From assembly GCF_025370775.1 (NCBI RefSeq), contig NZ_JAMXEX010000007.1, forward strand, positions 62,001 to 126,000: a stretch of 64,000 nucleotides of DNA. Reading direction: 5' to 3'. The notes below the pieces were generated by a model. That model ran no database searches. It saw only the letters and a list, made by a program, of their open reading frames with translations, and had not been told where the DNA came from. The DNA is from Ancylothrix sp. D3o (GTDB lineage: Bacteria; Cyanobacteriota; Cyanobacteriia; Cyanobacteriales; Oscillatoriaceae). Both the position numbers and the translations under genes were made by a program. Positions 1-64,000 of the stretch are shown here, in pieces (the stretch's first letter is position 1; every line of letters starts with the position of its first letter).

Positions 1-37
1 TCAAGTTGGGGGTCGGCATCTGTGGCGCCGGCGTTCC

Positions 38-78
38 CTGTAGAGCAGGCGGGACGCCTGCACCACTGGCGTCTACAG
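38..78. repeat. Dispersed palindromic repeat, GCAGGCG/CGCCTGC core
   Basis: Nested palindrome: outer arms CTGTAGA (38-44) and TCTACAG (72-78), inner arms GCAGGCG (45-51) and CGCCTGC (55-61) around a GGA loop. Near-identical cores lie at 40502-40516 and 43956-43972, so this is a dispersed intergenic element. No gene is visible in bases 1-147; both strands have short open frames here, but with no start codon or recognisable protein. Confidence 0.75.
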
Positions 79-180
79 GTTTGGATGAGGTGGGGCCGGC
101 ACCAGTCCCCTTAATTACGGTAGGCTTATAAATAATGGCCTGATTTTTTGATTTCCCAGAGTTTGGATGGAGTTTGGTTG

Positions 181-1890
181 ATGCTGAGATTAGAACATAT
201 TAGTAAGGTTTACCCCACCGGCGAAGTGCTTAAAGATGTGAACTGGGAAGTCAAACCTGGGGATCGAATTGGTTTGGTGGGGGTTAATGGTGCGGGAAAA
301 TCTACGCAACTTAAGATTATTGCCGGTGAAGTCGAACCGAGTTCGGGTGTGGTAATTCGACCGGCTAGTTTGCATATTGCTTATTTAACTCAAGAGTTTG
401 ATGTTGATCCAACTCGGACGGTGCGCGAGGAGTTTTGGACGGTTTTTAAAGAAGCAAATGATGTGCAGCATGGACTCGCACGGGTTCAGCGAGAAATGCA
501 AACGGCGACGCCTGAAGAGTTGGATAAATTGATTCACGAGTTGGATAGATATCAGCGCAAGTTTGAGGCGTTGGATGGGTATGGTTTGGATGCGCGAATT
601 GAGAAAATTTTGCCGGAGATGGGTTTTGAACAGGAGGATGGCGACCGGCTGGTGAGTGCGTTTAGTGGCGGCTGGCAAATGCGGATGAGTTTAGGAAAAA
701 TTTTGCTACAAGATCCTGATTTGCTGTTGCTGGATGAACCGACTAACCATTTAGATTTGGAGACGATTGAGTGGTTAGAAAATTATCTGCGGGGGTTAAT
801 GATTCCGATGGTAATTGTGGCGCATGACCGGGCTTTTTTAGACCGGCTTTGTACGCAAATTGTAGAGACGGAGAGGGGGGTTTCTACGACTTATTTAGGT
901 AATTATTCGACGTATTTGCAACAAAAAGCTGAGAATAAGATGGCGCAGTTGTCGGCTTATGAACGGCAGCAAAAGGAGATTGAAACTCAGCAGGCTTTTG
1001 TGGAGCGTTTTCGGGCGAGTGCGACGCGGAGCACGCAGGCAAAAAGCCGCGAGAAGCAGTTAGATAAGATTGAGCGTATTGAGGCTCCGATTTCTGATGT
1101 GCGGACGTTGAAATTTCGTTTTCCTGATCCGCCTCGGAGTGGTCGAGAGGTAGTTATTATTGAGGATTTGGTGCATTCTTATGATGAAAAGATTTTGTTT
1201 TTGGGTGCAGAGTTGTTGATTGAACGGGGCGACCGGGTGGCTTTTTTGGGGCCAAATGGTTGTGGAAAATCGACGCTTTTGCATTTGATTATGGGGATGG
1301 AAAAGCCGACGGATGGGACGATTAAGTTGGGGGATCATAATGTGATTCCTTCGTATTTTGAGCAAAATCAGGCTGAGGCTTTGGATTTGAGTAAGACTGT
1401 GATGGATACTATCCATGATGAGGTTCCTGATTGGAAGAATGAGGAGGTAAGGACTCATTTGGGCCGGTTTTTGTTTGCTGGGGAGATGGCGTTTAAGAAG
1501 GTGGAGGCTTTGAGTGGGGGTGAGAAGGCTCGTTTGGCGTTGGCTAAGATGCTTTTGAAGCCGGCAAATTTGTTGATTTTGGATGAGCCTACGAATCATT
1601 TGGATATCCCGGCTAAGGAGATGTTGGAGGAGGCTTTAAAGAGTTATGAGGGGACGGTGATTTTGGTTTCTCACGACCGATTTTTTATTTCGCAGGTTGC
1701 TAATAAGATTGTTGATGTTCGTGATGGGGAGTTGCGGTTATATCGGGGGGATTATCAGTATTATTTGGATAAGGTTGCTGAGGAGAAGGAGAAGGCGAAG
1801 TTAGATAAGATTGCGGCGGAAAAGGCTGCGAAGGCTGAGGCGAAACGGGTGGCGCAGAAGGAGAAGTTGAAGGGGAAGAAGGGTAAGTAA
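181..1890 (+). CDS. ABC-F family ATP-binding protein
   Basis: Soluble duplicated ABC ATPase (569 aa) without membrane segments, the layout of ABC-F proteins, which act on ribosomes rather than as transporters. Two nucleotide-binding domains are complete: Walker A GVNGAGKST near residue 40 and GPNGCGKST near residue 356; signatures LSAFSGGW-like and LSGGEKARL; both with DEPTNHLD Walker B. A linker rich in charged residues separates them, and the C-terminus is Lys/Ala/Glu-rich. The ATG at 181 is preferred over an upstream in-frame TTG at 148 because GGAG lies 8 bases before it and the protein then begins MLRLEHISKVY, typical of the family. A terminator follows. Which ABC-F subgroup (Uup, EttA or YdiF-like) it belongs to cannot be settled here. 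Confidence 0.93.
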   Translation: MLRLEHISKVYPTGEVLKDVNWEVKPGDRIGLVGVNGAGKSTQLKIIAGEVEPSSGVVIRPASLHIAYLTQEFDVDPTRTVREEFWTVFKEANDVQHGLARVQREMQTATPEELDKLIHELDRYQRKFEALDGYGLDARIEKILPEMGFEQEDGDRLVSAFSGGWQMRMSLGKILLQDPDLLLLDEPTNHLDLETIEWLENYLRGLMIPMVIVAHDRAFLDRLCTQIVETERGVSTTYLGNYSTYLQQKAENKMAQLSAYERQQKEIETQQAFVERFRASATRSTQAKSREKQLDKIERIEAPISDVRTLKFRFPDPPRSGREVVIIEDLVHSYDEKILFLGAELLIERGDRVAFLGPNGCGKSTLLHLIMGMEKPTDGTIKLGDHNVIPSYFEQNQAEALDLSKTVMDTIHDEVPDWKNEEVRTHLGRFLFAGEMAFKKVEALSGGEKARLALAKMLLKPANLLILDEPTNHLDIPAKEMLEEALKSYEGTVILVSHDRFFISQVANKIVDVRDGELRLYRGDYQYYLDKVAEEKEKAKLDKIAAEKAAKAEAKRVAQKEKLKGKKGK

Positions 1891-1916
1891 TTTTTGATTG
1901 ATTTTTAGATGGGTAA

Positions 1917-1943
1917 GGCTCGCTTTGGCGGGCTTTTTTTTTT
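1917..1943 (+). terminator. Rho-independent terminator after the ABC-F gene
   Basis: Seven-pair stem GGCTCGC / GCGGGCT (two G-U pairs) with a TTTG loop, followed by about ten T. It lies 27 bases after the ABC-F stop. Confidence 0.85.
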
Positions 1944-1956
1944 GTTTTTTGGGGAT

Positions 1957-1984
1957 TTGAAGTGAGGGAAGTTTGATGTATAAT
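1957..1984 (+). promoter_or_regulatory. Sigma70-type promoter
   Basis: TTGAAG at 1957-1962, 16-base spacer, consensus TATAAT at 1979-1984 preceded by TG. It is correctly placed to transcribe the small ORF at 2014, and possibly hicBA further on. Confidence 0.55.
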
Positions 1985-2013
1985 GAAAATCAAAGAGTCT
2001 TGATGGAGAGTTT

Positions 2014-2133
2014 ATGTCTAATTACACTGAGGTGTTAAATCAAGTTAAAAATCGGAAGATATTTGAGCAATTTCGGTTATTAGAAGAGTTGAAAAGTTTG
2101 GTTGCGGATGGTGTTGAGTTTGTTGGTGTTTAA
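2014..2133 (+). CDS. Small hypothetical protein (39 aa), possible antitoxin remnant
   Basis: ATG preceded by GGAGAG at good spacing and by a consensus -10 about 30 bases upstream. The 39-residue product (starts MSNYTEVLNQVKN, contains a Leu/Glu helix EQFRLLEELKSL, ends VEFVGV) resembles the N-terminal part of small cyanobacterial antitoxin-like proteins that usually run 70-90 residues, so it may be truncated. It sits directly before hicBA. Real translation is supported by the promoter and ribosome binding site; the family assignment is only a guess. Confidence 0.45.
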   Translation: MSNYTEVLNQVKNRKIFEQFRLLEELKSLVADGVEFVGV

Positions 2134-2221
2134 AGGCGCGTTGATGGGGGAGTTTGTGAGGGAGGTTGAGATTGTTTAGTTAAAGAAGATAAAATGAGGG
2201 AATAAACTAGGAGAAAAAGAA

Positions 2222-2431
2222 ATGAAAAACAAAGTTTTAACGGCAATTATCCACAAGGAAGAGGATATGTATGTGGCAGAATGTCCTGAAGTGGGGACAG
2301 TGGATCAGGGGGAGACGATTGAGGAGGCGATTGCTAATTTAAAAGAGGCAACTCGGCTTTATTTGGAGGTGTGTAGTGTAGAAGATGTCAGTCCGAGATT
2401 TGTGACGGCTATTGAGGTTAGCTATGCCTAG
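2222..2431 (+). CDS. hicB: HicB-family antitoxin
   Basis: 69-residue protein with the HicB partial RNase-H-like fold pattern: MYVAECPEVGTVDQGETIEEAIANLKEA is typical of the family core. HicB neutralises the HicA mRNA interferase and usually represses the operon. AGGAG lies about 10 bases before the ATG. It overlaps the downstream hicA by 8 bases, so the two are translationally coupled in the order antitoxin-toxin. It lacks the long C-terminal DNA-binding extension of some HicB proteins; whether it autoregulates is unclear. Confidence 0.88.
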   Translation: MKNKVLTAIIHKEEDMYVAECPEVGTVDQGETIEEAIANLKEATRLYLEVCSVEDVSPRFVTAIEVSYA

Positions 2432-2651
2432 ATTACCGCGAATCTCTGGTCAAGAAGCTGTGCGGACGTTAGAACGGTTAGGTTTTATTCGGGTGAGGCA
2501 AACGGGGAGTCATGTTGTTTTAAGAAAGGCTGTTGAAGGGGGAGATTTTTCTTGCGTTGTGCCATTACGAAAAGAGTTAAAAGTGGGGACTTTGGCCGGT
2601 GTTTTAAGGCAGGCACAAGTTAGTCCTGATGAGTTTATTGATAATTTGTGA
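2424..2651 (+). CDS. hicA: HicA-family toxin
   Basis: 75-residue protein starting MPRLPRISGQEAVRTLERLG, with the double-stranded-RNA-binding-like HicA layout and the conserved histidine in TGSHVVLRK that acts in mRNA cleavage. The ATG at 2424 lies inside the end of hicB; an upstream TTG at 2412 would add four residues but is less likely. A complete, probably active toxin. Confidence 0.88.
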   Translation: MPRLPRISGQEAVRTLERLGFIRVRQTGSHVVLRKAVEGGDFSCVVPLRKELKVGTLAGVLRQAQVSPDEFIDNL

Positions 2652-2675
2652 GGTGTGTTTATTGGGGGATAATTT

Positions 2676-2888
2676 CTATTCTGCACATACTAGCCGGTTT
2701 TTTGGTTGGGGAATAGGCCGATTTTTTTCTGTGGCGGTTTCTATCCATTCTTGCATGATGATTTCTACGTTTTGCAGTGCTTGTTGATAGGTTTCGCCAT
2801 CAGCAGTACAGCCAGGAAGTTCTGGGACTTCGGCTATAAATGCTTGGTCTTCTTGACTCCAGTAAATGTGTATTTTATAGCGTAGCAT
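2676..2888 (-). CDS. Orphan HicB-like protein
   Basis: 70 residues with the HicB core (YKIHIYWSQEDQAFIAEVPE followed by LPGCTADGETYQQALQNVE). It converges on hicA with only a 24-base gap and has no HicA partner of its own. Its sequence differs clearly from the hicB at 2222, so it is not a recent duplicate. It could be a solitary regulator or the remainder of a second TA pair. Confidence 0.75.
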   Translation of the reverse strand: MLRYKIHIYWSQEDQAFIAEVPELPGCTADGETYQQALQNVEIIMQEWIETATEKNRPIPQPKNRLVCAE

Positions 2889-2910
2889 TGTTTTGATTTT
2901 TGAGTTGGGG

Positions 2911-2948
2911 TGTAGGTTGGGTCGAGCTAAAGTTTAACTCAACCTACA
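2911..2948. repeat. Dispersed inverted repeat, GTAGGTTGGGT family
   Basis: TGTAGGTTGGGT at 2911-2922 pairs with ACTCAACCTACA at 2937-2948 around a 14-base loop (one mismatch). The same arm sequence occurs at 4288-4369. Confidence 0.7.
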
Positions 2949-2950
2949 GG

Positions 2951-3814
2951 CTATCTGCTGGTTATTTTTTTGTGGCGCATCCAGTTTGCTAAATTTGCGA
3001 GGTGGTGTTTTAATTTTTGTTTGATGGCCGGTTGTTTTTCGATGTATTTGGCAATTGTGGGGCCGGTTTTGTAGTAGAGTGTAACTAGGTTTTTGCCGAG
3101 GGGATGAGGTAGGAGTTTTTCATCTCGAAAACTGCGGAATGTGTCGAGGTCAGGGTGTGTTGAGGTTGAGTAGGCTGCTGTGGCGATGAAGCATGAACTA
3201 CTGCTAGTGCTACCTTCTGAACTCAAACTAGATACATCTGTGGAGGTGGAGTATCTATTACTGCTGCTACTTTCTGAAAAGAAACGATATACATTGAGTG
3301 AACAAAAATTGTCAAAATTCAAGCTTAGGTTTTTAAAAGTTTCATCACAATTATTATTAGATTGATTTTGCGCTTCTACTGCTTTATCTCGTAAGCTGTG
3401 ATTTGCTATAACATCTACCATATTAATATTTTCCAATAATTTTTGATAACTTTGTATTTGTTGTACATTTAAGTCATCTTCGCTCTTCACTATCGTGGCC
3501 ACCAAAATATATAATTTTTGATTAAAAAATAATGCTTCGCTATGGTCTTCCATCTCAAGATAAGAAAAAACTACTTTTTGAATGATCCCAGCCATGTAGA
3601 AAATAGCTGATATTTTTTTTTGTTGGCTGTAAGAATACCTATCCACATAGAATCCAGAACCTGGCGTTTCTATTAACTGGAGAGACTTATAAAAATTTTC
3701 TATAGCTTTAGCATATTGTTGAAGCGCTAGGGGATAGTTTTTATTTTCCCTGTTATTGTCTGCTTGCGCCAAGTAAGTGTTCAAGTTATGCTGATACTCT
3801 TCAAGAATTGTCAT
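2951..3814 (-). CDS. CFI-box-CTERM domain protein
   Basis: 287 residues in three parts. The first 60 residues form a helical, MIT/TPR-like segment (LAQADNNRENKNYPLALQQY). A middle helical region of unknown fold ends in a Ser/Thr-rich linker around residues 185-205. The C-terminal 80 residues begin CFIATAAY and continue with FRSFRDEKLL, LGKNLVTLYYKTGP and IAKYI, the pattern of the CFI-box domain, which holds a conserved cysteine and is often a C-terminal module in cyanobacterial and other bacterial proteins. Its role is not established. No signal peptide or membrane segment. The gene heads a group of small minus-strand genes of unknown function. Confidence 0.75.
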   Translation of the reverse strand: MTILEEYQHNLNTYLAQADNNRENKNYPLALQQYAKAIENFYKSLQLIETPGSGFYVDRYSYSQQKKISAIFYMAGIIQKVVFSYLEMEDHSEALFFNQKLYILVATIVKSEDDLNVQQIQSYQKLLENINMVDVIANHSLRDKAVEAQNQSNNNCDETFKNLSLNFDNFCSLNVYRFFSESSSSNRYSTSTDVSSLSSEGSTSSSSCFIATAAYSTSTHPDLDTFRSFRDEKLLPHPLGKNLVTLYYKTGPTIAKYIEKQPAIKQKLKHHLANLANWMRHKKITSR

Positions 3815-3938
3815 TGTTTCTACCTATTGTTTAATATTTGTACGGCTTGGTGGGGATTGATAGCGAAAGCCAATATCAAAAAGATATCGGTTATCCGGTT
3901 ATACAAACCTAGAAAATATATTTTTTTATTATCATGTA

Positions 3939-4238
3939 TTATTTCTTGTCTCCTAAAATCATCACAGGGAGTTTTAAAGGTAAATAAATTAAATAGTACA
4001 ATATATATCGCACCGGCATAAAAACCAATAAAACCATTAATTTTGTAAAAATCTCTCCAAAAAATTTATCAAGGAAAAATGGTAATATCATTATTGGAAA
4101 TATGATAATTAATTCCAACAAGAGGCAAATTTTTGATGTATGTTTAGCGATTTGCCTGATAGTTTTTTCTCCATCCGGCAATTCAGGGTCGATTTCATCT
4201 AAGCTAGGGCTATAACAAAATTTTTTCCACCATTCCAT
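3939..4238 (-). CDS. Small membrane protein, unknown function
   Basis: 99 residues: a charged, soluble N-terminal 40 residues (MEWWKKFCYSPSLDEIDPEL) followed by two hydrophobic segments (LLLELIIIFPIMILPFF and LMVLLVFMPVRYILYYLIYL) and a short basic tail. Not recognised. It lies upstream of the CFI-box gene on the same strand with a 124-base AT-rich gap. Confidence 0.6.
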   Translation of the reverse strand: MEWWKKFCYSPSLDEIDPELPDGEKTIRQIAKHTSKICLLLELIIIFPIMILPFFLDKFFGEIFTKLMVLLVFMPVRYILYYLIYLPLKLPVMILGDKK

Positions 4239-4287
4239 ATTTTTTAATCCTTTAGTAGCTTATTTTTTTAAGTTTTTGGTGCCAGGC

Positions 4288-4369
4288 CGTAGGTTGGGTT
4301 GAGGAACAAAACCCAACTTAGATGATATGGTTGCTGTTGGGTTTCGCTGTCGCTTAACCCAACCTAACG
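4288..4369. repeat. Nested palindromic repeat, GTAGGTTGGGTT family
   Basis: Outer arms CGTAGGTTGGGTT and AACCCAACCTAACG enclose a second inverted pair (AAACCCAAC / GTTGGGTTT). Same family as 2911-2948. A MITE-like intergenic element of about 80 bp with no coding capacity. Confidence 0.7.
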
Positions 4370-4377
4370 ATTATCTT

Positions 4378-4542
4378 TTATGGAGGTGAATCCGTATCAA
4401 TTGCAGTTTCTTGCTTGCAGTCATAGCAGGTGTAAATCACCCTTGTTGTGTATTGATTTATGTCTCTCGAACTGACATATCCCATCTTGGTACTTCCACA
4501 GTGTCCACATACAGGACCAGCTACGTCATTTCTTTTATTCAT
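4378..4542 (-). CDS. Small zinc-ribbon protein (54 aa)
   Basis: 54 residues starting MNKRNDVAGPVCGHCGS. Two CxxC knuckles, C12-GH-C15 and C39-YD-C42, are spaced as in a single zinc ribbon, so it probably binds one Zn ion. It overlaps the edge of the palindromic repeat at its 3' end. No obvious Shine-Dalgarno was seen; support comes from the intact ribbon geometry. The function is unknown; such ribbons act in nucleic-acid or protein binding. Confidence 0.6.
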   Translation of the reverse strand: MNKRNDVAGPVCGHCGSTKMGYVSSRDINQYTTRVIYTCYDCKQETAIDTDSPP

Positions 4543-4590
4543 TTGTTCTTATTCCCGTGCTGTAACGAAATCTAAGGATATCGAGAATTG

Positions 4591-4785
4591 TTAGGAGTTT
4601 TTTAATGCTTGTAATCTTGCCCGCAAATCTTCTAAACTGCTTTTCTGGCCTGATGTTAAATCAGCTTGGGCCAAATAAGCGGCAATTTGAGCAATTAGAG
4701 CATCTCTTGTGCTGGTAGACATAGAAGAAGCTTTATATACTTCTTTGCCGATCTTCTCAATAAAGCTTGTTACTTTTTCATCCAT
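4591..4785 (-). CDS. Small helical protein, unknown function
   Basis: 64 residues from the ATG at 4785 (MDEKVTSFIEKIGKEVYKAS), almost entirely helical, ending in a Leu/Arg-rich amphipathic helix (LEDLRARLQALKNS). AAGAGG lies about 12 bases before this start. An in-frame ATG at 4869 would add 28 residues including a short hydrophobic stretch (LLIVPVWLLVYSG), so the start is uncertain. Divergent from the STAND ATPase gene at 4967. Not recognised as a named family. Confidence 0.6.
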   Translation of the reverse strand: MDEKVTSFIEKIGKEVYKASSMSTSTRDALIAQIAAYLAQADLTSGQKSSLEDLRARLQALKNS

Positions 4786-4931
4786 TTTTACAGTTGTGCC
4801 TCTTTCTTGACTCACTTCCACCCCACTATATACAAGCAACCAAACCGGCACAATCAGCAATGTCACCATTTCACCCCCACCCCCCCATCAGAAATGTCAG
4901 AAAAAATGTCACCAATGCCATAAAGATCAGG

Positions 4932-4937
4932 TATAAT
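4932..4937 (+). promoter_or_regulatory. -10 element (TATAAT)
   Basis: Perfect TATAAT about 30 bases before the ATG at 4967. The -35 region is poor. Confidence 0.4.
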
Positions 4938-4966
4938 ACGCAAAACCAAGCATTTCCCCTACCCCA

Positions 4967-6316
4967 ATGGACATCACCGAAGTGCTAAACCTCGCAGATG
5001 CACTAATGTTTATGAAAACCGGCAAGCACTTAGACCATCTACAAAAAGCCGTAATTGAGGGAACATTTGAAGGCAAAACCTATCAAGAAATCGCCGACGA
5101 AACTTATCAAAGTGAAGGTCATGTAAGGAACACCGGCTCAGAACTCTGGAAACTCCTATCAGAAGAATTAGGAGAAGAAATTAATAAATCAAATTTTAAA
5201 ACAATCATTAAAAAAGTGGAATTTAACCATAACACCGGTCATGTAACAGTTAATACTCTCAATTTCTGGACTGAAACTAAACTAACACCCACCGGCACCC
5301 ATCCATCCCAAAAAAAACCAACCGAACAACATCTAAACCTCAACGACGCACCGGAAATATTATCCTTTTACGGACGCGAAAACGAACTCATCACCCTACA
5401 AAACTGGATACTCGAAAAACACAGCCGGCTGATTGCAATATTAGGAATGAGGGGAATTGGAAAAACCACCCTCGCCATTCAACTCATCGAACAAATAAAA
5501 CCCCAATTTGACTACATCATTTATCGTAGTCTGCGCTTTTCTTCCACCCCAGAAACAACCCTCACCAACCTCCTGCAAATCTTCTCTCCTCCAGAAATTC
5601 CTAACAACATCGAAACCCAACTTTCCCAACTCCTCGATTACCTCCGCAAATATCGCTGTTTGATTATTCTTGATGATGTGCAAATGCTATTCACCGCTGC
5701 ACAACCGGCAGGAAACTATAAAACCGGCCTCGAAAATTATCAACGATTCTTTCAACTCATCGCCGAGGTTTCCCACAACAGTTGTCTGCTGTTAATTAGT
5801 TCCGAAAAACCGCGAGAAATTACCAATTTTGAAAAAGAAAATAAACCTTGTCAGGCTTTAGTTTTAGGCAGTTTAGGAATTGCAGCTAAAGAAATTTTAA
5901 AAGAACAAAATTTAACCGATGAAGAAAGCTGGGAAAGTTTAATTAATATTTATCAAGGAAACCCCCTTTGGTTACAGCAAACCGGCACCCTCATCAAAGA
6001 ATTATGCGGCGGTAGATTAGGAGAGTTTTTGCAATTTGAAATGCCGGTTATTTGTGAATCTTTGACAGCAATTTTAGATGATGCTTTTCAGCGTTGAACG
6101 GAAGAAGAGAAAGCTATGCTTTATCAGATTGCCGGTGAAGCAGAGCCGGTTAGTTTGGGGCAAATTTTTAAGAAAATGCAAGGTTCATCTACGGCATTAT
6201 TTAACCTTATTTATTCGCTGAAAAGCCGGTTTTGGATTGAGGCAATTGAGCGGGATAAAATGACTTTTTTTGCAGTGGGTGCGGTTGTTAAAGAGTATTT
6301 GAAAATGCAGCGGTGA
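4967..6316 (+). pseudogene. STAND/NB-ARC ATPase with vWA-MoxR-associated N-terminal HTH, interrupted by TGA
   Basis: One reading frame of 450 codons broken by TGA at 6095-6097. Residues 1-85 (MDITEVLNLADALMFMKTGK, then EGKTYQEIADETY) match the N-terminal winged-helix-like domain found on cyanobacterial vWA-MoxR-associated and NACHT/NB-ARC proteins. A P-loop NTPase follows: Walker A ILGMRGIGKTTLA near residue 160 and Walker B CLIILDDVQ. After the stop the same frame continues with TEEEKAMLYQIAGEAEPVSL and 50 more residues, which align with the C-terminal winged-helix part of the intact relative at 18770. There the stop position is occupied by Ile. Either the first 376 residues are made as a truncated ATPase or the gene is recently dead. 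It has no sensor repeats or effector domain. Confidence 0.8.
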
Positions 6317-6366
6317 TGGGTGCCGGTGATGGGTGCCGGTGATGGGTGCCGGTGATGGGTGCCGGT
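6313..6366. repeat. 13-bp tandem repeat, four copies
   Basis: GTGATGGGTGCCG repeated four times without change (6313-6364) plus a partial unit. The first copy supplies the TGA stop codon (6314-6316) of the interrupted ATPase gene, and the array runs into a GGTTTCAACCGG palindrome. Confidence 0.9.
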
Positions 6367-6418
6367 TTCAACCGGCGACAAATTGATTATATGAGCCAGT
6401 TTTTAATACCATCAAATT

Positions 6419-6748
6419 TTATTTCCCTATTCTTTCCTTAGCATTATCATAAGCTGGATCATGTTCCCCAAAGCTCACAACAAACACCCGTCTAGGTGAC
6501 GGAGATTCATAAATGCGGTAAATGAGGCGGTAGGAAATTCCGCCCCAGTCTATCTCTAACGCCCAATAACCTGTTAATTTCCCCTTTTTCTGATTTGTGG
6601 TAAATCCACCACAATTATAGGGATCTGCCTTTAAAATTGGCTTATAGATAGCCTCATAATCTTGTCTCAACTCAGTAGGAAGCTGAGATAAATCTTCAGT
6701 TTCTACTAGCTTATGAGTCTGTAAAAGATACTTGGATTTGATAACCAC
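6419..6748 (-). CDS. RelE/ParE-like toxin
   Basis: 109 residues. The C-terminal half follows the RelE-like beta-sheet pattern (YWALEIDWGGISYRLIYRIY, then RRVFVVSFGEHDPAYDNAKERIG), including the typical late acidic/aromatic tail. Members inhibit translation or gyrase when free of antitoxin. It overlaps the preceding antitoxin-like gene by 38 bases, so the true start may be a few codons later, but the pair is clearly one operon. Confidence 0.7.
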   Translation of the reverse strand: MVIKSKYLLQTHKLVETEDLSQLPTELRQDYEAIYKPILKADPYNCGGFTTNQKKGKLTGYWALEIDWGGISYRLIYRIYESPSPRRVFVVSFGEHDPAYDNAKERIGK

Positions 6749-7037
6749 GTTCTTTCAACCGTTGATTAATTGTTTCTACATCAATTTCTTTGCCTATTTC
6801 GCCATCAGTTATCCACTGCGAAGCATCGTCAAAATCTATAGTTGCAATTCGCTGTAATGCTTTTCCCTCAGCCGAATCAGGATTTATCTCGATACTATCA
6901 GGTTCTACAATGATGCTATTTTCTGGAGCAGAAGTTTCCTCAATCGTAATAACATATCGTTGATTAACCGGCAACTCCACCGGCACCTCTGGGCGAAAAA
7001 CTTCTCCATCAAATATCACCGTTACTTGTGTGCTCAT
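6711..7037 (-). CDS. Antitoxin-like protein (DUF104/AF2212-type N-terminus)
   Basis: 108 residues. The first 30 (MSTQVTVIFDGEVFRPEVPV) have the beta-strand pattern of AF2212-like small antitoxins; the rest is acidic (EPDSIEINPDSAEGKAL) and ends in a helix, as expected for a partner-binding tail. Directly upstream of, and overlapping, the RelE-like toxin gene, which supports an antitoxin role. Assignment rests on context and N-terminal pattern only. Confidence 0.65.
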   Translation of the reverse strand: MSTQVTVIFDGEVFRPEVPVELPVNQRYVITIEETSAPENSIIVEPDSIEINPDSAEGKALQRIATIDFDDASQWITDGEIGKEIDVETINQRLKERGYQIQVSFTDS

Positions 7038-7082
7038 AAATTCGCCGACTCCATAAAACTGAACTTTTCCTAATTATAGACC

Positions 7083-7658
7083 CTACCAAATTCTCTCTAA
7101 ATTCAAAACAAAACCGGCCAAAACTGGCTCCCCAGAAACACAACTTGGATTTTCCAAAACTTCCACATCAAAAAGGGGCCGGTAAATTTCCACACAGCGA
7201 TTTTCTATATCAATTAACCAACCCAAAGAAGCCCCATTCTCTATATATTCTCGCATTTTATTTCGCAGCCTTATCAAACAATCGCTATCAGAACACAATT
7301 CCGCTACAAAATCAGGACAAAGAGGAGCAAATCTCTCCTTTTCTTCCTGAGTTAAAGCATCCCATTTAGCGCACTCTACCCAAGAAGCATCAGGCGATCT
7401 AACAGCCCCATTTGGCAAAGTAAAACCTGTCGAAGAACCAAATCCAACACCTAGATTTTTTTGACAATTCCACTCCCCTAATTGACCGATTAAATCAGCA
7501 TTGCGAATGCTAGTTAACCCCCCAACAAGGGGCATCAGCACCAATGTTCCGTCCGCATTTCGCTCAAATTGGATTAATTCGTGACTCTGACAAAGCTGGA
7601 AAAACTGCTCATCAGTTAAATCAATAACCGGCCTAAAATTAATCGTTAAAGCCGTCAT
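7083..7658 (-). CDS. Uma2 family endonuclease-like protein (DUF820)
   Basis: 191 residues with the Uma2 layout: a charged N-terminus (LTDEQFFQLCQSHELIQFER), LMPLVGGLTSIRNADLIGQL, TGFTLPNGAVRSPDASWV with the conserved PDASW, then DFVAELCSDSD, REYIENGASLGWLIDIENRC and VEIYRP. The fold is PD-(D/E)XK-like, and the family is greatly expanded in cyanobacteria; the cellular role is unproven. It is last in the minus-strand TA/Uma2 cluster, 46 bases upstream of the antitoxin gene. Confidence 0.88.
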   Translation of the reverse strand: MTALTINFRPVIDLTDEQFFQLCQSHELIQFERNADGTLVLMPLVGGLTSIRNADLIGQLGEWNCQKNLGVGFGSSTGFTLPNGAVRSPDASWVECAKWDALTQEEKERFAPLCPDFVAELCSDSDCLIRLRNKMREYIENGASLGWLIDIENRCVEIYRPLFDVEVLENPSCVSGEPVLAGFVLNLERIW

Positions 7659-7720
7659 ATTACCACCTTCCCATCAAAAACTTCTTTCACCCATAGCCTA
7701 GCCCCCATTATAACAAAACA

Positions 7721-7752
7721 AAAAAAACCGGCTCCCTAAAGAAACCGGCCTT
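7721..7752 (-). terminator. Terminator downstream of chlH
   Basis: Read on the minus strand: AAGGCCGGTTTC pairs with GGAGCCGGTTTT around a TTTAG loop (12 pairs with G-U), followed by a run of T. It ends 32 bases past the chlH stop. Confidence 0.8.
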
Positions 7753-7783
7753 ATTTAAATCAAGACAAAATCAAAAGAAAAGA

Positions 7784-10700
7784 TTACTCAATCCCCTCAA
7801 TCTTATCCTCAACCTCTTGATACAACTGGCGCAAACGGTCTAAATTATCATCCGTAGTTTCCCAATAACCACGACCATTTGCTTCCAACAAAGTCGTCAC
7901 CATCTTGCGGAAAGAATGAGGATTCAAATTCAGAAGACGCTTTTGCATCTCCTCATCCTTCATAAACGTATCATTCGCATCCTCATACACCCAATTATCA
8001 ACAGCACCGGCAGTCGCAGACCAACCCATCGTATTCACCAAGCGCTTAGAAAGTTCCCGCACACCTTCATAACCATGCGACAACATCCCCTCATACCACT
8101 TAGGATTCAAAAGCTTAGTCCGCGCATCCAAACGCACCGTTTCTGATAACGTCCGAATTTGAGCATTAGCAGTTGTTGTATCCGCCATATAAGACGCCGG
8201 CTTCTTCCCATCCCCACGCAAAGTCGCAATAAGTTTCGTAGGATCAGAATCATAATAATGGGAAACATCCGTCAAACTAATCTCAGAAGAATCCAAATTC
8301 TGGAACGTCACCTCAGCCGTTTTCAAACTTGATTCAAACAACTTGCGGCTTTCCTCAAATGTCCCCGGATTATCAGAAGAAAACGCAAAACCCTTGCGAG
8401 CCAAATACATATCCTGTAAATCTGACTCTTGTTCCCAAGTGCTATTTTCCACCGCCAAATTCACATTAGAAGAATACGAACCCGACGCATTAGAAAATAC
8501 CCGCGTTGCAGCTTGCCGTAAATTAATCCCCATCTCCTCAGCCTGCTTCATAGCGTGCTTACGGATAAAGTTCATTTCTAAAGGCTCATCCGCCTCCGCC
8601 GCCATCTTCACAGCCTTATCTAACAAAGCCATTTGATTGATAAACAAATCGCGGAAAACACCCGAACAATTAATCACCACATCAATGCGAGGCCGGCCTA
8701 ATTCTTCCAACGAAAGCAACTCAAGCTTATTCACCCGTCCCAAAGCATCCGGCACCGGCTTAACACCGATCATCCACATAATTTGAGCAAGCGATTCTCC
8801 GTAGGTTTTGATATTATCCGTACCCCACAAAACGCAAGCAATTGTCTCAGGATAATTCCCACCATTCTCATCACGTTGGCGAGTCAAAAGCCGGTCTACA
8901 ACAATCTTCGCAGACTTCACCGCCGCCGCCGTCGGAATTGATTGCGGATCTAAAGCATGAATATTTTTACCCGTCGGCAAAACATCAGGATTACGAATTG
9001 GATCGCCACCCGGCCCAGGTAAAACATACTCACCTTCTAAAGCCCGCAACATAGCCCCTAATTCGTTATCTGCACAAACCTGCTGCAAGCAGAATTCCAG
9101 ATACTCAAACAAAGGCTTAATTGCTTCCGCATCCACCTTTTTATAACCGGCCTCATGGAGCGCAGTAATCCAAGGTTCCTTTTTACCCATATTAAAGAAA
9201 TTGAGTTTAGAAACCAAAGAAACACGCCCATCAGCATCGGTTTGTTCCTTCACCAAAGCACCCACCGCCGCACGAGTTGTCAGGGTGATATTTTGCAGCA
9301 ATTCTACATCCGCAAGAATGCCTTTATCGCTGTTTTGATAAATCTCCTCAATATCGCGTCCTAAACTGTTGGCAATAATCCGAGGAAGCGCTAAAAGTTC
9401 GTCTTCTTGCCGGTCTAAAGCTGCAATATTTACCAGCGTTGCAATAGCTTCTTCTGCTGTTGGTGGTTTACCAATAACGTGCAACCCACAAGGCAACAAG
9501 CGAGATTCAATTTCCATCAACTTGCGATAGACAATGCCCACGATATTATCGCGTTCTTCGCTTGACATTTCGACGGCATCTTTTTCAGGCAAGGCGATAT
9601 CTTTGTCTAAATTCACCAACCGGCATTTATCCATAATTGTGTTCACAATTGGAATGCCGCGCCCGCTATCTTTCAATGTTTGATAGGAACCAATTAACTC
9701 ACTTAGCTCCTGCAACCCTTTGTATAAGCCTGCATTTTCTGCCGGTGGTGTCAGATAGCTGATGGTTTCCGCATAGCTACGGCGTTTAGCAATTGTTGCC
9801 TCACTTGGGTTATTGGCTGCGTAGTAATACAAGTTAGGGATATTGCCGATCAAATTATCTGGGTAGCAATCTCCAGACATCCCCATTTGTTTACCAGGCA
9901 TGAATTCGAGTGAGCCGTGTGTGCCAAAGTGTAACACTGCATCCGCACCCCAAATGCGCTCTAAATAAGTGTAATAAGCTGCAAAGCCATGATGGGGACT
10001 GGCAGAACGCGAGAACAACAAGCGCATCGGATCGCCTTCGTAGCCGAAGGTTGGCTGGACACCGATAAAGACATTGCCGAAGTGTTTGCCAAAGACAAGC
10101 AAGTTTTGCCCGTCGCTGTTGAGGTTGCCCGGCGGTGGCCCCCAGTTTTCGTAGAGGCGTTCGGCGTAGGGGGTGAGTTTTTCGTACTCCTCAACGCTCA
10201 TCCGGTAGGCAATATTCAACTCTGGGCTGCTGTATTGCGCTTGGGCGTCGTGGATGACTTCCTGCATCAAGGCTTCGGCGGACTCTGGCAACTCTGGGAC
10301 ATCGTAGCCGTTGCCTTTGAGGGCTTCCAACACTTTGTATATCGAGCCGAAAACGTCTAGGTAGGCGGCGGTTCCGACGTTGCCTTTGTCTGGCGGGAAG
10401 CTAAAAACGGTGATGGCAACTTTTTTATCTAATTTGGGTTTGCGCCGCAAATTGGCCCATTTGAGGGCGCGTTGAGCGATGGCTTCGATGCGATCTTGCA
10501 AGGCGATGGCTTTGCCGGTGGCGCCGTCACGTCCTGATAAAATGATCGGCTCGATGGCTCCGTCAAGTTCGGGAATGGCTATTTGGAGGGCAACTTGGAT
10601 CGGGTGTAAGCCGAGGTCGCTGTTTTCCCATTCTTCGGTGGTTTGGAAGACGAGGGGAAGGGCTACCATGTAGGGCCGGTTAAGGCGTTTGAGGGAGTCG

Positions 10701-11767
10701 ATGGCTTTGGGATGGTCTTGCCGGGCCGGCCCTCCTACGAGTGCAAAGCCGGTCAGGGAGACAACGCCATCAACAAGAGGCAAGGGGGCTACGCCTTTTG
10801 GCGCGACATCCCAGAAATAGGCATCAACCGGCTTAGAAAAATCTAAACCGCCGGCAAATACGGGGATGACTCTGGCTCCCATTGCTTCGAGTTCTTGTAC
10901 CATTGCCACATAGTGGGCATCGTCGCCGGTGACTAGGTGGGTGCGTTGCAGCACAAGGCCAATCGAAGGAGCGAGCGGGTCTTTGGCATCGGCAGAAATG
11001 TCTGAGCGGGAGTTGTGCCAGTTCAGGTATTCTTTGACGTCTTCAAACATTTTCGGGGCCAAGGGGTGCCAGATGCCCATGTCAGGATAGGTGACAGGAT
11101 CTTGGAACTTTACGGTTTGTTGGCCTTTGTAAACGTATTTATCGGCCAGCATCAGCAGGAAGTTTTCCAGGTTTTCGGAAGAACCGCCTAGCCAATACTG
11201 GAAACTGAGCATGAAGTTGCGGGCATCCTGGGCTTTATCGATGGGTAGATATTTCAGGACTTTGGGCAAGGTTTGCAGCAGCTTCAGCATTCCGTCTTGG
11301 AAGGAGCCGCCCGACTGCTCTTTGCGCTTCCGCATGAATTGGGCAATGGCGCTTTTTGATTGGCCCAGTTGCGCTAGGGAAAAGCTGCCCATTTTGTTTA
11401 AGCGCATGACTTGTGGCATGGAGGGGAAGACGACGGCGACATCAAGGTTGTCTCGATGGGGTTCGACGGCGGCCACAACTTTTTCGGCTAGGTCTTCGAT
11501 AAAAATTAGAGATGCTATGAAGACGTTGGCGGCGGCGATATCGCGCTTGAAGTCCTCTAGGTTTTCGGGGCTTCGCAGTTCTTCGATCAGGTAGCCAGAT
11601 ATTTCGATAGCTAGGTTGGGGTTGTTGGCGTTGATCGAGCGGACTGCTGCGGATAGGGCGCTTTGATACTGGGCTTCTAGCACGACATAGACCACCTTGA
11701 GTAGAGATCGACCGTTGATGTTTTCGGGCGCAATGTGTCGGATGGTGGGCTTGACGTGAGTGAACAT
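7784..11767 (-). CDS. chlH: Magnesium chelatase subunit H
   Basis: 1327 residues, full length for cyanobacterial ChlH. It binds protoporphyrin IX and, with ChlI and ChlD, inserts Mg2+ in the first committed step of chlorophyll synthesis. The CobN/Mg-chelatase signature is present throughout: [15 protein letters not shown] near residue 285, [20 protein letters not shown] near 565, [19 protein letters not shown] near 610, and a C-terminal block with [17 protein letters not shown]. The start ATG has AGGAG at optimal distance, and a strong terminator follows. No chlI/chlD is nearby. Base composition on the coding strand changes from C/A-rich in the 5' third to G/T-rich in the 3' third. No frame breaks. 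Confidence 0.98.
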
Positions 11768-12063
11768 TCAGGTAGGCTCCTTTTGATGCGCGTTCTCTTG
11801 TCTTTGGATTTGTCGGCAGGATGAGGTTTTGTTTGGTCTTGGGGAAGGATGATGATAATGGATTAATCCGTTAATTTGGCCTTCCCTTTTGGCCTTTTTT
11901 TCTCAACCCTGACTTAGTGGCATATAGGTTTTTTTACCAGAAAATGCTGTCCAGATGGGGCTTTAACGGCTTTTCTGACACAATTCGATAAAAAACCCTG
12001 AAATAATAATTTACAAAACTTTACGAAATCTGCAAATAATTAATCATTATTTTGTTACAAGAT
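11768..12063. other. Intergenic region upstream of chlH
   Basis: No gene. Contains the perfect palindrome GGATTAATCC (11860-11869) about 95 bases upstream of the chlH start, a possible operator, and a GGCC-N9-GGCC stretch followed by seven T on the plus strand. Confidence 0.4.
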
Positions 12064-12546
12064 TTAACTTGACTTTTGTCTCCGCATTTGTTTTAAAATT
12101 TCTACAACTTTTTGATGGCCTTCTTGTGCGGCCCAAACAAGGGCGGTTTTTGTGGTGTTGTCTTTGGTGTCTAAGTCGGCGCCTTTTTCGAGTAATATTT
12201 GCACTACTTCGGGATGGCCGGCGGCGGCGGCACTGATGAGGGCGGTGGAGCCAAAGCTGGTTTGGGTGTTGATTTCGGCACCGGCTTCTAATAATTGTTT
12301 TACGATGTCAAGATGGCCGGCAAAGGCTGCTCCCATTAAGGCTGTCCAGCCGTCGGAGTCGGCGCTGTTAACGTCTGCACCGGCCTCAATTAAGATTTTA
12401 AGGATATCCAGATGGCCGGCTTCGGCGGCGGCGGTTAGGGCGTTTAAGCCGTCTGCGTTTTGTTCGCTGACATTGGCTCCGCCTTGCAATAAGGTTTCAA
12501 CTGCGGAAAGATTGCCGGTTTTTGCTGCTTCAATTAATTGGCTCAT
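12064..12546 (-). CDS. Ankyrin repeat protein
   Basis: 160 residues from ATG 12546 (MSQLIEAAKTGNLSAVETLL), preceded by AGGAG. Built of four and a half ankyrin repeats of 33 residues with the consensus DGxTALxxAAxxGHxDIVxxLLEAGADxN, for example DGLNALTAAAEAGHLDILK and DGWTALMGAAFAGHLDIVK. No other domain and no signal peptide, so a cytosolic protein-binding scaffold is likely. The partner is unknown. An in-frame ATG 24 bases upstream is less likely because it precedes the ribosome binding site. Confidence 0.92.
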   Translation of the reverse strand: MSQLIEAAKTGNLSAVETLLQGGANVSEQNADGLNALTAAAEAGHLDILKILIEAGADVNSADSDGWTALMGAAFAGHLDIVKQLLEAGAEINTQTSFGSTALISAAAAGHPEVVQILLEKGADLDTKDNTTKTALVWAAQEGHQKVVEILKQMRRQKSS

Positions 12547-12893
12547 TTTGCATTCTCCTCTACAAACCACAACCCAAGCAAAAATTAGGGTGATGAAGCC
12601 TATTTTCTCATTTTGAGGGCCGGTAAAAACTATCGAGATTTCTGCTGATCTTTCTTTTGGTGGATGCAGTACAGTCGGCCCCAGCTTTAATTTTATAAAA
12701 ATTGATTACAGAGTGCGTTTTTTGAGCTTGCCGGTGTTTAACTAGCCCAAACATTTTTATACCACTGTCGTCAAACGTAGGGAAGATTGATATTCCCTTT
12801 TTTTCTACGACTATACAAACTTTGACGTTTTTTCTCAGTCATCCTGTTGGGTAATTTTCAAGCAGTATCCTTAACTTTAAAAAGCAAAAAATA
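12547..12893. other. Divergent intergenic region with terminator-like hairpin
   Basis: No gene seen. Contains AGGGAA-N8-TTCCCT followed by seven T at 12779-12804 on the plus strand, flanked by CGTAG/CTACG, which could end a short RNA or attenuate the gene at 12894. Confidence 0.4.
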
Positions 12894-14909
12894 ATGTCGA
12901 AGCATCCTAATAAATTTATCGCCTTAAAATTTCTGCCTTCTTTGATGGTATTGGCATGGGCGGTAGTGTGGTATTTGCCAGGGGAAGCGAGGGCTGATTT
13001 TAAAGTAAAAAAAGCCAGAAACAGCAATGTTTTTGGTAATAATCTTTCAGCCAATCCAAACGTAGAAACAGAGCCAAAATTAAGTGGTAGCCCTACACCG
13101 AGCCCAAAAAAACAGCCATCGCAAGACTTGTTTAAAAAACCTCCCTTGACGCAACCGCCAAAATTACCTGGATTACGCGGGGATATTTTGAGAAGCCGGC
13201 CAACAATTTTAACCACAGCCCATCATTTACAGCAAGGAGAAGTTATTTCTAGTTTGCGCTATCGGCAATTTATTTTACCGGGGACTGATGCGGAAAATGG
13301 TTTGACAGGACAGCCTACTTTTGGATTTAGTTGGGGGATAACTGATAATTTAGAAATTACGGTCGATGCCCAAACTTTTGACAATTCCCAACCAGGAAAA
13401 CAAGGTGCTTTTTTAGCTAACCGAGCCAGCGCTGAAGGTAGCAGCAATTTCTTTCAACAATTTACTTTCCAAGCCAAACAAAGGTTATGGCAAAATTCCA
13501 CAGGAAATCAAGCTTTAAGCGCTGTATTGTCTGTGCCTACGGGTGTGCGTTATTACGAATTCATTGATCCTAGTAGCGGTGCATTGGTTGAGGGAAAAAA
13601 TAACGATAATTTGGTGGTTTCGGTGGAGTTGCCTTTTACGGTAGCAGAAAATCGATGGCAATTGACGCTATCTCCAAAACTGGTATTTTTTCCTGAAGAT
13701 AATGCTATGTATTACCGGCGGATGCCTATTGAGGATAGCGGCTCTTTTGGGCTAAATTTTGGGTTAGCAGGAGGCATCAGTTATGAAGTTAATCCTCGCC
13801 TGATTGTTTGGGGTGATATGTTTATTCCGCTGACGGGAAATAACACGATTAATCGAGATACGGGTTTCCCGGCCCGAAGTGTGGCTTTTAATGCCGGTTT
13901 GCGTTATTTAGTAAATCCTCGCTTGGCAACAGAGTTGTTTATTTCTAATGCTTTGGGAAACACTGGCCCGGCTTCAATTTTAACAGATCGAGAGAATATT
14001 GCTGTGGGGGCGGGGGTGATATTTTTACCTGGTTTTACGAGCGCAAACCGGCAATATCCTCGCAGTTTTAGCAGCCGGTTGCAACCTCCACCGGCATCGC
14101 TGGCAGGGTTTAGCTTTTTTGATGGGGGGACGGTGGCTCAAAATCAATTACTCCCGAACTTACAAGTCGGAAGTCAAGGGATTTTAACGGCGATTCGTTA
14201 CGGTTTGCTGGATGATTTGGAAGTGGGAATTTATATGGATTTAATTTCCGGGGAGGTAGATGAATCGGAGTTAGGTTTGAGTGGAAAAATTAGATTTTTG
14301 CATCAAGCGGATGGTGATTTATTTACGTTGAGTGGAGCTTTGAATTTTGGTAAAACTACGAATTCTTTCTCGAATTTTCTCAGCGGGAATCCCAACGAGT
14401 TAAGCGAACGTGGGTTAAAAGAAAGAGGGTTTAGTTTTACGAATGAAACTTGTTTAGATAATGGAGGTGAAATTGGAAATAATGGCGAGTGCTTTGTTAT
14501 TAGTTTGGCTTTTTCGCTGCATTACCAGTTTGAAAATGGCAGTGCAGTTTGGCTAACTCCGACGTTGGGTTTTGTGCAGCGTAATGGATTAGAAATTGCG
14601 GGGTTTAATTTGGGTGGTTCGGTGCTTTTGTCGCGGAATTTAAGTTTAATTGCGGAGGCTGGGCTTAATTTTACGGAGGGGAATGCTTTAATAGGAAATG
14701 AGCGGGAAAATGTGATTCCTTGGAGTCTGGGTTTGCGCTGGGATGCGGGTTCATTTTTGGGGAGTTCACCGGCGCTGGGAAATCTTGGGCCGCAAGTTGA
14801 GGTGTATTTAACAAATCGGGTGGGGTATTCTGTTTTTCAAAGTTTGAGAGTGCGGGAAGATAATTCGCTTGGGGTTGGATTTGGGTTAGTCTGGCCGGTG
14901 CAATTTTAA
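12894..14909 (+). CDS. Predicted outer-membrane beta-barrel protein
   Basis: 671 residues with a long signal peptide (hydrophobic FLPSLMVLAWAVVWYL, cleavage plausible after GEARA). A Pro/Lys-rich linker follows. The rest consists of alternating amphipathic strands with many Gly and aromatic residues, in two similar halves, each opening with a TxxxLQxGxxxxxLRY-like segment (GEVISSLRYRQF and GILTAIRYGLLDDLEVGIY). It ends in a C-terminal Phe (GLVWPVQF), the usual beta-barrel insertion signal. Not recognised as a named porin or TonB receptor. It probably resides in the outer membrane; substrate unknown. No strong ribosome binding site at the ATG. Confidence 0.7.
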   Translation: MSKHPNKFIALKFLPSLMVLAWAVVWYLPGEARADFKVKKARNSNVFGNNLSANPNVETEPKLSGSPTPSPKKQPSQDLFKKPPLTQPPKLPGLRGDILRSRPTILTTAHHLQQGEVISSLRYRQFILPGTDAENGLTGQPTFGFSWGITDNLEITVDAQTFDNSQPGKQGAFLANRASAEGSSNFFQQFTFQAKQRLWQNSTGNQALSAVLSVPTGVRYYEFIDPSSGALVEGKNNDNLVVSVELPFTVAENRWQLTLSPKLVFFPEDNAMYYRRMPIEDSGSFGLNFGLAGGISYEVNPRLIVWGDMFIPLTGNNTINRDTGFPARSVAFNAGLRYLVNPRLATELFISNALGNTGPASILTDRENIAVGAGVIFLPGFTSANRQYPRSFSSRLQPPPASLAGFSFFDGGTVAQNQLLPNLQVGSQGILTAIRYGLLDDLEVGIYMDLISGEVDESELGLSGKIRFLHQADGDLFTLSGALNFGKTTNSFSNFLSGNPNELSERGLKERGFSFTNETCLDNGGEIGNNGECFVISLAFSLHYQFENGSAVWLTPTLGFVQRNGLEIAGFNLGGSVLLSRNLSLIAEAGLNFTEGNALIGNERENVIPWSLGLRWDAGSFLGSSPALGNLGPQVEVYLTNRVGYSVFQSLRVREDNSLGVGFGLVWPVQF

Positions 14910-15104
14910 AGTGCAGTGACCGGCCTCCTTCTGGCCGCTGAGTTTTGCAAAACATCAGGCGAGAAAAAAAATTTTTGTAAATTTCGGGAATTGTTTAAGG
15001 GGCTGTTGGTTTAAATGATAGTAGGGATAAAATGAGGAATGAAACCTGCTTAAAATGTTCAATTTTTTTGATAATTAACTGGAAATTTTTACTAAGTTAC
15101 AGCC

Positions 15105-15446
15105 ATGAAAATTAAACCGATTGTGTTAGCGACGCTAACTAGCTTATCTTTAGCCGCCAGTTTTCCGACTCGGACTTTTGCTCAACCGCTTTCGGGTTGT
15201 ACAGCCCGACTGGTTTCTGAGGATCGAGACGCACAAATTAACGTGCGGGAAGGCCCAGGAAGACAATATCGTTCTCCTCACTATGGTGTGGTGGGGGATG
15301 AGGTGATTATTTTACAAGGAGGCAGCCGAGAAGGTTTTGCGATAGAAGAAGATAGAAACAGTATGCTTTGGGTAAAAGTTGAGTTTCCTAATAGTGGCGC
15401 TAGAGGTTGGGTTCGCCGGGATTTTGTGAGCCGGATTTCTTGTTAA
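15105..15446 (+). CDS. Secreted SH3-like domain protein
   Basis: 113 residues: signal peptide (MKIKPIVLATLTSLSLAASF, cleavage after TFAQ), then a compact SH3b-like domain with INVREGPGRQYRSPHYGVVG and MLWVKVEFPNSGARGWVRRD, the usual bacterial SH3 pattern of NVREGPG and GWVxRD. Two cysteines (near 32 and at the C-terminus) could form a disulfide. SH3b domains typically bind peptidoglycan or peptides in the periplasm. Followed by a strong terminator, so it is monocistronic. Confidence 0.82.
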   Translation: MKIKPIVLATLTSLSLAASFPTRTFAQPLSGCTARLVSEDRDAQINVREGPGRQYRSPHYGVVGDEVIILQGGSREGFAIEEDRNSMLWVKVEFPNSGARGWVRRDFVSRISC

Positions 15447-15474
15447 AGTTGAGGACAATAACAAAGGGATTTAT

Positions 15475-15519
15475 AAAAAAAAAGGCAGTTATTACAACAT
15501 TAATAACTGCCTTTTTTTG
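15475..15519 (+). terminator. Strong rho-independent terminator
   Basis: Long perfect stem AAAAAGGCAGTTATTA / TAATAACTGCCTTTTT with a CAACAT loop and T-run. The A-run on the other side would let it work on both strands. Confidence 0.92.
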
Positions 15520-15599
15520 TCTGTTTAGACTATTTGTGGCTGGTGGAGATCAATAAATCTTGTATTTGGCCGGCATCTTGTGAATAAAAAAAGCGAGAT

Positions 15600-15743
15600 T
15601 TAGTTGCACTGGTTGGCTGCTTTTGGAGGGTTTTTGCTAAAAATAGCAATAAAGACACCCGCTAAAAACAGTGAAAGTGTGAGGCCGATTTTTAAAAAGG
15701 CTGTCATTTCTCCAGCCAAGGATTGATGATGAGTTGAGCGCAT
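15600..15743 (-). CDS. Small single-pass membrane protein (47 aa)
   Basis: 47 residues beginning MRSTHHQSLAGEMTAF, with one hydrophobic helix (IGLTLSLFLAGVFIAIF, residues 19-35) and a polar tail. AGAGGA lies 7 bases before the ATG, a good ribosome binding site. The size recalls single-helix photosystem or cytochrome subunits, but no PsbX, PetM, PsbN or HLIP motif matches. It converges on the SH3-protein gene and could use the bidirectional terminator. Confidence 0.6.
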   Translation of the reverse strand: MRSTHHQSLAGEMTAFLKIGLTLSLFLAGVFIAIFSKNPPKAANQCN

Positions 15744-15822
15744 AAGTTTATCCTCTTTATTGTCGAGATTGCTGAAAGAGAATGAGCAATTTTTTCTGAG
15801 GTTTGACCGAGTGTTTTTCCAA

Positions 15823-15925
15823 TGAGCTTTACAGTTGCTTTATATAATATACCGTTTTCTTCGGAAAATTTAGCTCATTGTCGGCTCACTTTTCCGATGC
15901 ACTTGGTAGTTCAGTTTACGGCTCA
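15823..15925. promoter_or_regulatory. Phased (A/G)GCTCA motif cluster
   Basis: AGCTCA at 15872, GGCTCA at 15883 and 15920, a weaker AGTTCA at 15908, and an inverted TGAGCT at 15823. The first pair, spaced 11 bases, matches the start of the array at 18590 in 15 of 17 positions. No credible gene lies between 15744 and 16232; an open frame at 15822-16037 has random composition. Confidence 0.5.
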
Positions 15926-16158
15926 GCATGGGCTTTACCGGATCAAAGGGGATAAATATTTAATTTTTTATATAAAATATATTTTTTCCTTGCTGCGGGC
16001 TAACTTTTTATTAAAACTTGTCTGCGCCTGTTCGTAAGGATTGCGTTCTATAAGAAGTCGGCTTTTTTAAAGTTTTGATAAAGATTATTCTGATTTATTC
16101 TTAAGTTTGTCTTTTGGTTTGCCACGAGACAGACTGTGGATTTTCCAGAAACCAAGGG

Positions 16159-16164
16159 TATAAT
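16159..16164 (+). promoter_or_regulatory. -10 element for the radical SAM gene
   Basis: TATAAT about 69 bases before the ATG at 16233. The -35 is weak. Confidence 0.4.
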
Positions 16165-16232
16165 AGACCCAGACGGTTGTTGAGAGTAAATCTCTCTCTA
16201 AGTTTCAAGAAAATAAAACTCAGCAGAAAGCT

Positions 16233-17318
16233 ATGCTAGAAACCATACGTCCGAGAACTTTACGTTTAGAAGCTTCAACACACTGTCAGCTAAAATGTCC
16301 GGCTTGCGAAACCACGCAAGGTATTACGAAAGAAAAATTAGGCTCTGGCTTTTTAAAACTGGAAGACTTTAAAAAAATCGTTGATGAAAATCCCTGGATA
16401 GCGCATATAGAATTATCGAACTGGGGGGAAATTTTTTTAAATCCTGATATTATCGGCATTATGGAATATGCCTATGAAAAAAATGTGGCGCTGACTGCGA
16501 GCAATGGTGCTAACTTAAATACGGTAAAACCGGCAGTTTTGGAAGCAATTGTGAAATACAAGTTTCGCCACATCAATTGTTCGATTGATGGAGCCTCGCA
16601 AGAGATTTATCAAATGTACCGGGTGAATGGAAATTTTGATCGGGTGATTGAAAATGTGAAAACGATCAACCAGTATAAAAAAGAATACGGAACTGAATTT
16701 CCTTTTTTAAACTGGCAATTTGTGATTTTTGGCCACAATGAGCATGAATTAGAAACAGCGCAAGAAATGGCGCAAAGCTTGAATATGAAATTTAAACCCA
16801 AATTATCTTGGGATGAAAAAATATCGCCGGTAAAAAATGCTGAGTTGGTAAAACGAATCACCAAGTTAAATGCAGCCTCACGCAGTGAATATTACGAAAA
16901 AAACGAAACCGGCTATATGCAAAAACCAATTTGTGGTCAGCTTTGGACCGGCCCCCAAATCAACTGGGACGGACGGATTTTAGGCTGTTGCTTCAATCAA
17001 TGGGGTGATTTTGGCAATGCTTTTGAATCGGGGCTTGAGTCGGGTTTAAATAATGAAAAAATTAACTATGCTCGACAAATGCTTTTAGGGAAAGCAGAAC
17101 CACAAGAAGGAATTCCTTGCACGACTTGCGGACATTATAAAAGAATGCAAGAAAAGGAAAATTGGTTAAGTGAAAGCGAAGTTGGACAAACCAAGGCACC
17201 GTTTTATAAAAAATTGGCGTACCGTTTGGGATTGGGAAGATTGGCAATTTATATAACAAATCATTCACGTTTGGGAGAAAAGATATTTCTGAAATATTTT
17301 AATCCTCTGACAAGGTAA
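16233..17318 (+). CDS. Radical SAM/SPASM domain protein
   Basis: 361 residues. The radical-SAM cluster motif is C18-QLK-C22-PA-C25 (CxxxCxxC), followed by LSNWGEIFLNPD (GGE-like SAM-binding strand) and INCSIDGASQEIYQMYR, the barrel strand typical of SPASM enzymes. The C-terminal auxiliary cluster region has CGQLWTGPQINWDGRILGCC and CTTCGHYKR. Such enzymes modify peptides or carry out sugar and cofactor chemistry with 5'-deoxyadenosyl radicals. No RiPP precursor or transporter is adjacent; the convergent neighbour is a beta-solenoid-like protein. The substrate is unknown. Confidence 0.88.
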   Translation: MLETIRPRTLRLEASTHCQLKCPACETTQGITKEKLGSGFLKLEDFKKIVDENPWIAHIELSNWGEIFLNPDIIGIMEYAYEKNVALTASNGANLNTVKPAVLEAIVKYKFRHINCSIDGASQEIYQMYRVNGNFDRVIENVKTINQYKKEYGTEFPFLNWQFVIFGHNEHELETAQEMAQSLNMKFKPKLSWDEKISPVKNAELVKRITKLNAASRSEYYEKNETGYMQKPICGQLWTGPQINWDGRILGCCFNQWGDFGNAFESGLESGLNNEKINYARQMLLGKAEPQEGIPCTTCGHYKRMQEKENWLSESEVGQTKAPFYKKLAYRLGLGRLAIYITNHSRLGEKIFLKYFNPLTR

Positions 17319-17330
17319 AGATTTAAACCT

Positions 17331-17363
17331 GGGAAAGGCTGTGAAGAAAATTTAGCCTTTCCC
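17331..17363. terminator. Bidirectional hairpin between convergent genes
   Basis: Perfect 10-bp arms GGGAAAGGCT / AGCCTTTCCC with a 13-base loop, midway between the stops at 17318 and 17413. There is no T-run, so termination would be weak or protein-dependent. Confidence 0.55.
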
Positions 17364-17412
17364 ATCCAGTATGCCTATGTATAGGGAATTTTAGGATTTT
17401 CAGGCATGAGGC

Positions 17413-18417
17413 TTAACTGATAGCTGCTAAACTTTTTTCCGCTGTTTGATCACAATCTAGGACTTTGAGAGCGAAGTTTTCATTTGTCACCGGCATCTCA
17501 AAAGTTGAAAGATCATCGGCCTTTTTGTGCCTTACGGGTTTGCCTTCAACCCTGCGGATGATCTTACCTTTTTCTATTAAAGTGCCGGTGTTAGAAAAGC
17601 AATTTACCTCCTCTAAATCTAGCGTCCCCGCGCGGGTAATTTCTAAGGTTCCCGTATTGAAAAAAAAGCTTTCAATTTTGACATTACCTTGGAGATTCAA
17701 TTGGGAAGTATTATATAAATCAAGCAGATTCATTTCTTCAATGCCGGCGCTAAAAAGTTGGGGTTTGTTGCCGTCAAAACGAAAAATCGGCGTTCCCTCA
17801 ATTTTGCCTCCGGCTCTAATAAAATCGCCTTTAAAACTATAATAGCGAGTGTAATTGCTGTTAAACTTTAGCAAACCGCCTTTCAAAATTGTATTGCCCG
17901 ACACTTCGCCACTATCCCAAATAACTTTACCTCCGGAAATCGTTAAATTTCCCTGAGTAGAAAAACAAGTTTTCAGAGTTCCATTTGCAATCGTCAGATC
18001 GCCGCCGCACAACAAACTTACCTCAAAAATTCCGCCTTGAATCAAGACATTTTCAGCAACTATTAAATCATTCCATCCAGAGAGACAGCCGATGTAATCA
18101 GCCGCAATTATCAAGCCTTTAATTTCGGCATGAATATCAACAACAACATTTTTTACGCAACTGCCATTAAAAATAACAAAATCTGTCGCTTCCGGTACAC
18201 TTTGCCCTGACCAATTGAGAGAATTACTCCATTTCTGATCTCCACCTTTACCATTCCAATAGCGTGTTTTACCGCGTATCTCTCTAAAATTTGGCCCATC
18301 GACCACGGCTGGGACACTATTTTTTCCTGACATATTTTCATTGGACGGTTGAAAGCTGCTTAGCATTTTTCTGTTTCCTTCTGCACTCGTAGCTTTGGAT
18401 AATTTAAACACACCCAT
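17413..18417 (-). CDS. Beta-solenoid-like repeat protein
   Basis: 334 residues. After a polar 50-residue N-terminus the protein reads RYWNGKGGDQKWSNSLNWSG, the W-G...W...NW motif that opens many autotransporter-type beta-helix passengers. Short strands follow with regular ILIQGG, LTIANGTL, LTISGGKV, NTILKGGLL and LDLEEVNCFSNTGTL, typical of a right-handed parallel solenoid. No signal peptide, anchor or C-terminal barrel is seen, which is unusual for this class. Its cellular site is unknown. Convergent with the radical SAM gene. Function not recognised. Confidence 0.65.
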   Translation of the reverse strand: MGVFKLSKATSAEGNRKMLSSFQPSNENMSGKNSVPAVVDGPNFREIRGKTRYWNGKGGDQKWSNSLNWSGQSVPEATDFVIFNGSCVKNVVVDIHAEIKGLIIAADYIGCLSGWNDLIVAENVLIQGGIFEVSLLCGGDLTIANGTLKTCFSTQGNLTISGGKVIWDSGEVSGNTILKGGLLKFNSNYTRYYSFKGDFIRAGGKIEGTPIFRFDGNKPQLFSAGIEEMNLLDLYNTSQLNLQGNVKIESFFFNTGTLEITRAGTLDLEEVNCFSNTGTLIEKGKIIRRVEGKPVRHKKADDLSTFEMPVTNENFALKVLDCDQTAEKSLAAIS

Positions 18418-18589
18418 CTTAAAAGATCAGGACAGGTATCACTTTAAAAGTTAGTTTTTTTTGGCCTTTTTGGTCGAGACTCCAAAAAACTTTTTACATT
18501 TTAAACCTAACTTCTACAATTTCAAAGACAAAGCTATACTGCTTTAAAGTTCCCTTCCTTGTATGATGCCCAAAACGTCAGCAATTTAT

Positions 18590-18664
18590 AGCTCATCATC
18601 GGCTCAGTTTTTCGGCTCAGTTAGTGGCTCATTTAGCGGCTCATTGGATGTCAAAACCTGAGCT
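18590..18664 (+). promoter_or_regulatory. Phased GGCTCA direct-repeat array
   Basis: (A/G)GCTCA at 18590, 18601, 18614, 18626 and 18638 (steps 11, 13, 12, 12), closed by the inverted TGAGCT at 18659-18664. It ends 105 bases before the STAND ATPase start. The regular helical-turn-like phasing suggests a multi-site protein-binding region. The rest of 18418-18769 holds no gene. Confidence 0.6.
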
Positions 18665-18769
18665 ATTCATACTGCACTAACTTGATAAAGTATAAAAAAG
18701 TCATCATTTAGAAGCAACCGGCATAAAAATAAAAAATATAACCTCTTCCCAAGTCGTTCATTACCCGAT

Positions 18770-20011
18770 ATGGCCAACAGTTTAAAAGCAACCGTCCTCG
18801 CCGCCTCCCCAAAAGGGTTACAAATTGTTGACGAAGCCAGAAAAAAGAAAGGCTGGAAAAAAGCAGCCATTGCTTGGTGCCAAGCGGCTCATACCACTGA
18901 GGCGACTTTAAAGCGATTTTGGCGCAGTATTCCTATTCGCCAAGATTCATTTATTGGTATTTGTCAAGCGGTTGGGATTACAGACTGGAAACAAATTGCT
19001 GATAATTTACCCGAAATTGTTGCTCATAGCGATTGGGGAGAAGCACCCGACGTAACGGCATTTTATGGGCGCAATAAAGAACTTTTTGCCCTCAAAGAAT
19101 GGGTGGGGAGAGAAAACTGCCGGTTGGTAGCAATTTTAGGCATGGGAGGTATTGGCAAAACTGCTCTTTCTATCAAAATTGCCCAGCAAGTTCAAAATCG
19201 TTTTGATTATGTTATCTGGCGCAGTTTGCATCAAGCAACTCCTTTAGAAGAATTATTAGCTGATTGGTTAGAATTTTTATCAGAAGGCAACGTTGCTGCC
19301 GGAAACTACGACATCAGCGAAAGCATTTCTCGCCTCATTGAATGCTTGCGGCGGTATCGTTGTTTACTTGTTTTAGATAATATTGAAGCAATTCTGAGCA
19401 GCGGAGATTTTGTCGGACATTATAGAAGCGGTTATAAAGGTTATGGCGAACTTTTTAAACGTATTGGAGAAACTCCTCATCAAAGCTGTTTGATGTTAAC
19501 AAGCCGCGAAAAACTCCGAGAAATTGCTTTGCTGGAAGGCGAAACTCTGCCGGTGCGTTCCTATCAATTGGGAGGTTTAGGTGATGAAGCGCGAGAGATT
19601 TTAAAAGAAAAGCGTTTATCCCAAGAGGAAAAATGGGTAATTTTAATAAACATCTACCGAGGGAATCCTTTTATGTTGAAAATAGTTTCGGCTTTTATTC
19701 AAGAAGTTTTTGATGGCAAAGTAGGGGATTTTTTGAAACTTGGCACAACCCAAGTTACCCGCGACATCAGCGATTTTATTGAAGTCCAGTATGAGCGTAT
19801 ATCGGAATTGGAAAGGCAAATTCTTTTTCAGTTATCTCAGGAAAAAGAGCCGATTTCTTTAAGTGAATTGCAAGAAATGGTTGCTGTTTCGGCGATTGAG
19901 CTAACCAATGCTGTAGCTTCTTTAGTGGGCCGGTCATTGATTGAAAAAAGTGCAGGCCGGTTTACCTTACAGCCGGTGGTTATGGAATATGTTACCAGTT
20001 TAGAGGAATAA
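18770..20011 (+). CDS. STAND/NB-ARC family ATPase with N-terminal HTH-like domain
   Basis: 413 residues. Residues 1-80 (SPKGLQIVDEARKKKGWKKA, then TLKRFWRSIPIRQDSFIGIC) form the small helical HTH-like domain common on cyanobacterial NACHT/NB-ARC proteins. Then FYGRNKELFALKEW and Walker A ILGMGGIGKTAL (near 124), Walker B CLLVLDNIE, a sensor TSREKLREIA and GLGDEAREILKEK / IYRGNPFMLK, as in NB-ARC ATPases. The C-terminal 80 residues are a winged helix (ERQILFQLSQEKEPISLSEL). It has no repeat sensor or effector, so it may act through partners, plausibly the co-directional downstream genes. Relative of the interrupted gene at 4967. Confidence 0.85.
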   Translation: MANSLKATVLAASPKGLQIVDEARKKKGWKKAAIAWCQAAHTTEATLKRFWRSIPIRQDSFIGICQAVGITDWKQIADNLPEIVAHSDWGEAPDVTAFYGRNKELFALKEWVGRENCRLVAILGMGGIGKTALSIKIAQQVQNRFDYVIWRSLHQATPLEELLADWLEFLSEGNVAAGNYDISESISRLIECLRRYRCLLVLDNIEAILSSGDFVGHYRSGYKGYGELFKRIGETPHQSCLMLTSREKLREIALLEGETLPVRSYQLGGLGDEAREILKEKRLSQEEKWVILINIYRGNPFMLKIVSAFIQEVFDGKVGDFLKLGTTQVTRDISDFIEVQYERISELERQILFQLSQEKEPISLSELQEMVAVSAIELTNAVASLVGRSLIEKSAGRFTLQPVVMEYVTSLEE

Positions 20012-20109
20012 GTTTTTTAGCTGATTTTATCGTAATGAAAAATCCCTAAAGTGTTTATTCAAGAATCGAAAATTTGGGCAGCAAAAATCTAAAATTTAAA
20101 ATGACTTAA

Positions 20110-21777
20110 GTGAGTTACTGTATTAATCCCAAATGTACCAATCGGCTGAATTTAGACAATCTGGCAAACTGCCAGACTTGCGGGAATTCCCTGCTTATAA
20201 ATAATCGTTATCGGCTGCTTAAACCCCTGCGAGAATTAGATGAATTTTGCCCTACAGAAATTTTTGAAATAGAGGATCAAAATACCCGCAAAGTTTTAAA
20301 AATACTAAAACGCCCCAAATGGAGCGAAATGTTTCAAAGAGAAGCAAGAGTTTTGCAACAGTTAAAACATCCGGGGATTCCCCAAGTTGAAATTGACGGC
20401 TATTTTACTCTTAAAATTAGCCCAAAAGCAAAAGAATTACATTGCTTGGTGATGGAAAAAATCGAAGGATTAACCTTAGAGCAGTGGGTAGAAAAATATG
20501 GTAAAATACCCCAAAAAATCGCAGTAGATTGGTTGAAACAACTGGTTGAAATTCTCAAAGTTTTACACGAAAAAGACTTATTTCACCGCGATCTTAAACC
20601 TTCAAATTGCATGGTAAAACCCACAGGCCAATTAGTCTTAATAGACTTTGGTAGCGTCAGGGAAATCACCGGCACATACCTGGCAAAAGTAGGAACTGAC
20701 CGCCAAATTACCGGCATTGTTTCCCCTGGCTACACCCCACCCGAACAAGCCACCGGCAAAGCCGTTCCCCAATCAGATTTTTTTGCTTTGGGGCGAACTT
20801 TTGTACATTTACTAACAGAAAAGCACCCGGTAGAATTATCAGAAAATCCCCAGACCGGCAAATTAATGTGGCACGAAGCAGCCCCCCAAGTTTCGGCGGA
20901 ATTTGCTAATTTAATTGACAATTTAATGGCTACAATACCCGCAAAACGTCCTGCCAATGCTCAAGCCATTTTAGAACGTATAGAATTTATTAAAAATAAT
21001 AAAATATCTTTCCTAAAAGCTCAGCGATGGCTGGCAAGAACCGGCCTATTATTTTTGGGATTTGCCGGTATTGCTGGCTTCAGCGACAGCGTAGCCAAAT
21101 ATTATTATAATCGCGGTTTAGAAAACCATATATCTCGGCAAACAGAACAAGCCGAAATTTATTACCGGCAAGCCTTAAAATTTAACCCAAATTATGCAGA
21201 AGTGCATAACGCATTAGGCTTTATTTGTCAAGATCGGCAAGACTTAACTTGTGCCCGTTTTGAATACGAAAAAGCTATTAGCCTCAACCCCAACTTAGCC
21301 ATCGCCCACTTTAATTTAGCCACCACTTGTGAAGAACTTTTAGACAGGGAGTGCGCCCGCCAAGCTTACCAACAAGCAAGTAAAAATGGCTTAATTACTG
21401 CTGATAATAACCTCGCCCGTTTATATCTGCTTTCTGAAGATTATCAAAGTGCCGAAAGACTAATTTTGCAGGCATTAAAGCAAACTAAAGATAACCATAT
21501 TAAATATTCGCTTCTCAAAAATTTAGGCTGGGCAAAACTCGGTCAAAAACGCTACATTGAAGCCCAGGGAACTTTAAAACAAGCAGTGCAACTCAACTCT
21601 CAGCAAGCAGGCGCATATTGCTTATTAGCGCAAGTTTTGGAAGCACAAAACCAACTTCAAACGGCAAAACAGCAATGGGGAAACTGTTTGAGATATGCTT
21701 CAATCTACAATCAAGATGAAGCAGCCTGGATTGACATGGCCAGAGAACGCTTGAACTCGGCAAGAGAGGAAAAATGA
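20110..21777 (+). CDS. Four-Cys Ser/Thr protein kinase with TPR domain
   Basis: 555 residues from a GTG start. An N-terminal zinc-ribbon-like C4/C9/C21/C24 precedes a Hanks-type kinase: catalytic HRDLKPSN (159-166), IDFGSVRE (DFG at 179-181) and the activation loop VSPGYTPPEQ; K64 in VLKILK is the likely ATP-binding lysine. A single membrane segment (LLFLGFAGIAGF, about residue 312) separates the cytosolic kinase from a C-terminal TPR array of about 200 residues (QAEIYYRQALKFNPNYAEVH). The topology puts the TPR outside the cytoplasm. It overlaps the next gene by four bases (ATGA), showing translational coupling. Confidence 0.9.
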   Translation: MSYCINPKCTNRLNLDNLANCQTCGNSLLINNRYRLLKPLRELDEFCPTEIFEIEDQNTRKVLKILKRPKWSEMFQREARVLQQLKHPGIPQVEIDGYFTLKISPKAKELHCLVMEKIEGLTLEQWVEKYGKIPQKIAVDWLKQLVEILKVLHEKDLFHRDLKPSNCMVKPTGQLVLIDFGSVREITGTYLAKVGTDRQITGIVSPGYTPPEQATGKAVPQSDFFALGRTFVHLLTEKHPVELSENPQTGKLMWHEAAPQVSAEFANLIDNLMATIPAKRPANAQAILERIEFIKNNKISFLKAQRWLARTGLLFLGFAGIAGFSDSVAKYYYNRGLENHISRQTEQAEIYYRQALKFNPNYAEVHNALGFICQDRQDLTCARFEYEKAISLNPNLAIAHFNLATTCEELLDRECARQAYQQASKNGLITADNNLARLYLLSEDYQSAERLILQALKQTKDNHIKYSLLKNLGWAKLGQKRYIEAQGTLKQAVQLNSQQAGAYCLLAQVLEAQNQLQTAKQQWGNCLRYASIYNQDEAAWIDMARERLNSAREEK

Positions 21778-22655
21778 AACGCACATTTTCACTGGCAATT
21801 TATCTTAGTTTGATATTATGTACTGTCACCCACAGCAGCCGGCCCAATCCGGTTATAGCACAACCTATAAAACCGGCATTCTCTGCCACTGGAGGCTTAC
21901 AACTCATCGAAGTCAGCGGGGAAGTTTTTCTGCATCGTGTTGGCGAAGAAAGCATCAGACGCCTTAACCTCAACAGCGAAATTTTGCCAGGAGATTTATT
22001 AATTGTGAGAAGAGGTGCTAAAGCAACGATCCGCTGCCCCAACGGGCAAAAATGGCCTTTACCAGAAGGCGTTTCTGGCGCTATTAACGGCTGTCGAATG
22101 GGTTCCACCGGCGATCCCCGCCTTCCAGTACCCCGCACCCTTGTGAGCGAAAATAACCCCTTTATTATCAGCCCCCGACAAACCGCCTTACTCAACGACC
22201 GGCTGGTTTTGCGGTGGAATCCAGTGGCTGGGGTGAAGACTTATACAGTTAAACTGCGTGATAGTGCCGGTCTGAAATGGGAAACTGAAGTGAGCGAAAA
22301 TCAAATTATATATAATGGCTCTCCATTACAGCCCGGAGAAAGATATACTCTAAGTGTGCGAGCAGAGAGCCCCACCACCTCCGAAAACGAATCGACAATT
22401 TTTTGGCTATTGGACGAAAAAACCGACCAAGCTGTGCGAGAAAAAATTGCAGCCGTTGACCGGCAGGCATTACCAAGCGACGCAAAAGCCTTAGCAAAAG
22501 CCAATATTTACAGCAAATACCGACTGTTTGCCGCCGCCATTGAAGTTCTCGAAACCTCAGCAGCCGGTGGAAACTCAACCGCCTCTTTTTCCCAAATGTT
22601 GAGCGCGCTTTATGAACAAGTAGGCTTAAATAGCGGATTTGTTGCTCGCAGATAG
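21774..22655 (+). CDS. FecR-like periplasmic protein
   Basis: 293 residues with a signal peptide (MKRTFSLAIYLSLILCTVTH). The middle has the FecR-type double-psi region (EVSGEVFLHR, GDLLIVRRGAKATIRCPNGQ). A fibronectin-like strand region follows (LVLRWNPVAGVKTYTVKLRD) and then a helical tail. FecR-like proteins often transmit or bind signals in the periplasm. It starts inside the kinase stop codon, so the two are co-expressed; it could face the kinase's exported TPR domain. Ligand unknown. Confidence 0.72.
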   Translation: MKRTFSLAIYLSLILCTVTHSSRPNPVIAQPIKPAFSATGGLQLIEVSGEVFLHRVGEESIRRLNLNSEILPGDLLIVRRGAKATIRCPNGQKWPLPEGVSGAINGCRMGSTGDPRLPVPRTLVSENNPFIISPRQTALLNDRLVLRWNPVAGVKTYTVKLRDSAGLKWETEVSENQIIYNGSPLQPGERYTLSVRAESPTTSENESTIFWLLDEKTDQAVREKIAAVDRQALPSDAKALAKANIYSKYRLFAAAIEVLETSAAGGNSTASFSQMLSALYEQVGLNSGFVARR

Positions 22656-22797
22656 GATTTTTGATATTTAATTTTTGATGGGTGCATATTAGATTTTGGA
22701 TTTTAAATTTGAGATGCGTTAATTCCTTAATTTTGGATTTTAAAAGCCTCTCCCCCATTAGGTTGTAGCGTTTTGCTCTCTCTGTTTTTGCACAGAA

Positions 22798-22815
22798 AAT
22801 GCTATCAATAGCATT
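22798..22815 (+). promoter_or_regulatory. Palindrome upstream of the barrel gene
   Basis: AATGCTAT-CA-ATAGCATT, a perfect 8-bp palindrome ending 24 bases before the ATG at 22840. Upstream, 22690-22745 holds two copies of a TTTTGGATTTTAAA repeat, a common low-complexity intergenic motif. Confidence 0.4.
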
Positions 22816-22839
22816 GAAAGGTCGTTGTAATACCGCTTA

Positions 22840-23916
22840 ATGAAGTCCCAATCTCCCCTCCTCCGCTCACTTTTGACTATCTTTTGGCTGATTTTTTTGA
22901 GTAATTCTCACACTTTAAAAACGGCGGCCACCCCCCTCTCATTTACTAAAAGTGAGAAAAAAAGTCAAATACCGATAACAATTGCTAAAAACAATTATTT
23001 TCAAATCAGCCAAACAACGGCCAACCAACTGCCCTCTATCAAGGCAGAAACATCAGCTATCTTCTTATTTCCAAATTCCCCATTAATTACCGAAAAATTT
23101 AACACAAAAAATAACCATTTATTAAACCCAAACTTCAGCCCCTCAAACCCCCATAACTCCACTCAAAAGCCCCCCCAGACTGAATTAAACGAAAATTATC
23201 AAGCCGATGCCGGTGAACCCCCCAGCCTGCGTTTTGCCCCCCAATCAAAACAAAATTTTGCCCCAAGCATTTCCGTTTCCATGCCCTTTGCAAATGGCTT
23301 TTCTTGGGGGAATGCCGGCATCGGTTTAGGCTTACAATCTCGCACCCGCTATACCAACAGCCCCGACGGAGGTTTAGGCATTGGCATAGGTTTAGGAAAC
23401 CCACAAACCCACCTTGGTTTTGATGTCGTCGCCTCAATTTTAGATTTGTCAGATTTTGGCAGTCGCGGCTCATTAAGCTTTAAAATCCACCGAAATTTCG
23501 ACAATGATTTAGCCATAGCCGTTGGCTTACAAAATGCAATTATTTGGGGTTATACCGATGCCGGCACCAGTGTTTATGGAGTCGTTACAAAAACCTTTCG
23601 CACCTCAGCAAATACCAGTGATTTTTTAAGTTCCATCGTTGTTTCTGCCGGCCTCGGTGGCGGACAATTTCGACCAGAATCCGACATAAATAATAATATA
23701 GAATCAGTCGGCGTTTTTGGTTCCGTTGCCCTGCGCGTAGTTGAACCCCTCAACGCTATTGCCGAATGGACAGGGCAAGATTTAACCTTGGGATTATCTT
23801 ACGTTCCCTTTGCCAACACACCTTTAATCATTACCGGCGGCGTAACCGATCTCACCGGCAATGCAGGAGATGGTAGCCGATACCTTTTAAGACTTGGTTA
23901 TTTATTTACTTTTTAA
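22840..23916 (+). CDS. Predicted outer-membrane beta-barrel protein
   Basis: 358 residues: N-terminal signal (LLRSLLTIFWLIFLSN), a 110-residue Asn/Pro/Lys-rich low-complexity linker, then about 230 residues of Gly-rich alternating strands (GNAGIGLGLQSRTRY, GLGIGIGLGNPQTHLGFDVV) ending YLLRLGYLFTF. The terminal Phe is the usual barrel-assembly signal. Probably an 8-10-strand barrel in the outer membrane. It sits five bases before the CHAT gene and 184 bases after the FecR-like gene. Not recognised as a named family. Confidence 0.68.
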   Translation: MKSQSPLLRSLLTIFWLIFLSNSHTLKTAATPLSFTKSEKKSQIPITIAKNNYFQISQTTANQLPSIKAETSAIFLFPNSPLITEKFNTKNNHLLNPNFSPSNPHNSTQKPPQTELNENYQADAGEPPSLRFAPQSKQNFAPSISVSMPFANGFSWGNAGIGLGLQSRTRYTNSPDGGLGIGIGLGNPQTHLGFDVVASILDLSDFGSRGSLSFKIHRNFDNDLAIAVGLQNAIIWGYTDAGTSVYGVVTKTFRTSANTSDFLSSIVVSAGLGGGQFRPESDINNNIESVGVFGSVALRVVEPLNAIAEWTGQDLTLGLSYVPFANTPLIITGGVTDLTGNAGDGSRYLLRLGYLFTF

Positions 23917-23921
23917 CTTCT

Positions 23922-25517
23922 ATGAATTCCCTCAAAACCTTCTTCAAACTAGCTTTAATTACCTGTTTTATTATCCTGATCATTCATCCTTTATCCGCAA
24001 CCACCCCTCGTTTCCAAGCCCCACCAAAAAATAGCCATATCGAAACTATTTCTCCAATAAGAAATACCTCTTTTTACCCCAAAAAAGTAAAAAATGAGCC
24101 TCCGTCTCCAACCAAAACAGAACTGTTAATTAGCCAAAATGGCAATATGTCTGATGGCACCGGCCCAACCTTAACAGAAAGTGGTATTTTGCCTTCAGAA
24201 CCCGGTCAAAATATCTCCCGTGCAGATTTTGAAACCAGTATTCAAACCGCCGCATCAATTGACGCCGCCTTACAACTTTTTGAGCAATACCAATCAGCCG
24301 AATTTGGGCAATATTTCAATAAACGCTTAATTGGTAAAACCCCAACAATCAGCCAAATTAGGCAAATTTTGTGTCAACTGGGGCGAGTCACCGGCACAAA
24401 GCCGGCCTTAATTTATGTCGGATCTTTCTCCGAAGAATTGCGAATTTTATATGTTGTACCAACACAGACAAATAATTGCAGCCTTAACAAAGAAGAAAAA
24501 GAAAAAGCCGGAGAAAAAATCATTACTTTAACCAATAAAAACCAAATCAAAGAAATTGTAAGCACTTGGCGAGAAGAAATTTCCCTTGCTCCCCTCAGTC
24601 AGAATTACGGTTCCTTAGAATCATCTCAAAAAGTCTATAATTTGATAATTAAGCCCCTAGAAAGTATTTTTCAAAACAACCAAATCGACACCTTAGTATT
24701 TACAATGGATGCCGGTTTGCGGTCAATTCCTTTAGCCGCCTTACATGATGGCAAACAGTTTTTGATCCAAAAATATAGCCTCGCTTTAATTCCCAGTTTT
24801 GGCTTAACGGACACAAGATATATAGATGTCCGAAACTTACCAATTTTAGCAATGGGAGCCTCAGAATTTGAAGATGCCATTTCATTACCCGCCGTGCCGG
24901 TGGAACTGGCAAAAATTTTAACACCCCCCTGGAGAGGAATCGCCTTATTGAATGAAGATTTTACCTTAGAAAAATTAAGAGAAGTTTATCAAAAACAGCG
25001 GTTTCGGATTCTTCATTTAGCCACCCATGGTAAATTTGTCCCAGGCGATGTTAGTCAATCTTTTATTCAGCTTAGAAATGAAAAATTGCGTTTAGATCAA
25101 GTTGGAGAAGTTGCCGAAGAGTTAAAATGGCCGGCACCGCCGCCGGTGGAAATGTTAGTATTAAGCGCTTGTGAAACCGCATTAGGAGATCAACCAGAAT
25201 TAGGATTTGCCGGTTTAGCAGTTCAGGCCGGTGTAAAATCCGCTGTAGCGAGTTTATGGCAAGTTGATGATGTCGCCACCTTAGCATTAATGAGCGAATT
25301 TTATGGGCAATTAAGCAAAACTCCCCTAAAAAGTCAAGCCTTAAGACAAACACAACTCGCCATGCTGCAAGGGAAAGTTCGCATAGAAAATAACCAGTTA
25401 TTCTTATCAGAAGGAAAGCCGGTAAATTTACCCCCCAATGTAGCCGGTACCGAAAAACTCGACTTTTCTCACCCCCATTATTGGGCTGGGTTTACCCTGA
25501 TTGGGAATTGGAATTAA
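23922..25517 (+). CDS. Exported CHAT domain protein
   Basis: 531 residues. N-terminal signal-like helix (LALITCFIILIIHPL), a variable Pro/Asn-rich linker, and a full CHAT caspase-like domain from about residue 210: His369 in HLATHGKF and Cys417 in LSACETALGD form the expected catalytic dyad, followed by GFAGLAVQAGVKSAVASLWQ and HPHYWAGFTLIGNW. CHAT peptidases cleave partners when activated. An export signal is notable, as many CHAT proteins in defence are cytosolic. It follows the barrel gene with five bases between and closes the run, which ends in a strong terminator. Confidence 0.88.
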   Translation: MNSLKTFFKLALITCFIILIIHPLSATTPRFQAPPKNSHIETISPIRNTSFYPKKVKNEPPSPTKTELLISQNGNMSDGTGPTLTESGILPSEPGQNISRADFETSIQTAASIDAALQLFEQYQSAEFGQYFNKRLIGKTPTISQIRQILCQLGRVTGTKPALIYVGSFSEELRILYVVPTQTNNCSLNKEEKEKAGEKIITLTNKNQIKEIVSTWREEISLAPLSQNYGSLESSQKVYNLIIKPLESIFQNNQIDTLVFTMDAGLRSIPLAALHDGKQFLIQKYSLALIPSFGLTDTRYIDVRNLPILAMGASEFEDAISLPAVPVELAKILTPPWRGIALLNEDFTLEKLREVYQKQRFRILHLATHGKFVPGDVSQSFIQLRNEKLRLDQVGEVAEELKWPAPPPVEMLVLSACETALGDQPELGFAGLAVQAGVKSAVASLWQVDDVATLALMSEFYGQLSKTPLKSQALRQTQLAMLQGKVRIENNQLFLSEGKPVNLPPNVAGTEKLDFSHPHYWAGFTLIGNWN

Positions 25518-25553
25518 GTTTTTTATAAAACCATTGATTAGCAAGCCAAAAAC

Positions 25554-25575
25554 AAAACCCCCAGAAGGGGGTTTT
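25554..25575 (+). terminator. Terminator closing the CHAT run
   Basis: AAAACCCCC / GGGGGTTTT, nine pairs, loop AGAA, with AT-rich flanks. It could also serve the convergent pepA. Confidence 0.88.
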
Positions 25576-25629
25576 AATTGTATAGCAGCCGGTTGAAATC
25601 CATCGCCACTAAACCGGCCAATTACAAAA

Positions 25630-27102
25630 CTAAGACATCACCCAATTAACCAAAGTCCGAACCCCATAACCCGTAGCCCCTGGCGGATTATAACCACTCT
25701 CCTTATCAGACCAAACCGGCCCCGCAATATCCAAATGAGCCCAAGTAGTTTTATCCACAAACTGCTTCAAAAACATCGCCGCCGAAATCGAACCACCCGG
25801 ACGCGGGCCCGTATTCTTCATATCAGCAACAACCGACTTCATCCCCTCAAAATACTTTTCCTCCAAAGGCATTTGCCACACCTTTTCACCAGCCACTTCC
25901 GCCGCAGATTTCAACTCACCGGCCAACTTTTCATCAGGGCTCCATAAACCCGAATAATCATCACCCAAAGCAATCACACAAGCACCCGTCAAAGTAGCCA
26001 AATCCACCATCGCATCAAGCCCCAACTTATCAGCAAAAACCAAAGCATCCGCCAAAGTAAGCCGGCCTTCCGCATCCGTATTATTTACCTCAATCGTCTT
26101 CCCATTAGAAGCCGTCAAAATATCACCAGGGTGCATCGCCTTTCCACTAATCATATTTTCCGTCACAGCCGAAATAAAATGAACTTCCACATCCGGCTTC
26201 AACAAACCAATCGCCTTAGCCGCCCCAAGAGTAGCACCGGCACCCCCCATATCCACCTTCATCATCTCCACACCAGAACCAGCCCCCTTAATATTCAAAC
26301 CCCCAGAATCAAAAGTTAAACCCTTACCAATAATCCCCAACTTCCGGCGAGGCTCACCTTCAGGCTTATAAGTCAAATGAATAAACTTCGGAGGCAAATC
26401 AGACGCCAAAGCCACCCCCAAAAACGCCCCCATCCCAAGTTTTTCGCAGTCTTCTTTCTCCAAAATTTCCAACTCTAAACCATGTTCCGCAGCAATAGCC
26501 TGCGCCGTTTCCGCCATCGTAATTGGCGTACAAGCATTCGCCGGCGCCGCCACCAACTGACGAGCCAAAAACACCCCCGCACACACATTGCGGGCACGAC
26601 TAATCGCCGCCTCACTTCCCGCCAGACCCAGCAAATCAACTGACTCCAGCCGTGAACCCTTATCCTCAGATTCAGATTTAAACCGATTATCTTGATACAA
26701 ACTCAGTTCGACACCTTCAACAATAGCCGCCGCCGTCTGGTCAGCAGAATCTTGAAAAACCGGCAAACTCAGCGCCAAAGACTTACTTTTTTCCTTTTTC
26801 GCCAACTTTGCCATAGTAGCCGCCGCCCGCCGCAAAGTCTCCAACTTCAAAGACTCAGGCTTCCCCAGCCCCACCAAAATCACCTTACGGATAGAGCTAC
26901 CCTTGGGAGTCCGCGTCACCGCCGAACTGCCTTCCTTGCCCTTAAATTCTGCATCCGCAATCAAATCGCTAACAGAACCGGCCAACTTTTCATCGAGTTG
27001 GGCCATTGGGCCGGTTAACTCCACAGCATCCTCAAACAAACCAATACCCACAGCATCGCCTGACCAATCCAAGGCGCTGATTTCAGTCGCTCGAAATTCC
27101 AT
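25630..27102 (-). CDS. pepA: Leucyl aminopeptidase (M17)
   Basis: 490 residues. The M17 signature [14 protein letters not shown] is present, with upstream metal ligands in [14 protein letters not shown] and catalytic-region KVDMGGAGA, so it should bind two divalent metals and release N-terminal residues in the cytosol. The start [15 protein letters not shown] at ATG 27102 is preferred over a GTG one codon upstream. Length is normal for the family. The N-terminal domain (about residues 1-165) is variable as usual. No operon partner. Confidence 0.96.
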
Positions 27103-27777
27103 CACTTCGTTTTACTCACTCAACACTTTTTTACATTCTCACAGATCAAACGGCACAGAATAACTTGTTCGATGCAGATATAGCCGTTTTCAGTTGTATG
27201 AATTAGAGTCCTTATGCTCTAAAAAGCCAGTGCGCGATAAAATTAGCGCCTCATTATTCTCTTTCTCTGGCTCTCGCTGACAACGAAAAAGCAGAGCCTA
27301 CCATACTCCATTTGGGATCGCCACCGCTCCCCACCCTATCAGCAGATAAAATTTCCCCACACTCCTCCTATAAATGGCCATTTTTTACATTTTGCAGCCA
27401 TTGTCATAGAGAAAGACGCTTGAAAAGTTGGTTATTGGTTTGCCAAGCAGAAATTCTTTAATTTCCTCGCTTTTTTTAAAACTTTCACCCCAGCTTTGTC
27501 TCCCCAAAAAGTATTTATACTCAATTGTCACCCAACTAAAACCTATGACAAACTTCGAGATAAATAAGGCGATGGCTCTTCCCCCTCGATTCCAGAACAG
27601 TTAAGATGTCAGCATTCAACCCGAACTCTTTAAAAACAGAGGATTATTATGAAGGATCAAAGATAAACCTGACTAAAGCCAAAATTTCAGCCCCAAAGCT
27701 CTTGACAAAGAGCAGCAATTACTCAACGACTCAACCCTAAATAGAAAACCGAAACATATTCAAGGCGAAAACCACCC
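27103..27777. other. Intergenic region, no convincing gene
   Basis: 675 bases between divergent pepA and the transglycosylase gene. An ATG at 27606 opens 44 codons without a ribosome binding site or recognisable motif. TTGACA at 27702 lacks a well-spaced -10. The A/T-rich stretch 27340-27500 may hold promoters, but none is clear. Confidence 0.5.
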
Positions 27778-29961
27778 ATGTTCAAGAAGCGACGCAAACC
27801 AAATCTTCTACTGGCAATTGGTACCGGCATCGGTGTTTTGTGCATCGGGGTAGGCTTGCCGGTGATGTACCAAAACGGCTTTTTTAATTCCACAGAGAAA
27901 AAACTCGCCCTCGTAGACACCCATAACAAAGATTCAAAAGTTTTGCCCCTCTTGCAGTTATCACGCGAACAACGAGCCAGCGAGTTAGAAAATCTGGCTC
28001 AAAACGACAAAACGATAGATCGTAGCCGTGCACGTTATTTGCTTGCCACAGACCTCCTTGAGGAAAAGCAAGGAGCCAAAGCCCTCAAATGGCTGGAAAA
28101 CCTCGAAAAAGACTACGGATTGCTCAGCGGCCACATTGCCCTTAAACGCGCTCAAGCATTAGAACTTACAGGAGATAACAACAAAGCCATTCAAGCTTGG
28201 CAGGACGTCCTCAAACACCACAGCAAAGAGCCAGTAGCCGCAGAAGCCCTTTATGTTCTTGGCCAACAACAATCAAAATACTGGGATCAAGCCCTCAAAG
28301 ACTTTCCCGCTCATCCCAAAACCGTTGAAATTGCCATGCAGCGACTGCAAAAAAATCCCAATCAACGAGATTTAATGATCAAAGTTGCTCAATATGGCCA
28401 CTATCACCCCGGTATTATTTCTGTCCTCGACCGATTAGTAAAAAAATTTGAAACAGACTTAACCCCTGAAGAATGGGAAATCATCGCATTTGCCTATTGG
28501 GAAAAACAAATTTATGGAAAAGCCGGTGCAGCCTATAGCAACGCCCCTCGCACGCCCCGCAATGCCTATCGGGCCGCTAGGGGCTTACAATTAGGAGATA
28601 AAACAGATTTAGCTCGCATTGAGTATAAAAAACTCCTCAAAGAATTTCCCGAAGCTCCCGAAACCGGCCTAGGTTTATTACGTTTGGAAAAAATGGTCGA
28701 TCCCAAAGAAGCAATGGCCTATCTTGACCAAATAATCGCCCAATTTCCAGATAAAGCCGCCGAAGCCTTGCTCCATAAATCCAAACTCCACGAAGAATTA
28801 AAAAATGGCAAAGCTGCTTCAGAAACTCGTCAAATATTATTAAATCAATATAGTAATTCTGATGCTGCCGCAGAACTGCGCTGGACACTCGCCAAGCAAC
28901 GCGCCAACGCCAAGGATATTAAAACTGCTTGGGAGTATGCCCAAGCCATTACCAAAGAAAATCCTAACAGCGAACTCGCTCCTGAAGCAGCTTTTTGGGT
29001 AGGCAAATGGGCAAAAAGTTTAGGCCGCGACACCGAATCTAAAAAAGCCTTTGAATATTTGCTCGCCCAGTATCCAGAAACTTATTTTGCTTGGCGGGCT
29101 GCTGTTTTTTTAGGGTGGAACGTGGGAGATTTTACCACAGTTCGGCAGAAGTTACCAGAGGTTACTTACCCCCAATTTCGCCCCTCTTTACCCGCCGGCT
29201 CGGATACTTTAAAAGAATTATATAACTTAGGTCAAGATCAAGATGCTTGGAAGCTCTGGCAATTAGAATACACCAACCCCACAGATCCAACGGTGGCCCA
29301 ACAATTTACAGATGGTTTAATGCGTTTAGGCGTAGGAGATAATCTGGATGGCATTTTTATGATTTACAGTTTAAAAAATCGGGAAAAACCCGAAGAACAA
29401 AGCCAATATCAAACGCTCAAAGCTTCCTCGGCTTACTGGCAGTCCTTATATCCTTTCCCTTATTTGGATATTATTGTGCCTTGGGCAAAAAAACGGCAGC
29501 TAAATCCTCTTTTGGTCACATCTTTAATCCGCCAAGAATCGCGCTTTATGCCTAAAATTAAATCGGGAGTCGGGGCCGTTGGTTTAATGCAGGTAATGCC
29601 CGAAACAGCCGCAGAAGTCGCAAGGAGTGTAGGGTTAAAGCAATATAAGCTTGAGAATCCTGAAGATAATGTCCAATTAGGTACGGCTTATTTAGACTAC
29701 ACCCACAGAGAGTATAATAATAATTCCCTGTTGGCAGTGGCGAGTTATAATGCCGGCCCTGGTAATGTCTCGGATTGGGTGGCAAAATACGGATTCAGCG
29801 ATCCTGATGCTTTTGTCGAAAAGATTCCGTTTAATGAAACTAAAGATTATGTTAAAAAGGTGTTTGAAAATTACTGGAATTATTTGCGATTGTATAATCC
29901 GGAAATAGGCCAGCGGTTGCAAGCCCATGCAGCAAGTTTAAAAACCGCTTCCCGGCAGTAA
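27778..29961 (+). CDS. Lytic transglycosylase, Slt70-like
   Basis: 727 residues. An N-terminal membrane or signal helix (LLLAIGTGIGVLCIGVGLPV), a long alpha-superhelical TPR-like region (about 70-520), then the SLT catalytic domain: SLIRQESRF with catalytic Glu near residue 587, GAVGLMQVMPETAAEVA, YNNNSLLAVASYNAGPGNV and IPFNETKDYVKKVFENY. It cleaves peptidoglycan between MurNAc and GlcNAc, forming 1,6-anhydro ends, in the periplasm. The doughnut-type superhelix plus SLT order matches Slt70. Confidence 0.94.
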   Translation: MFKKRRKPNLLLAIGTGIGVLCIGVGLPVMYQNGFFNSTEKKLALVDTHNKDSKVLPLLQLSREQRASELENLAQNDKTIDRSRARYLLATDLLEEKQGAKALKWLENLEKDYGLLSGHIALKRAQALELTGDNNKAIQAWQDVLKHHSKEPVAAEALYVLGQQQSKYWDQALKDFPAHPKTVEIAMQRLQKNPNQRDLMIKVAQYGHYHPGIISVLDRLVKKFETDLTPEEWEIIAFAYWEKQIYGKAGAAYSNAPRTPRNAYRAARGLQLGDKTDLARIEYKKLLKEFPEAPETGLGLLRLEKMVDPKEAMAYLDQIIAQFPDKAAEALLHKSKLHEELKNGKAASETRQILLNQYSNSDAAAELRWTLAKQRANAKDIKTAWEYAQAITKENPNSELAPEAAFWVGKWAKSLGRDTESKKAFEYLLAQYPETYFAWRAAVFLGWNVGDFTTVRQKLPEVTYPQFRPSLPAGSDTLKELYNLGQDQDAWKLWQLEYTNPTDPTVAQQFTDGLMRLGVGDNLDGIFMIYSLKNREKPEEQSQYQTLKASSAYWQSLYPFPYLDIIVPWAKKRQLNPLLVTSLIRQESRFMPKIKSGVGAVGLMQVMPETAAEVARSVGLKQYKLENPEDNVQLGTAYLDYTHREYNNNSLLAVASYNAGPGNVSDWVAKYGFSDPDAFVEKIPFNETKDYVKKVFENYWNYLRLYNPEIGQRLQAHAASLKTASRQ

Positions 29962-30084
29962 TTCGATGGGCCGGCTTGAAACCTAATTAAAGCACTCGCC
30001 CAAAACCAATATCAGCAAAATTACGGAGGAATTAACAGCTTTTTTAATTTTAAAATACTCTGTATTCCTCTCGCTAGGCTTTTT

Positions 30085-31272
30085 ATGACGACAGATGCTC
30101 CAGGGTGCGCCAATCTAACCAAAACACTAGCCGAGTTAAGTGCCAAATGCGAAACTGGCAAATTAACTCTCTTGGGAAATGACCGGCAATGGCATCTCTA
30201 CTTTATTTTGGGCCGGCTTGTTCACGCCACCGGCGGCGATCACCGCGTTAGGCGTTGGTACCGAGCTACTAAGCAATGTTGTCCCGATTTTACGGCAGAT
30301 TTTAGCCAAATTTCTGGCTCTAATCTTTGGGAGTATCAATTGTTACAAAAAGGCATCAGTCAAGCTAAACTTAGCCTCTATCAAGCAAAGGCTGTAATTG
30401 GGTCGATTTTAAGAGAAGTTTTTTTTACAATTCTCGCTGAAGATAATTTTACCTGCCAATGGTCAGCATCTTTTCGGCAGCCAACGGCTCAAAAACTCCC
30501 TAGTTTGCCTTTGTCTTGTAAAGAAGTAGAGCAAGTTCTCCAAAAAACTAAAATATTGTGGCAGCAATGGCAAGAAATGGGTTTGAGTCATCTTGCCCCA
30601 GATCAAGCCCCCATTTTATTAAGAAACAGTGGTTTACTTAATAATCCAAGTACCCCGCAAACTATCCTCAGTCTCAGCCAACTTTTTAACGGTCAAAATA
30701 CTCTCTGGGATCTGGCACTCCGCAAAAAGCAATCGGTGACTGTTCTCACCCGAACTCTACATTATTTCGTAGGCCAAGGTATTATTGAAGTCCGCACTGT
30801 TCCTGATCTTGCCTCCCCAATGGAACAGCTACGCTTGGTTGAAAATGCCTGCAAGACACCCAAACCTTTGATAGCCTGCATTGATGACAGCCCAGTGGTT
30901 TGCGCTTCCTTAGAGGCGATCTTAGTGCCCGCCGGCTATCGAGTCCTAAAAATTCAAGACCCTCTGCGCCAAATGTCTAATATGGTGGAGCAAGAGCCGG
31001 CTTTAATTTTTATGGATTTGATTATGCCCGATCCCACCGGCTATGCACTTTGCTCTTTTCTCCGCAAAACTTCTGTGTTTCGGAACACTCCCATCGTCAT
31101 CCTCACCGGCTATGATGGCATGGTCGAGCGTGCCCGCACAAAGTTTACCGGCGCAACAGATTTTCTCTCCAAACCTCCAGAACCGAAAAAAGTTCTCGCC
31201 GTTGTCCAAAAGCATCTCAAAGCTAACTCAGCTTCTCCTCTCCCCTTCACCGGAAGAGTCGCCCTCGCTTGA
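30085..31272 (+). CDS. PatA-family response regulator (PATAN-REC)
   Basis: 395 residues. The N-terminal 130 residues follow the PATAN (DUF4388-like) pattern (CETGKLTLLGNDRQWHLYFI, GRLVHATGGD, RVRRWYRA). A helical middle follows, then a C-terminal receiver: ACIDDSPVVCAS with the acidic pair near 265, phosphoacceptor Asp in FMDLIMPDPTGY near 310, and Lys in FLSKPPEPK near 360. PatA-type regulators act as outputs or connectors of cyanobacterial chemosensory and heterocyst-pattern pathways. This copy stands alone, unlike the relative at the right edge. Confidence 0.88.
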   Translation: MTTDAPGCANLTKTLAELSAKCETGKLTLLGNDRQWHLYFILGRLVHATGGDHRVRRWYRATKQCCPDFTADFSQISGSNLWEYQLLQKGISQAKLSLYQAKAVIGSILREVFFTILAEDNFTCQWSASFRQPTAQKLPSLPLSCKEVEQVLQKTKILWQQWQEMGLSHLAPDQAPILLRNSGLLNNPSTPQTILSLSQLFNGQNTLWDLALRKKQSVTVLTRTLHYFVGQGIIEVRTVPDLASPMEQLRLVENACKTPKPLIACIDDSPVVCASLEAILVPAGYRVLKIQDPLRQMSNMVEQEPALIFMDLIMPDPTGYALCSFLRKTSVFRNTPIVILTGYDGMVERARTKFTGATDFLSKPPEPKKVLAVVQKHLKANSASPLPFTGRVALA

Positions 31273-31555
31273 AAAATCTGTGAGGTTTTATTTTAAATTT
31301 GCACGCTCTTTTTAAGAACGCTTATCTTAGCCTACTAGAGAGAATCAATATTTAAAGCCACGAGTTTCCCTCTCTAAATTGAGAATTTAAAATATAATAT
31401 TTTTTGGAATCGGTCTGGACGCATCGCCCTTGGCAACTGCAACCGATGCTCACCGGCCCTCACTCTAAAGATGAAGCCGGTGTAAATTGGCTGTCGAGTC
31501 GGGGATGCCGGTGTTGTAGTCTGGAAGAAATCAGAGTCTCACAGTTTGTGTAGTT

Positions 31556-32086
31556 ATGGACACTCCTCTTCCAATTTTGTATCTGTTGATATTGCTCGTT
31601 TTGCTCTCCGGGGCTGCTTGGTTCATTTTTCGGCAAATCTTTAAAACTCGCAAAGTAGAAAGCACCCTGTCTCGCTTGCAAAAAAAACTTAGAGACGAAA
31701 AAGGCACATCTCAAGAATATTATGAGTTGGGCTGTATCTATTTAGATAAGAAATTATTCTCCCAAGCAGTGGTAATCTTGCAAAAGGCTCTCAAAGCCCC
31801 AGACTTAGAAGGTGAGGAAAATATTGCCCTTGTTTACAATGCTTTAGGTTATGCCTATGCTGCACAAGAACAGTATGATTTAGCCATCCGTCAATACAAG
31901 GAAGCCTTGAAAAACAAGCCTCAGTATGTTACGGCTTTGAATAATTTAGGTTTTGCTTACGAACGCAAAAAATTAATGGCACCTGCCTTGGAATGTTACG
32001 AAGAAGTGTTGTTATCGGAACCCGACAACCCTACTGCTAAAAAACGCGCTCAGTCTTTACGCCGCCAAGTGGTTCCGTCAACTTAA
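31556..32086 (+). CDS. TPR protein, Ycf37-like
   Basis: 176 residues: N-terminal membrane helix (ILYLLILLVLLSGAAWFIF), then three TPR units (YYELGCIYLDKKLFSQAVVI, YNALGYAYAAQEQYDLAIRQ, LNNLGFAYERKKLMAPALEC). The order, length and membrane anchor match Ycf37, which assists photosystem I assembly in cyanobacteria and chloroplasts. This is inferred from architecture; other membrane TPR proteins share it. Followed by a terminator. Confidence 0.7.
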   Translation: MDTPLPILYLLILLVLLSGAAWFIFRQIFKTRKVESTLSRLQKKLRDEKGTSQEYYELGCIYLDKKLFSQAVVILQKALKAPDLEGEENIALVYNALGYAYAAQEQYDLAIRQYKEALKNKPQYVTALNNLGFAYERKKLMAPALECYEEVLLSEPDNPTAKKRAQSLRRQVVPST

Positions 32087-32093
32087 AATAACC

Positions 32094-32118
32094 CAGGGGT
32101 GGGTTTTTTTCACCCCTG
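32094..32118 (+). terminator. Hairpin after the Ycf37-like gene
   Basis: CAGGGGTG / CACCCCTG (8 pairs) around a T-rich loop, 8 bases past the stop. The T-run is in the loop, not after the stem, so efficiency is uncertain. Confidence 0.6.
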
Positions 32119-32194
32119 ATATTTGTCTGATTTAGTTATTTAAAAACTGCCGAAACTCGGCACAAAACACGGCAATTTTGCCTTTTTATCTCCT

Positions 32195-32491
32195 ATGCCT
32201 GAAAATAATTCACCCAAACCAGCCCAAAAACTTAGCCCCGAAAAGTACGCCCGCCTTAAGGCTGAAGCCGCCGCCCCCTATCGAGGATTACGAAAATTTA
32301 TTTATGTTAGCTTTGCTGCGTCTGGGTTTATCGGTGCTGTGGTATTTTTGGCTCAGTTAGCAGCCGGTCGAGACGTTGCCACAGCGTTACCCAACTTTGC
32401 CCTCCAAGTGGGAGTCGTGGCGGCGATGGTTTGGCTGTTTCGCATCGACCGGCCCAAAGAAGGCCAAAATTCTAACTCAAAACGGTCATAA
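32195..32491 (+). CDS. Small membrane protein, DUF3493-like
   Basis: 98 residues: polar N-terminus with KYARLKAEAAAPYRGLRKFI, two membrane segments (VSFAASGFIGAVVFLAQL and ALQVGVVAAMVWLFRI) and a polar tail. This pattern, two helices after a PYRGLRK-type motif, is conserved in cyanobacteria and plastids as DUF3493. Function unproven; probably thylakoid or plasma membrane. Confidence 0.7.
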   Translation: MPENNSPKPAQKLSPEKYARLKAEAAAPYRGLRKFIYVSFAASGFIGAVVFLAQLAAGRDVATALPNFALQVGVVAAMVWLFRIDRPKEGQNSNSKRS

Positions 32492-32638
32492 AACTTTACC
32501 AAAAAATTGCGTTTAAAGCCCCGCCCTTCGACAAAACGTCGGCGTGAGCGATGATTCGGAAATCAGCCTTGAAACAATTAAAAACTAAGGTGTACCCCAC
32601 CTAATCTCAAGTTTTTGGGGAGATTCTCCTCTGCTCAG

Positions 32639-32743
32639 ATGGGGAAACAAATGTCAGGAAAAGAGATCAACGAAAGAGGCAACCTCAACATTGATGTTAA
32701 GAATCTCCGTGCGTTCACGCCGTTGAGTATGTCAAAATCTTGA
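32639..32743 (+). mobile_element. Probable IS200/IS605 TnpB right-end remnant
   Basis: The frame from ATG 32639 reads KEINERGNLNIDVKNLRAFT and stops at 32743. The DNA at 32701-32734 has the form GAATCTCCGTGCG-N-ACGCC then TTGAGTATGTCAA, closely resembling the GAATCCCCGT...GGGGAGTATGTCAA right end at which TnpB genes and their omega RNAs end in cyanobacterial IS605/IS607-type elements. The arms are degenerate and no TnpB body or left end is visible, so this would be a decayed solo end. Based on pattern memory, not a search. Confidence 0.45.
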
Positions 32744-32877
32744 TAATCCGCAAAGAAAATAAAGAAATTATTAGGAAAGTCAAGATTTAGTGATGACGCT
32801 GCCATAATAAGAATATAAGCTTTCAAATGGGGTCAGCCGATATAAAGACCCTAACTTTAAAAATCTGCCATAAATTC

Positions 32878-32915
32878 AAAGCGCCAACTTCTACCGATAA
32901 GAAGATTGGCGCTTT
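32878..32915. terminator. Strong bidirectional hairpin in a 510-base gap
   Basis: AAAGCGCCAA plus CTTCT pair with AGAAG plus TTGGCGCTTT around ACCGATA, with one bulged A. It does not directly follow any gene; on the plus strand it lies about 390 bases after 32491, and on the minus strand it lies 86 bases after the stop at 33002, for which it is a plausible terminator. The gap also holds the TnpB-end remnant. Confidence 0.65.
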
Positions 32916-33001
32916 TAAAATTTCTACAAAATAGGGTTGACAAATCAGCTTTCTTGTGCTAAGGTGCTATCCGAATTGAAGTAAAAAAAGGGAATGGGGA
33001 T

Positions 33002-33226
33002 TTAATAAGCTAAAGTTTCCAAGGTTTCGCGCAGGTAGCGGCGGACTTGGCAATCTAAGCCAATCTCGCAGAGATCGTCATCAAACTTATGTTCATTTTG
33101 CCAGCGCTGAAACCCAGAACTCAAGGCAATGGCTTGTTTAAGGCCGGCCCAAATGTTATCATCGCTCGTAGATAAACTTGATGGTAGTGTGGCATCAGGC
33201 AACAGGTCAAAGGAAGATTTGGCCAT
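33002..33226 (-). CDS. Conserved-looking small protein, unknown function
   Basis: 74 residues from ATG 33226 (MAKSSFDLLPDATLPSSLST), with IWAGLKQAIALSSGFQRWQ and a C-terminal ICDxxRRYLRETLETLAY-like helix. The frame stays open 32 codons upstream, but the added residues (Cys/Trp-rich) look non-coding. It seems a small soluble helical protein. No family recognised. Confidence 0.55.
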   Translation of the reverse strand: MAKSSFDLLPDATLPSSLSTSDDNIWAGLKQAIALSSGFQRWQNEHKFDDDLCEIGLDCQVRRYLRETLETLAY

Positions 33227-33558
33227 AAACATCTCACTGATTGAAAAAAAAGCAGACACTTTGAGGATAGCCACAAAGCACCCTCGCCATGACCACCGGC
33301 AACAAAAGTCTGAGGAGGTCATATATAGGCATTTAATATATTGTACTCACTAAAGTTTTTTAGTGCTGAAAGTTACCAGCAATTTTATATTTTTTTAGGG
33401 GTTGGAAGCATTGGTTTTTGGCGGGTTCAGCATAAGTTTTTGCATAGTGCTTATTTCGGCTCAAAACCAAAAGCGATCTCAAGAAAAACTATCTTTATTT
33501 TTTTAAAAAACAGTAGCCTTTGATACTAATTTCCAAAAAATTTTGTATTTTCTCAGTT
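33227..33558. other. AT-rich intergenic region
   Basis: No gene seen. Contains a small hairpin CACTAAA / TTTAGTG at 33348-33365. Confidence 0.4.
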
Positions 33559-34224
33559 TCAGGAAGAGTGCGGTGTTTGAGGAGGAGTAGGCGGCGCTTC
33601 TTGTGGCTGAGGAGTTGCCGGTACAGCAGTGAAGTTGCTTGTCAGAGGGGGTAAAACGCGCCCCAGTTGCCAGCCAAAAATTGTAAAATCGCGGCGAATC
33701 ATATCTGCTGGATAGGTTTCAGTAGTTGCAAAAGCAGCCTCATTAGTCAACATTAAAATTGCCACACTTACCGGCAACAGCAAAAACAAATTACAGCCCA
33801 AAAAAGCCAGCGCCGCCACCAGTAATCCCAGCAAGCGGACTTGCGGTAAGGGGGTAGTCAAAGCAGCCACCGGTGCCCATTGGTAGAGGAACCACAGAGG
33901 CACAAGCAGGAGAGCCGCCGCAACCACAGCCGCGATGCGCTGAACGTTAGTTTTAAGCAAAGTTAATAAACGAAGCTGATCCGCGCTCAGGCGATCAGGG
34001 TTAGTCGCCACAAACAAAGCAGCAAAAATATAAAAAGGACGCCACAACTGCATTGCCAAAACCGGCCCAGTGCCAAGCAGCCCAACGAGCAGCACCTCTA
34101 AAAAAGGAGGCAACAAAGGTGTGCCGGCGGCCAGCCCAAACAAACAGAAAAGCACACACAGAGGAAGTGCGAAAAAGCCGGCCAAATGAATCCACAAAAA
34201 CGGTTCAGTCCAAAAAGAACGCAT
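33559..34224 (-). CDS. Membrane protein with low-complexity tail
   Basis: 221 residues: four to five hydrophobic segments (LAGFFALPLCVLFCLFGLAA, IAAVVAAALLLVPLWFLY, LLGLLVAALAFLGCNLFLLL) and a C-terminal Pro/Thr/Gln-rich tail (VPATPQPQEAPPTPPQTPHS). This matches the cyanobacterial group named low-complexity tail membrane protein. It follows infB on the same strand with a repeat-bearing 152-base gap. Function unknown. Confidence 0.65.
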   Translation of the reverse strand: MRSFWTEPFLWIHLAGFFALPLCVLFCLFGLAAGTPLLPPFLEVLLVGLLGTGPVLAMQLWRPFYIFAALFVATNPDRLSADQLRLLTLLKTNVQRIAAVVAAALLLVPLWFLYQWAPVAALTTPLPQVRLLGLLVAALAFLGCNLFLLLPVSVAILMLTNEAAFATTETYPADMIRRDFTIFGWQLGRVLPPLTSNFTAVPATPQPQEAPPTPPQTPHSS

Positions 34225-34275
34225 TTGAAAGAATGGGGAATAGGGAATGGGGAGTTAAGAGTTGGGAGTTGGGAA

Positions 34276-34341
34276 TTGTAGGGGCGGGTTCTTCAAAGAT
34301 GTTAGTTAGCCGCCTAGATATCGATGAATCGGCCCCTACAA
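34276..34341. repeat. MITE-like inverted repeat
   Basis: TTGTAGGGGC (34276-34285) and GCCCCTACAA (34332-34341) are perfect 10-bp inverted arms 46 bases apart. Preceded by GGGAATTG/GGGAGTTG micro-repeats at 34230-34276. Confidence 0.65.
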
Positions 34342-34376
34342 GGGTTTTAAATCCTAATCCCTCAATCGCCAACGCC

Positions 34377-37300
34377 TTAATTAGGTGAAAGGGTGCGGCG
34401 TTTCGTCACCATGCGGAAGGCTTCAATAATGTCACCTTCAGCCCATGTCTGGAACTTATCAAGGCTAATACCGCATTCAAAGCCGGCATTGACTTCCTTA
34501 ACATCCTCTTTCATCCGCCGTAGCGAGTCGAGGACACCTTCATAAATGACATTGCCATTGCGGCGTACCCGCACCTTACAGTTACGGATAATTTTGCCAG
34601 AAAGGACATAGCAACCGGCCACAGCGCCCTTACTGATCGGGAAGACGGCCCGGACTTCCACAGTCCCCAGCCCTTCTTCGACCAATTCCGGCTCAAGTAA
34701 ACCTTCCATAGCCCCTTGGATGTCATCCAAGAGGTTATAGATAATGTTGTAATCGCGGACATCCACACCTAGCGCATCAGCGGCTTGACGGGCGCCAGAG
34801 GCAAAGGTGGTGCTAAAGCCAACAATCACAGCGCCAGAAGCCGCCGCCAGATCCACGTCGGTTTCTGTAATTTCGCCTGGGGCAGAAAGCAGAACGCGGA
34901 CTTGGACTTCGTTTTGGGGTAACTGTTGCAGTGAACCCAAAATTGCCTCCACCGAGCCTTGGACATCAGCTTTAAGGATAAGATTAAGTTCCTTAAGCTG
35001 GCCTTCTTTGGCTTGTTGGGAAAGGGCGCTGAGGCTGACACGCCGAGAGGACATGGCTTGCTGCAAGCGTGATTGACGGTTTTCGTCAAAGCGGGCATCC
35101 GCAACAGCACGGGCTTCTCTTTCGTTTTGGAAGACCTCAAACTCATCACCGGCGGCGGGCACTTCACCGAGGCCAAGAACTTCCACTGCAAAAGAGGGGG
35201 AAGCGGCTTCAACGCGGCTGCCAGCATCATCAATCATGGCCCGGACTTTACCCATTGTCGAACCGGCCACCAAGATATCGCCGACGCGGAGGGTGCCGTT
35301 TTGCACCAGCAGTGTTGCCACCGGCCCGCGAGCCTTATCAAGGTGAGCTTCAATAACGGTGCCTTTAGCGGCGCGGTCTGGGTTAGCTTGAAGTTCTTGG
35401 ACTTCTGCCACCAAGAGAATCATTTCTAAGAGGGTGTCGAGGTTTTCGCCTCTAATAGCGCTGACCGGCACCATAATCGTATCGCCGCCCCATTCTTCAG
35501 CGAGCAGGCCATACTCGGTAAGTTCTTGCTTAACGCGGTCGGGGGAAGCACCTTCTTTATCAATTTTGTTGATTGCCACGACGATAGGCACTTCGGCTGC
35601 TTTAGCGTGACCGATAGCTTCAATGGTTTGGGGGCGAACGCCGTCATCAGCGGCCACCACCAAAATTGCGATATCCGTGACTCGTGCGCCTCGCGCCCGC
35701 ATAGCCGTAAAGGCTTCGTGACCGGGGGTATCAAGGAATACAACTTGTTGGGTTCTTCCGTTGTGTTCGACATCGACGTGGTAGGCGCCGATATGCTGGG
35801 TGATCCCACCGGCTTCTCCGGCGGCGACTTTTGTTTTGCGGATCGTATCGAGCAGGGTGGTTTTGCCGTGATCGACGTGGCCCATGACCGTGACCACCGG
35901 CGGACGGAGGTGGAGATTTTTTTCTTCAGCCCCTACCATTTGGGTAGACTTGCGGGCTTCTGACTCTTCGATACCGGTTTCTACTTCGGTGCCTAATTCT
36001 TGGGCCACAACCGTAGCAGTTTCCTGGTCTAAAGTTTGGGTGACGTTGACCGCCATGCCTTTGAAGAACAGGGTTTTAACGATTTCGGTTTCTGCGACTC
36101 CCAGAAGGTTCGCCAATTCTCTAACGTTGATACTGCCGCTGAGAACAATTTTTTCTGGACGTTGGGGCTTGCCTTGTTGCTCTCTGCCTTTTTGGCGGTT
36201 GTTTTTATTGCTAGAAGCTTCTCCGACTGCCGCTGCTTTTTTGGCTTTGCTGGGGGCGGCTGCCGTTGAAATTGCCGGTTTTGCTCGCATCGGTGCTTTT
36301 TGTTTGGCCGGTCTAGCGATAGAAAGGCTTACTTGGACGGTTTCTGGCAAATCTTCCAAGTCGCCATCAAGGTCATCGTCATCTTCTTCGATGGGTTTGG
36401 TACGCCGTTTTGCTTTTGTACCGGCCTTACCTTTATCAGAAAAATCTTCTACTACTTCTTCTTCGGCCTCGCGTTTTTTGCCTTTCTTCGGTTGTCGCGG
36501 CGGATTTGGCCGTACCAATAAGGCGACTTCGCCATCTGTGCCTTCGCCCTCTTCTGAACCTTCAGATCCTTTGGGTTTTTGGTCTAATTCTCCGCCTGGA
36601 GCGTTTGGCCGAATTAGCTGCGGTCTGGGCAAGATTGCTTCGCCTGGGGTGCTTGCGCCTCCTGCCGAACTCCTCGACCGGGTTGGTGCGCCCGTGCTGC
36701 TCGGACGAACGGCTATGCGTTTTGGCTTGTCTGCGTTAGCACCAACACCCACCGCCGGAGCCGGCGCTGCTGCTGCTGGCTGTTGGCTTGTTTGTTCTGC
36801 TATTTCGAGTTCCGCTACTTCTTCTGGGCTTCCAGGTTTTTGACGCTGCTTGAGTACCGGCCTTACTCCCGTTGATCCCGGATCTTTTGAGTTATTCGGT
36901 CTTACGGGTGGCGTTGTCAGTTTGGGGCGTTCTTGCCCTCCGCCCTCCCGCGTTTGCCTGGCTGTTCTTCCCTGTGAAGTTGCTTCTGGGGGTGAAGAAG
37001 TTTTTTTTGCTTCGGGAGGGCTAAAGTTGTCGCCTCCGCTTGCAGTTTCAGCGAACTCTTCTGGGGCCGACATGGCCTCTGTTGGCTCCCCGGTGGGAGT
37101 CTGAGTTGCTTCCTCGCTTTGGTCTTGTCTTGAGGGCCGGTTCAGCATTTTCGGCTTTTCTGGTTGCTGTACCCGTTGTGAGGTGGATGCTGTAGGGGAA
37201 ACTAATACTTGAGAAGAGTTCGATCCGCTTTCTGTTCTCGTTGTTTGTTCTATTGTCATAGTTGGCGCGGTTTGGGCTGGGCGCGGGCTGTGGGTGCGGA

Positions 37301-37598
37301 TCTCCAAAATTTCTTGTTTTTTGCGTTCGCTAGGGCGTTCAGCGGATGTTTCTGCGTGATGCTCTGAGCGAGGCTTGTTTGGCTGTCTAGCTGCCGCCGG
37401 CTTGTTGAAGTCGGCGTGAGGGTGAGGGACTGGGTGTTTCTCTGCGTGAGCCCGTATCCGCTCCGCCTCCGCTTCTGTAATTGTACTGCTATGGCTTTTA
37501 AATGCTATGTTCAAGTGTTCGCAAAATGCCAAGATGTCTTTGTTATCCAAATTCAATTCCCGTGATAAATCGTAAATTCTAACTTTGCCGTTGTTCAT
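34377..37598 (-). CDS. infB: Translation initiation factor IF-2
   Basis: 1073 residues. N-terminal IF2_N motif ([20 protein letters not shown]), a very long Pro/Ser/Lys/Glu-rich linker (about 70-480), a second IF2_N-like segment, then the GTPase: G1 [13 protein letters not shown]3 [16 protein letters not shown]4 NKID, and domains II-IV through the C-terminal [20 protein letters not shown]. It delivers fMet-tRNA to the 30S subunit. The start at ATG 37598 ([12 protein letters not shown]) is preferred, with GGGAGAAG just upstream; a TTG 24 bases earlier is unlikely. Long linkers are usual in cyanobacterial IF-2. Confidence 0.98.
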
Positions 37599-37957
37599 CC
37601 ACTTCTCCCTCAAACAATCCAACCGATTTTCAAGGCAGGTGACCTACTGCCGAAAAGCGACTGCCAGAACCATTGTTCTGTGAGTTTAACTTCCCAATAA
37701 ACTAGAGCGCATCGATAGCGCTATTTGGATGCTTGGAAAGTTAAGAACTGCACTTGGCAGTTTGCTTGAGGCTTGCATCCCCCACAAGCTGGCCACGACT
37801 GTCCCTTTTGAGACACTTTGCGACTTTCCTAATCTAATCTTGCACAAATCTTTTCGGATCTGGGGGCAGATATTAATTAAATCGTGATTAGGGGTCTGTG
37901 TCTGCTGATTCAAGGGTAGCGTATCGCGATGCCCGCTTATGGCCCTTTTAGGGGCTG
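37599..37957. other. Gap between ylxR and infB
   Basis: 359 bases with no convincing gene; a minus-strand open frame at 37686-37913 has no family pattern. Unusually long for this normally compact operon. Confidence 0.4.
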
Positions 37958-38260
37958 TTATTTGCTCAGCACAGGTGGGGGACTTGCAGATCCCTGAATT
38001 TCAGGCTCCTGCTTGGCGGACAAACGCTGCGATAAGCTTTGGTAAATTTCGCTTGGGACGTTTGCTTTGAGCGTTCTTCCCAGTCGATTTTTCTTTTGAG
38101 CGGCTTGGAGGCAACTCAAAAGCGGGCAAAGATAGGCTGAACGCCCCTCGCCCTGGTCTAATTGTACCTGATGGGAAGGATAGACTCGGACAATTCGCCA
38201 GAATTCTTTTTTATCGGCAATTCGCCGGCAGCTTACACAACAGCGCAGGTTTGGTTTCAT
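37958..38260 (-). CDS. ylxR: YlxR family RNA-binding protein (DUF448)
   Basis: 100 residues. N-terminal RCCVSCRRIADKKEFWRIVR with the conserved C-x-x-C-R pattern, then GRSAYLCPLLSCLQAAQKKN and LGRTLKANVPSEIYQSL. The YlxR fold sits between nusA and infB in most bacteria and is linked to nucleoid/RNA binding and rnpB regulation. Operon position here agrees. Complete. Confidence 0.93.
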   Translation of the reverse strand: MKPNLRCCVSCRRIADKKEFWRIVRVYPSHQVQLDQGEGRSAYLCPLLSCLQAAQKKNRLGRTLKANVPSEIYQSLSQRLSAKQEPEIQGSASPPPVLSK

Positions 38261-38517
38261 CCGCTCGGATTTTTTTTGTTAGCTTTTTTTACAAAAGCTC
38301 TTTGGTTGCTAAGATCCCTTTGCCGGCGCTGTCTTGGCTGCTTGTTACTGTGATCGCATGGTTGAGATTTTCTTTAGACAAATAAATCTTCCAAGCGACA
38401 AACTGAACTAAAAGCTTTTTTGCCTTTCAATGGTCTCTTCTCAAATGGTATGACATTTGATCACTGCCGGTGCGCCGGTTCAGTAAAACAGTCTAATTTA
38501 TAGAGGCCGATTTTTTT

Positions 38518-39759
38518 CTAATAAGCTTGTTCGGCCACACTAAATGAGTCGTCTTCTGATTCTTCATCGTCTTCGACGTCTTGATAGGCGCTTTCTTGAA
38601 CGGCTGCAAATTTGAGGGTTTCGGCTTCGTAGTCATATTTGGCAGTGTCTTTGATGTCTATTTTCCAGCCGGTTAAGCGTGCGGCCAATCGAACGTTTTG
38701 CCCTTCTTTTCCGATGGCTAAACTTAGTTGGTCTTCGGAAACTAAAACGTGGGCTTGTCGGCCTTCGGAAGCTACGAGGCGCACTTCGTCTACTCTGGCT
38801 GGGCTGAGGGCGTTGGCAATATAGGTGGATGGATCAGGCGACCAGCGGATGACGTCTATTTTCTCGCCGCGCAGTTCGTTGACAACGACTTGAATGCGTG
38901 ATCCGCGTGCGCCAATACAGGCTCCTACTGGATCGACGTCTCTTTCTAGGGTGTCTACAGCGATTTTAGTTCGGGGGCCCACATGGCGTCCGGGGGGGTT
39001 GGCTTCTCTGGCGACGGCGACGATCCGCACGACTTCATCTTCAATTTCTGGGACTTCGTTGGCAAATAAGTAAACGACCAGGCCGGCATCTGCTCTCGAT
39101 ACAATTAGTTGGGGCCCGCGTTGTGGCCCATCAATGACTTTTTTGAGCAGAATTTTAAAGGTGGCGTTGGCTCGGTAGTTATCGTTTGGTAGTTGTTCTC
39201 GTTTGGGCAGTTCGGCTTCGACTTCTGGTTGGCCAAAGCTGCTACTAACGGCCATAATTACCGATTGTCTCTCAAAGCGCAGGACTCTTGCCTGCAATAC
39301 GGTGCCTTCTAAATCTTGAAATTCTTCTTGAATGAGTTTACGTTGTTGGTCGCGCAGTTTTTGGGCCAAAACTTGTTTGGTTTGGATGGCTGCCATTCGC
39401 CCAAATTCTCCCTGATCAGGGGTGACGTCTAATATAACTGTGTCGCCTAGTTGGGCTTCGACGGCGACTTCTTGAACTTCTTCGAGGGATATTTCGTGAT
39501 CGGGGTTGCTGACTTTTTCGACTATTGTTTTTGTTGAAAGGATGCGAAAGCCTTCTTCTTCTACATCTAGGTCTACTTCAAAGTTATCAAAGTAGGTTTC
39601 GTCAAAATGCCCGTCTAGGCGTTGGGTGCGCCGAAAACGTTCGTAACCTTTGAGCAGTGCTTCTCTCAAGGCTGCTTGGACGGCGTGTTTGGGTAAACTG
39701 CGTTCTTTACTAATATTTTCGATGAGGTCCTTTAGACCTTTTAAGTCCACCATTGACAT
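38518..39759 (-). CDS. nusA: Transcription termination/antitermination factor NusA
   Basis: 413 residues: N-terminal RNAP-binding domain ([17 protein letters not shown]), S1 domain ([16 protein letters not shown]), then KH domains ([20 protein letters not shown], and [20 protein letters not shown]). It ends with an acidic tail ([14 protein letters not shown]) and lacks the extra C-terminal acidic repeats of E. coli NusA, as usual outside proteobacteria. The ATG has GGAGAG at nine bases. Second gene of the rimP-nusA-ylxR-infB block. Confidence 0.97.
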
Positions 39760-39878
39760 AAGCTTTCTCTCCTTTACAACTGCTCTTTCAGTGGGATGAA
39801 TTTGTTTTTTTGGGAGGGAAATTAGCTTTTTTTCACTTTTTCCCTCGCCTGGTTAGCGGCTTTGTATTTTGCCAAAAA

Positions 39879-40340
39879 TTACTCGGTGCTTACGAGTTGA
39901 ACTTTGAGGATCAAATCGCGGGGTATGGCTTGGATGCGTCCTTTTTGATTTAAGTAAACGGCTGTTTCATCTCGCCGAATCAGTTTACCTGTCAATTCTT
40001 TGTGACCGGCAAAGGGTTCTGATGTTGAAATGCTAACGGGAAATCCTTTGAAGGATATAAACTCTTTGTCGGTGGTGAGGATGCCCGGTATCCCTGGACT
40101 TGATATTTCGAGGATGTAGGCATCAGGGATGATTTCTTGTGCATCTAAGCTTGCTTCTAAGATTCGGCTAAAATGCTCACAATCATTGAGACTGGTATCG
40201 TCTTGTAAGTTACGAATGTCTACTCTCAACACCGGCGGGCTGTGGTTGGTGTGAAAAACGGCTCCTACCACTTCTAAGCCGAGGCGTTCGGCTAGGGGGG
40301 TGGCGAGGGCGATGATTTGTGGTATCAGAGGATGCGTCAT
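39879..40340 (-). CDS. rimP: Ribosome maturation factor RimP
   Basis: 153 residues: LAERLGLEVVGAVFH, then LRVDIRN, NDCEHFSRILEASLDAQEII and YILEISSPGIPGILTTDKEF, the RimP core, with a C-terminal SH3-like domain (GKLIRRDETAVYLNQKGR). It assists 30S maturation. No clear Shine-Dalgarno, and a terminator hairpin lies only 13-40 bases upstream. Confidence 0.94.
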   Translation of the reverse strand: MTHPLIPQIIALATPLAERLGLEVVGAVFHTNHSPPVLRVDIRNLQDDTSLNDCEHFSRILEASLDAQEIIPDAYILEISSPGIPGILTTDKEFISFKGFPVSISTSEPFAGHKELTGKLIRRDETAVYLNQKGRIQAIPRDLILKVQLVSTE

Positions 40341-40352
40341 CGGAGTGGTTGA

Positions 40353-40380
40353 ACAAAAAAAAGTGGGCCAAATCCCACTT
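40353..40380 (-). terminator. Terminator-like hairpin immediately before rimP
   Basis: On the minus strand AAGTGGG-N6-CCCACTT is followed by eight T, ending 13 bases before the rimP ATG. It could end read-through from the gene at 40792 or attenuate the nusA operon leader. Confidence 0.75.
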
Positions 40381-40440
40381 CACTTAACTAAATCTGGATG
40401 ATGTGTTTTTAAAACCAAAATCCAGAATGTTTGACGGTAC

Positions 40441-40545
40441 GGGGTTTTCCCCTGTTGAAACCGGGGGCCTACAGCCACCCTGCGCCTGGGGCCGGCAATC
40501 ACAGGCGGGACGCCTGATGCCACAGGGGGCAGGCCCCCTACACGG
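40441..40545. repeat. Cluster of dispersed palindromes
   Basis: GGGG-TTTT-CCCC (40441-40452), CAGGCG-GGA-CGCCTG (40502-40516, same core as 45-61) and AGGGGG-N4-CCCCCT (40524-40539). The surrounding 40381-40791 has no convincing gene. Confidence 0.7.
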
Positions 40546-40791
40546 TTGTTGTGTCAATGGCTTTGGATAATTGCCGCAATCGGTCTGTGGGCTGAGGGCT
40601 GAGACCGGCAACGCTTAAACGAAGAGGTTGACACAATAGCATTTTTATGCTAATGAAAACTTTTTGTGAGCAGTTTTTTGTTCGCTCTGTTTTCAGTGTA
40701 CCGCATTTGGGATGAGATGGGGGGCGACTTTAGGGGGGCCGGTTTATACTTTGTTCTTGAGAATAGCGAGCGAGAAGAAATGAATATTGAG

Positions 40792-42273
40792 CTACCGGCT
40801 TGCTAGTCGCCGTAATTGTTGAGTTTGAGCCAATAGTTTCTCGTTGTCGGTTTCTGCTGGGGTGCGTTGGACATAATTAATTTTAATTTCTTCGAGCAAG
40901 TCGGAGGCTAGGTTTTGTAATTCAGTGAGGGTGTTTTGCTGTTGCAATTCTGTTCGCAAGGCTTGGCTAAAATGCTCTACGAGCCGGTCGGAGAGTTTTA
41001 TGGCGATGGGGTCGGGGGGGGCTGTTGTAATAGAATTGTAGGCGCTTTGAGGGGCTTCGGTGAAGATTTTGGCGAGTTCTGTGGCTAAGGTTTCTGTAAG
41101 TTGATCGGGTAAACCGGCCAATCCGGGTAAGCGTTGGATTTGTTGAGAAACTGGTAGTTGATTCACTGCATTACCAATATTATGCCGAATCAATTCTTCT
41201 AAGTCGGGGCGAATTTGGGGTAAGGCTTTACAAAGGGTGACTTGCAAAAGGCGTTTAAAAATTTCTTCTATTTCATTGGTATTGTTGATATCAATATAAC
41301 GTTTATTCGTGCTTTTTAATACTGAGCGAGCTAGTTCTCCACTTTCAATACCGGCCTGAATTTGATTGATAACTTGAATAACAACTACTTCGGTTATTTC
41401 TTCAGCAACGCTACCAAGAAATAGGCGGCTAATTTCGTTGCGGAGGGGTTCGAGGTCGGGTAATTTGGCTTGATTGAGTCGAATAACGACGGGGATAACT
41501 CGTAATTCTCGCCAAAAAGGTAAAATTAGGAAGAGGTCATACCAGCGCAATAAAAAAGCATCAGGGAACCATTTTAAGTTGGGGTTGCGGCGAGATATCC
41601 ACCACGTCCGAAAAAGTAATTCGATTAAAAAGATTCCGATAAACCAGCGGTCAATTTTCCAAAACCTATCTATAAATTCGCCATTTTCGCCCATTTGGCG
41701 ATAATAGTTACTTTTGATGATCGGTTCTATTTGGCTTTCAAAGAAGGTAATTTCGTTACGCCAGCCGTTTTGGGTGAGATATTCTTGGCTCCAAAACATT
41801 TGAAACGAGGATTTTGAGGAGGCATCTTTTGTGCCAAAAATCCGCCGTCGCATGACGTTTTTAATTTTTTCTAAGCTGCCGGTTTTATTGGCGATTTGAA
41901 AGGGGTTTTCATCAATGATGGTGATGCTTTGTTGGCGTAGTTCTTGGAGGATGGTGGCGGCTTGAGGGGTTTGTAATCCGTTTTCGGCGACTTCTGATTT
42001 TAGTTTTTCTACGGTTTCTAAATATTTTTGGGTGTCTCTATGGGGTTCGATGCCTTTATAGGGGTCATAGAGTTGAAAAAAATCGGTTTTTTTTAAGGGT
42101 TCAGCTATGGTGCTTAGTGTCCAAAAACTGCGGAGGTAAAAGTCTCGCCAGGGAACGTAGCTGAGGTCGAATAAGATCAAGCCTAAGTTAGTGACGGCAA
42201 GTAATGCCATCAAGCGTTCTAACCACAGAATATTGCGAGGGAGAGGGTGGGGATTTTTTTTAAGTTTTTGCAT
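40792..42273 (-). CDS. Conserved membrane protein, unknown function
   Basis: 493 residues. One membrane helix near the N-terminus (MALLAVTNLGLILFDLSYVP), a 150-residue loop, two further hydrophobic segments (IGIFLIELLFRTWWISRR, RWYDLFLILPFW) and a long soluble helical C-terminus. The WYDLFLILPFWRELRVIPVV stretch recalls an ion-channel S4-S5-like arrangement, but no pore or voltage motif is clear. Not recognised. It lies upstream of the repeat cluster and rimP on the same strand. Confidence 0.7.
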   Translation of the reverse strand: MQKLKKNPHPLPRNILWLERLMALLAVTNLGLILFDLSYVPWRDFYLRSFWTLSTIAEPLKKTDFFQLYDPYKGIEPHRDTQKYLETVEKLKSEVAENGLQTPQAATILQELRQQSITIIDENPFQIANKTGSLEKIKNVMRRRIFGTKDASSKSSFQMFWSQEYLTQNGWRNEITFFESQIEPIIKSNYYRQMGENGEFIDRFWKIDRWFIGIFLIELLFRTWWISRRNPNLKWFPDAFLLRWYDLFLILPFWRELRVIPVVIRLNQAKLPDLEPLRNEISRLFLGSVAEEITEVVVIQVINQIQAGIESGELARSVLKSTNKRYIDINNTNEIEEIFKRLLQVTLCKALPQIRPDLEELIRHNIGNAVNQLPVSQQIQRLPGLAGLPDQLTETLATELAKIFTEAPQSAYNSITTAPPDPIAIKLSDRLVEHFSQALRTELQQQNTLTELQNLASDLLEEIKINYVQRTPAETDNEKLLAQTQQLRRLASR

Positions 42274-42406
42274 GGTTGTAGGAATAGGGGTAAAAGAAGT
42301 GTTTTTATCTTTTTAAGGTAATTGTATTTAGGGGTTGGTGATGGGAATTGGGTAATTTTTATCTACGGAATGGGGGAGAATTTGGGGGCTAGGGCTAGGG
42401 CTGGGG

Positions 42407-42982
42407 CTAGGGCTGGGGTGGGTGATCGGTTGGTTCGAGGTCGTCTTCAAAATGGGGGGGTTTTAAGGAGGATGGGGGGGGATGGTTGGGGGAATTTTGG
42501 CGGTAGGGGTCGCTGGTGTAGGCGTCGGGAGGGGGTAAGCGGTCTCGAATGTCCAGGGGGGGTTTTTGGCCGGTGTTTAGTCTAGGGGCTGACCGACGGG
42601 CTGTGTCGGGGTTGTTGTTGGGCCGGGTGAAGGTTTTCCAGGCTGTCTGAAAGCCGGTGAGGAAGCTTTTTGTTGTAATTTGTACTTTTTTGACTTGTTG
42701 TTTGGCGGTACCCAGACTTTGATCGACTTGTTTTACGACTTGGGAGGCGCTTTCGACGCCTTCGGTGACGTCATCGGTGAGTTCGGTGATTTCCAGGCCG
42801 GTGAGGCGAATGGCTTCTAGGGTGGGGGGAAGTTCGCGGGATAGGGTGTCTGCTAGTTTTTCGATGCTACGGGCGGCTCTCCCTATTTCTTGCAAGGCGG
42901 GTATGGCTGCTATTAAGACGGCAGTTAAGCTGGCTGCAACGAGCAGTATGGAGAGTCCGAGCCAAAAAATAGGATCTATCAC
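42407..42982 (-). CDS. DUF948-like membrane-anchored protein
   Basis: 191 residues: N-terminal helix (FWLGLSILLVAASLTAVLIA), then a heptad-rich coiled-coil region (IEKLADTLSRELPPTLEAIR, ELTDDVTEGVESASQVVKQV), the DUF948 pattern, and a Pro/Asn/Ser-rich tail (SPNHPPPSSLKPPHFEDD). Next to the YtxH-type gene, as often in bacteria, where both are linked to envelope or stress functions. Role unproven. Confidence 0.72.
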   Translation of the reverse strand: MIDPIFWLGLSILLVAASLTAVLIAAIPALQEIGRAARSIEKLADTLSRELPPTLEAIRLTGLEITELTDDVTEGVESASQVVKQVDQSLGTAKQQVKKVQITTKSFLTGFQTAWKTFTRPNNNPDTARRSAPRLNTGQKPPLDIRDRLPPPDAYTSDPYRQNSPNHPPPSSLKPPHFEDDLEPTDHPPQP

Positions 42983-43046
42983 AGCATTATTTTGGTGAGT
43001 GGGGAATTTTTACGGAAGGTTTGGTTTTGGGGGGTGGTTATGGTGT

Positions 43047-43442
43047 TTATATTTCGCTTGGGTCGGTTAGTGAGTTTTTGACTAGGTGGGGGGGTGTTTT
43101 TAATTCTGAGTTGGGTGGGGATATTGATGAGCCGGGGTTTTGTGTTTGTATTTTGGTGTCTCGTTCTAGGTTGGAGGCTTCGATGCCGGCGGCTACTGCT
43201 TCTCTGAGCCGGTTTAGGGTTTGTTCCCACTGGGTTTTGGCGGTTTCTGAGAGGCGATCTGCTTGCAGTTGGACGCTGGTGCTGAGGTCTTCTGCTAGTT
43301 CTGGTAGGGCGTCGGCGGATTTTTTGAGGAGTTTGCGGGTTTCGCGGCCAGATCGAGGGGCGAACAGGAGGCCGGCTACTGTTCCGAGGGCGGTTCCTAA
43401 GAGGACTCCGCCGATAAATGTTCCTGTGTTGTTTTTGGACAT
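43047..43442 (-). CDS. YtxH domain-containing protein
   Basis: 131 residues starting MSKNNTGTFIGGVLLGTALG, with GTVAGLLFAPRSGRETRKLL (the YtxH membrane hairpin and FAPxSGxETR motif), then a helical region ALPELAEDLSTSVQLQADRL. YtxH proteins are small general-stress membrane proteins. A polar low-complexity tail follows. Same strand as its neighbours, likely co-transcribed. Confidence 0.85.
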   Translation of the reverse strand: MSKNNTGTFIGGVLLGTALGTVAGLLFAPRSGRETRKLLKKSADALPELAEDLSTSVQLQADRLSETAKTQWEQTLNRLREAVAAGIEASNLERDTKIQTQNPGSSISPPNSELKTPPHLVKNSLTDPSEI

Positions 43443-43536
43443 TTTTTGTTTGTTTATTGTTAAACCTATTGTAAGCGGGGTTGTAGAGGCTGTTTTAATT
43501 AGGTTTTTGGGTTTGGGTTTTTTTTGTTTTGTTGGG

Positions 43537-43857
43537 TTATCTTTTTTTTAGGTTTTTTCTGGCTTTGTTGCTGCGCCTCCAGAGGTTTTGGGTGAGGCTG
43601 AAAAGGCTAAGAATTTTTTGGATTTGTTGCAGTTGGGTTTGAAGTTTTTGGTATTGTTTTCGGGCTTGCCGGGTGCCGGTTTGTCCTTTAATGATGTTTT
43701 TTGGGGCTGGGTGTAGGACGTTGTGGGTGCTGCGTTCGGCTGCGTTTATGTTGTGGGTTACTTTGGCTAGGGTTCTGCGAAGTTTGATTAGTTGCCATGC
43801 GATGTAAAGGCAGCTTAGGGTGATCAGGATGTTTGCGGTTATTACGGCTGTTATCAT
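43537..43857 (-). CDS. Small membrane protein, unknown function
   Basis: 106 residues: N-terminal helix (VITANILITLSCLYIAWQLI) followed by a basic, helical region (KLRRTLAKVTHNINAAERST, then KLQTQLQQIQKILSLF). First gene of the minus-strand trio with the YtxH and DUF948-like genes, suggesting shared envelope function. Family not recognised. Confidence 0.6.
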   Translation of the reverse strand: MITAVITANILITLSCLYIAWQLIKLRRTLAKVTHNINAAERSTHNVLHPAPKNIIKGQTGTRQARKQYQKLQTQLQQIQKILSLFSLTQNLWRRSNKARKNLKKR

Positions 43858-43955
43858 TTGCCGGTTTGGGTTGGGGGGTTTCCTGCTCGATTTTATCGAT
43901 TCTTTGGGGGGGTGGCTATGTGCAGTTGGGGGGATTTTTTAACCGCAGATGTATA

Positions 43956-43972
43956 GCAGGCAAGATGCCTGC
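43956..43972. repeat. Dispersed palindrome GCAGGCA/TGCCTGC
   Basis: GCAGGCA-AGA-TGCCTGC, 7-bp perfect arms, same family as 45-61 and 40502-40516; flanked by GTAT and CCACTGTAGG. Confidence 0.75.
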
Positions 43973-44023
43973 TCCACTGTAGGGAATGGTTTTTTGATGG
44001 GGGGTTGGTGGGAATTAAAAAAA

Positions 44024-44051
44024 AACCCCAAACTTTTTAGGGTTTGGGGCT
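44024..44051 (-). terminator. Terminator of tRNA-Phe
   Basis: On the minus strand CCCCAAAC / GTTTGGGG with an 8-base loop and a T-run of nine (44017-44025). It starts 8 bases past the tRNA 3' end. Confidence 0.88.
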
Positions 44052-44059
44052 TTTGTTTA

Positions 44060-44132
<73 letters not shown>

Positions 44133-44220
44133 TTGGCTCTGTTCCTTGAGCCTTAATTAATCTAACAAGGTTGTTTTGGTTTGTCAAGGGGTTTGGGAAA
44201 AATTTTTTTTTGAGGTTTGA

Positions 44221-44655
44221 TCACATGGGGCGGAGGCGGTTTAGTCGTAGTTTGAAGTTGCCGATGCCGGTTTCTCCGAAGGCGCGGACTCGTATGATGT
44301 AGGTGCCGGTTTTGGTGATGCGGGAAAATAGGAGGGAGTTGGTGCTTCCGTCTGGCCCATCGTCGTTTTCGGCTATGGTGGCGCCGTCTTGGGCGAGGAG
44401 GGATACTATGGCGTCGAAGTTTTCGGAGCTTAGGTCTATGGTGATTTGGTCGCCTTCTGTTAGGTTGATGATGTAGTCTCTGGCAAAGCCTCCTGTGCCG
44501 GTGGGGATGTCTTTTTCTGTGAGGCTGTCTGTGAGTTCGTTGTTGGGGGGTAGGTTGATTGGGTTGTAGAGTTTGGTTTGGGCGTTGGCTGTTTTGATGT
44601 TGATGCCGGTGCTGAGGATGAGGGTGCAGGTAAGGGTGATTAATTTCTGTTTCAT
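44221..44655 (-). CDS. Secreted PPC-domain protein
   Basis: 144 residues: signal peptide (LITLTCTLILSTGINIKTAN, cleavage after ANA). Then a bacterial pre-peptidase C-terminal (PPC) beta-sandwich with RDYIINLTEGDQITIDLSSE, FDAIVSLLAQDGATIAENDD and TGTYIIRVRAFGETGIGNFK. Typically a free-standing or protease-attached extracellular domain. Divergent from the glycosyltransferase gene. Confidence 0.82.
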   Translation of the reverse strand: MKQKLITLTCTLILSTGINIKTANAQTKLYNPINLPPNNELTDSLTEKDIPTGTGGFARDYIINLTEGDQITIDLSSENFDAIVSLLAQDGATIAENDDGPDGSTNSLLFSRITKTGTYIIRVRAFGETGIGNFKLRLNRLRPM

Positions 44656-44755
44656 TGAGGGCGGTTGTGGTTGCAGTCTGCTTGTGTGCTGGAGTTTGAG
44701 GGTATGATGACGCTGGGCTTTTGTTTTCTGATTATAGGTTAGGCGGACGGTTGAG

Positions 44756-47401
44756 ATGGTGAGGTTTGCTGTTTTGGGCCGGTTGTTGAAGGGTGGAAAT
44801 TTTAGGGATTTTTTGATTTTGGGTTTGGTTTGGCTGGTTTGTGGGCTGCATGACCGGCTATGGTTTGCTTTGGATCGCTCGGTTCCTGCTTGGGATCAGG
44901 CTGAAAATTTGACGGGGGCTTTAAATTATTGGAATGCTTTGCTGCATCCAAACTGGTTTTCTGCTGGGTGGTGGCGGGATTTTTGGATGCTTTCTTCTAA
45001 GATGCCTCCTTTGACTTATATTTTAACTGCTATTTTTCATTTAATTTTTGGAACCGGCCCGCAGCAAGCGACTTTGGTTTATTTGTTTTTTAGTGGGGTT
45101 TTGTTGGGTTCTGTTTATGGGTTGGGTCGGGTTTTGTTTGATGGGCGGGTTGGTTTATGGGCGGCGGGTTTATGTGTTTTGTTTCCGGGTTTGGTTCGGT
45201 TACGTCTTGAGTTTTTGTTGGATTATCCTTTGACGGCGATGGTGGCGTTGACGTTTTTTTGTTTGACGCTTTGGCGGGGGTGTTTTGGCGATTGGTTGGG
45301 TTTGGGGGCGGGCACTTCGTCACGGGCGATAGCTGGGAATTTTATAAGGTTTTTTAATTATCAATCTGCTGTTAGAAATCCTGAAGCATGGGTTTTTGCT
45401 TCGCTTTTTGGGCTGTGTTTTGGGTTGGCTTTGTTGGTGAAGCAAACGGCTTTATTTTTTGTTTTGATTCCTTTGTTGTGGGTTGGGGTTGGGGTGCTTT
45501 GGCACCGGCAATGGGGGCGTTTTTTTCAGTTGTTGTGGTCTTTGTTTTTGACGCTTTTGGTTTGTGGGCCTTGGTATCGGACGAATTGGTTATTAATTTT
45601 AACTTCGGGGAAAAGGGCTACGGTTGATTCGGCTTTTGCTGAGGGTGATCCGGCTTTAAATACTTTGGGGGCTTGGCTTTTTTATGGTCAAGATTTGCCG
45701 AATTTGCTTTCTTGGCCTTTGTTGTTGGTGCCGGTGGTTGGGTTTTTGTTATTTGTTATTAAGTTGCTTTTTAGAAATGCGGAATTTAGTAATAATTTAA
45801 AAGAAAAGAGAAAGGAGAAAGCAGAAAATACAAAAAAATCTTTAATTTGGTTGTTGGTGTTTTTGGTTGGTTCTTATTTGCTTTGTTCGCTGAATGTGAA
45901 TAAGGATTCTCGGTATGTTTTGCCTTATTTGCCTGTGGTGGCTTTGTTTCTGGCTTATGGGTTGATGCTTTATCCGCGACGATGGGGCCGGCGGGTTCGG
46001 TGGGGGACGGTGGTTTTGGGTGTGGTTTTGATGTTGTTGAATGTTTGGCCGGTGGGGGGTTTTGTTGGTAGGAATTTTGTTAATTTTTTAAGTCCTCGTG
46101 GTGAACATTTGGCTTATTTTGGCGCAAAATGGCCTCATCAGGAGGTGATTTCGGAGATTATTAATTATTCGCCTTTTTTGGAGGCAAATTTAGGGGTTTT
46201 GCCTTCTACTCCTGAAATTAATCAGCATAATTTTAATTATTTTGGAGCTTTAGAAAGTTTCCAAGTTTATGCGCGTCAGGTGGGGGTTAGGGTTAAGGAT
46301 GTGGGGCGGGATGCGGGTTCGATGTCTTGGTTTGTTACTAAGACTGGTGATCAAGGTTCGGTGCCAAAGCAGGCGCAGGCGGCTATTGTTAAGTTGGTGG
46401 AAGATGGGGGGGATTTTGTTTTACATAAAAGGTGGCGTTTGCCGGATAGGAGTGTGTTGAAGTTATACCGGCGTCGGGTTGATTTTGTTGATGTTGAGGT
46501 TGTTAAAAATGAGTCGGTTTCTGGTGGTGTCAGGTTGGCAAGTGTGCGGGTTCCTGATGTTGTTTTGCCTGGGTTGCCGGTGCCGGTTAGTTACGAGTGG
46601 TTGGGAAGTTGGGATGAGTTGCAAAAGGGTATTGTTTTGCTGAGTTGGAAACAGGTTGTTTCTGGTTCTAAGGAGAATTTGTCTTTTTTACATGATCATG
46701 CGATTGGGTTGGGGATGTTGCATGATAAGGCGAAGGTTTCTAAGTCTGAGGTGTTTTTGGTTCGGGAAAATTTGGCGATGTTACCTCCGCCTAATTCGAG
46801 GGGTGTTTATGTTTTGGAGGGGAGGTTTTTAAACCGGCAAACTGGAAAAAGTTATGCAGTTAATGTGCCGAATGTGCGTTTAAGGGTGGATGCGAAGGCG
46901 GCGAGAGTGGAGGCGCCGGAGTTGGATCTTGTGACGCAGATGCGGGTTATGGCTGTGTCTTTGCGGTTGGGTGTGGCTGGGTTGGGGCCGATTTTTGAGG
47001 AGGTGGCGCGGATTAATCAGTATGATCCAGTGCAGGATTATACAATGGCGGGTGATTTGGCGTTGAGTTACCGGCTGCGGAATGAGGGTGCAAAGCGTTC
47101 TTGGGCTTATGCTGTGGGGTTTTCGCGGGTTTTGCGGCAGGATGTGAGGGGGGCGATTCGGGGGCTTGAGGAGGTTGTGAGGTTGGATTCAGAGAATGTT
47201 TATGCTTATGGTTATTTAGCTTTTGTGCATTTGTATAATTGGGATGGAAGGCGGGCGGAGAGGGCTTTGAAGCCGGCTTTTGATGTTGATGCGAATGTTG
47301 TTGAAATTAAGGCGTTGCGAGGGGTTGCGCGTTTGATGCAGGGTAATTTTTTGGGCGCTTGGGGGGATTTGCAGGTTTTGCGGGGGTTGGGGGGTGGATA
47401 A
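44756..47401 (+). CDS. GT39-like membrane glycosyltransferase with TPR tail
   Basis: 881 residues. Twelve or so hydrophobic segments in the first 450 residues, with the acidic loop motif SVPAWDQAENLTGALNYW near residue 41 as in ArnT/PMT-type GT39 enzymes, plus KMPPLTYIL and VNKDSRYVLPYLPVVALFL. They use polyprenyl-phosphate sugars to glycosylate lipids or proteins facing the periplasm. A large soluble beta-rich domain follows, and residues about 760-880 form TPR-like helices (LAFVHLYNWDGRRAERALKP). The substrate is unknown. The coding strand is strikingly G/T-rich. Confidence 0.82.
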   Translation: MVRFAVLGRLLKGGNFRDFLILGLVWLVCGLHDRLWFALDRSVPAWDQAENLTGALNYWNALLHPNWFSAGWWRDFWMLSSKMPPLTYILTAIFHLIFGTGPQQATLVYLFFSGVLLGSVYGLGRVLFDGRVGLWAAGLCVLFPGLVRLRLEFLLDYPLTAMVALTFFCLTLWRGCFGDWLGLGAGTSSRAIAGNFIRFFNYQSAVRNPEAWVFASLFGLCFGLALLVKQTALFFVLIPLLWVGVGVLWHRQWGRFFQLLWSLFLTLLVCGPWYRTNWLLILTSGKRATVDSAFAEGDPALNTLGAWLFYGQDLPNLLSWPLLLVPVVGFLLFVIKLLFRNAEFSNNLKEKRKEKAENTKKSLIWLLVFLVGSYLLCSLNVNKDSRYVLPYLPVVALFLAYGLMLYPRRWGRRVRWGTVVLGVVLMLLNVWPVGGFVGRNFVNFLSPRGEHLAYFGAKWPHQEVISEIINYSPFLEANLGVLPSTPEINQHNFNYFGALESFQVYARQVGVRVKDVGRDAGSMSWFVTKTGDQGSVPKQAQAAIVKLVEDGGDFVLHKRWRLPDRSVLKLYRRRVDFVDVEVVKNESVSGGVRLASVRVPDVVLPGLPVPVSYEWLGSWDELQKGIVLLSWKQVVSGSKENLSFLHDHAIGLGMLHDKAKVSKSEVFLVRENLAMLPPPNSRGVYVLEGRFLNRQTGKSYAVNVPNVRLRVDAKAARVEAPELDLVTQMRVMAVSLRLGVAGLGPIFEEVARINQYDPVQDYTMAGDLALSYRLRNEGAKRSWAYAVGFSRVLRQDVRGAIRGLEEVVRLDSENVYAYGYLAFVHLYNWDGRRAERALKPAFDVDANVVEIKALRGVARLMQGNFLGAWGDLQVLRGLGGG

Positions 47402-47404
47402 GTA

Positions 47405-47535
47405 TCTACACGAAGAAAGTCGCCGGTTGAAACCGGCGACTACAGGAAGAAAGTCCTACGGACTACAGAAGAAAGCTTTGTAACCCCGGAGGGGTTTTAT
47501 TCATGTAGACGCCGGTTTTAACCGGTGGCTAATAT
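47405..47535. repeat. Composite palindromic repeat, left copy
   Basis: Three adjacent palindromes: GTCGCCGGTT-GAA-AACCGGCGAC-type (47419-47440), AGTCC-TACG-GACT (47452-47464), and AACCCC-GGA-GGGGTT (about 47482-47496). Positions 47481-47510 are the exact reverse complement of 50428-50457 (30/30), and 47450-47465 of 50473-50488 (16/16). Confidence 0.9.
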
Positions 47536-47600
47536 GGGTGGCGTTTCAGGGGCGTTTATGTGTGGGAGTTGTCAGAATTGGAGGCCGGTGTTTTTGGGTT

Positions 47601-49481
47601 TTAGAAGCAAATTTCTCCATTATCTAGCTTGGTTTGAAGTTTCTGTTTAACGTTGTCCGTTGATTTAACATCCTCTATTAGTTTGTGGAGATCAGTGTGG
47701 CGCTTATCTTGCCGAAGCTCTATGATAAGGTCGATTGTATTTTGCCTCATTCCTACGCCTCTAAATGCTTGCACCAGTTCTTCTTTGCTGGCAGTATTGA
47801 TATTCACCGGCTTTGTTGGTGGTACCTGATTTCCTATTGGCTGAGCTTTTTTTGGTTCAGCTTCGTCAATTTCCCCGTCTAAGGGAGGTTCCGGGTGATC
47901 AATTTTGTACAATTCCGGGTTATCAACTTTGTGCAAAATTTGATCAATCGAATCTAGTAGAAGCTTTAATTGTTTATCTGCTTGGATAAATTCAATGTTC
48001 TTAATCTCTAATTTCTTGAGCAAAAGCGATTGACATGAAGGTGCAATTATAAAAGCCAGATCGGGAGGATTGCCATTAACCGAAAAAGGTGTAAATTTAG
48101 CATCTTTTAACCACTCATCAAAAGTAGTTAAATGTTTACTCAAAAGGTCATAGTTTTTTGCCTCACCAAATGCTTTAGCTACTGCGTATCCATTATGCAA
48201 TAACTCTACATAGCAGTCGAAAGCGTGGGTTATATGGCCGTTAGGTGTATCACAAGTGATGGAAGTTGTGGTAGGATATACCTTAACTTCATACTGCTTT
48301 TGCTTTAAAAATGTTGCCCATTTCTCTCGACATTTTGCCTCTACTAAATCCCGTGCTTTATTCTCATATACATTAAAGTTTTTGTCAAAATGATTAAAAT
48401 ATTTTTCGTGAATTTCTTTGACTTTACCTCCATATTTTTGGCAAAAATCTCGTAAAGTATGACAATCTTTTCCTGGTTCTACATTTATTGCTTCTATTTC
48501 TTGCCATGCTTGCTTAAAATCTTGGCAACCACTATAGGCATCTTTTATCCTTTTAGTAATTTGTTCTTTAATTTTTTCGCACTCTTCTCTACGGAAAGGT
48601 ACTAACATGACTGTTGAGCCAGATATTTTAGCTGCTAAAGCAGCATCGCTTTGAATAAACTTATCTACATCATCAGAGATACCAACCACATACATCATTA
48701 ACTGGACTTTCCCTTGATACTTATCAAACGAGCGATTAATTAATGCTCTAATGATTGCTCTTGCCCCTGCCATATATTCTGCGTGGCTTTTTAAGGCATC
48801 AAGCTCATCAATGAGATAAACAAATCTAAATGCTGGCTCTTTTTGCTTAACGCCATCAATCAATTTGAAGAAAAGTTGTTCAAAATTTACACCATGTTTT
48901 CCTAGTAAATATTCAGTGAATAGCTCACTAAATTTGTTATCCGAGCTAGTTGATTGTTGAAGTTGAGCAAATTGCTCAGTTTTGAGTATCTCTTTGAGAA
49001 AATCCTCGCAGCTTGTTTTAACGTTTTGCTTAATTTGAGAACCATTTTTCAATAATTCCCACAAGGTTTGCACCAAAATGTGACAGTATAATTTGACGCC
49101 AAAACTTTCCTTTCCCGCTATCGCTAATAAATCATTCAAGGAAAAATTGACAACGACTGAATTAACGCTGTGTTTTGGTTCTACTCTAATTAATTCTCGA
49201 AAGTAATTGAGCAATGCAGTTTTACCACTACCGGGTGTAGCCGCAATAAATCTGAACGTGAAAAAGCCCTCTTCAAAATTATGTTTAATATCATCCTTGA
49301 GCAGTTCAGTTAAATTAGAAATAGGCCAACCAGACAAGCTGTTTGCTGTGTTATATTGGCCATCAGTCCCAAATTTTCTAACTTCTCGCTCAATCCATAT
49401 ATCTTCAATAAACCCATTACCTTGGCTAACTTGGTGAAGGAAGTCGCGTAAAATTCTTTTTTTTCCAGCATCTTCAGGCAT
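47601..49481 (-). CDS. AAA+ ATPase - predicted PD-(D/E)XK nuclease - HhH fusion
   Basis: 626 residues. Residues 1-320 are a P-loop ATPase: Walker A AATPGSGKTALL (K87, T88) and Walker B FVYLIDELDAL (D225, E226), with an R-rich sensor-like region. Residues about 378-500 fit a restriction-endonuclease fold: helix with E381, D422 in HAFDCYVEL, and the E440-A-K442 motif in KAFGEAKNYD, then alternating helix/strand LAFIIAPS. Residues 558-612 are a ComEA-like helix-hairpin-helix region (VNINTASKEELVQAFRGVGM). ATP-driven DNA binding and cleavage is a reasonable inference. The start is three bases after the partner's stop. No known defence family was recognised, so this is a strong candidate for an undescribed system. 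Confidence 0.82.
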   Translation of the reverse strand: MPEDAGKKRILRDFLHQVSQGNGFIEDIWIEREVRKFGTDGQYNTANSLSGWPISNLTELLKDDIKHNFEEGFFTFRFIAATPGSGKTALLNYFRELIRVEPKHSVNSVVVNFSLNDLLAIAGKESFGVKLYCHILVQTLWELLKNGSQIKQNVKTSCEDFLKEILKTEQFAQLQQSTSSDNKFSELFTEYLLGKHGVNFEQLFFKLIDGVKQKEPAFRFVYLIDELDALKSHAEYMAGARAIIRALINRSFDKYQGKVQLMMYVVGISDDVDKFIQSDAALAAKISGSTVMLVPFRREECEKIKEQITKRIKDAYSGCQDFKQAWQEIEAINVEPGKDCHTLRDFCQKYGGKVKEIHEKYFNHFDKNFNVYENKARDLVEAKCREKWATFLKQKQYEVKVYPTTTSITCDTPNGHITHAFDCYVELLHNGYAVAKAFGEAKNYDLLSKHLTTFDEWLKDAKFTPFSVNGNPPDLAFIIAPSCQSLLLKKLEIKNIEFIQADKQLKLLLDSIDQILHKVDNPELYKIDHPEPPLDGEIDEAEPKKAQPIGNQVPPTKPVNINTASKEELVQAFRGVGMRQNTIDLIIELRQDKRHTDLHKLIEDVKSTDNVKQKLQTKLDNGEICF

Positions 49482-49484
49482 AAT

Positions 49485-50063
49485 CTACTCTATCCAATTA
49501 ATAAGATCATCTTCTCTTCCAGCAACCACTGAAATTTCACCTTGAGATTTCAGTTTTTCAAAGAACTTTTCAAGCAGAGTTTCAGAAATAGCGTTTTCCT
49601 CAATAAACTGCCGAAATAGCTGTTTTTTCACAATGGCAACTACACCCCGTAACTGTTGCTCTTTTCTTTGTTGAAAATAAAGTTTTTTAAACTTCTCAAC
49701 AAATGTCTCAAAGTCCATCTCCTCAGCCGCAGCCGAGGAAACTACAGTCTCAGGAGACAGTAATTTGAAGCAACTCAAAAGAGCATTTAGCATTTTTGGC
49801 CCTTTCGCGGACTCAAATTTATAATCTGTGGTTTGCAAATTTGCTACTAAGGCTTTTTTCCCCAACTCTGTCACCGCAAGCCGGCTTGCTTTCAGAGATT
49901 CTAGTAACTTTTGCTGACACAAATCTTCACAAATTTGATCCGCTTTTTTCTTCACATCTGCCGGCAAATTGCCTTTAACATCACCCTTTTTTACCGTCCC
50001 GTCTGTCGAGTAAGCAACCGCGAAAAGCAGATAAAGCATTTGTTCGGTGGAAAGCTTAGCCAT
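49485..50063 (-). CDS. Winged-helix-like partner protein
   Basis: 192 residues, helical. An N-terminal region (MAKLSTEQMLYLLFAVAYST, then ICEDLCQQKLLESLKASRLA and VTELGKKAL) resembles a winged helix with a wing-like LAVTELGKKA segment. The C-terminal half is charged helices (DFETFVEKFKKLYFQQRKEQ). AGAGAGGA at good spacing before the ATG. It is the first gene of a two-gene operon with the ATPase-nuclease, three bases apart. Could be a regulator or DNA-targeting subunit. Family not recognised. Confidence 0.7.
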   Translation of the reverse strand: MAKLSTEQMLYLLFAVAYSTDGTVKKGDVKGNLPADVKKKADQICEDLCQQKLLESLKASRLAVTELGKKALVANLQTTDYKFESAKGPKMLNALLSCFKLLSPETVVSSAAAEEMDFETFVEKFKKLYFQQRKEQQLRGVVAIVKKQLFRQFIEENAISETLLEKFFEKLKSQGEISVVAGREDDLINWIE

Positions 50064-50344
50064 AAGTTCCTCTCTTCCCCTTAATCCGGGGTTGTGTGTG
50101 CTTGAGTCTTCAAAAAATCACTCTGGCAAACTTATAACACAATCCACCGGCCTCTGGCTGAGTAACATTGCTTAACATTAGTCCCATTCATCACCTATTG
50201 CCATTGTCTCTGCAAACAACACTTAGACTATTATAAAGTGCTGTTCTCGCATTAAAAAAACTTTAACAAATCTTCATTTTTAGCTTTATATTTAGCAGCC
50301 CATAGGCTCTTTTAATATTCTTTTTCTGGAGAAAAATATTTTCT

Positions 50345-50640
50345 AAGTCGTCCGTTGAAACCGACATCTACATGAATACAACCCCTTCAAGATTAGAAGT
50401 TTATTATTTAGACACCGGTTAAATAGCGTCTACATGAATAAAACCCCTCCGGGGTTAGAAAGCTTTATTATTTAGTCCGTAGGACTTTTTTCGTGTAGAC
50501 GCCGGTTTCAACCGGCGGCGAATAGGGGTGGCGTTTAACCGGCAGCGAATAGGGGTGGCGTTTAACCGGCAGCGAATAGGGGTGGCGTTTAACCGGCAGC
50601 GTTTTTCGTGTGGATGCCAATTTTAACCGGCGGCTTTTTT
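50345..50640. repeat. Composite palindromic repeat, right copies, with 27-bp tandem triplication
   Basis: A degenerate copy at 50345-50400, then 50428-50457 and 50473-50488 as perfect inverted matches to the left copy, a CGCCGGTTT-CA-ACCGGCG palindrome near 50500-50517, and three identical 27-bp units at 50518-50544, 50545-50571 and 50572-50598. The remaining part of 50064-50779 has no gene. Confidence 0.92.
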
Positions 50641-50779
50641 TATTCCGCTTTTTCTCTAACTTTAGACACAGACTCTATCCCCCCATTTCCCGCTTTTAGA
50701 AAGAGGCATATTTGCACGCCTTAGCTTAAAATTTCCCTACCAAATAACCAATAAACTTAAAATATCAGGAGCAAAAACT

Positions 50780-51646
50780 TTGAAATCAGCACTTATTTTA
50801 CCCCCCAGCACAGAAAAACCCAATTATCAAACCGGCTCAATTTTTTTCGTCGGAACTGCAACCGTTATTTTACGTTACGCCGGCTTTACAATCTTAACAG
50901 ACCCTAATTTTCTCCACCAAGGCGATCACATTCATTTGGGTTACGGCATTACATCAACTCGCACAACAAACCCCGCGATAGAAATGGAACAACTTCCACC
51001 CCTTGATTTTGTTCTACTTTCTCATGTACATGATGATCATTTTGATCGCGTTGCTGAAGCAAACCTCGATAAAAAATTACCAATTATCACCACACCTCAA
51101 TCCGCTGTTTATCTAGCAAAAAAAGGCTTTTCCTCACCGCAAGCGCTCAAAACTTGGGACACAATAAATATTAGCAAAGGCGACGCCAAACTTTCTATAA
51201 CTGCCATGCCAGCCACACATGGCCCCGGCATTCTTGGTGCTTTATTACCGCAGGTGATGGGAAGTATGTTAGAATTTCAATTACCTTCTGGTGAAATTGT
51301 TTTTCGTCTCTACATCACCGGCGACACTCTCATTCACGAACACCTCAAAGAAATTCCCCAACGCTACCCCAATATTGACCTCGCATTGCTACATTTAGGC
51401 GGAACAAAAGCTTTAGGAATTTTGGTAACAATGGACGCAAAACAAGGCGTACAAGCCATCGAAATTATCGCCCCCCAAACGGCAATTCCTATTCATTACA
51501 ACGATTACACAGCCTTTAAATCTCCCCTCGAAGATTTTATGGCAGCAGTCAAAGCAGCCGGTCTTGAAAATAAAGTAAAATATTTAAGTCATGGCGAAAC
51601 TTATCAGTTTCAAGTGTCGGGAATTCCTGCTAACTTTGCCGGTTAG
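50780..51646 (+). CDS. MBL-fold metallohydrolase (UlaG-like)
   Basis: 288 residues with a TTG start supported by AGGAG nine bases upstream. Metal-binding motif HVHDDH (near residue 81-86, H-x-H-x-D-H), preceded by TDPNFLHQGDH, and later ligands in ATHGPG, YITGDTLIH and IPIHYNDYTAF. This matches UlaG-type beta-lactamase-fold hydrolases. The substrate is unknown. Complete. Confidence 0.88.
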   Translation: MKSALILPPSTEKPNYQTGSIFFVGTATVILRYAGFTILTDPNFLHQGDHIHLGYGITSTRTTNPAIEMEQLPPLDFVLLSHVHDDHFDRVAEANLDKKLPIITTPQSAVYLAKKGFSSPQALKTWDTINISKGDAKLSITAMPATHGPGILGALLPQVMGSMLEFQLPSGEIVFRLYITGDTLIHEHLKEIPQRYPNIDLALLHLGGTKALGILVTMDAKQGVQAIEIIAPQTAIPIHYNDYTAFKSPLEDFMAAVKAAGLENKVKYLSHGETYQFQVSGIPANFAG

Positions 51647-51711
51647 TTGATGTTTCTTTTAAAGCTGGGGTGAGTAAGTTTCTGGAGAAAATTGTCAGAT
51701 TTCAAATTAAT

Positions 51712-52212
51712 CTATTCCGCTAATTCACTCTCCCACTCACCCGTTTCGCCTGGGTAAAATTTCTCGTCTAAAATTGCTGCAAGAGTGTAAAGACATTCGG
51801 CGGGAAAAGTGCGTTTTGGTAAATCAGTTTCTCCAGACGCTAAAGCTACACTTTTGTTGAAGTAAACTTCCTCTACTGCTTCTGCTAGGTAAGGTTTTAA
51901 ACTGGGATTTTGCTTTAATAATCTCCCAATATCAAAGCGTTGTACTCGAATTGTATTCAGCCAACTACGACTACGCCTCTCTGGTTGATACTCCCATTTC
52001 AGCAAATGTCCGATTAAAATACTAAGCCGGTTTTCTAATTCCCGCCGTTCTTGTTTACCCAAAGATTCAACCTCCTCTATCAGATTTTCTAAATCAATAG
52101 CATGGAATTGACGGTTACGAAGTAACTGTGCTTGTTCTTGTGTCCACGCATAAAAATCAGTCTCATAAAGACCGGAAGTAGACGTTTTTGGGCCGGTTTC
52201 TGAAGTGTGCAT
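51712..52212 (-). CDS. DUF29 family protein (copy A)
   Basis: 166 residues. DUF29 pattern YETDFYAWTQEQAQLLRNRQ, AIDLENLIEEVESLGKQERR, ELENRLSILIGHLLKWEYQP and a C-terminal FPAECLYTLAAILDEKFYPG. DUF29 genes form large families in cyanobacteria; function unknown. Tandem with a close paralogue at 52246: the central parts are nearly identical at DNA level, the C-terminal halves differ. Confidence 0.88.
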   Translation of the reverse strand: MHTSETGPKTSTSGLYETDFYAWTQEQAQLLRNRQFHAIDLENLIEEVESLGKQERRELENRLSILIGHLLKWEYQPERRSRSWLNTIRVQRFDIGRLLKQNPSLKPYLAEAVEEVYFNKSVALASGETDLPKRTFPAECLYTLAAILDEKFYPGETGEWESELAE

Positions 52213-52245
52213 AAAATTTTTCCTTTCTTGGGTTTTTCACTGTTT

Positions 52246-52743
52246 TTAATCTTCCCATTCCTTAACCAAATCACTCGCTTCTCCGGGGTAAAACTCCTCG
52301 TCTAAAATTTCTGAGAAACTGTAAAGACACACTGTGGGAAATGTGCTTTTGGCTAACTTTGTTTCTAATTTTGCCAAATCTCTACCATTTTCGTAAGCTT
52401 CTCCCACAGCTTCTTCTAAGTAAGGTTTTAAACTGGGGTTTTCTTTTAATAGCTTCAATGTATCGCGCCGTTGAATACGAATGGTGGCTAACCAACTGTC
52501 GCTACGCCTTTCTGGTTGATACTCCCATTTCAGCAAATGTCCGATTAAAATACTAAGCCGGTTTCTGAGTTCCCGCCGTTCTTGTTTTCCCAAAGATTCA
52601 ACCTCCTCAATTAAATTTTCTAAATCAATAGCATCAAATTGATGATTACGAAGTAACTGTGCTTGTTCTTGTGTCCACGCATAAAAATCTGTCTCATAAA
52701 GACCGGCCTTTTCTGTGGGGGGATGACTTTCTGAAATCTGCAT
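52246..52743 (-). CDS. DUF29 family protein (copy B)
   Basis: 165 residues, same domain pattern as copy A (YETDFYAWTQEQAQLLRNHQ, then AIDLENLIEEVESLGKQERR). Differences cluster in the C-terminal third. Separated from copy A by 33 bases, so likely a shared operon. No other motif. Confidence 0.88.
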   Translation of the reverse strand: MQISESHPPTEKAGLYETDFYAWTQEQAQLLRNHQFDAIDLENLIEEVESLGKQERRELRNRLSILIGHLLKWEYQPERRSDSWLATIRIQRRDTLKLLKENPSLKPYLEEAVGEAYENGRDLAKLETKLAKSTFPTVCLYSFSEILDEEFYPGEASDLVKEWED

Positions 52744-52804
52744 AAAAAATTTCTCCCTTATTTAAAAACCCTATCACTGCCCATTTTAACGCAGCTTTAA
52801 TAAC

Positions 52805-52838
52805 AAAAAACCCGGCCTCTTTAATCAGAAACCGGGTT
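52805..52838 (-). terminator. Terminator of the chemosensory operon
   Basis: On the minus strand AACCCGG / CCGGGTT (7 pairs, extendable by TTTCT/AGAGG) with six T, 37 bases past the cheA stop. Confidence 0.85.
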
Positions 52839-52874
52839 ACTTTGCACCATAACATAAATGCCAAATCGCAAAGA

Positions 52875-55800
52875 TTATTCGCCTTTAGTCATCACCAACA
52901 CCTCACCTTTAAGCATCCGAGTCGCCGCCTCAAGCAACGCCTCTTCCAAATAAGGCTTCGTGAAATAACCGCGAGCACCCAAAGACACCGCCATTTGCCG
53001 GTGCCGGTCTGCACCACGAGAAGTTAACATAGCAATTGGTAAATTCGTCAGAATTGCATCTTTTTGCATCCGAGACAACAACTCCAAACCATCCATACGC
53101 GGCATTTCGATATCGCAGAACACAATATCGCAAGGCAAACCAGAGCGTAATTTTTCCCACGCCTCCTGACCATCTCGCGCTTGTTCCACCCGATATCCCG
53201 CCTTGTTGAAGGTCATACTCAACAACTCGCGTACCGTAATAGAATCGTCCACAATCAGCACAGTTGGCTCGTTCTTCTCGATAATCTCCACCGGCACCGA
53301 GTTAGCAGAATCATCCCAGAGATTACCACCGGCCTCCTTGCGAATGCGTCCCGCAGCCAAATCAATCAACTCCAGAACATCCGCAATAGCCACAATTCGA
53401 CCATCCCCCATCACCGTCGCACCGGCCACCCCCACAGGCTTAGGCACCGGCCCTTCCAACTGCTTAATCACAATTTCCTGCTCACCTAACACCTGATCCA
53501 CTTGCAGAGCCAAATAATTGCCCGCACTTCGTAGCACAACTACCGATATCACATCATCTTCAGCATTAGTGCCATATACATTACCCCGGCCCAAATGCCG
53601 GTTATAACCAAGCAACTCGCGTAGATGACGGAACGAAAGCATCGAATCACGCCAAGCAATACTCATTTGCCCATCCGCTGTTATTTGTACCCGATCACGA
53701 GGCACATCCAACATATCCTCAACCCCATCCATCGGGAAAGCAATGCGAGCACGGTCACTTATACAACAAAGCGCCTTAGAAATACTCAGCGTCAACGGCA
53801 AGCGAATCGTAAACGTAGTACCCTTACCAATACTAGAATCGGTACTTATCACCCCCCGAATCTCACTTAAATCATTACGAATCACATCCATGCCAACGCC
53901 TCGGCCCGCCGTCATATTAGCCTTCTCCATTGTGCTAAAGCCCGGATGATACAGAAGCTCATATACATCAGGCCGGCCCATACTAGCAGCCTCAGCCGCA
54001 GTAATTAACTTTTTCTCAATGGCCTTGCGTTTAACCTTCTCCGTATCAATACCGGCCCCATCATCAGAGAAAGAAATCACCGTTTGGTTGCCTTGATGGA
54101 AAGATCGAATTGTAATCCGGCCCACCGGCGGCTTACCGGCAGCAATTCGCACCGCAGGCGTTTCAATGCCGTGAGCAATAGCATTATTAATCAAATGCTT
54201 AAGCGGGTCAGACAAATGCTCCAAAATCAACTTATCAAGCATGGTGTCCCGGCCTTCCAGGCGAACCTCAGCTTGTTTTTCATGTTCAATCGCCTTATCA
54301 CGCACCGCACGCGCCAAAGGAAAAATTTTCTCAATCGAAGAAAAAGGCACCATTCGAGAACGAGTCAAACCTTCTTGCAACTGAGTTGTAATTTGCCGCA
54401 ATTGCCTTGTCACCTGCTCAGTTTCATCAACCAAAAACTCAATATCCGCCGCTGATTCTCGCACCCGTACAATTAACTCAATAATTTCTTGAGACTGGGT
54501 GTGGAAGCCGGTAAACCTGTCCATTTCCAAAGCATCAAAAGCAGCACCAGTCGAATGAGAATTAGTTTTACCACTTCGCATTGCTTGGTAATGTTGCCTT
54601 GAAGAAAGCAAGGAAATTTCCAACAACGAACGCTCATACAAATCCTGCATCCGTTGACCCACATCTGACAACTGGCTAACTTGATGCAGCAAATTATCCA
54701 AAAATTGCCGCAAACGCTCTTGATCTTGTTCTAAACTGTTGCGGTTAACAACCAATTCCCCCACCAAGTTGCTGAGGTTATCAAGTTGCTTAATTGGCAC
54801 CCGCATGGTTTGCTCGACAAAAGATTTTTGCTTTTTGCCGGCCACCGAACCACTACCTGTAACAGGTTTTTGAGCTATTCTGCTTCCTGGCAAGGATTTT
54901 TCGGCCCCGCGCAGTAGTTCGTGGAGGTCTGCAAATTCGTCGGTTTCCATTCCGTCGGAGTCGGAGAGGCTCTCCATAAACGCTTCTTGTGATTCGTTTG
55001 TTTGGGCAGGAAAAATAATTTGGGGTAGTGTCGGTTGGGGGGCTGCCGGTGGTATGGATGGCCGGTCTAGGAGGGCTTCCAATTCCGTAAATAAGGTAGC
55101 CGGATCATTGTTCTGGCTGTCAAAAAATGCTTCTGTGCAGGGTTGTTCTAAAAGTGCTTCGAGCAATAAAAACGAAGCAGTTTCTGTTGATTTGGAATTT
55201 TTTTCTTTTGATTTTGGCTCTATTACAGGTTCGGATACTGGGATAACTGGGGTTGGTTTTTGGGCCGGTGCTGCTTTTGAAGATAAAGGCGCTGTTGTTT
55301 CCTGAGCAGGTTCTAATTCCCCCATTAATTCATCAAATGTCAGTTCTTCCTCAAAGATAATTTCCTGATTATTTTTAGGTTGTACTTCTTCTAAAAATTT
55401 CCGAGAATTCTTTGTTTTATTTCCTGTTAATAATGTATCAACAAAGAAAAGCGAACCAAAATCATCTGACTGAAGACTATCTGTAGTGCTGGCAGTGGCT
55501 TCGCCGGCATCCGACTCAAATACTAAATCTAACTCTTCATCAAATAAAGAATCAGCATCAATTATTACCCCCCCATCATCGCTGCCAAAAAGTTCATCGC
55601 TCAGAGAATTTTCTGCCGTATTCTCACTAATTTTTTCCTCAAACAACTCATTAAAAGAGTTATCAAAAGAAGAAGTTTCCTCAGCAAACAAATCCTCCTC
55701 ACCGTTAAGGTCGGAAGTGGGGATTTGTGAGTTTGCAGTTGGGAGGTTGTCGGTAGGGGGGGTTTTTTCTTCTTTTAATTCCCTCCTCTCCACTCCTTCC

Positions 55801-57866
55801 TGATTGTGCTTGTTTTCTAATTCTGGAAGGTCGGCAAAAAGAGCATCTAAATCATCTGATTGGCTCTGGAGAGAACTATCTGCCAGGGCGGGAGAATTTT
55901 GCGGAGGCGTTTGGAAAAATATGGCATCAAAGTCATCATCATTATTGGTTTTCGGCTCAAATTCTTCTTCAAAAAGCGAAGCGCTATCCAGTTCAAGGTC
56001 GCCCCATTCAGCTTTGATTTCTTCTAAGTCTACTGAAAGTGAAGAAGCTGCTGTCTCGGAAAAATCGCCAATAGAGAGAAGCTCACTTAAGTCTAGGGAG
56101 CTATCAGAATCAACAGCGTTTTTTGTGTTAGTTGAATTGAAATTAGATGTTTCTGGTTTCGTTATATTGTCTTTTTGATCAAACAGAGTTTCAAAGTCTA
56201 GGGAAGTATCGGTATTGAGAGCCGTTGGCGGATTTACGGGGGAGGTTTCGCTTTCGGGGGTATTCCACAGTTCTTCCCATTCCATTGTTTTTTGTGAATC
56301 TTGATTGATTACGGAGTTTTGTGGGTTTATTGGGGCTGGTGAGTCTTCATCTGCGTCGTTGCCGGCAAACAAGGCTTCCAAGTCATCCGCGCTTTCTTGC
56401 ATAGAAAATAAATCGGGGTGGTTACGTCGTCGGGTGCCGGTTGTTGGGCTGTCGGTTGTGGAGTGAGGTGTTTCGGTTTGGTTCCAGTTGTCTTCGTTGA
56501 GCAGGGAGTCTCCAAATAAGTTATTAAGTTCATCAACCGAGGTGATTTCTTCAATATGGTTGCCGGTGTCTTCCTCAAAGAGGAGGTCTGCAAAATCCGA
56601 GTCTAATTCCTCTGAGGAAGATGCGCCGAGGGAGGCGGACTGAGTTAAGTGTGAAAGTTCTTGGCGCTTGGGAGAGTCGATAATTTCTTCAGCTTCCCAG
56701 GTGCTATCTAACTCTGGGGCTTCGCCTTCAAATAAATCAGCTAAACTGGTGAGTTCTGCCATACCGACTTCGGGGCCAACTGTACGGGAACGCTTTCCGC
56801 TGTTGACTGCTGGGGCGTTGCGCGTTGAGGGGGCTGGGTTTTTTGAGGTGCCGGCTTTTTGGGAGGCCGGTGTAGCTGGTTCTGATGAGTTGTTATGGTT
56901 GGGCTGTTGGGGTAACATAGCAAAACTTGTGGCTGTGTTTTTGGATTTGTGGTTTTTTGAGTCTGGCTTTTCTGGGTTTTTGTGAGAGCCGTTGGTTATT
57001 GTTTGGGGAGGCTGGAGAATTTGGAGGTTGTTGCTGATGGCGATCTGGTTAGTTTTGCCTGCCAGAACAAATTCTTGGGCTTGCTTGATGTCTCTGATAA
57101 TGACAGGGGCGAGGCTAGAGAAGGTATGTTTGGGATCGTTGATCGCCTGTCGCGCTGCTTCGATCAGGTCGCACCAGGGTTGTAGTTCAAACTGTTCGCC
57201 GGCTGCGATCAATCGGTGGCAAATGTCTTGAAGTTTTTTTCGGGTTTGTGAGGTTGGTTGCTGTTTGAAAAGTTCCAGCATTTCCCGCAACCCTTGGGGT
57301 ACATCACTTTGAAAAATCAGTTGCAGGGCGCTAACTTCAAGATTTTCGTTGAGATATGGCGTAGGGGTTTTGAGGCTGGCGGCGGAGGGTTGGAGAGTGG
57401 GGATATTTTGAGGGGATTTTGGAGAAGTGAGACGAGAATCAGATGTGCTGACAAGGCTTTTGAGGTGGTGGGTAATTTCGGCGATAGTTGGCTCAACGTT
57501 TGCCATCAGCGGTGCCGTGACTTCCGGCGTTTCTCCAGCCCCTGTTTGGATTTGTTCGAGCAATGCTTGCATGGCGTCGAAGACTTTGAGAAAGAGGGTT
57601 TCTAGTTTTTGGTCTACGACGACAGGACACTCCTCAAGAATTTTAAAACAGTCCTCGAACAGATGAGCGGTGGTTTTGATTGCAGTCAGACCGAGCATGG
57701 CGGCGCCGCCTTTGACAGAGTGGGCAGCGCGGAAGACTTCTTTAACGATTTCTGGGTCTTCGATGGTTGCTTGCAAATTTAGTAAGCCGTGTTCGATGGT
57801 ATTGAGGTGTTCTTTTGCTTCCTCAATAAAGTAGCCCATGATTCGTTGTTGTTGTTCCGGCAGCAT
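52875..57866 (-). CDS. Hybrid CheA histidine kinase (pil/hmp/tax type) with receiver
   Basis: 1663 residues from ATG 57866 (MLPEQQQRIMGYFIEEAKEH); an upstream in-frame TTG at 57923 would add 19 residues. Domains: Hpt with phospho-His in RAAHSVKGGAAMLG; a second, degenerate helical Hpt-like segment; a very long acidic disordered linker with recurring LF-D/E motifs; dimerisation (IKQLDNLSNLVGELVVNRNS); HATPase_c with HLINNAIAHGIE and FSDDGAGID; CheW-like; and a C-terminal receiver (LIVDDSITVRELLS, phospho-Asp in FCDIEMPRMDG, FTKPY). It phosphorylates CheY-type regulators controlling type IV pilus motility. Last gene of the operon. Confidence 0.95.
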   Translation of the reverse strand: MLPEQQQRIMGYFIEEAKEHLNTIEHGLLNLQATIEDPEIVKEVFRAAHSVKGGAAMLGLTAIKTTAHLFEDCFKILEECPVVVDQKLETLFLKVFDAMQALLEQIQTGAGETPEVTAPLMANVEPTIAEITHHLKSLVSTSDSRLTSPKSPQNIPTLQPSAASLKTPTPYLNENLEVSALQLIFQSDVPQGLREMLELFKQQPTSQTRKKLQDICHRLIAAGEQFELQPWCDLIEAARQAINDPKHTFSSLAPVIIRDIKQAQEFVLAGKTNQIAISNNLQILQPPQTITNGSHKNPEKPDSKNHKSKNTATSFAMLPQQPNHNNSSEPATPASQKAGTSKNPAPSTRNAPAVNSGKRSRTVGPEVGMAELTSLADLFEGEAPELDSTWEAEEIIDSPKRQELSHLTQSASLGASSSEELDSDFADLLFEEDTGNHIEEITSVDELNNLFGDSLLNEDNWNQTETPHSTTDSPTTGTRRRNHPDLFSMQESADDLEALFAGNDADEDSPAPINPQNSVINQDSQKTMEWEELWNTPESETSPVNPPTALNTDTSLDFETLFDQKDNITKPETSNFNSTNTKNAVDSDSSLDLSELLSIGDFSETAASSLSVDLEEIKAEWGDLELDSASLFEEEFEPKTNNDDDFDAIFFQTPPQNSPALADSSLQSQSDDLDALFADLPELENKHNQEGVERRELKEEKTPPTDNLPTANSQIPTSDLNGEEDLFAEETSSFDNSFNELFEEKISENTAENSLSDELFGSDDGGVIIDADSLFDEELDLVFESDAGEATASTTDSLQSDDFGSLFFVDTLLTGNKTKNSRKFLEEVQPKNNQEIIFEEELTFDELMGELEPAQETTAPLSSKAAPAQKPTPVIPVSEPVIEPKSKEKNSKSTETASFLLLEALLEQPCTEAFFDSQNNDPATLFTELEALLDRPSIPPAAPQPTLPQIIFPAQTNESQEAFMESLSDSDGMETDEFADLHELLRGAEKSLPGSRIAQKPVTGSGSVAGKKQKSFVEQTMRVPIKQLDNLSNLVGELVVNRNSLEQDQERLRQFLDNLLHQVSQLSDVGQRMQDLYERSLLEISLLSSRQHYQAMRSGKTNSHSTGAAFDALEMDRFTGFHTQSQEIIELIVRVRESAADIEFLVDETEQVTRQLRQITTQLQEGLTRSRMVPFSSIEKIFPLARAVRDKAIEHEKQAEVRLEGRDTMLDKLILEHLSDPLKHLINNAIAHGIETPAVRIAAGKPPVGRITIRSFHQGNQTVISFSDDGAGIDTEKVKRKAIEKKLITAAEAASMGRPDVYELLYHPGFSTMEKANMTAGRGVGMDVIRNDLSEIRGVISTDSSIGKGTTFTIRLPLTLSISKALCCISDRARIAFPMDGVEDMLDVPRDRVQITADGQMSIAWRDSMLSFRHLRELLGYNRHLGRGNVYGTNAEDDVISVVVLRSAGNYLALQVDQVLGEQEIVIKQLEGPVPKPVGVAGATVMGDGRIVAIADVLELIDLAAGRIRKEAGGNLWDDSANSVPVEIIEKNEPTVLIVDDSITVRELLSMTFNKAGYRVEQARDGQEAWEKLRSGLPCDIVFCDIEMPRMDGLELLSRMQKDAILTNLPIAMLTSRGADRHRQMAVSLGARGYFTKPYLEEALLEAATRMLKGEVLVMTKGE

Positions 57867-57996
57867 AGGGCAGGGTAAACGACTTTGGTGGATTTGAAAA
57901 AGGGCGGCGCACAGCCTTTTCAAGTCTTGGCAGCGCGGTGATTTTGAGGAGGCGTGGGGAGGGGTTGTTTGTTTTGTTGCCCATCCCCGCGTCTAA

Positions 57997-60900
57997 CTAG
58001 CGGTCGGTGGTGTCTACGCGGAAACGTTCTACGGAGGTGAGCAAGTCGCGGGCAACTCCTACCAAGTTTTGCAAGGCTCCTGAGACTCTTTGGGCTTCTT
58101 GGGAGGTTTCTTGGGCTGTGAGTTCGACGGCCTGCATAACTTGGGCAACGGCGCGGGAAGTTTCGGTTTGTTCGACGGTATCGGCGGTGATGGAACGCAC
58201 CAAAACGTCGATCCGCTGGGCAACTTGGATGATTTCGTCGAGGGAGCGTTTGGCTTGTTCGGCCAATCGAGTGCCGTGCAAGACTTGCTGCGTGCCTTCC
58301 TCCATTGCGGTCATTACCTGGCCGGTTTCACTTTGGATCTGCATCACGATTTGCTCGATCTCTTTAAGTGATTTGGCTGAGCGGTCGGCAAGCTGACGCA
58401 CTTCGTCGGCAACAATGGCGAAGCCTCGACCGGCCTCACCGGCACGGGCGGCCTCAATACTGGCGTTGAGGGCGAGTAGGTTGGTGCGGGAGGCGATTTG
58501 AGAAATCAAGGCGACAATTTTAGAAATTTCTTGAGAAGATTCGGCTAATCGCTTGACTTTTCGAGTTGTTTCTGCTACGTTTTCTCGAATTTCTAAAATC
58601 CCTGCTACGGTTTGTTCGACCGCTTCCCCGCCTTTGATGGCGGTAGCTGAGGCCAGACGGGCGACTTCTTCGGCTTCGCGGGCGCTGTCGGCCACACGCT
58701 GAATCGAGTCTGTCATCACCTGAACCGAGTTAAGGGTTGCAGCCAGTTCTTCGGCTTGGCGCAAGGCATCCGAGGCTAAACTGCGGGCGAAAGATTCACT
58801 ATCGGCGGAGCCTTTGGTCACTTGGCGAGCGGCGAGTTTCACCTGCATAACAATTTCTCGCAGGTTTTGAATTGTGAGGTTAAAGGAGTCGGCGACGGCT
58901 CCGAGAACGTCGGCGGTGACTTCGGCTTGAACGGTGAGGTCGCCTCGCGCTGCTCCTTCTACGTCGTCTAGCAGGCGGATAACTTGTCTTTGCAGGTCTT
59001 CTTTGGCTTGTTCTTGTTCTTCGGCTTTGCGTTGAGCTTCACTGGTGGTGGTGAAGATGATCCGGGCCATTGAATTAAATTTCGTGGCCAATGCTCCAAA
59101 TTCATCTTCCGACAGTACGGTAGCACGAGCCCCCAGGTTGCCTTGGGAGACGGCTTCAAATTGCGATTGGAGGTCGTCGGTTGAACGTTTGATCTGCCGC
59201 GAAGTTAGTTGTCCGATGCCTAGTGTTGTTAGCCCAGAGGCGACCCCAGCCGCTAGGGACATGGCGGCATTTTTTAACTGCGGTATGGGGTAGATCATGG
59301 CGGAGGTGTAACTCACTGCGGCGGTGGCGATCATGGTGACGGCGGCGCCGGTGAGGGCTGTCCACAGTTGTTTTGTGGGCAGGGGTGCGTTTTCAAAGAA
59401 TGCTAACCACCCTTGTTCGTGGGTGACGGTTGGCTCTATTGATTGATCAGGTTGGGCGAAGGTGGGAACCGGCTCGCTTGTGCCGGCAATGCTGAAGATT
59501 TCGTCGTCTCGGATCAATGAGCCGTCGGTGAGGTCGCTGTTAAAGCCTGAGTTTTTGCTTGGCCGGGGTGTGGGTAGGCTTTTGCCGCTAAAGTTGAAAC
59601 CGGCAGGAGAGGGACTGGTAGCGCCGGTGGAGTCTTCGGATAAGTCAAAGTCAGGGATTATTCCACCGTAGTCGTCGAAATCTTCAAATTCATCTAGGTA
59701 TTCAAAGCTGTCTGGGCTGGCTCCTTTCTGGTTGTTGGGAGTTGTTATAAATTCGCTGCCTAGGGAGGCTTCGCTGAAGGGATCTTCTTCGTAGTCTCCG
59801 CTATCGAACGCATCGAACTCATGGCGCTGCCGGTGGCCGTTATAGCCGTTGTTTTTCTGCGTTGGCGTGTAGGTGGCTCCCAAGGCGCGGTAGTCGTTGC
59901 TGCTTCCGTTTTCTCCGTTATGGCTGTGCAAGTCTGAGTTGGTTTCGGCAAAGTAGTCTACGCCGGCTGCTTGCAGTTTTTCTGCTCCCATCAACAAGGT
60001 GGCGTCTTCTGAAAAGGCGGCGTTTTTTGTTGGAAACCGCTTGCCTTGCTCTTGGTGACTGGCTTGTTCTTGCAATAAGGAGGCTGTTGTTGAGTCGGTT
60101 GAATCGATTTCGCCGGCAAAAGGATCAGAAAAGTCTGTGTTGCTTTCTGTGGCTTTTTGCCACGCGCTTTCTAGGGCTTCGTTATTGTTTGCGCTTTCTG
60201 GCCATTCTAGTTCCCCAAAGGCGTCGTCTAGGTCATCAAAGGCTTCTCCTCCATCAAAACTACCGTTTCCAAAGTAGTTGTCTTGGTTATAGCCGTTGAG
60301 ATCGTTTTCTTCGGGAGCGATAAAGATGTTATTGCCGTTGTTTAATGTGGCTTCTGGGTTCGGTTTGGTTGTGTTGCCGTAGCCAACCTTTTGGTCGCTT
60401 GTTGCTACGGGCGGTGCAAAGTCTTCTCTGCTGTCTATTTCTTCCAACGAAGGCATTTCTTCTAGGCTTAAAAAGTCTGGGAGGTCTGTTCCTAGAAACC
60501 CGTCTTCATCGTTGCTGTCTTGATTTCCAAAATGGTTTTCTTGATAGTTAAAGAGATCACTTTCTTGATAGTCAGCGATTTCGTTGCCATGAAGGGCAAA
60601 GGGGTCTTGAATGTCTTGGTTGCTGTTGTTGTCTGAGATCAAGTTATGATCTGTGCTGTATTCAGATTCGCTTTCATTTAAAAAGGGATTGCCATATTCT
60701 CCGCTTTCTAATTCTTCTGAACCCACCAAATCAAAACTGTTGCCTTCTAATTCGCTAAGATCAAAATCTCCCAGTTCGTCTAGGGCTTCGGTGTTGAGGG
60801 TGTTGTTTGTTTGAGAATTTTGCTCAAAGGCATCTAGTGCTGGTATGTTGTCTATTTCTGAGCTTTCGTTGTAGGCATTTGGCTCTTCAAAAAAGGCCAT

Positions 60901-61206
60901 TTCATCAAAGTTGACTTCTTGGCTGTTTTCGAGAAATTGATTTGTGTGGGCTAGTCCTTGGTTAGCTAGGTCTGTATAGTCTGGTTCTGATGTTAGGTGC
61001 AGGACGGCTTCGTATTCTTCTCTGGCTTGTTCGTATTGGTTAAAAACATAGCAGTAGATGTTGCCACGCAGTAGCCTAACGCTGTAGTCTTCTGGCTGCT
61101 CTTGGACTAAGCGATCCAAAATGACTGCTGCTTCTTCGTAATTTCCGTCTGTATAGGCCGCTTGGGCCTTTTCGTATTCCTGTGAGTAGTCTGTTGTTGG
61201 TGCCAT
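57997..61206 (-). CDS. Methyl-accepting chemotaxis protein, TPR-disordered-TM-HAMP, PilJ-like
   Basis: 1069 residues. An N-terminal TPR-like segment ([20 protein letters not shown]), about 500 residues of acidic Asn/Glu/Ser/Phe-rich low complexity, two membrane helices close together near 635-700 ([20 protein letters not shown] and [17 protein letters not shown]), two HAMP-like units, and the MCP signalling hairpin with tip [20 protein letters not shown]. There is no periplasmic or GAF sensor domain, so input may come through the TPR/disordered part, as in PilJ/HmpD-type receptors. Partner of CheW and CheA. Confidence 0.93.
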
Positions 61207-61311
61207 GCAACCTCCCCCTGCCCCCGCGCTTGTATCTTTTTCGTTCTTGGATTTTAAATTTGAATGTGAATATAAAATCTTTAATCTTTATATTCTCAAA
61301 ATTTTATTTTT

Positions 61312-61842
61312 TTATGTCGCCCAGCGAGCTGAACGCAAAATTTTGACTTGATCTAGTAACCGCAAAACTCGTTCGCTTTCGCCACTCAATACCCACTGAC
61401 CGTCTAGAAAGGGTTCCATACTGTCTGGGGCGTTGGTTCTCCTTATGAGTTGTGCGGTGTCTAGCCAATCCATCCCTACGATGCGATCAACAGCTAACCC
61501 CAGTATAGTGTCTTGGTCTTCTACTGCAATGACTGGTAGTTCAGGCCGATCTGTGTTTAAAGGGGTGGTATCTCCTAAAAATTGTCCGAGATCGGCTACC
61601 CAAATTACTCTTCCTCGCACGTTTAGTGTTCCCAAAAGTAAGGAGGATACGTTGGGGATTGGGGTGATGCGGTCGGGGGATGGCGAGATGACTTCTCGTA
61701 TCCCTTTGGCTTGTAAGGCAAATTCGTTGCCGGACTGAACAAAAAATCGCAGGTGTAAATCACCTTCTGGGCTTTCTAGTTCTTGAAATTCTGCTGCTGA
61801 GTCTGGCCCAATGCCTGTTAAAAAGTCTGGGGTTCCCACCAT
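61312..61842 (-). CDS. CheW-like adaptor
   Basis: 176 residues. CheW core: LHLRFFVQSGNEFALQAKGI, REVISPSPDRITPIPNVSSL, LLGTLNVRGRVIWVADLGQF and TILGLAVDRIVGM. It couples the MCP to CheA. Third gene of the operon, 105 bases upstream of the MCP start and 83 bases downstream of cheY. Corresponds to PilI/PixI/HmpC-type adaptors. Confidence 0.94.
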   Translation of the reverse strand: MVGTPDFLTGIGPDSAAEFQELESPEGDLHLRFFVQSGNEFALQAKGIREVISPSPDRITPIPNVSSLLLGTLNVRGRVIWVADLGQFLGDTTPLNTDRPELPVIAVEDQDTILGLAVDRIVGMDWLDTAQLIRRTNAPDSMEPFLDGQWVLSGESERVLRLLDQVKILRSARWAT

Positions 61843-61925
61843 TGTTTATTTGGCCTCCGATGTTTCCTTGGGCTTGTATGGTTGGCTGTGTGGGTTTTTT
61901 TGGCGCGAGTTTGTTGGCTGTTGTT

Positions 61926-62291
61926 TTAGCCTCGCAATAGTTGTTTGACTGTGCCAACTAATTCTGTGGGCTGAAAGGGTTTTGCTATATAGGCATCGGC
62001 TCCTTGTTTCATTCCCCAGTAGCGGTCAAATTCTTCTCCTTTGGATGAACACATCACCACTGGTACGTTTTGGGTTTTGGGATCTGCTTTGAGCCGGCGG
62101 CATACTTCATAACCGTTCATGCGGGGCATGACAATATCCAATACTACTAAATCTGGACAGTTATCTTGGATTCGCTCTAGGGCTTCTACGCCATCCGACG
62201 CTACGGAAACGGTTAATCCGCTGCCTTTGAGGAGGTTTGAGATCATCTCCCGTTGCGTTACGCTGTCTTCCACAACTAGAACTGTACTCAT
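61926..62291 (-). CDS. CheY-like response regulator
   Basis: 121 residues, a stand-alone receiver: TVLVVEDSVTQREMISNLL (acidic pocket), phospho-Asp in LVVLDIVMPRMNGYE, Thr/Ser switch CSSKGEEFD and Lys in YIAKPFQPTEL. Corresponds to PilH/PixH/HmpB. Output by binding a motility partner. Located 83 bases before cheW. Confidence 0.94.
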   Translation of the reverse strand: MSTVLVVEDSVTQREMISNLLKGSGLTVSVASDGVEALERIQDNCPDLVVLDIVMPRMNGYEVCRRLKADPKTQNVPVVMCSSKGEEFDRYWGMKQGADAYIAKPFQPTELVGTVKQLLRG

Positions 62292-62791
62292 AGATTCTTA
62301 CCTGACAAGCTGGATCAAATATATTAACTATTAACGGTCTTCTAGCGTTTGCTGGCGCTATCTGTTGCTGTTATAGCCTTTTTTTTAAGGCTTTTTTTCG
62401 GGGGTGTTTTTGACAAGTACACCAGAGCAAATGTTATTTTGCTCACAACAGCTATGTTATGGCTGTTTGGGAGGTTTTTAGAGGAAATAGATACTATAAT
62501 ATTATATTTGCTCATCTTTTGGGTAAGATGGCCGGCGCTACTCTTTGTTTTGAGGAGCGCAAAGCCACAATGCTCAATAATTGCTTTGTGTTTTGCTTAA
62601 GCAAGGGGCTTATGGGCCGGTAGGGGTGGGTTTTTATAGTTTGGTTATTTTTATGGTTTGGTTTTTTTGAGGGTGTGTAGGCAATTTTTAGATAGATAGC
62701 CTTTGCTAATTACCACTATAACTTTAAGAGCGCCCCTAACCTGAGTTCTCACCTGTTGTGGTATTTTGGTGGGTTTGGCATGGTGTTGAAG
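62292..62791. other. 500-base gap inside the chemosensory cluster
   Basis: No convincing gene (a plus-strand open frame at 62349-62600 is hydrophobic and antisense-like, unsupported). AGCCTT-T6-AAGGCT plus seven T at 62375-62398 would terminate a plus-strand transcript, although no plus-strand gene is nearby. The gap suggests cheY-cheA can have its own promoter. Confidence 0.5.
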
Positions 62792-64000
62792 TCAATTGAA
62801 GGGGGAGGCCGGTGGTAGGGGGCCAGAAATGTCTAGGTCAAGTTCGGCTTCAAGGGCGTCTTCTAGTAATTTTTCTGGTCGGGGTTGGGTGGGATCTCCG
62901 GGCCCGGCGTATTTTTCGACGAGCATGAGCAGTTCGCTTTCGCCAAAGGGTTTGGTGAGGTAGTCGGTGGAGCCTACCATGCGAGCTTTTACGCGGTCAA
63001 TAAAGCCGTCTTTGCCTGTGATCATGCAAATGGGGGTTTGACGAAAGGCGGTAGACCGGCGCAGCATGGCGCAAATTTCATAGCCATCGAGTAGGGGCAT
63101 GGTGATGTCGCATAAGATCAAGTCGGGTTTGAGTTGAAATACGAGGCTGAGGGCTTTGACGGGGTTACTGATGCCGCTGGCTTCGTAACCGTGTTGGCTG
63201 AGAATATATTCGACTGATTTGCGGACGGCTACTTCGTCATCAATGCAAACGATGCGGGGGACTTTGGTGGCGTTGGTAGGAAAGAGTTCCCACCGGCTGT
63301 TGCGGTCGTTTTGATTTAAAGGGCCGGTAAGCTGGACAAGTCCTTGCTGGACATAAGGATGTATGGCTCTGGCGACGGTGAGGACGTCACGGTTGAGATA
63401 ACGAGCCAGCGCTCGGATGGTTGTTTGACCATCGGCCCAGCGGGTGAGGGTGTTAAAGGTGGGTTCGGGTAGGCTTTCGCGGAGTTTTTCAAAGTCAGTG
63501 ATGATTGGGCATTGGTTAGGAGATTGGATGTGGGGGTGAAATTGCTTCCATTCTTGGATGCGCTGGACGATTTTGGGTACGCAGTTGCTAATCTCTAGGG
63601 TGGTGAGTTGGGGGGCTAGGGGGGCGCCCATCTCGAAGATAAATGAGCCGTTATGGAGATCGAGCAGATCAAAGAGGGTTTCGTTGATCATGCTGTGAAT
63701 GATGTTCCGCCCTTGGGAGGGGGTGATGATCCGGTTTTCTAGCAGCGCCCACAGGTAGCCGTATTCTGGTGCGTTATTGGCCGGTGTGGTGGGGGTGTCG
63801 AGGGTGTTGAGGGCGCTTTCTGCTTTATACCGGCGCAGGTAGTCTCGCAGGCGCGATATGTTGCTGTCGCTGTCTGCGGTGGCGTAGATGATTTGGCCGT
63901 TGTTGAAGAAGACAAACCAGGACTGTTCTTGTTGCTGTTGGTCGCTCCTGCGTTGCCGGTCGCTTGTTTTGATGACGGTGCTGGCGGCTGGGCTGTAGGC
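62792..64000 (-). CDS. PatA-family response regulator (PATAN-REC), partial at right edge
   Basis: The frame is open to base 64000 and continues beyond the window, so the 5' end is missing; an ATG at 63691 is internal. 402 residues are visible. The N-terminal part is PATAN-like (WFVFFNNGQIIYATADSDSN, ISRLRDYLRRYKAE), the middle helical, and the C-terminal receiver has IVCIDDEVAVRKSVEY, phospho-Asp in LILCDITMPLLDGYE and YLTKPFGESELL. First gene of the chemosensory cluster in transcription order, corresponding to PilG/PixG/HmpA. Related to the single copy at 30085. Confidence 0.9.
   Translation of the reverse strand, partial: AYSPAASTVIKTSDRQRRSDQQQQEQSWFVFFNNGQIIYATADSDSNISRLRDYLRRYKAESALNTLDTPTTPANNAPEYGYLWALLENRIITPSQGRNIIHSMINETLFDLLDLHNGSFIFEMGAPLAPQLTTLEISNCVPKIVQRIQEWKQFHPHIQSPNQCPIITDFEKLRESLPEPTFNTLTRWADGQTTIRALARYLNRDVLTVARAIHPYVQQGLVQLTGPLNQNDRNSRWELFPTNATKVPRIVCIDDEVAVRKSVEYILSQHGYEASGISNPVKALSLVFQLKPDLILCDITMPLLDGYEICAMLRRSTAFRQTPICMITGKDGFIDRVKARMVGSTDYLTKPFGESELLMLVEKYAGPGDPTQPRPEKLLEDALEAELDLDISGPLPPASPFN

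What the first reader, a model, noticed from the sequence alone, without database searches (positions are those of the whole stretch)
47405..50640. Repeat-flanked ATPase / nuclease / HhH module with a small partner
Seen: a two-gene operon (3 bases apart) encoding a 626-residue protein with Walker A/B, a D422...E-A-K (440-442) nuclease-like core and a C-terminal HhH, plus a 192-residue winged-helix-like protein. Known: ATPase plus PD-(D/E)XK plus DNA-binding fusions are frequent in anti-phage and mobile-element systems. Inferred: a small self-contained DNA-targeting system, possibly defence, that moves or recombines via its flanking repeats. I recognise no named defence family with this order.
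Basis: partly seen in the sequence, partly recalled or inferred. Interest (0 to 1): 0.85.

Follow-up and report, generated by a model that had tools for sequence, protein, structure and literature searches.

The report
Cyanobacterial ORC-like ATPase-nuclease gene pair
Two neighbouring genes in a cyanobacterium encode an ATP-driven molecular switch fused to a probable DNA-cutting domain and a small DNA-binding partner; the pair travels as a unit, is present in only some strains, and in one relative the cutting domain is disabled and a different toxin-like domain added, so it looks like an undescribed member of a known class of bacterial immune systems.

Summary
47601-49481(-) encodes a 626-aa protein (A): ORC/Cdc6-like AAA+ ATPase (2-365), PD-(D/E)XK-like nuclease core (371-500; D422, E440, K442), disordered linker, C-terminal ComEA-like HhH. 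Three bases upstream lies a 192-aa protein (B) of two winged helices. Homologues were found only in cyanobacteria (8/386 genomes phylum-wide; about 30/391 in the order). Of 35 fetched loci, 31 carry B next to A, with a 3-nt gap in 25 of 29 measured pairs. The nuclease triad is kept in 26 of 27 distinct genes found without motif bias; the exception has lost all three residues and gained a TIR domain. One homologue has WD40 repeats instead of the HhH. B is also homologous to the small protein of a second cyanobacterial operon whose ATPase and DUF1802-PD-(D/E)XK nuclease are separate genes. In three same-family genomes the flanking genes are adjacent without the pair. The flanking repeats are a genome-wide dispersed palindromic element, absent from four other genomes, three of them pair carriers, so they do not define the module. 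Best reading: an NTP-switched nuclease conflict (probably anti-phage) system, an uncatalogued variant of known ORC/Cdc6-REase systems. No activity has been shown.

The parts
47601..49481 (-). Protein A, 626 aa: AAA+ ATPase / PD-(D/E)XK-like nuclease / linker / HhH
   Evidence: ORF; alignment of 29 homologues; AlphaFold2 model pLDDT 83.2
48387..49478 (-). AAA+ ATPase domain of A, residues 2-365, ORC/Cdc6, TnsC, BrxC and RdrA-like
   Evidence: VIA-align Z 15.4 to ORC4 (4xgc_D, rmsd 3.7, 263 aligned); TnsC 13.5, BrxC 12.7, RdrA 12.1
49218..49232 (-). Walker A GSGKT (residues 84-88)
   Evidence: K87 and T88 in all 31 aligned homologues
48798..48809 (-). Walker B end DELD (residues 225-228)
   Evidence: D225 and D228 in all 31; E226 in 30 of 31
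47982..48371 (-). PD-(D/E)XK-like nuclease core of A, residues 371-500
   Evidence: Secondary-structure order in the model; D422/E440/K442 in 26 of 27 distinct genes found without motif bias; only a weak sequence match to PDDEXK_5, E 0.025
48216..48218 (-). Predicted catalytic D422
48156..48164 (-). Predicted catalytic E440-A441-K442
47604..47810 (-). C-terminal ComEA-like HhH of A, residues 558-626
   Evidence: TIGR01259 E 5.6e-4 and TIGR00426 E 8e-4, below curated cut-offs; helices at 566-620 in the model; replaced by WD40 repeats in L057
49485..50063 (-). Protein B, 192 aa: two winged-helix modules, partner of A
   Evidence: Model pLDDT 84.2; residues 1-80 match MarR-type winged helices at Z 11; next to A in 31 loci; homologous to B' of a three-gene operon, hhalign prob 96.6, E 4.8e-10
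47402..52874 (.). Variable island between a PMT_2 membrane protein gene and a CheA-like gene: A, B, an MBL-fold hydrolase gene and two DUF29 genes
   Evidence: In G002, G005 and G007 the two flanking genes are adjacent (about 117 bp) and none of these five genes lies between
47405..47533 (.). Left copy of the dispersed palindromic repeat (not specific to the module)
   Evidence: 67 matches in the genome, about 20 long
50345..50634 (.). Right copies of the dispersed palindromic repeat, inverted relative to the left, with a 27-nt tandem array

Best explanation
A-B is a two-gene, NTP-switched nuclease conflict system of cyanobacteria, most likely anti-phage or anti-plasmid. Proposed mechanism: B, a tandem winged-helix protein, binds DNA and/or recruits and licenses A. 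A's ORC/Cdc6-type AAA+ domain binds ATP and assembles, possibly on DNA, when a trigger is sensed by B and/or by the exchangeable C-terminal module (HhH, or WD40 in one homologue). Assembly activates the PD-(D/E)XK domain, which cuts DNA of the invader or of the infected cell. In the TIR variant the nuclease has lost its catalytic residues and the TIR domain would be the effector, presumably acting on NAD+. Shown here: domain layout, strict pairing, coevolution, patchy presence, the triad loss with TIR gain, the empty site in relatives. Inferred: trigger, oligomer, DNA cleavage, defence.
For: ORC/TnsC/BrxC/RdrA-like AAA+ fold. Triad kept in 26/27 distinct genes found without motif bias. A-B pairing in 31 loci with a fixed 3-nt gap in 25 of 29; A and B distance matrices correlate, r 0.82, 0 of 2000 permutations as high. 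One homologue (L022) is D422K/E440G/K442R and carries a TIR_2 domain, E 2.1e-17, with a W-x-x-x-E motif. Another (L057) has WD40 repeats in place of the HhH. Patchy: 8/386 and about 30/391 genomes; empty site in three same-family genomes; remnants L062, L063 and split copy L059. B homologue B' sits in an operon with an AAA+ ATPase and a DUF1802-nuclease with D289/E301-C-K303; in L039 both systems lie within 10 kb. Published systems combine ORC/Cdc6 ATPases, REases, wHTH and TIR in counter-invader loci.
Against: No homologue on the phage, plasmid or viral-contig collections. Neighbourhoods hold few defence genes: single restriction/modification-type hits among 108 neighbours, two mad2 hits, no control set run. 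Within genera the locus often keeps its neighbours, so it is not highly mobile. The nuclease fold rests on model topology and conserved residues; sequence searches give only a weak PDDEXK_5 hit and no PDB relative, and the fold search covered only residues 2-365. The TIR exchange is one genome. Sensing and cleavage are untested.
Confidence: 0.62

Rival explanations
1. DNA repair, recombination or competence accessory: the HhH is ComEA-like and the ATPase ORC-like, so A-B would process damaged or incoming DNA for the cell's own use.
For: HhH matches ComEA models; winged-helix partner; chromosomal location with genus-level synteny.
Against: Present in only about 2-8% of cyanobacterial genomes; HhH exchangeable for WD40 and nuclease inactivated with TIR gain; pseudogenised copies.
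Confidence: 0.15
2. Accessory genes of a mobile element: a TnsC-like ATPase plus nuclease plus DNA-binding protein that mobilises the segment via flanking repeats.
For: TnsC among the structural neighbours; inverted repeats on both sides; empty site in relatives.
Against: Repeats are a dispersed family with 67 matches in this genome; the core palindrome has no exact copy in three genomes that carry the pair. No transposase or integrase constantly linked (integrases in 3 of 108 neighbours). Empty-site difference spans five genes, not the repeat-bounded segment.
Confidence: 0.08
3. Toxin-antitoxin-like pair: B is a repressor and antitoxin that neutralises the toxic nuclease A; stress or phage relieves it.
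For: Small upstream DNA-binding gene, tight coupling, co-divergence; MarR-like winged helix.
Against: A has an intact AAA+ switch, unusual for a simple toxin; B homologue B' sits in a three-gene ATPase/nuclease operon, pointing to a complex subunit. Compatible as a regulatory layer.
Confidence: 0.13

Closest known systems
ORC/Cdc6-coupled REase counter-invader neighbourhoods (PMC10853773, section 22)
   Same: ORC/Cdc6 AAA+ ATPase, PD-(D/E)XK REase, wHTH protein, TIR fusions in some members; predicted anti-selfish-element role.
   Different: Here a two-gene unit without HerA/FtsK; active-looking REase directly C-terminal to the ATPase rather than an inactive REase plus separate active one; HhH or WD40 C-terminus; the paper's text does not mention cyanobacteria or HhH.
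CR-type NTPase-REase effectors and their prokaryotic relatives (described in PMC10853773, section 26)
   Same: CDC6/ORC1-clade NTPase followed by a C-terminal REase in one chain.
   Different: Constant winged-helix partner gene and HhH tail; sequence relationship not tested.
Three-gene operon B'-AAA+-DUF1802/PD-(D/E)XK of cyanobacteria (found here, L139-L145, L039)
   Same: Homologous winged-helix protein (hhalign prob 96.6, E 4.8e-10); AAA+ ATPase plus PD-(D/E)XK nuclease.
   Different: ATPase and nuclease on separate genes and not detectably homologous to A.
BREX BrxC / BrxD and RADAR RdrA
   Same: Same AAA+ fold class (BrxC 9zdx Z 12.7; RdrA 8hr8 Z 12.1); PF10923 BrxC_BrxD weak hits in 2 of 11 members.
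   Different: No PglZ, BrxX or adenosine deaminase gene recurrently linked; A is 626 aa with its own nuclease.
NCBIfam NF047389 ATPase_Sll1717 and PADLOC mad8
   Same: Weak matches over the ATPase (E 2.8e-5, 23 bits against a cut-off of 75; mad8 E 0.003).
   Different: Far below cut-off; no other MADS genes constantly linked.

Membership tests
ORC/Cdc6-clade AAA+ ATPases | AAA+ core with Walker A/B and ORC/Cdc6-like fold | tested here: met
   Z 15.4 to ORC4, 14.9 to archaeal Cdc6/Orc1 2qby_A over residues 5-363; Walker motifs conserved
ORC/Cdc6-clade AAA+ ATPases | Winged helix directly C-terminal to the AAA+ domain in the same chain | tested here: not met
   Residues 371-500 are a nuclease-like core, then linker and HhH; winged helices are on the separate protein B
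PD-(D/E)XK nuclease superfamily | D...(D/E)xK catalytic residues conserved | tested here: met
   26 of 27 distinct genes found without motif bias
PD-(D/E)XK nuclease superfamily | Core fold alpha-beta-beta-beta-alpha-beta confirmed by superposition | tested here: inconclusive
   Secondary-structure order fits, but the structure search covered residues 2-365 only and the domain could not be folded alone; PDDEXK_5 E 0.025 only
ORC/Cdc6-REase counter-invader systems (PMC10853773) | ORC/Cdc6 ATPase and active REase in one locus, with wHTH | tested here: met
ORC/Cdc6-REase counter-invader systems (PMC10853773) | Inactive REase inserted between AAA+ and a C-terminal wHTH, usually with HerA/FtsK | tested here: not met
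   REase in A keeps its triad; no recurrent third partner gene
BREX | PglZ and BrxX methyltransferase genes linked to the ATPase | tested here: not met
   Only A and B recur across genera
ComEA competence protein | Full-length ComEA match above curated cut-off | tested here: not met
   TIGR01259 19.9 bits against 152
Anti-phage defence system | Protection from phage in an assay | not testable with these tools
   needs a bench test

The most novel reading that the evidence does not exclude
A-B is a new cyanobacterial defence family in which the AAA+ core is a fixed chassis, the PD-(D/E)XK domain can be retired to a catalytically dead (perhaps sensing) domain when a TIR effector is added, the C-terminal sensor is exchangeable (HhH, WD40), and the winged-helix subunit is shared with a second, three-gene ATPase/nuclease system.
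Probability: 0.35. Interest if true: 0.65.

Novelty: new variant of a known kind. Interest (0 to 1): 0.5.

Why it matters
No curated library here names this pair, yet it recurs as a strict two-gene unit in many filamentous cyanobacteria, where few native anti-phage systems have been worked out. The natural variants make clear predictions: the nuclease triad should matter in the window's protein but not in the TIR homologue, where the TIR glutamate should matter instead. The shared winged-helix subunit links it to a second uncharacterised ATPase/DUF1802-nuclease operon and so offers a way to ask what the small subunit does in both.

Tried and rejected
Single-sequence scan of genome contigs found nothing; the alignment query gave 35 loci, and because one of its patterns contained FGEAKN its conservation counts are biased, so an unbiased set was used instead. 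Phage, plasmid and viral-contig searches: no hit. PDB sequence searches with A: only spurious phycobilisome-linker-like and transferrin hits. Pfam hits to PBS_linker_poly and E3_UFM1_ligase were below cut-off and dismissed. Homology of A's ATPase or nuclease to those of the three-gene operon: not detected. Repeats as mobility ends: rejected. Defence-island enrichment: left open, no control set. Literature: nothing on sll1717; DUF1802 only in an unrelated paper.

Full report
What is there. The window lies in a 6.57-Mb cyanobacterial assembly (G000:C7:62001-126000). On the minus strand, 49485-50063 encodes a 192-aa protein (B) and, 3 nt further on, 47601-49481 encodes a 626-aa protein (A). Neither protein reaches a curated cut-off in Pfam, NCBIfam or any strong PADLOC match; the weak ones (AAA_22, ATPase_2, ATPase_Sll1717, mad8, ComEA) agree with an AAA+ ATPase and an HhH.

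Structure. A29-sequence AlphaFold2 model of A (pLDDT 83) has three parts. Residues 2-365 superpose on ORC4, archaeal Cdc6/Orc1, TnsC, BrxC and RdrA (Z 15.4 to 12). Residues 371-500 have the helix-strands-helix-strand order of a PD-(D/E)XK nuclease with D422 and E440-A-K442 on or next to adjacent strands; this part was not covered by the structure search, and sequence gives only PDDEXK_5 at E 0.025, so the fold is well supported but not proven. A disordered stretch (506-555) leads to a helical C-terminus that matches ComEA-type HhH weakly. B models as a MarR-like winged helix plus a second winged-helix-like module.

Family. Searches without motif bias found A in 7 of 100 relatives, 8 of 386 phylum-wide and about 30 of 391 genomes of the order (in one search I count matches over the ATPase, not TIR-only matches). 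A genome-contig scan across bacteria and archaea returned 35 loci, all cyanobacterial. No phage, plasmid or viral contig hit was found. In 31 of 35 loci B lies directly upstream of A; the other four are contig-edge or decayed copies. The gap is 3 nt in 25 of 29 measured pairs, and the A and B distance matrices correlate at r 0.82 (0 of 2000 permutations as high; part of this is shared species history). No third gene recurs across genera.

Active-site conservation and natural swaps. In the set found without motif bias, D422, E440 and K442 are all present in 26 of 27 distinct genes (30 rows less three shorter duplicates of the same genes). The exception, L022 (G053), reads K, G, R at these positions and carries a C-terminal TIR domain (TIR_2 E 2.1e-17). 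L057 carries WD40 repeats where others have the HhH and keeps the triad. Such exchange of effector and sensor modules around an NTPase core is what conflict systems show; it is hard to reconcile with a fixed repair enzyme. The TIR case rests on one genome.

A related operon. A profile of B found remote homologues (B') in other cyanobacteria. These begin a three-gene operon: B', an AAA+ ATPase and a protein with DUF1802 followed by an invariant GGxGG(L/V/I)D...ECK nuclease motif. B and B' are homologous (hhalign prob 96.6, E 4.8e-10; B' profile finds the window's B at E 3e-6). The ATPases and nucleases of the two systems are not detectably homologous in sequence. In L039 both systems lie on one 10-kb stretch. 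About 55-60 of 386 cyanobacterial genomes have a DUF1802 frame of the long (about 430-520 aa) kind (my count from the list).

Genomic setting. In three genomes of the same family (G002, G005, G007) the PMT_2-type gene (44756-47401) and the CheA-like gene (52875-57923) are neighbours about 117 bp apart; in the window 5.5 kb lies between them: A, B, an MBL-fold gene and two DUF29 genes. These genomes have no A elsewhere. In G006 the CheA-like gene is followed directly by B and A. So the site is variable; gain and loss cannot be polarised. Neighbours of A-B elsewhere are mixed, with a few restriction/modification-type and integrase hits; without a control set I draw no enrichment claim.

The flanking repeats. 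They are copies of an approximately 105-130-nt palindromic element made of CGCCGGTT-NN-AACCGGCG ends and AGTCCTACGGACT / AACCCCGGAGGGGTT middles. The own genome holds 67 matches, about 20 of them long. Its core 16-mer palindrome occurs 15 times exactly in G000, once in G002 and G004, and not in G006, G065 or G314, three genomes that carry the pair. The repeats are therefore background, not the ends of a mobile unit, although two copies in inverted orientation could recombine.

Mechanism. Best supported: an AAA+ switch that, on a signal read by B and/or the C-terminal module, assembles and turns on a DNA-cutting domain, as proposed for ORC/Cdc6-REase counter-invader systems (PMC10853773; BREX-related work PMC12839542). 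Shown: layout, pairing, conservation, swaps, variable site. Inferred: sensing, assembly, cleavage, defence. Rivals are repair/competence, a mobile-element module and a toxin-antitoxin-like pair.

Verdict. It is an uncatalogued family that works like known ORC/Cdc6-REase conflict systems but fails two of their typical features (inactive inserted REase, same-chain C-terminal wHTH), so I call it a new variant of a known kind.

Noticed in passing
window 47405-47533, 50345-50634, 6360-6377: Dispersed palindromic repeat family (about 105-130 nt, four hairpin motifs) with 67 matches in this genome, several in close pairs (e.g. C1:627714 and C1:629403); rare or absent in relatives.
   Followed up: partly
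L139-L145, L039:174-4435: Three-gene cyanobacterial operon: winged-helix protein, AAA+ ATPase, DUF1802 fused to a GGAGGxD...ECK nuclease-like domain; no strong PADLOC match. Possibly an undescribed defence system.
   Followed up: partly
window 51712-52212 and 52246-52743: Tandem DUF29 genes, 84% identical over 300 nt, in the same variable island.
   Followed up: no
L022:7940-10129: A homologue with dead nuclease triad and C-terminal TIR domain.
   Followed up: partly
L062, L063, L065, L059: Decayed or split copies of A in Nostoc, Brasilonema and others, some without B, at a locus syntenic with intact copies in other Nostoc.
   Followed up: no
window 50513-50597: Three to four tandem copies of a 27-nt unit (CGGCGGCGAATAGGGGTGGCGTTTAAC) beside the right repeat.
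   Followed up: no

Follow-up and report, generated by a model that had tools for sequence, protein, structure and literature searches.

GTAG-tagged REP dimers have been described previously, Cyanobacteria being included among their hosts (Di Nocera et al. 2013, PMC3733652). The element analyzed here lies in the window (the whole 64,000-nucleotide stretch of Ancylothrix sp. D3o DNA under analysis) and resembles these dimers in several ways: both are short GTAG-tagged stem–loops, a likeness by description and not by consensus sequence; the reported inverted dimers lie 20–100 bp apart, and 61 nt separate the tags of the window element; its inside tags correspond to the TT type; and both are found mostly between convergent and unidirectional genes. 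The window element differs in having two extra terminator-like stem–loops inside the dimer, in being low-copy, and in the unrelated gene cassettes that lie between neighboring copies.

REPINs (Bertels and Rainey 2011, PMC3116915) likewise consist of two inverted REPs that form one large hairpin and are dispersed as a unit, and tandem clusters that include flanking DNA are reported for them. REPINs are accompanied by a RAYT transposase, whereas none was found in the host genome; the window element has the long hairpin of two inverted REPs that marks a REPIN but lacks a cognate RAYT. A study of small variable segments between direct repeats (PMC2884548) likewise concerns short accessory segments that are flanked by repeats and serve as sites of gain and loss, although most repeats there are under 30 bp, whereas here one repeat family of about 60–110 bp is involved. 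A search of the host genome, which is 95.7% complete, for the Y1 transposase domain (PF01797) gave no matches at E ≤ 0.001, with 5 of 14 control genomes positive, and mobilization of the element by a RAYT was rejected because no Y1_Tnp was found. The small dispersed repeats of cyanobacteria (Elhai et al. 2008) are reported to be modular and probably mobile as well as small, and the window element resembles them by this description, not by sequence. The element is of the REP/REPIN/BIME kind, lineage-specific and of unusual internal design. A literature search, in which the closest papers were covered in part, found no published description of REP-bracketed cassettes; the bracketing pattern is real in the host genome, and from it we infer a mechanism.

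The starting point for the analysis was the claim of an earlier note that perfect 30-bp inverted repeats flank a two-gene module at this locus. The exact match is in fact 32 bp long, with 47481–47512 being the reverse complement of 50426–50457, and direct sequence reading agreed with the note that 47450–47465 and 50473–50488 are also exact reverse complements and that the three palindromes it named are present. Aligned without gaps, the arms match over 92 nt at 92% identity, and with gaps 100 of 112 positions (89%) are identical in inverted orientation. For sequences 200–3100 bp apart, the longest exact inverted match ranged from 12 to 22 bp across 16 further 20-kb stretches from this genome, and both remaining parts of the window gave 14 bp. 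Chance base pairing therefore does not account for the arm match. Each arm represents a single copy of a composite palindromic element of ~110 bp.

Alignment of the 17 near-full copies from the same genome shows a shared architecture, which runs REP hairpin A, CTAC, stem–loop B, a short variable spacer, stem–loop C, a T-rich stretch, GTAG and REP hairpin A′. The CTAC that follows hairpin A is GTAG on the opposite strand, and the composite is two GTAG-tagged REP hairpins face to face with two terminator-like stem–loops in between. Motifs for stem–loop B (AGTCC/GGACT) and stem–loop C (AACCCC/GGGGTT) each match in 16 of the 17 copies, and GTAG on the A′ side is found in 15. The REP hairpin, CGCCGGTTNNAACCGGCG, has the 6–13 bp stem with GTAG at one foot that characterizes GTAG-type REP stem–loops.

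In the left composite (47421–47532, plus strand; delimited, as was the right one, by BLAST, alignment and folding), pattern scanning placed REP hairpin A (CGCCGGTTGAAACCGGCG) at 47421–47438 with no mismatches to the searched pattern (C7:109421–109438) and REP hairpin A′ at 47510–47527 with one mismatch, the sequence having GTAG ahead of it at 47505–47508. A terminator scan placed the terminator-like stem–loop B at 47452–47464 on the minus strand with its T-rich tail leftward, and stem–loop C, also terminator-like, at 47482–47496 on the plus strand with its T-rich tail rightward. The right composite (50408–50517, minus strand) is inverted relative to the left and has one degraded REP arm (GCTATTTAACCGG); the same scans located its terminator-like stem–loops C (50442–50456, minus strand) and B (50474–50486, plus strand) and its REP hairpin (50500–50517; C7:112500–112517). 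An additional partial copy, comprising the stem–loop C side and a REP, aligns at 50354–50386 (minus strand) with 88% identity to 47490–47522. Elsewhere in the window, a 13-bp tandem array (6311–6383) leads into a lone REP hairpin belonging to this family.

The window copies fold whole as a large hairpin, with z scores of −8.9 and −5.2 as DNA; across four copies z ranged from −5.2 to −8.9, and no shuffled sequence was equally stable in five foldings, one copy having been folded on both strands. In some foldings B and C are side arms of the long hairpin. In each window copy, both B and C read like terminators on their outward strands, and the terminator scan found 6 such sites in the region versus 3.4 in shuffles. 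An Rfam identity was also considered and rejected: the two matches, both to one microRNA family, scored 32.9 and 27.4 bits versus a gathering threshold of 92 and were taken to be palindrome artefacts.

The earlier note held that hundreds of copies in all intergenic regions, with no structural variation at this locus, would make the flanking position coincidental. Because the host genome holds 79 raw BLAST places, or 42 sites when places are merged within the stretches fetched around them, ∼17 of them near full length, the element falls short of hundreds of copies. The REP hairpin pattern occurs 62 times in the host genome versus 4 times for a reversed control pattern. The element is absent from all 39 relatives searched (no match at E ≤ 1e-6), and scanning for exact patterns in a large genome collection, which may omit the host genome and its nearest kin, found no element.

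By gene calls from a simple dicodon script, not a standard gene finder, the element is multi-copy and mainly extragenic, with 39 of the 42 sites intergenic, 2 within predicted genes and 1 at the end of its stretch. The intergenic sites comprise 21 co-directional, 14 convergent and 4 divergent gaps, versus 106, 27 and 46, respectively, among 179 background gaps of at least 100 bp, so that convergent gaps are enriched for the element (14/39 versus 27/179, p 0.006) and divergent gaps are depleted of it (p 0.04). The left arm occupies a convergent site, and the right arm one of the four divergent sites, the least used class, which we weigh against our preferred explanation. From the position of the left copy, we predict that the element most likely ends transcription both ways between convergent genes.

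Copies of the element are also clustered, with 8 adjacent pairs less than 3.5 kb apart where 0.93 are expected under random placement. When all 42 sites were compared together with 150-nt flanks, a direct neighbor was the genome-wide best match for 9 of the 15 sites that have a neighbor within 4 kb, an outcome reached in none of 20,000 shuffles. In a comparison of the element alone among the 17 near-full copies, only four pairs are reciprocal best matches, and all three neighbor pairs are among them (p 3.5e-5, labels shuffled), though the p values for sister copies are only guides since neighbor pairs within one cluster are non-independent. The window pair ranks 2 of 136 in this comparison, at 0.894 identity, and its arms are mutual best matches; with 15-nt flanks included (133 columns), the window arms are 76.7% identical versus 78.9% for the better match and are not mutual best matches. 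That flanked comparison counts against our preferred explanation, as do the 6 of 15 neighbor sites whose best match is not a neighbor and the low scores of two pairs, C2:505/508 and C20:26/29.9. Locus-specific tails beyond the element are common to the copies within the C13 cluster and to those within the C20 cluster. Neighboring copies less than 4 kb apart are sister copies more often than shuffles allow.

These neighbors are mostly in direct orientation: the direct score exceeds the inverted score in 9 of 11 near pairs, versus 311 of 656 distant pairs scoring over 40. Nine neighbor pairs have a direct best match and one is a tie at very low score, leaving the window pair as the sole neighbor pair with an inverted best match. 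Even at the window locus there is a direct component. Alignment shows a 61-nt direct repeat (85% identity) at 47486–47546 and 50477–50536, both on the plus strand, the left copy of which includes REP A′ and a locus-specific tail, so that the direct match continues beyond the REP into a 20-nt tail. This tail (GGCTAATATGGGTGGCGTTT) lies at 47527–47546 on the left by pattern scan, and on the right, by alignment and pattern scan, in three copies in a 27-bp tandem array (starting at 50517, 50544 and 50571; 50517–50590), again on the plus strand. The array adjoins the right arm at 50513–50597, and its unit is a REP half plus the tail. With at most one mismatch, the tail occurs at this locus only genome-wide, with one copy on the left side and three on the right. 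A further 7 places matched by the tail pattern have 3 mismatches each, and a reversed control pattern matched 5 places.

Most of the brackets hold accessory-type genes, such as toxin–antitoxin genes, Uma2 and the ATPase module of the window bracket. The C1:627–629 bracket encloses a 75-aa protein with PemK/MazF, plus a two-gene pair with a weak Gp49-like match, and C20:29.9–31.4 encloses two PemK/MazF genes, one next to DUF2281 and the other next to a small partner. The C13 bracket holds a retropepsin-like protein; C1:732–734 an uncharacterized protein and one with a sigma-70 region 4-like match; and C2:505–508 a GTPase, a GAF protein and Uma2, the first two of which are not obvious cassette genes and count against our preferred explanation. 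The host genome has eight MazF genes; two such clusters account for 3 of them, and the 1.5-kb flanks of the other 5 contain no element. Several enclosed genes are AT-rich for the host genome, the GC content of the ATPase gene falling at the 3rd percentile and that of one MazF pair at the 1st, while others are ordinary (27th–46th percentile). In C20 (L061:3873–5502), three direct REP copies share a TTCGATAA-type tail and separate two PemK/MazF toxin–antitoxin pairs of opposite orientation. Downstream of recG, the host genome also carries REP-bracketed toxin–antitoxin genes; in all 19 of the 19 relatives, a search of the 1.5 kb around recG did not find these genes. The host genome additionally encodes a GUN4-domain kinase.

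The module enclosed at the window locus consists of a 626-aa P-loop ATPase (47601–49481, minus strand; profiles and alignment) and a 192-aa partner (49485–50063, minus strand; profiles). The ATPase has weak Pfam matches to AAA_22 and ATPase_2, a conserved D..GEAK stretch and a C-terminal HhH-like region. The D-x-Y...GEAKNY stretch is conserved in 10 of 11 aligned homologues and, read by eye, appears PD-(D/E)xK-like. The exception, homologue L034, has lost the D, E and K of this stretch and carries a C-terminal TIR domain (E 2e-17), which suggests that its effector has been exchanged. Members of the partner family weakly match Mrr_N (6 of 12) and a winged-helix model (4 of 12). PADLOC gave no convincing model for the window proteins, profiles of both families gave no convincing match among solved structures, and structure prediction for the nuclease-like stretch reached a mean pLDDT of 45, below usable quality. 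The module looks like an undescribed two-gene conflict system, a candidate for defense that PADLOC does not cover. Homologues occur in 7 of 100 relatives and in 8 of 386 genomes across the phylum, with the host genome counted in both sets and one genome shared between the latter set and the relatives. In the relative G009 (contig C80; L065, L150), the module homologue has an EF-Ts-like gene on one side and, on the other, the gene upstream of recG. Beyond the module, a tandem DUF29 gene pair (51712–52743) is 84% identical over 300 nt.

The module interval lies between the genes for an 881-aa membrane protein and a metallo-hydrolase. The glycosyltransferase-like and metallo-hydrolase neighbors lie on different contigs in all six relatives in which both are complete (G002, G005, G007, G011, G027 and G032), and so no relative shows the window junction, and the comparison yields no empty site. 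No same-genus genome was found for comparison among the relatives and collections scanned, and scans of genome contigs turned up neither the ATPase nor the repeat. The earlier note had proposed that the inverted match could allow inversion or capture of the segment. Capture is indirectly supported, because neighbors are sister copies above shuffles and enclose accessory genes, while inversion of the module is unsupported. The other clear-match neighbor pairs are all direct, so inversion is not the rule.

The explanation we consider somewhat probable on balance is that the arms are sister copies of a dispersed, lineage-specific composite element that bracket a two-gene accessory cassette gained by recombination or duplication. 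A cassette would be gained beside or between element copies through recombination or segment duplication, giving a direct [element-tail]-cassette-[element-tail] layout, as at C1:627/629, C1:732/734, C13 and C20. All such brackets would have arisen direct, and at the window locus the interior of one composite (the right, or the left) may later have flipped, probably by recombination between that composite's own inverted REP ends, such that it now reads inverted. Local hopping, in which the element transposes preferentially nearby, accessory regions tolerate insertions and the enclosed genes are bystanders, is a serious but less likely alternative. It accounts for neighbors being sister copies and for most of the 42 sites enclosing nothing and sitting near gene 3′-ends, and REP clusters reiterated together with flanking DNA are already known; it sits poorly with the predominance of direct orientation, the duplication of tails outside the element and the share of MazF genes within such clusters.

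The remaining alternatives fit the data less well. An invertible switch, with the 2.9-kb segment turning over within the population through recombination at the arms, seems quite improbable: the exact match of 32 bp and the inverted homology over 112 nt could provide a substrate, but no promoter logic for a switch was seen, and all other neighbor pairs with a clear best match are direct. Despite their close bracketing of the module in the host genome, the repeats can hardly be terminal inverted repeats or attachment sites of the module as a mobile element. No recognizable recombinase was found among the profile matches of the module, the same element sits at about 40 other places without it, and among the best 25 matches per locus at E ≤ 0.1 no spanning inverted repeat was found at 12 other module-homologue loci, 10 of them complete. 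Because none of these 12 loci has such a repeat, the repeats do not belong to the module itself. Direct hairpin-forming sites behind small toxin–antitoxin cassettes also recall an integron-like cassette array with palindromic attC sites, yet the sites are scattered behind ordinary genes and not arrayed, and no integron integrase scored above the curated cut-off (12 matches, the best at 82.9 bits versus 265), making this reading very improbable too.

Returning to sister copies around a gained cassette, the data hint that the repeat takes part in the gain or loss of small optional genes. A broader and distinctly tentative extension, which we think rather unlikely as it stands, is that REP composites make up a dispersed capture system that works without a recombinase, with accessory cassettes (toxin–antitoxin, defense-like) gained and lost by recombination between copies that leaves sister copies and a duplicated tail behind, and with occasional interior flips from direct to inverted. 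The pattern bears on how small defense and toxin–antitoxin genes are gained and lost where neither a transposase nor an integrase is involved. REPs are usually regarded as structural or regulatory litter; if the REP copies on either side of such genes regularly prove to be sisters, REPs would be a footprint of cassette gain.
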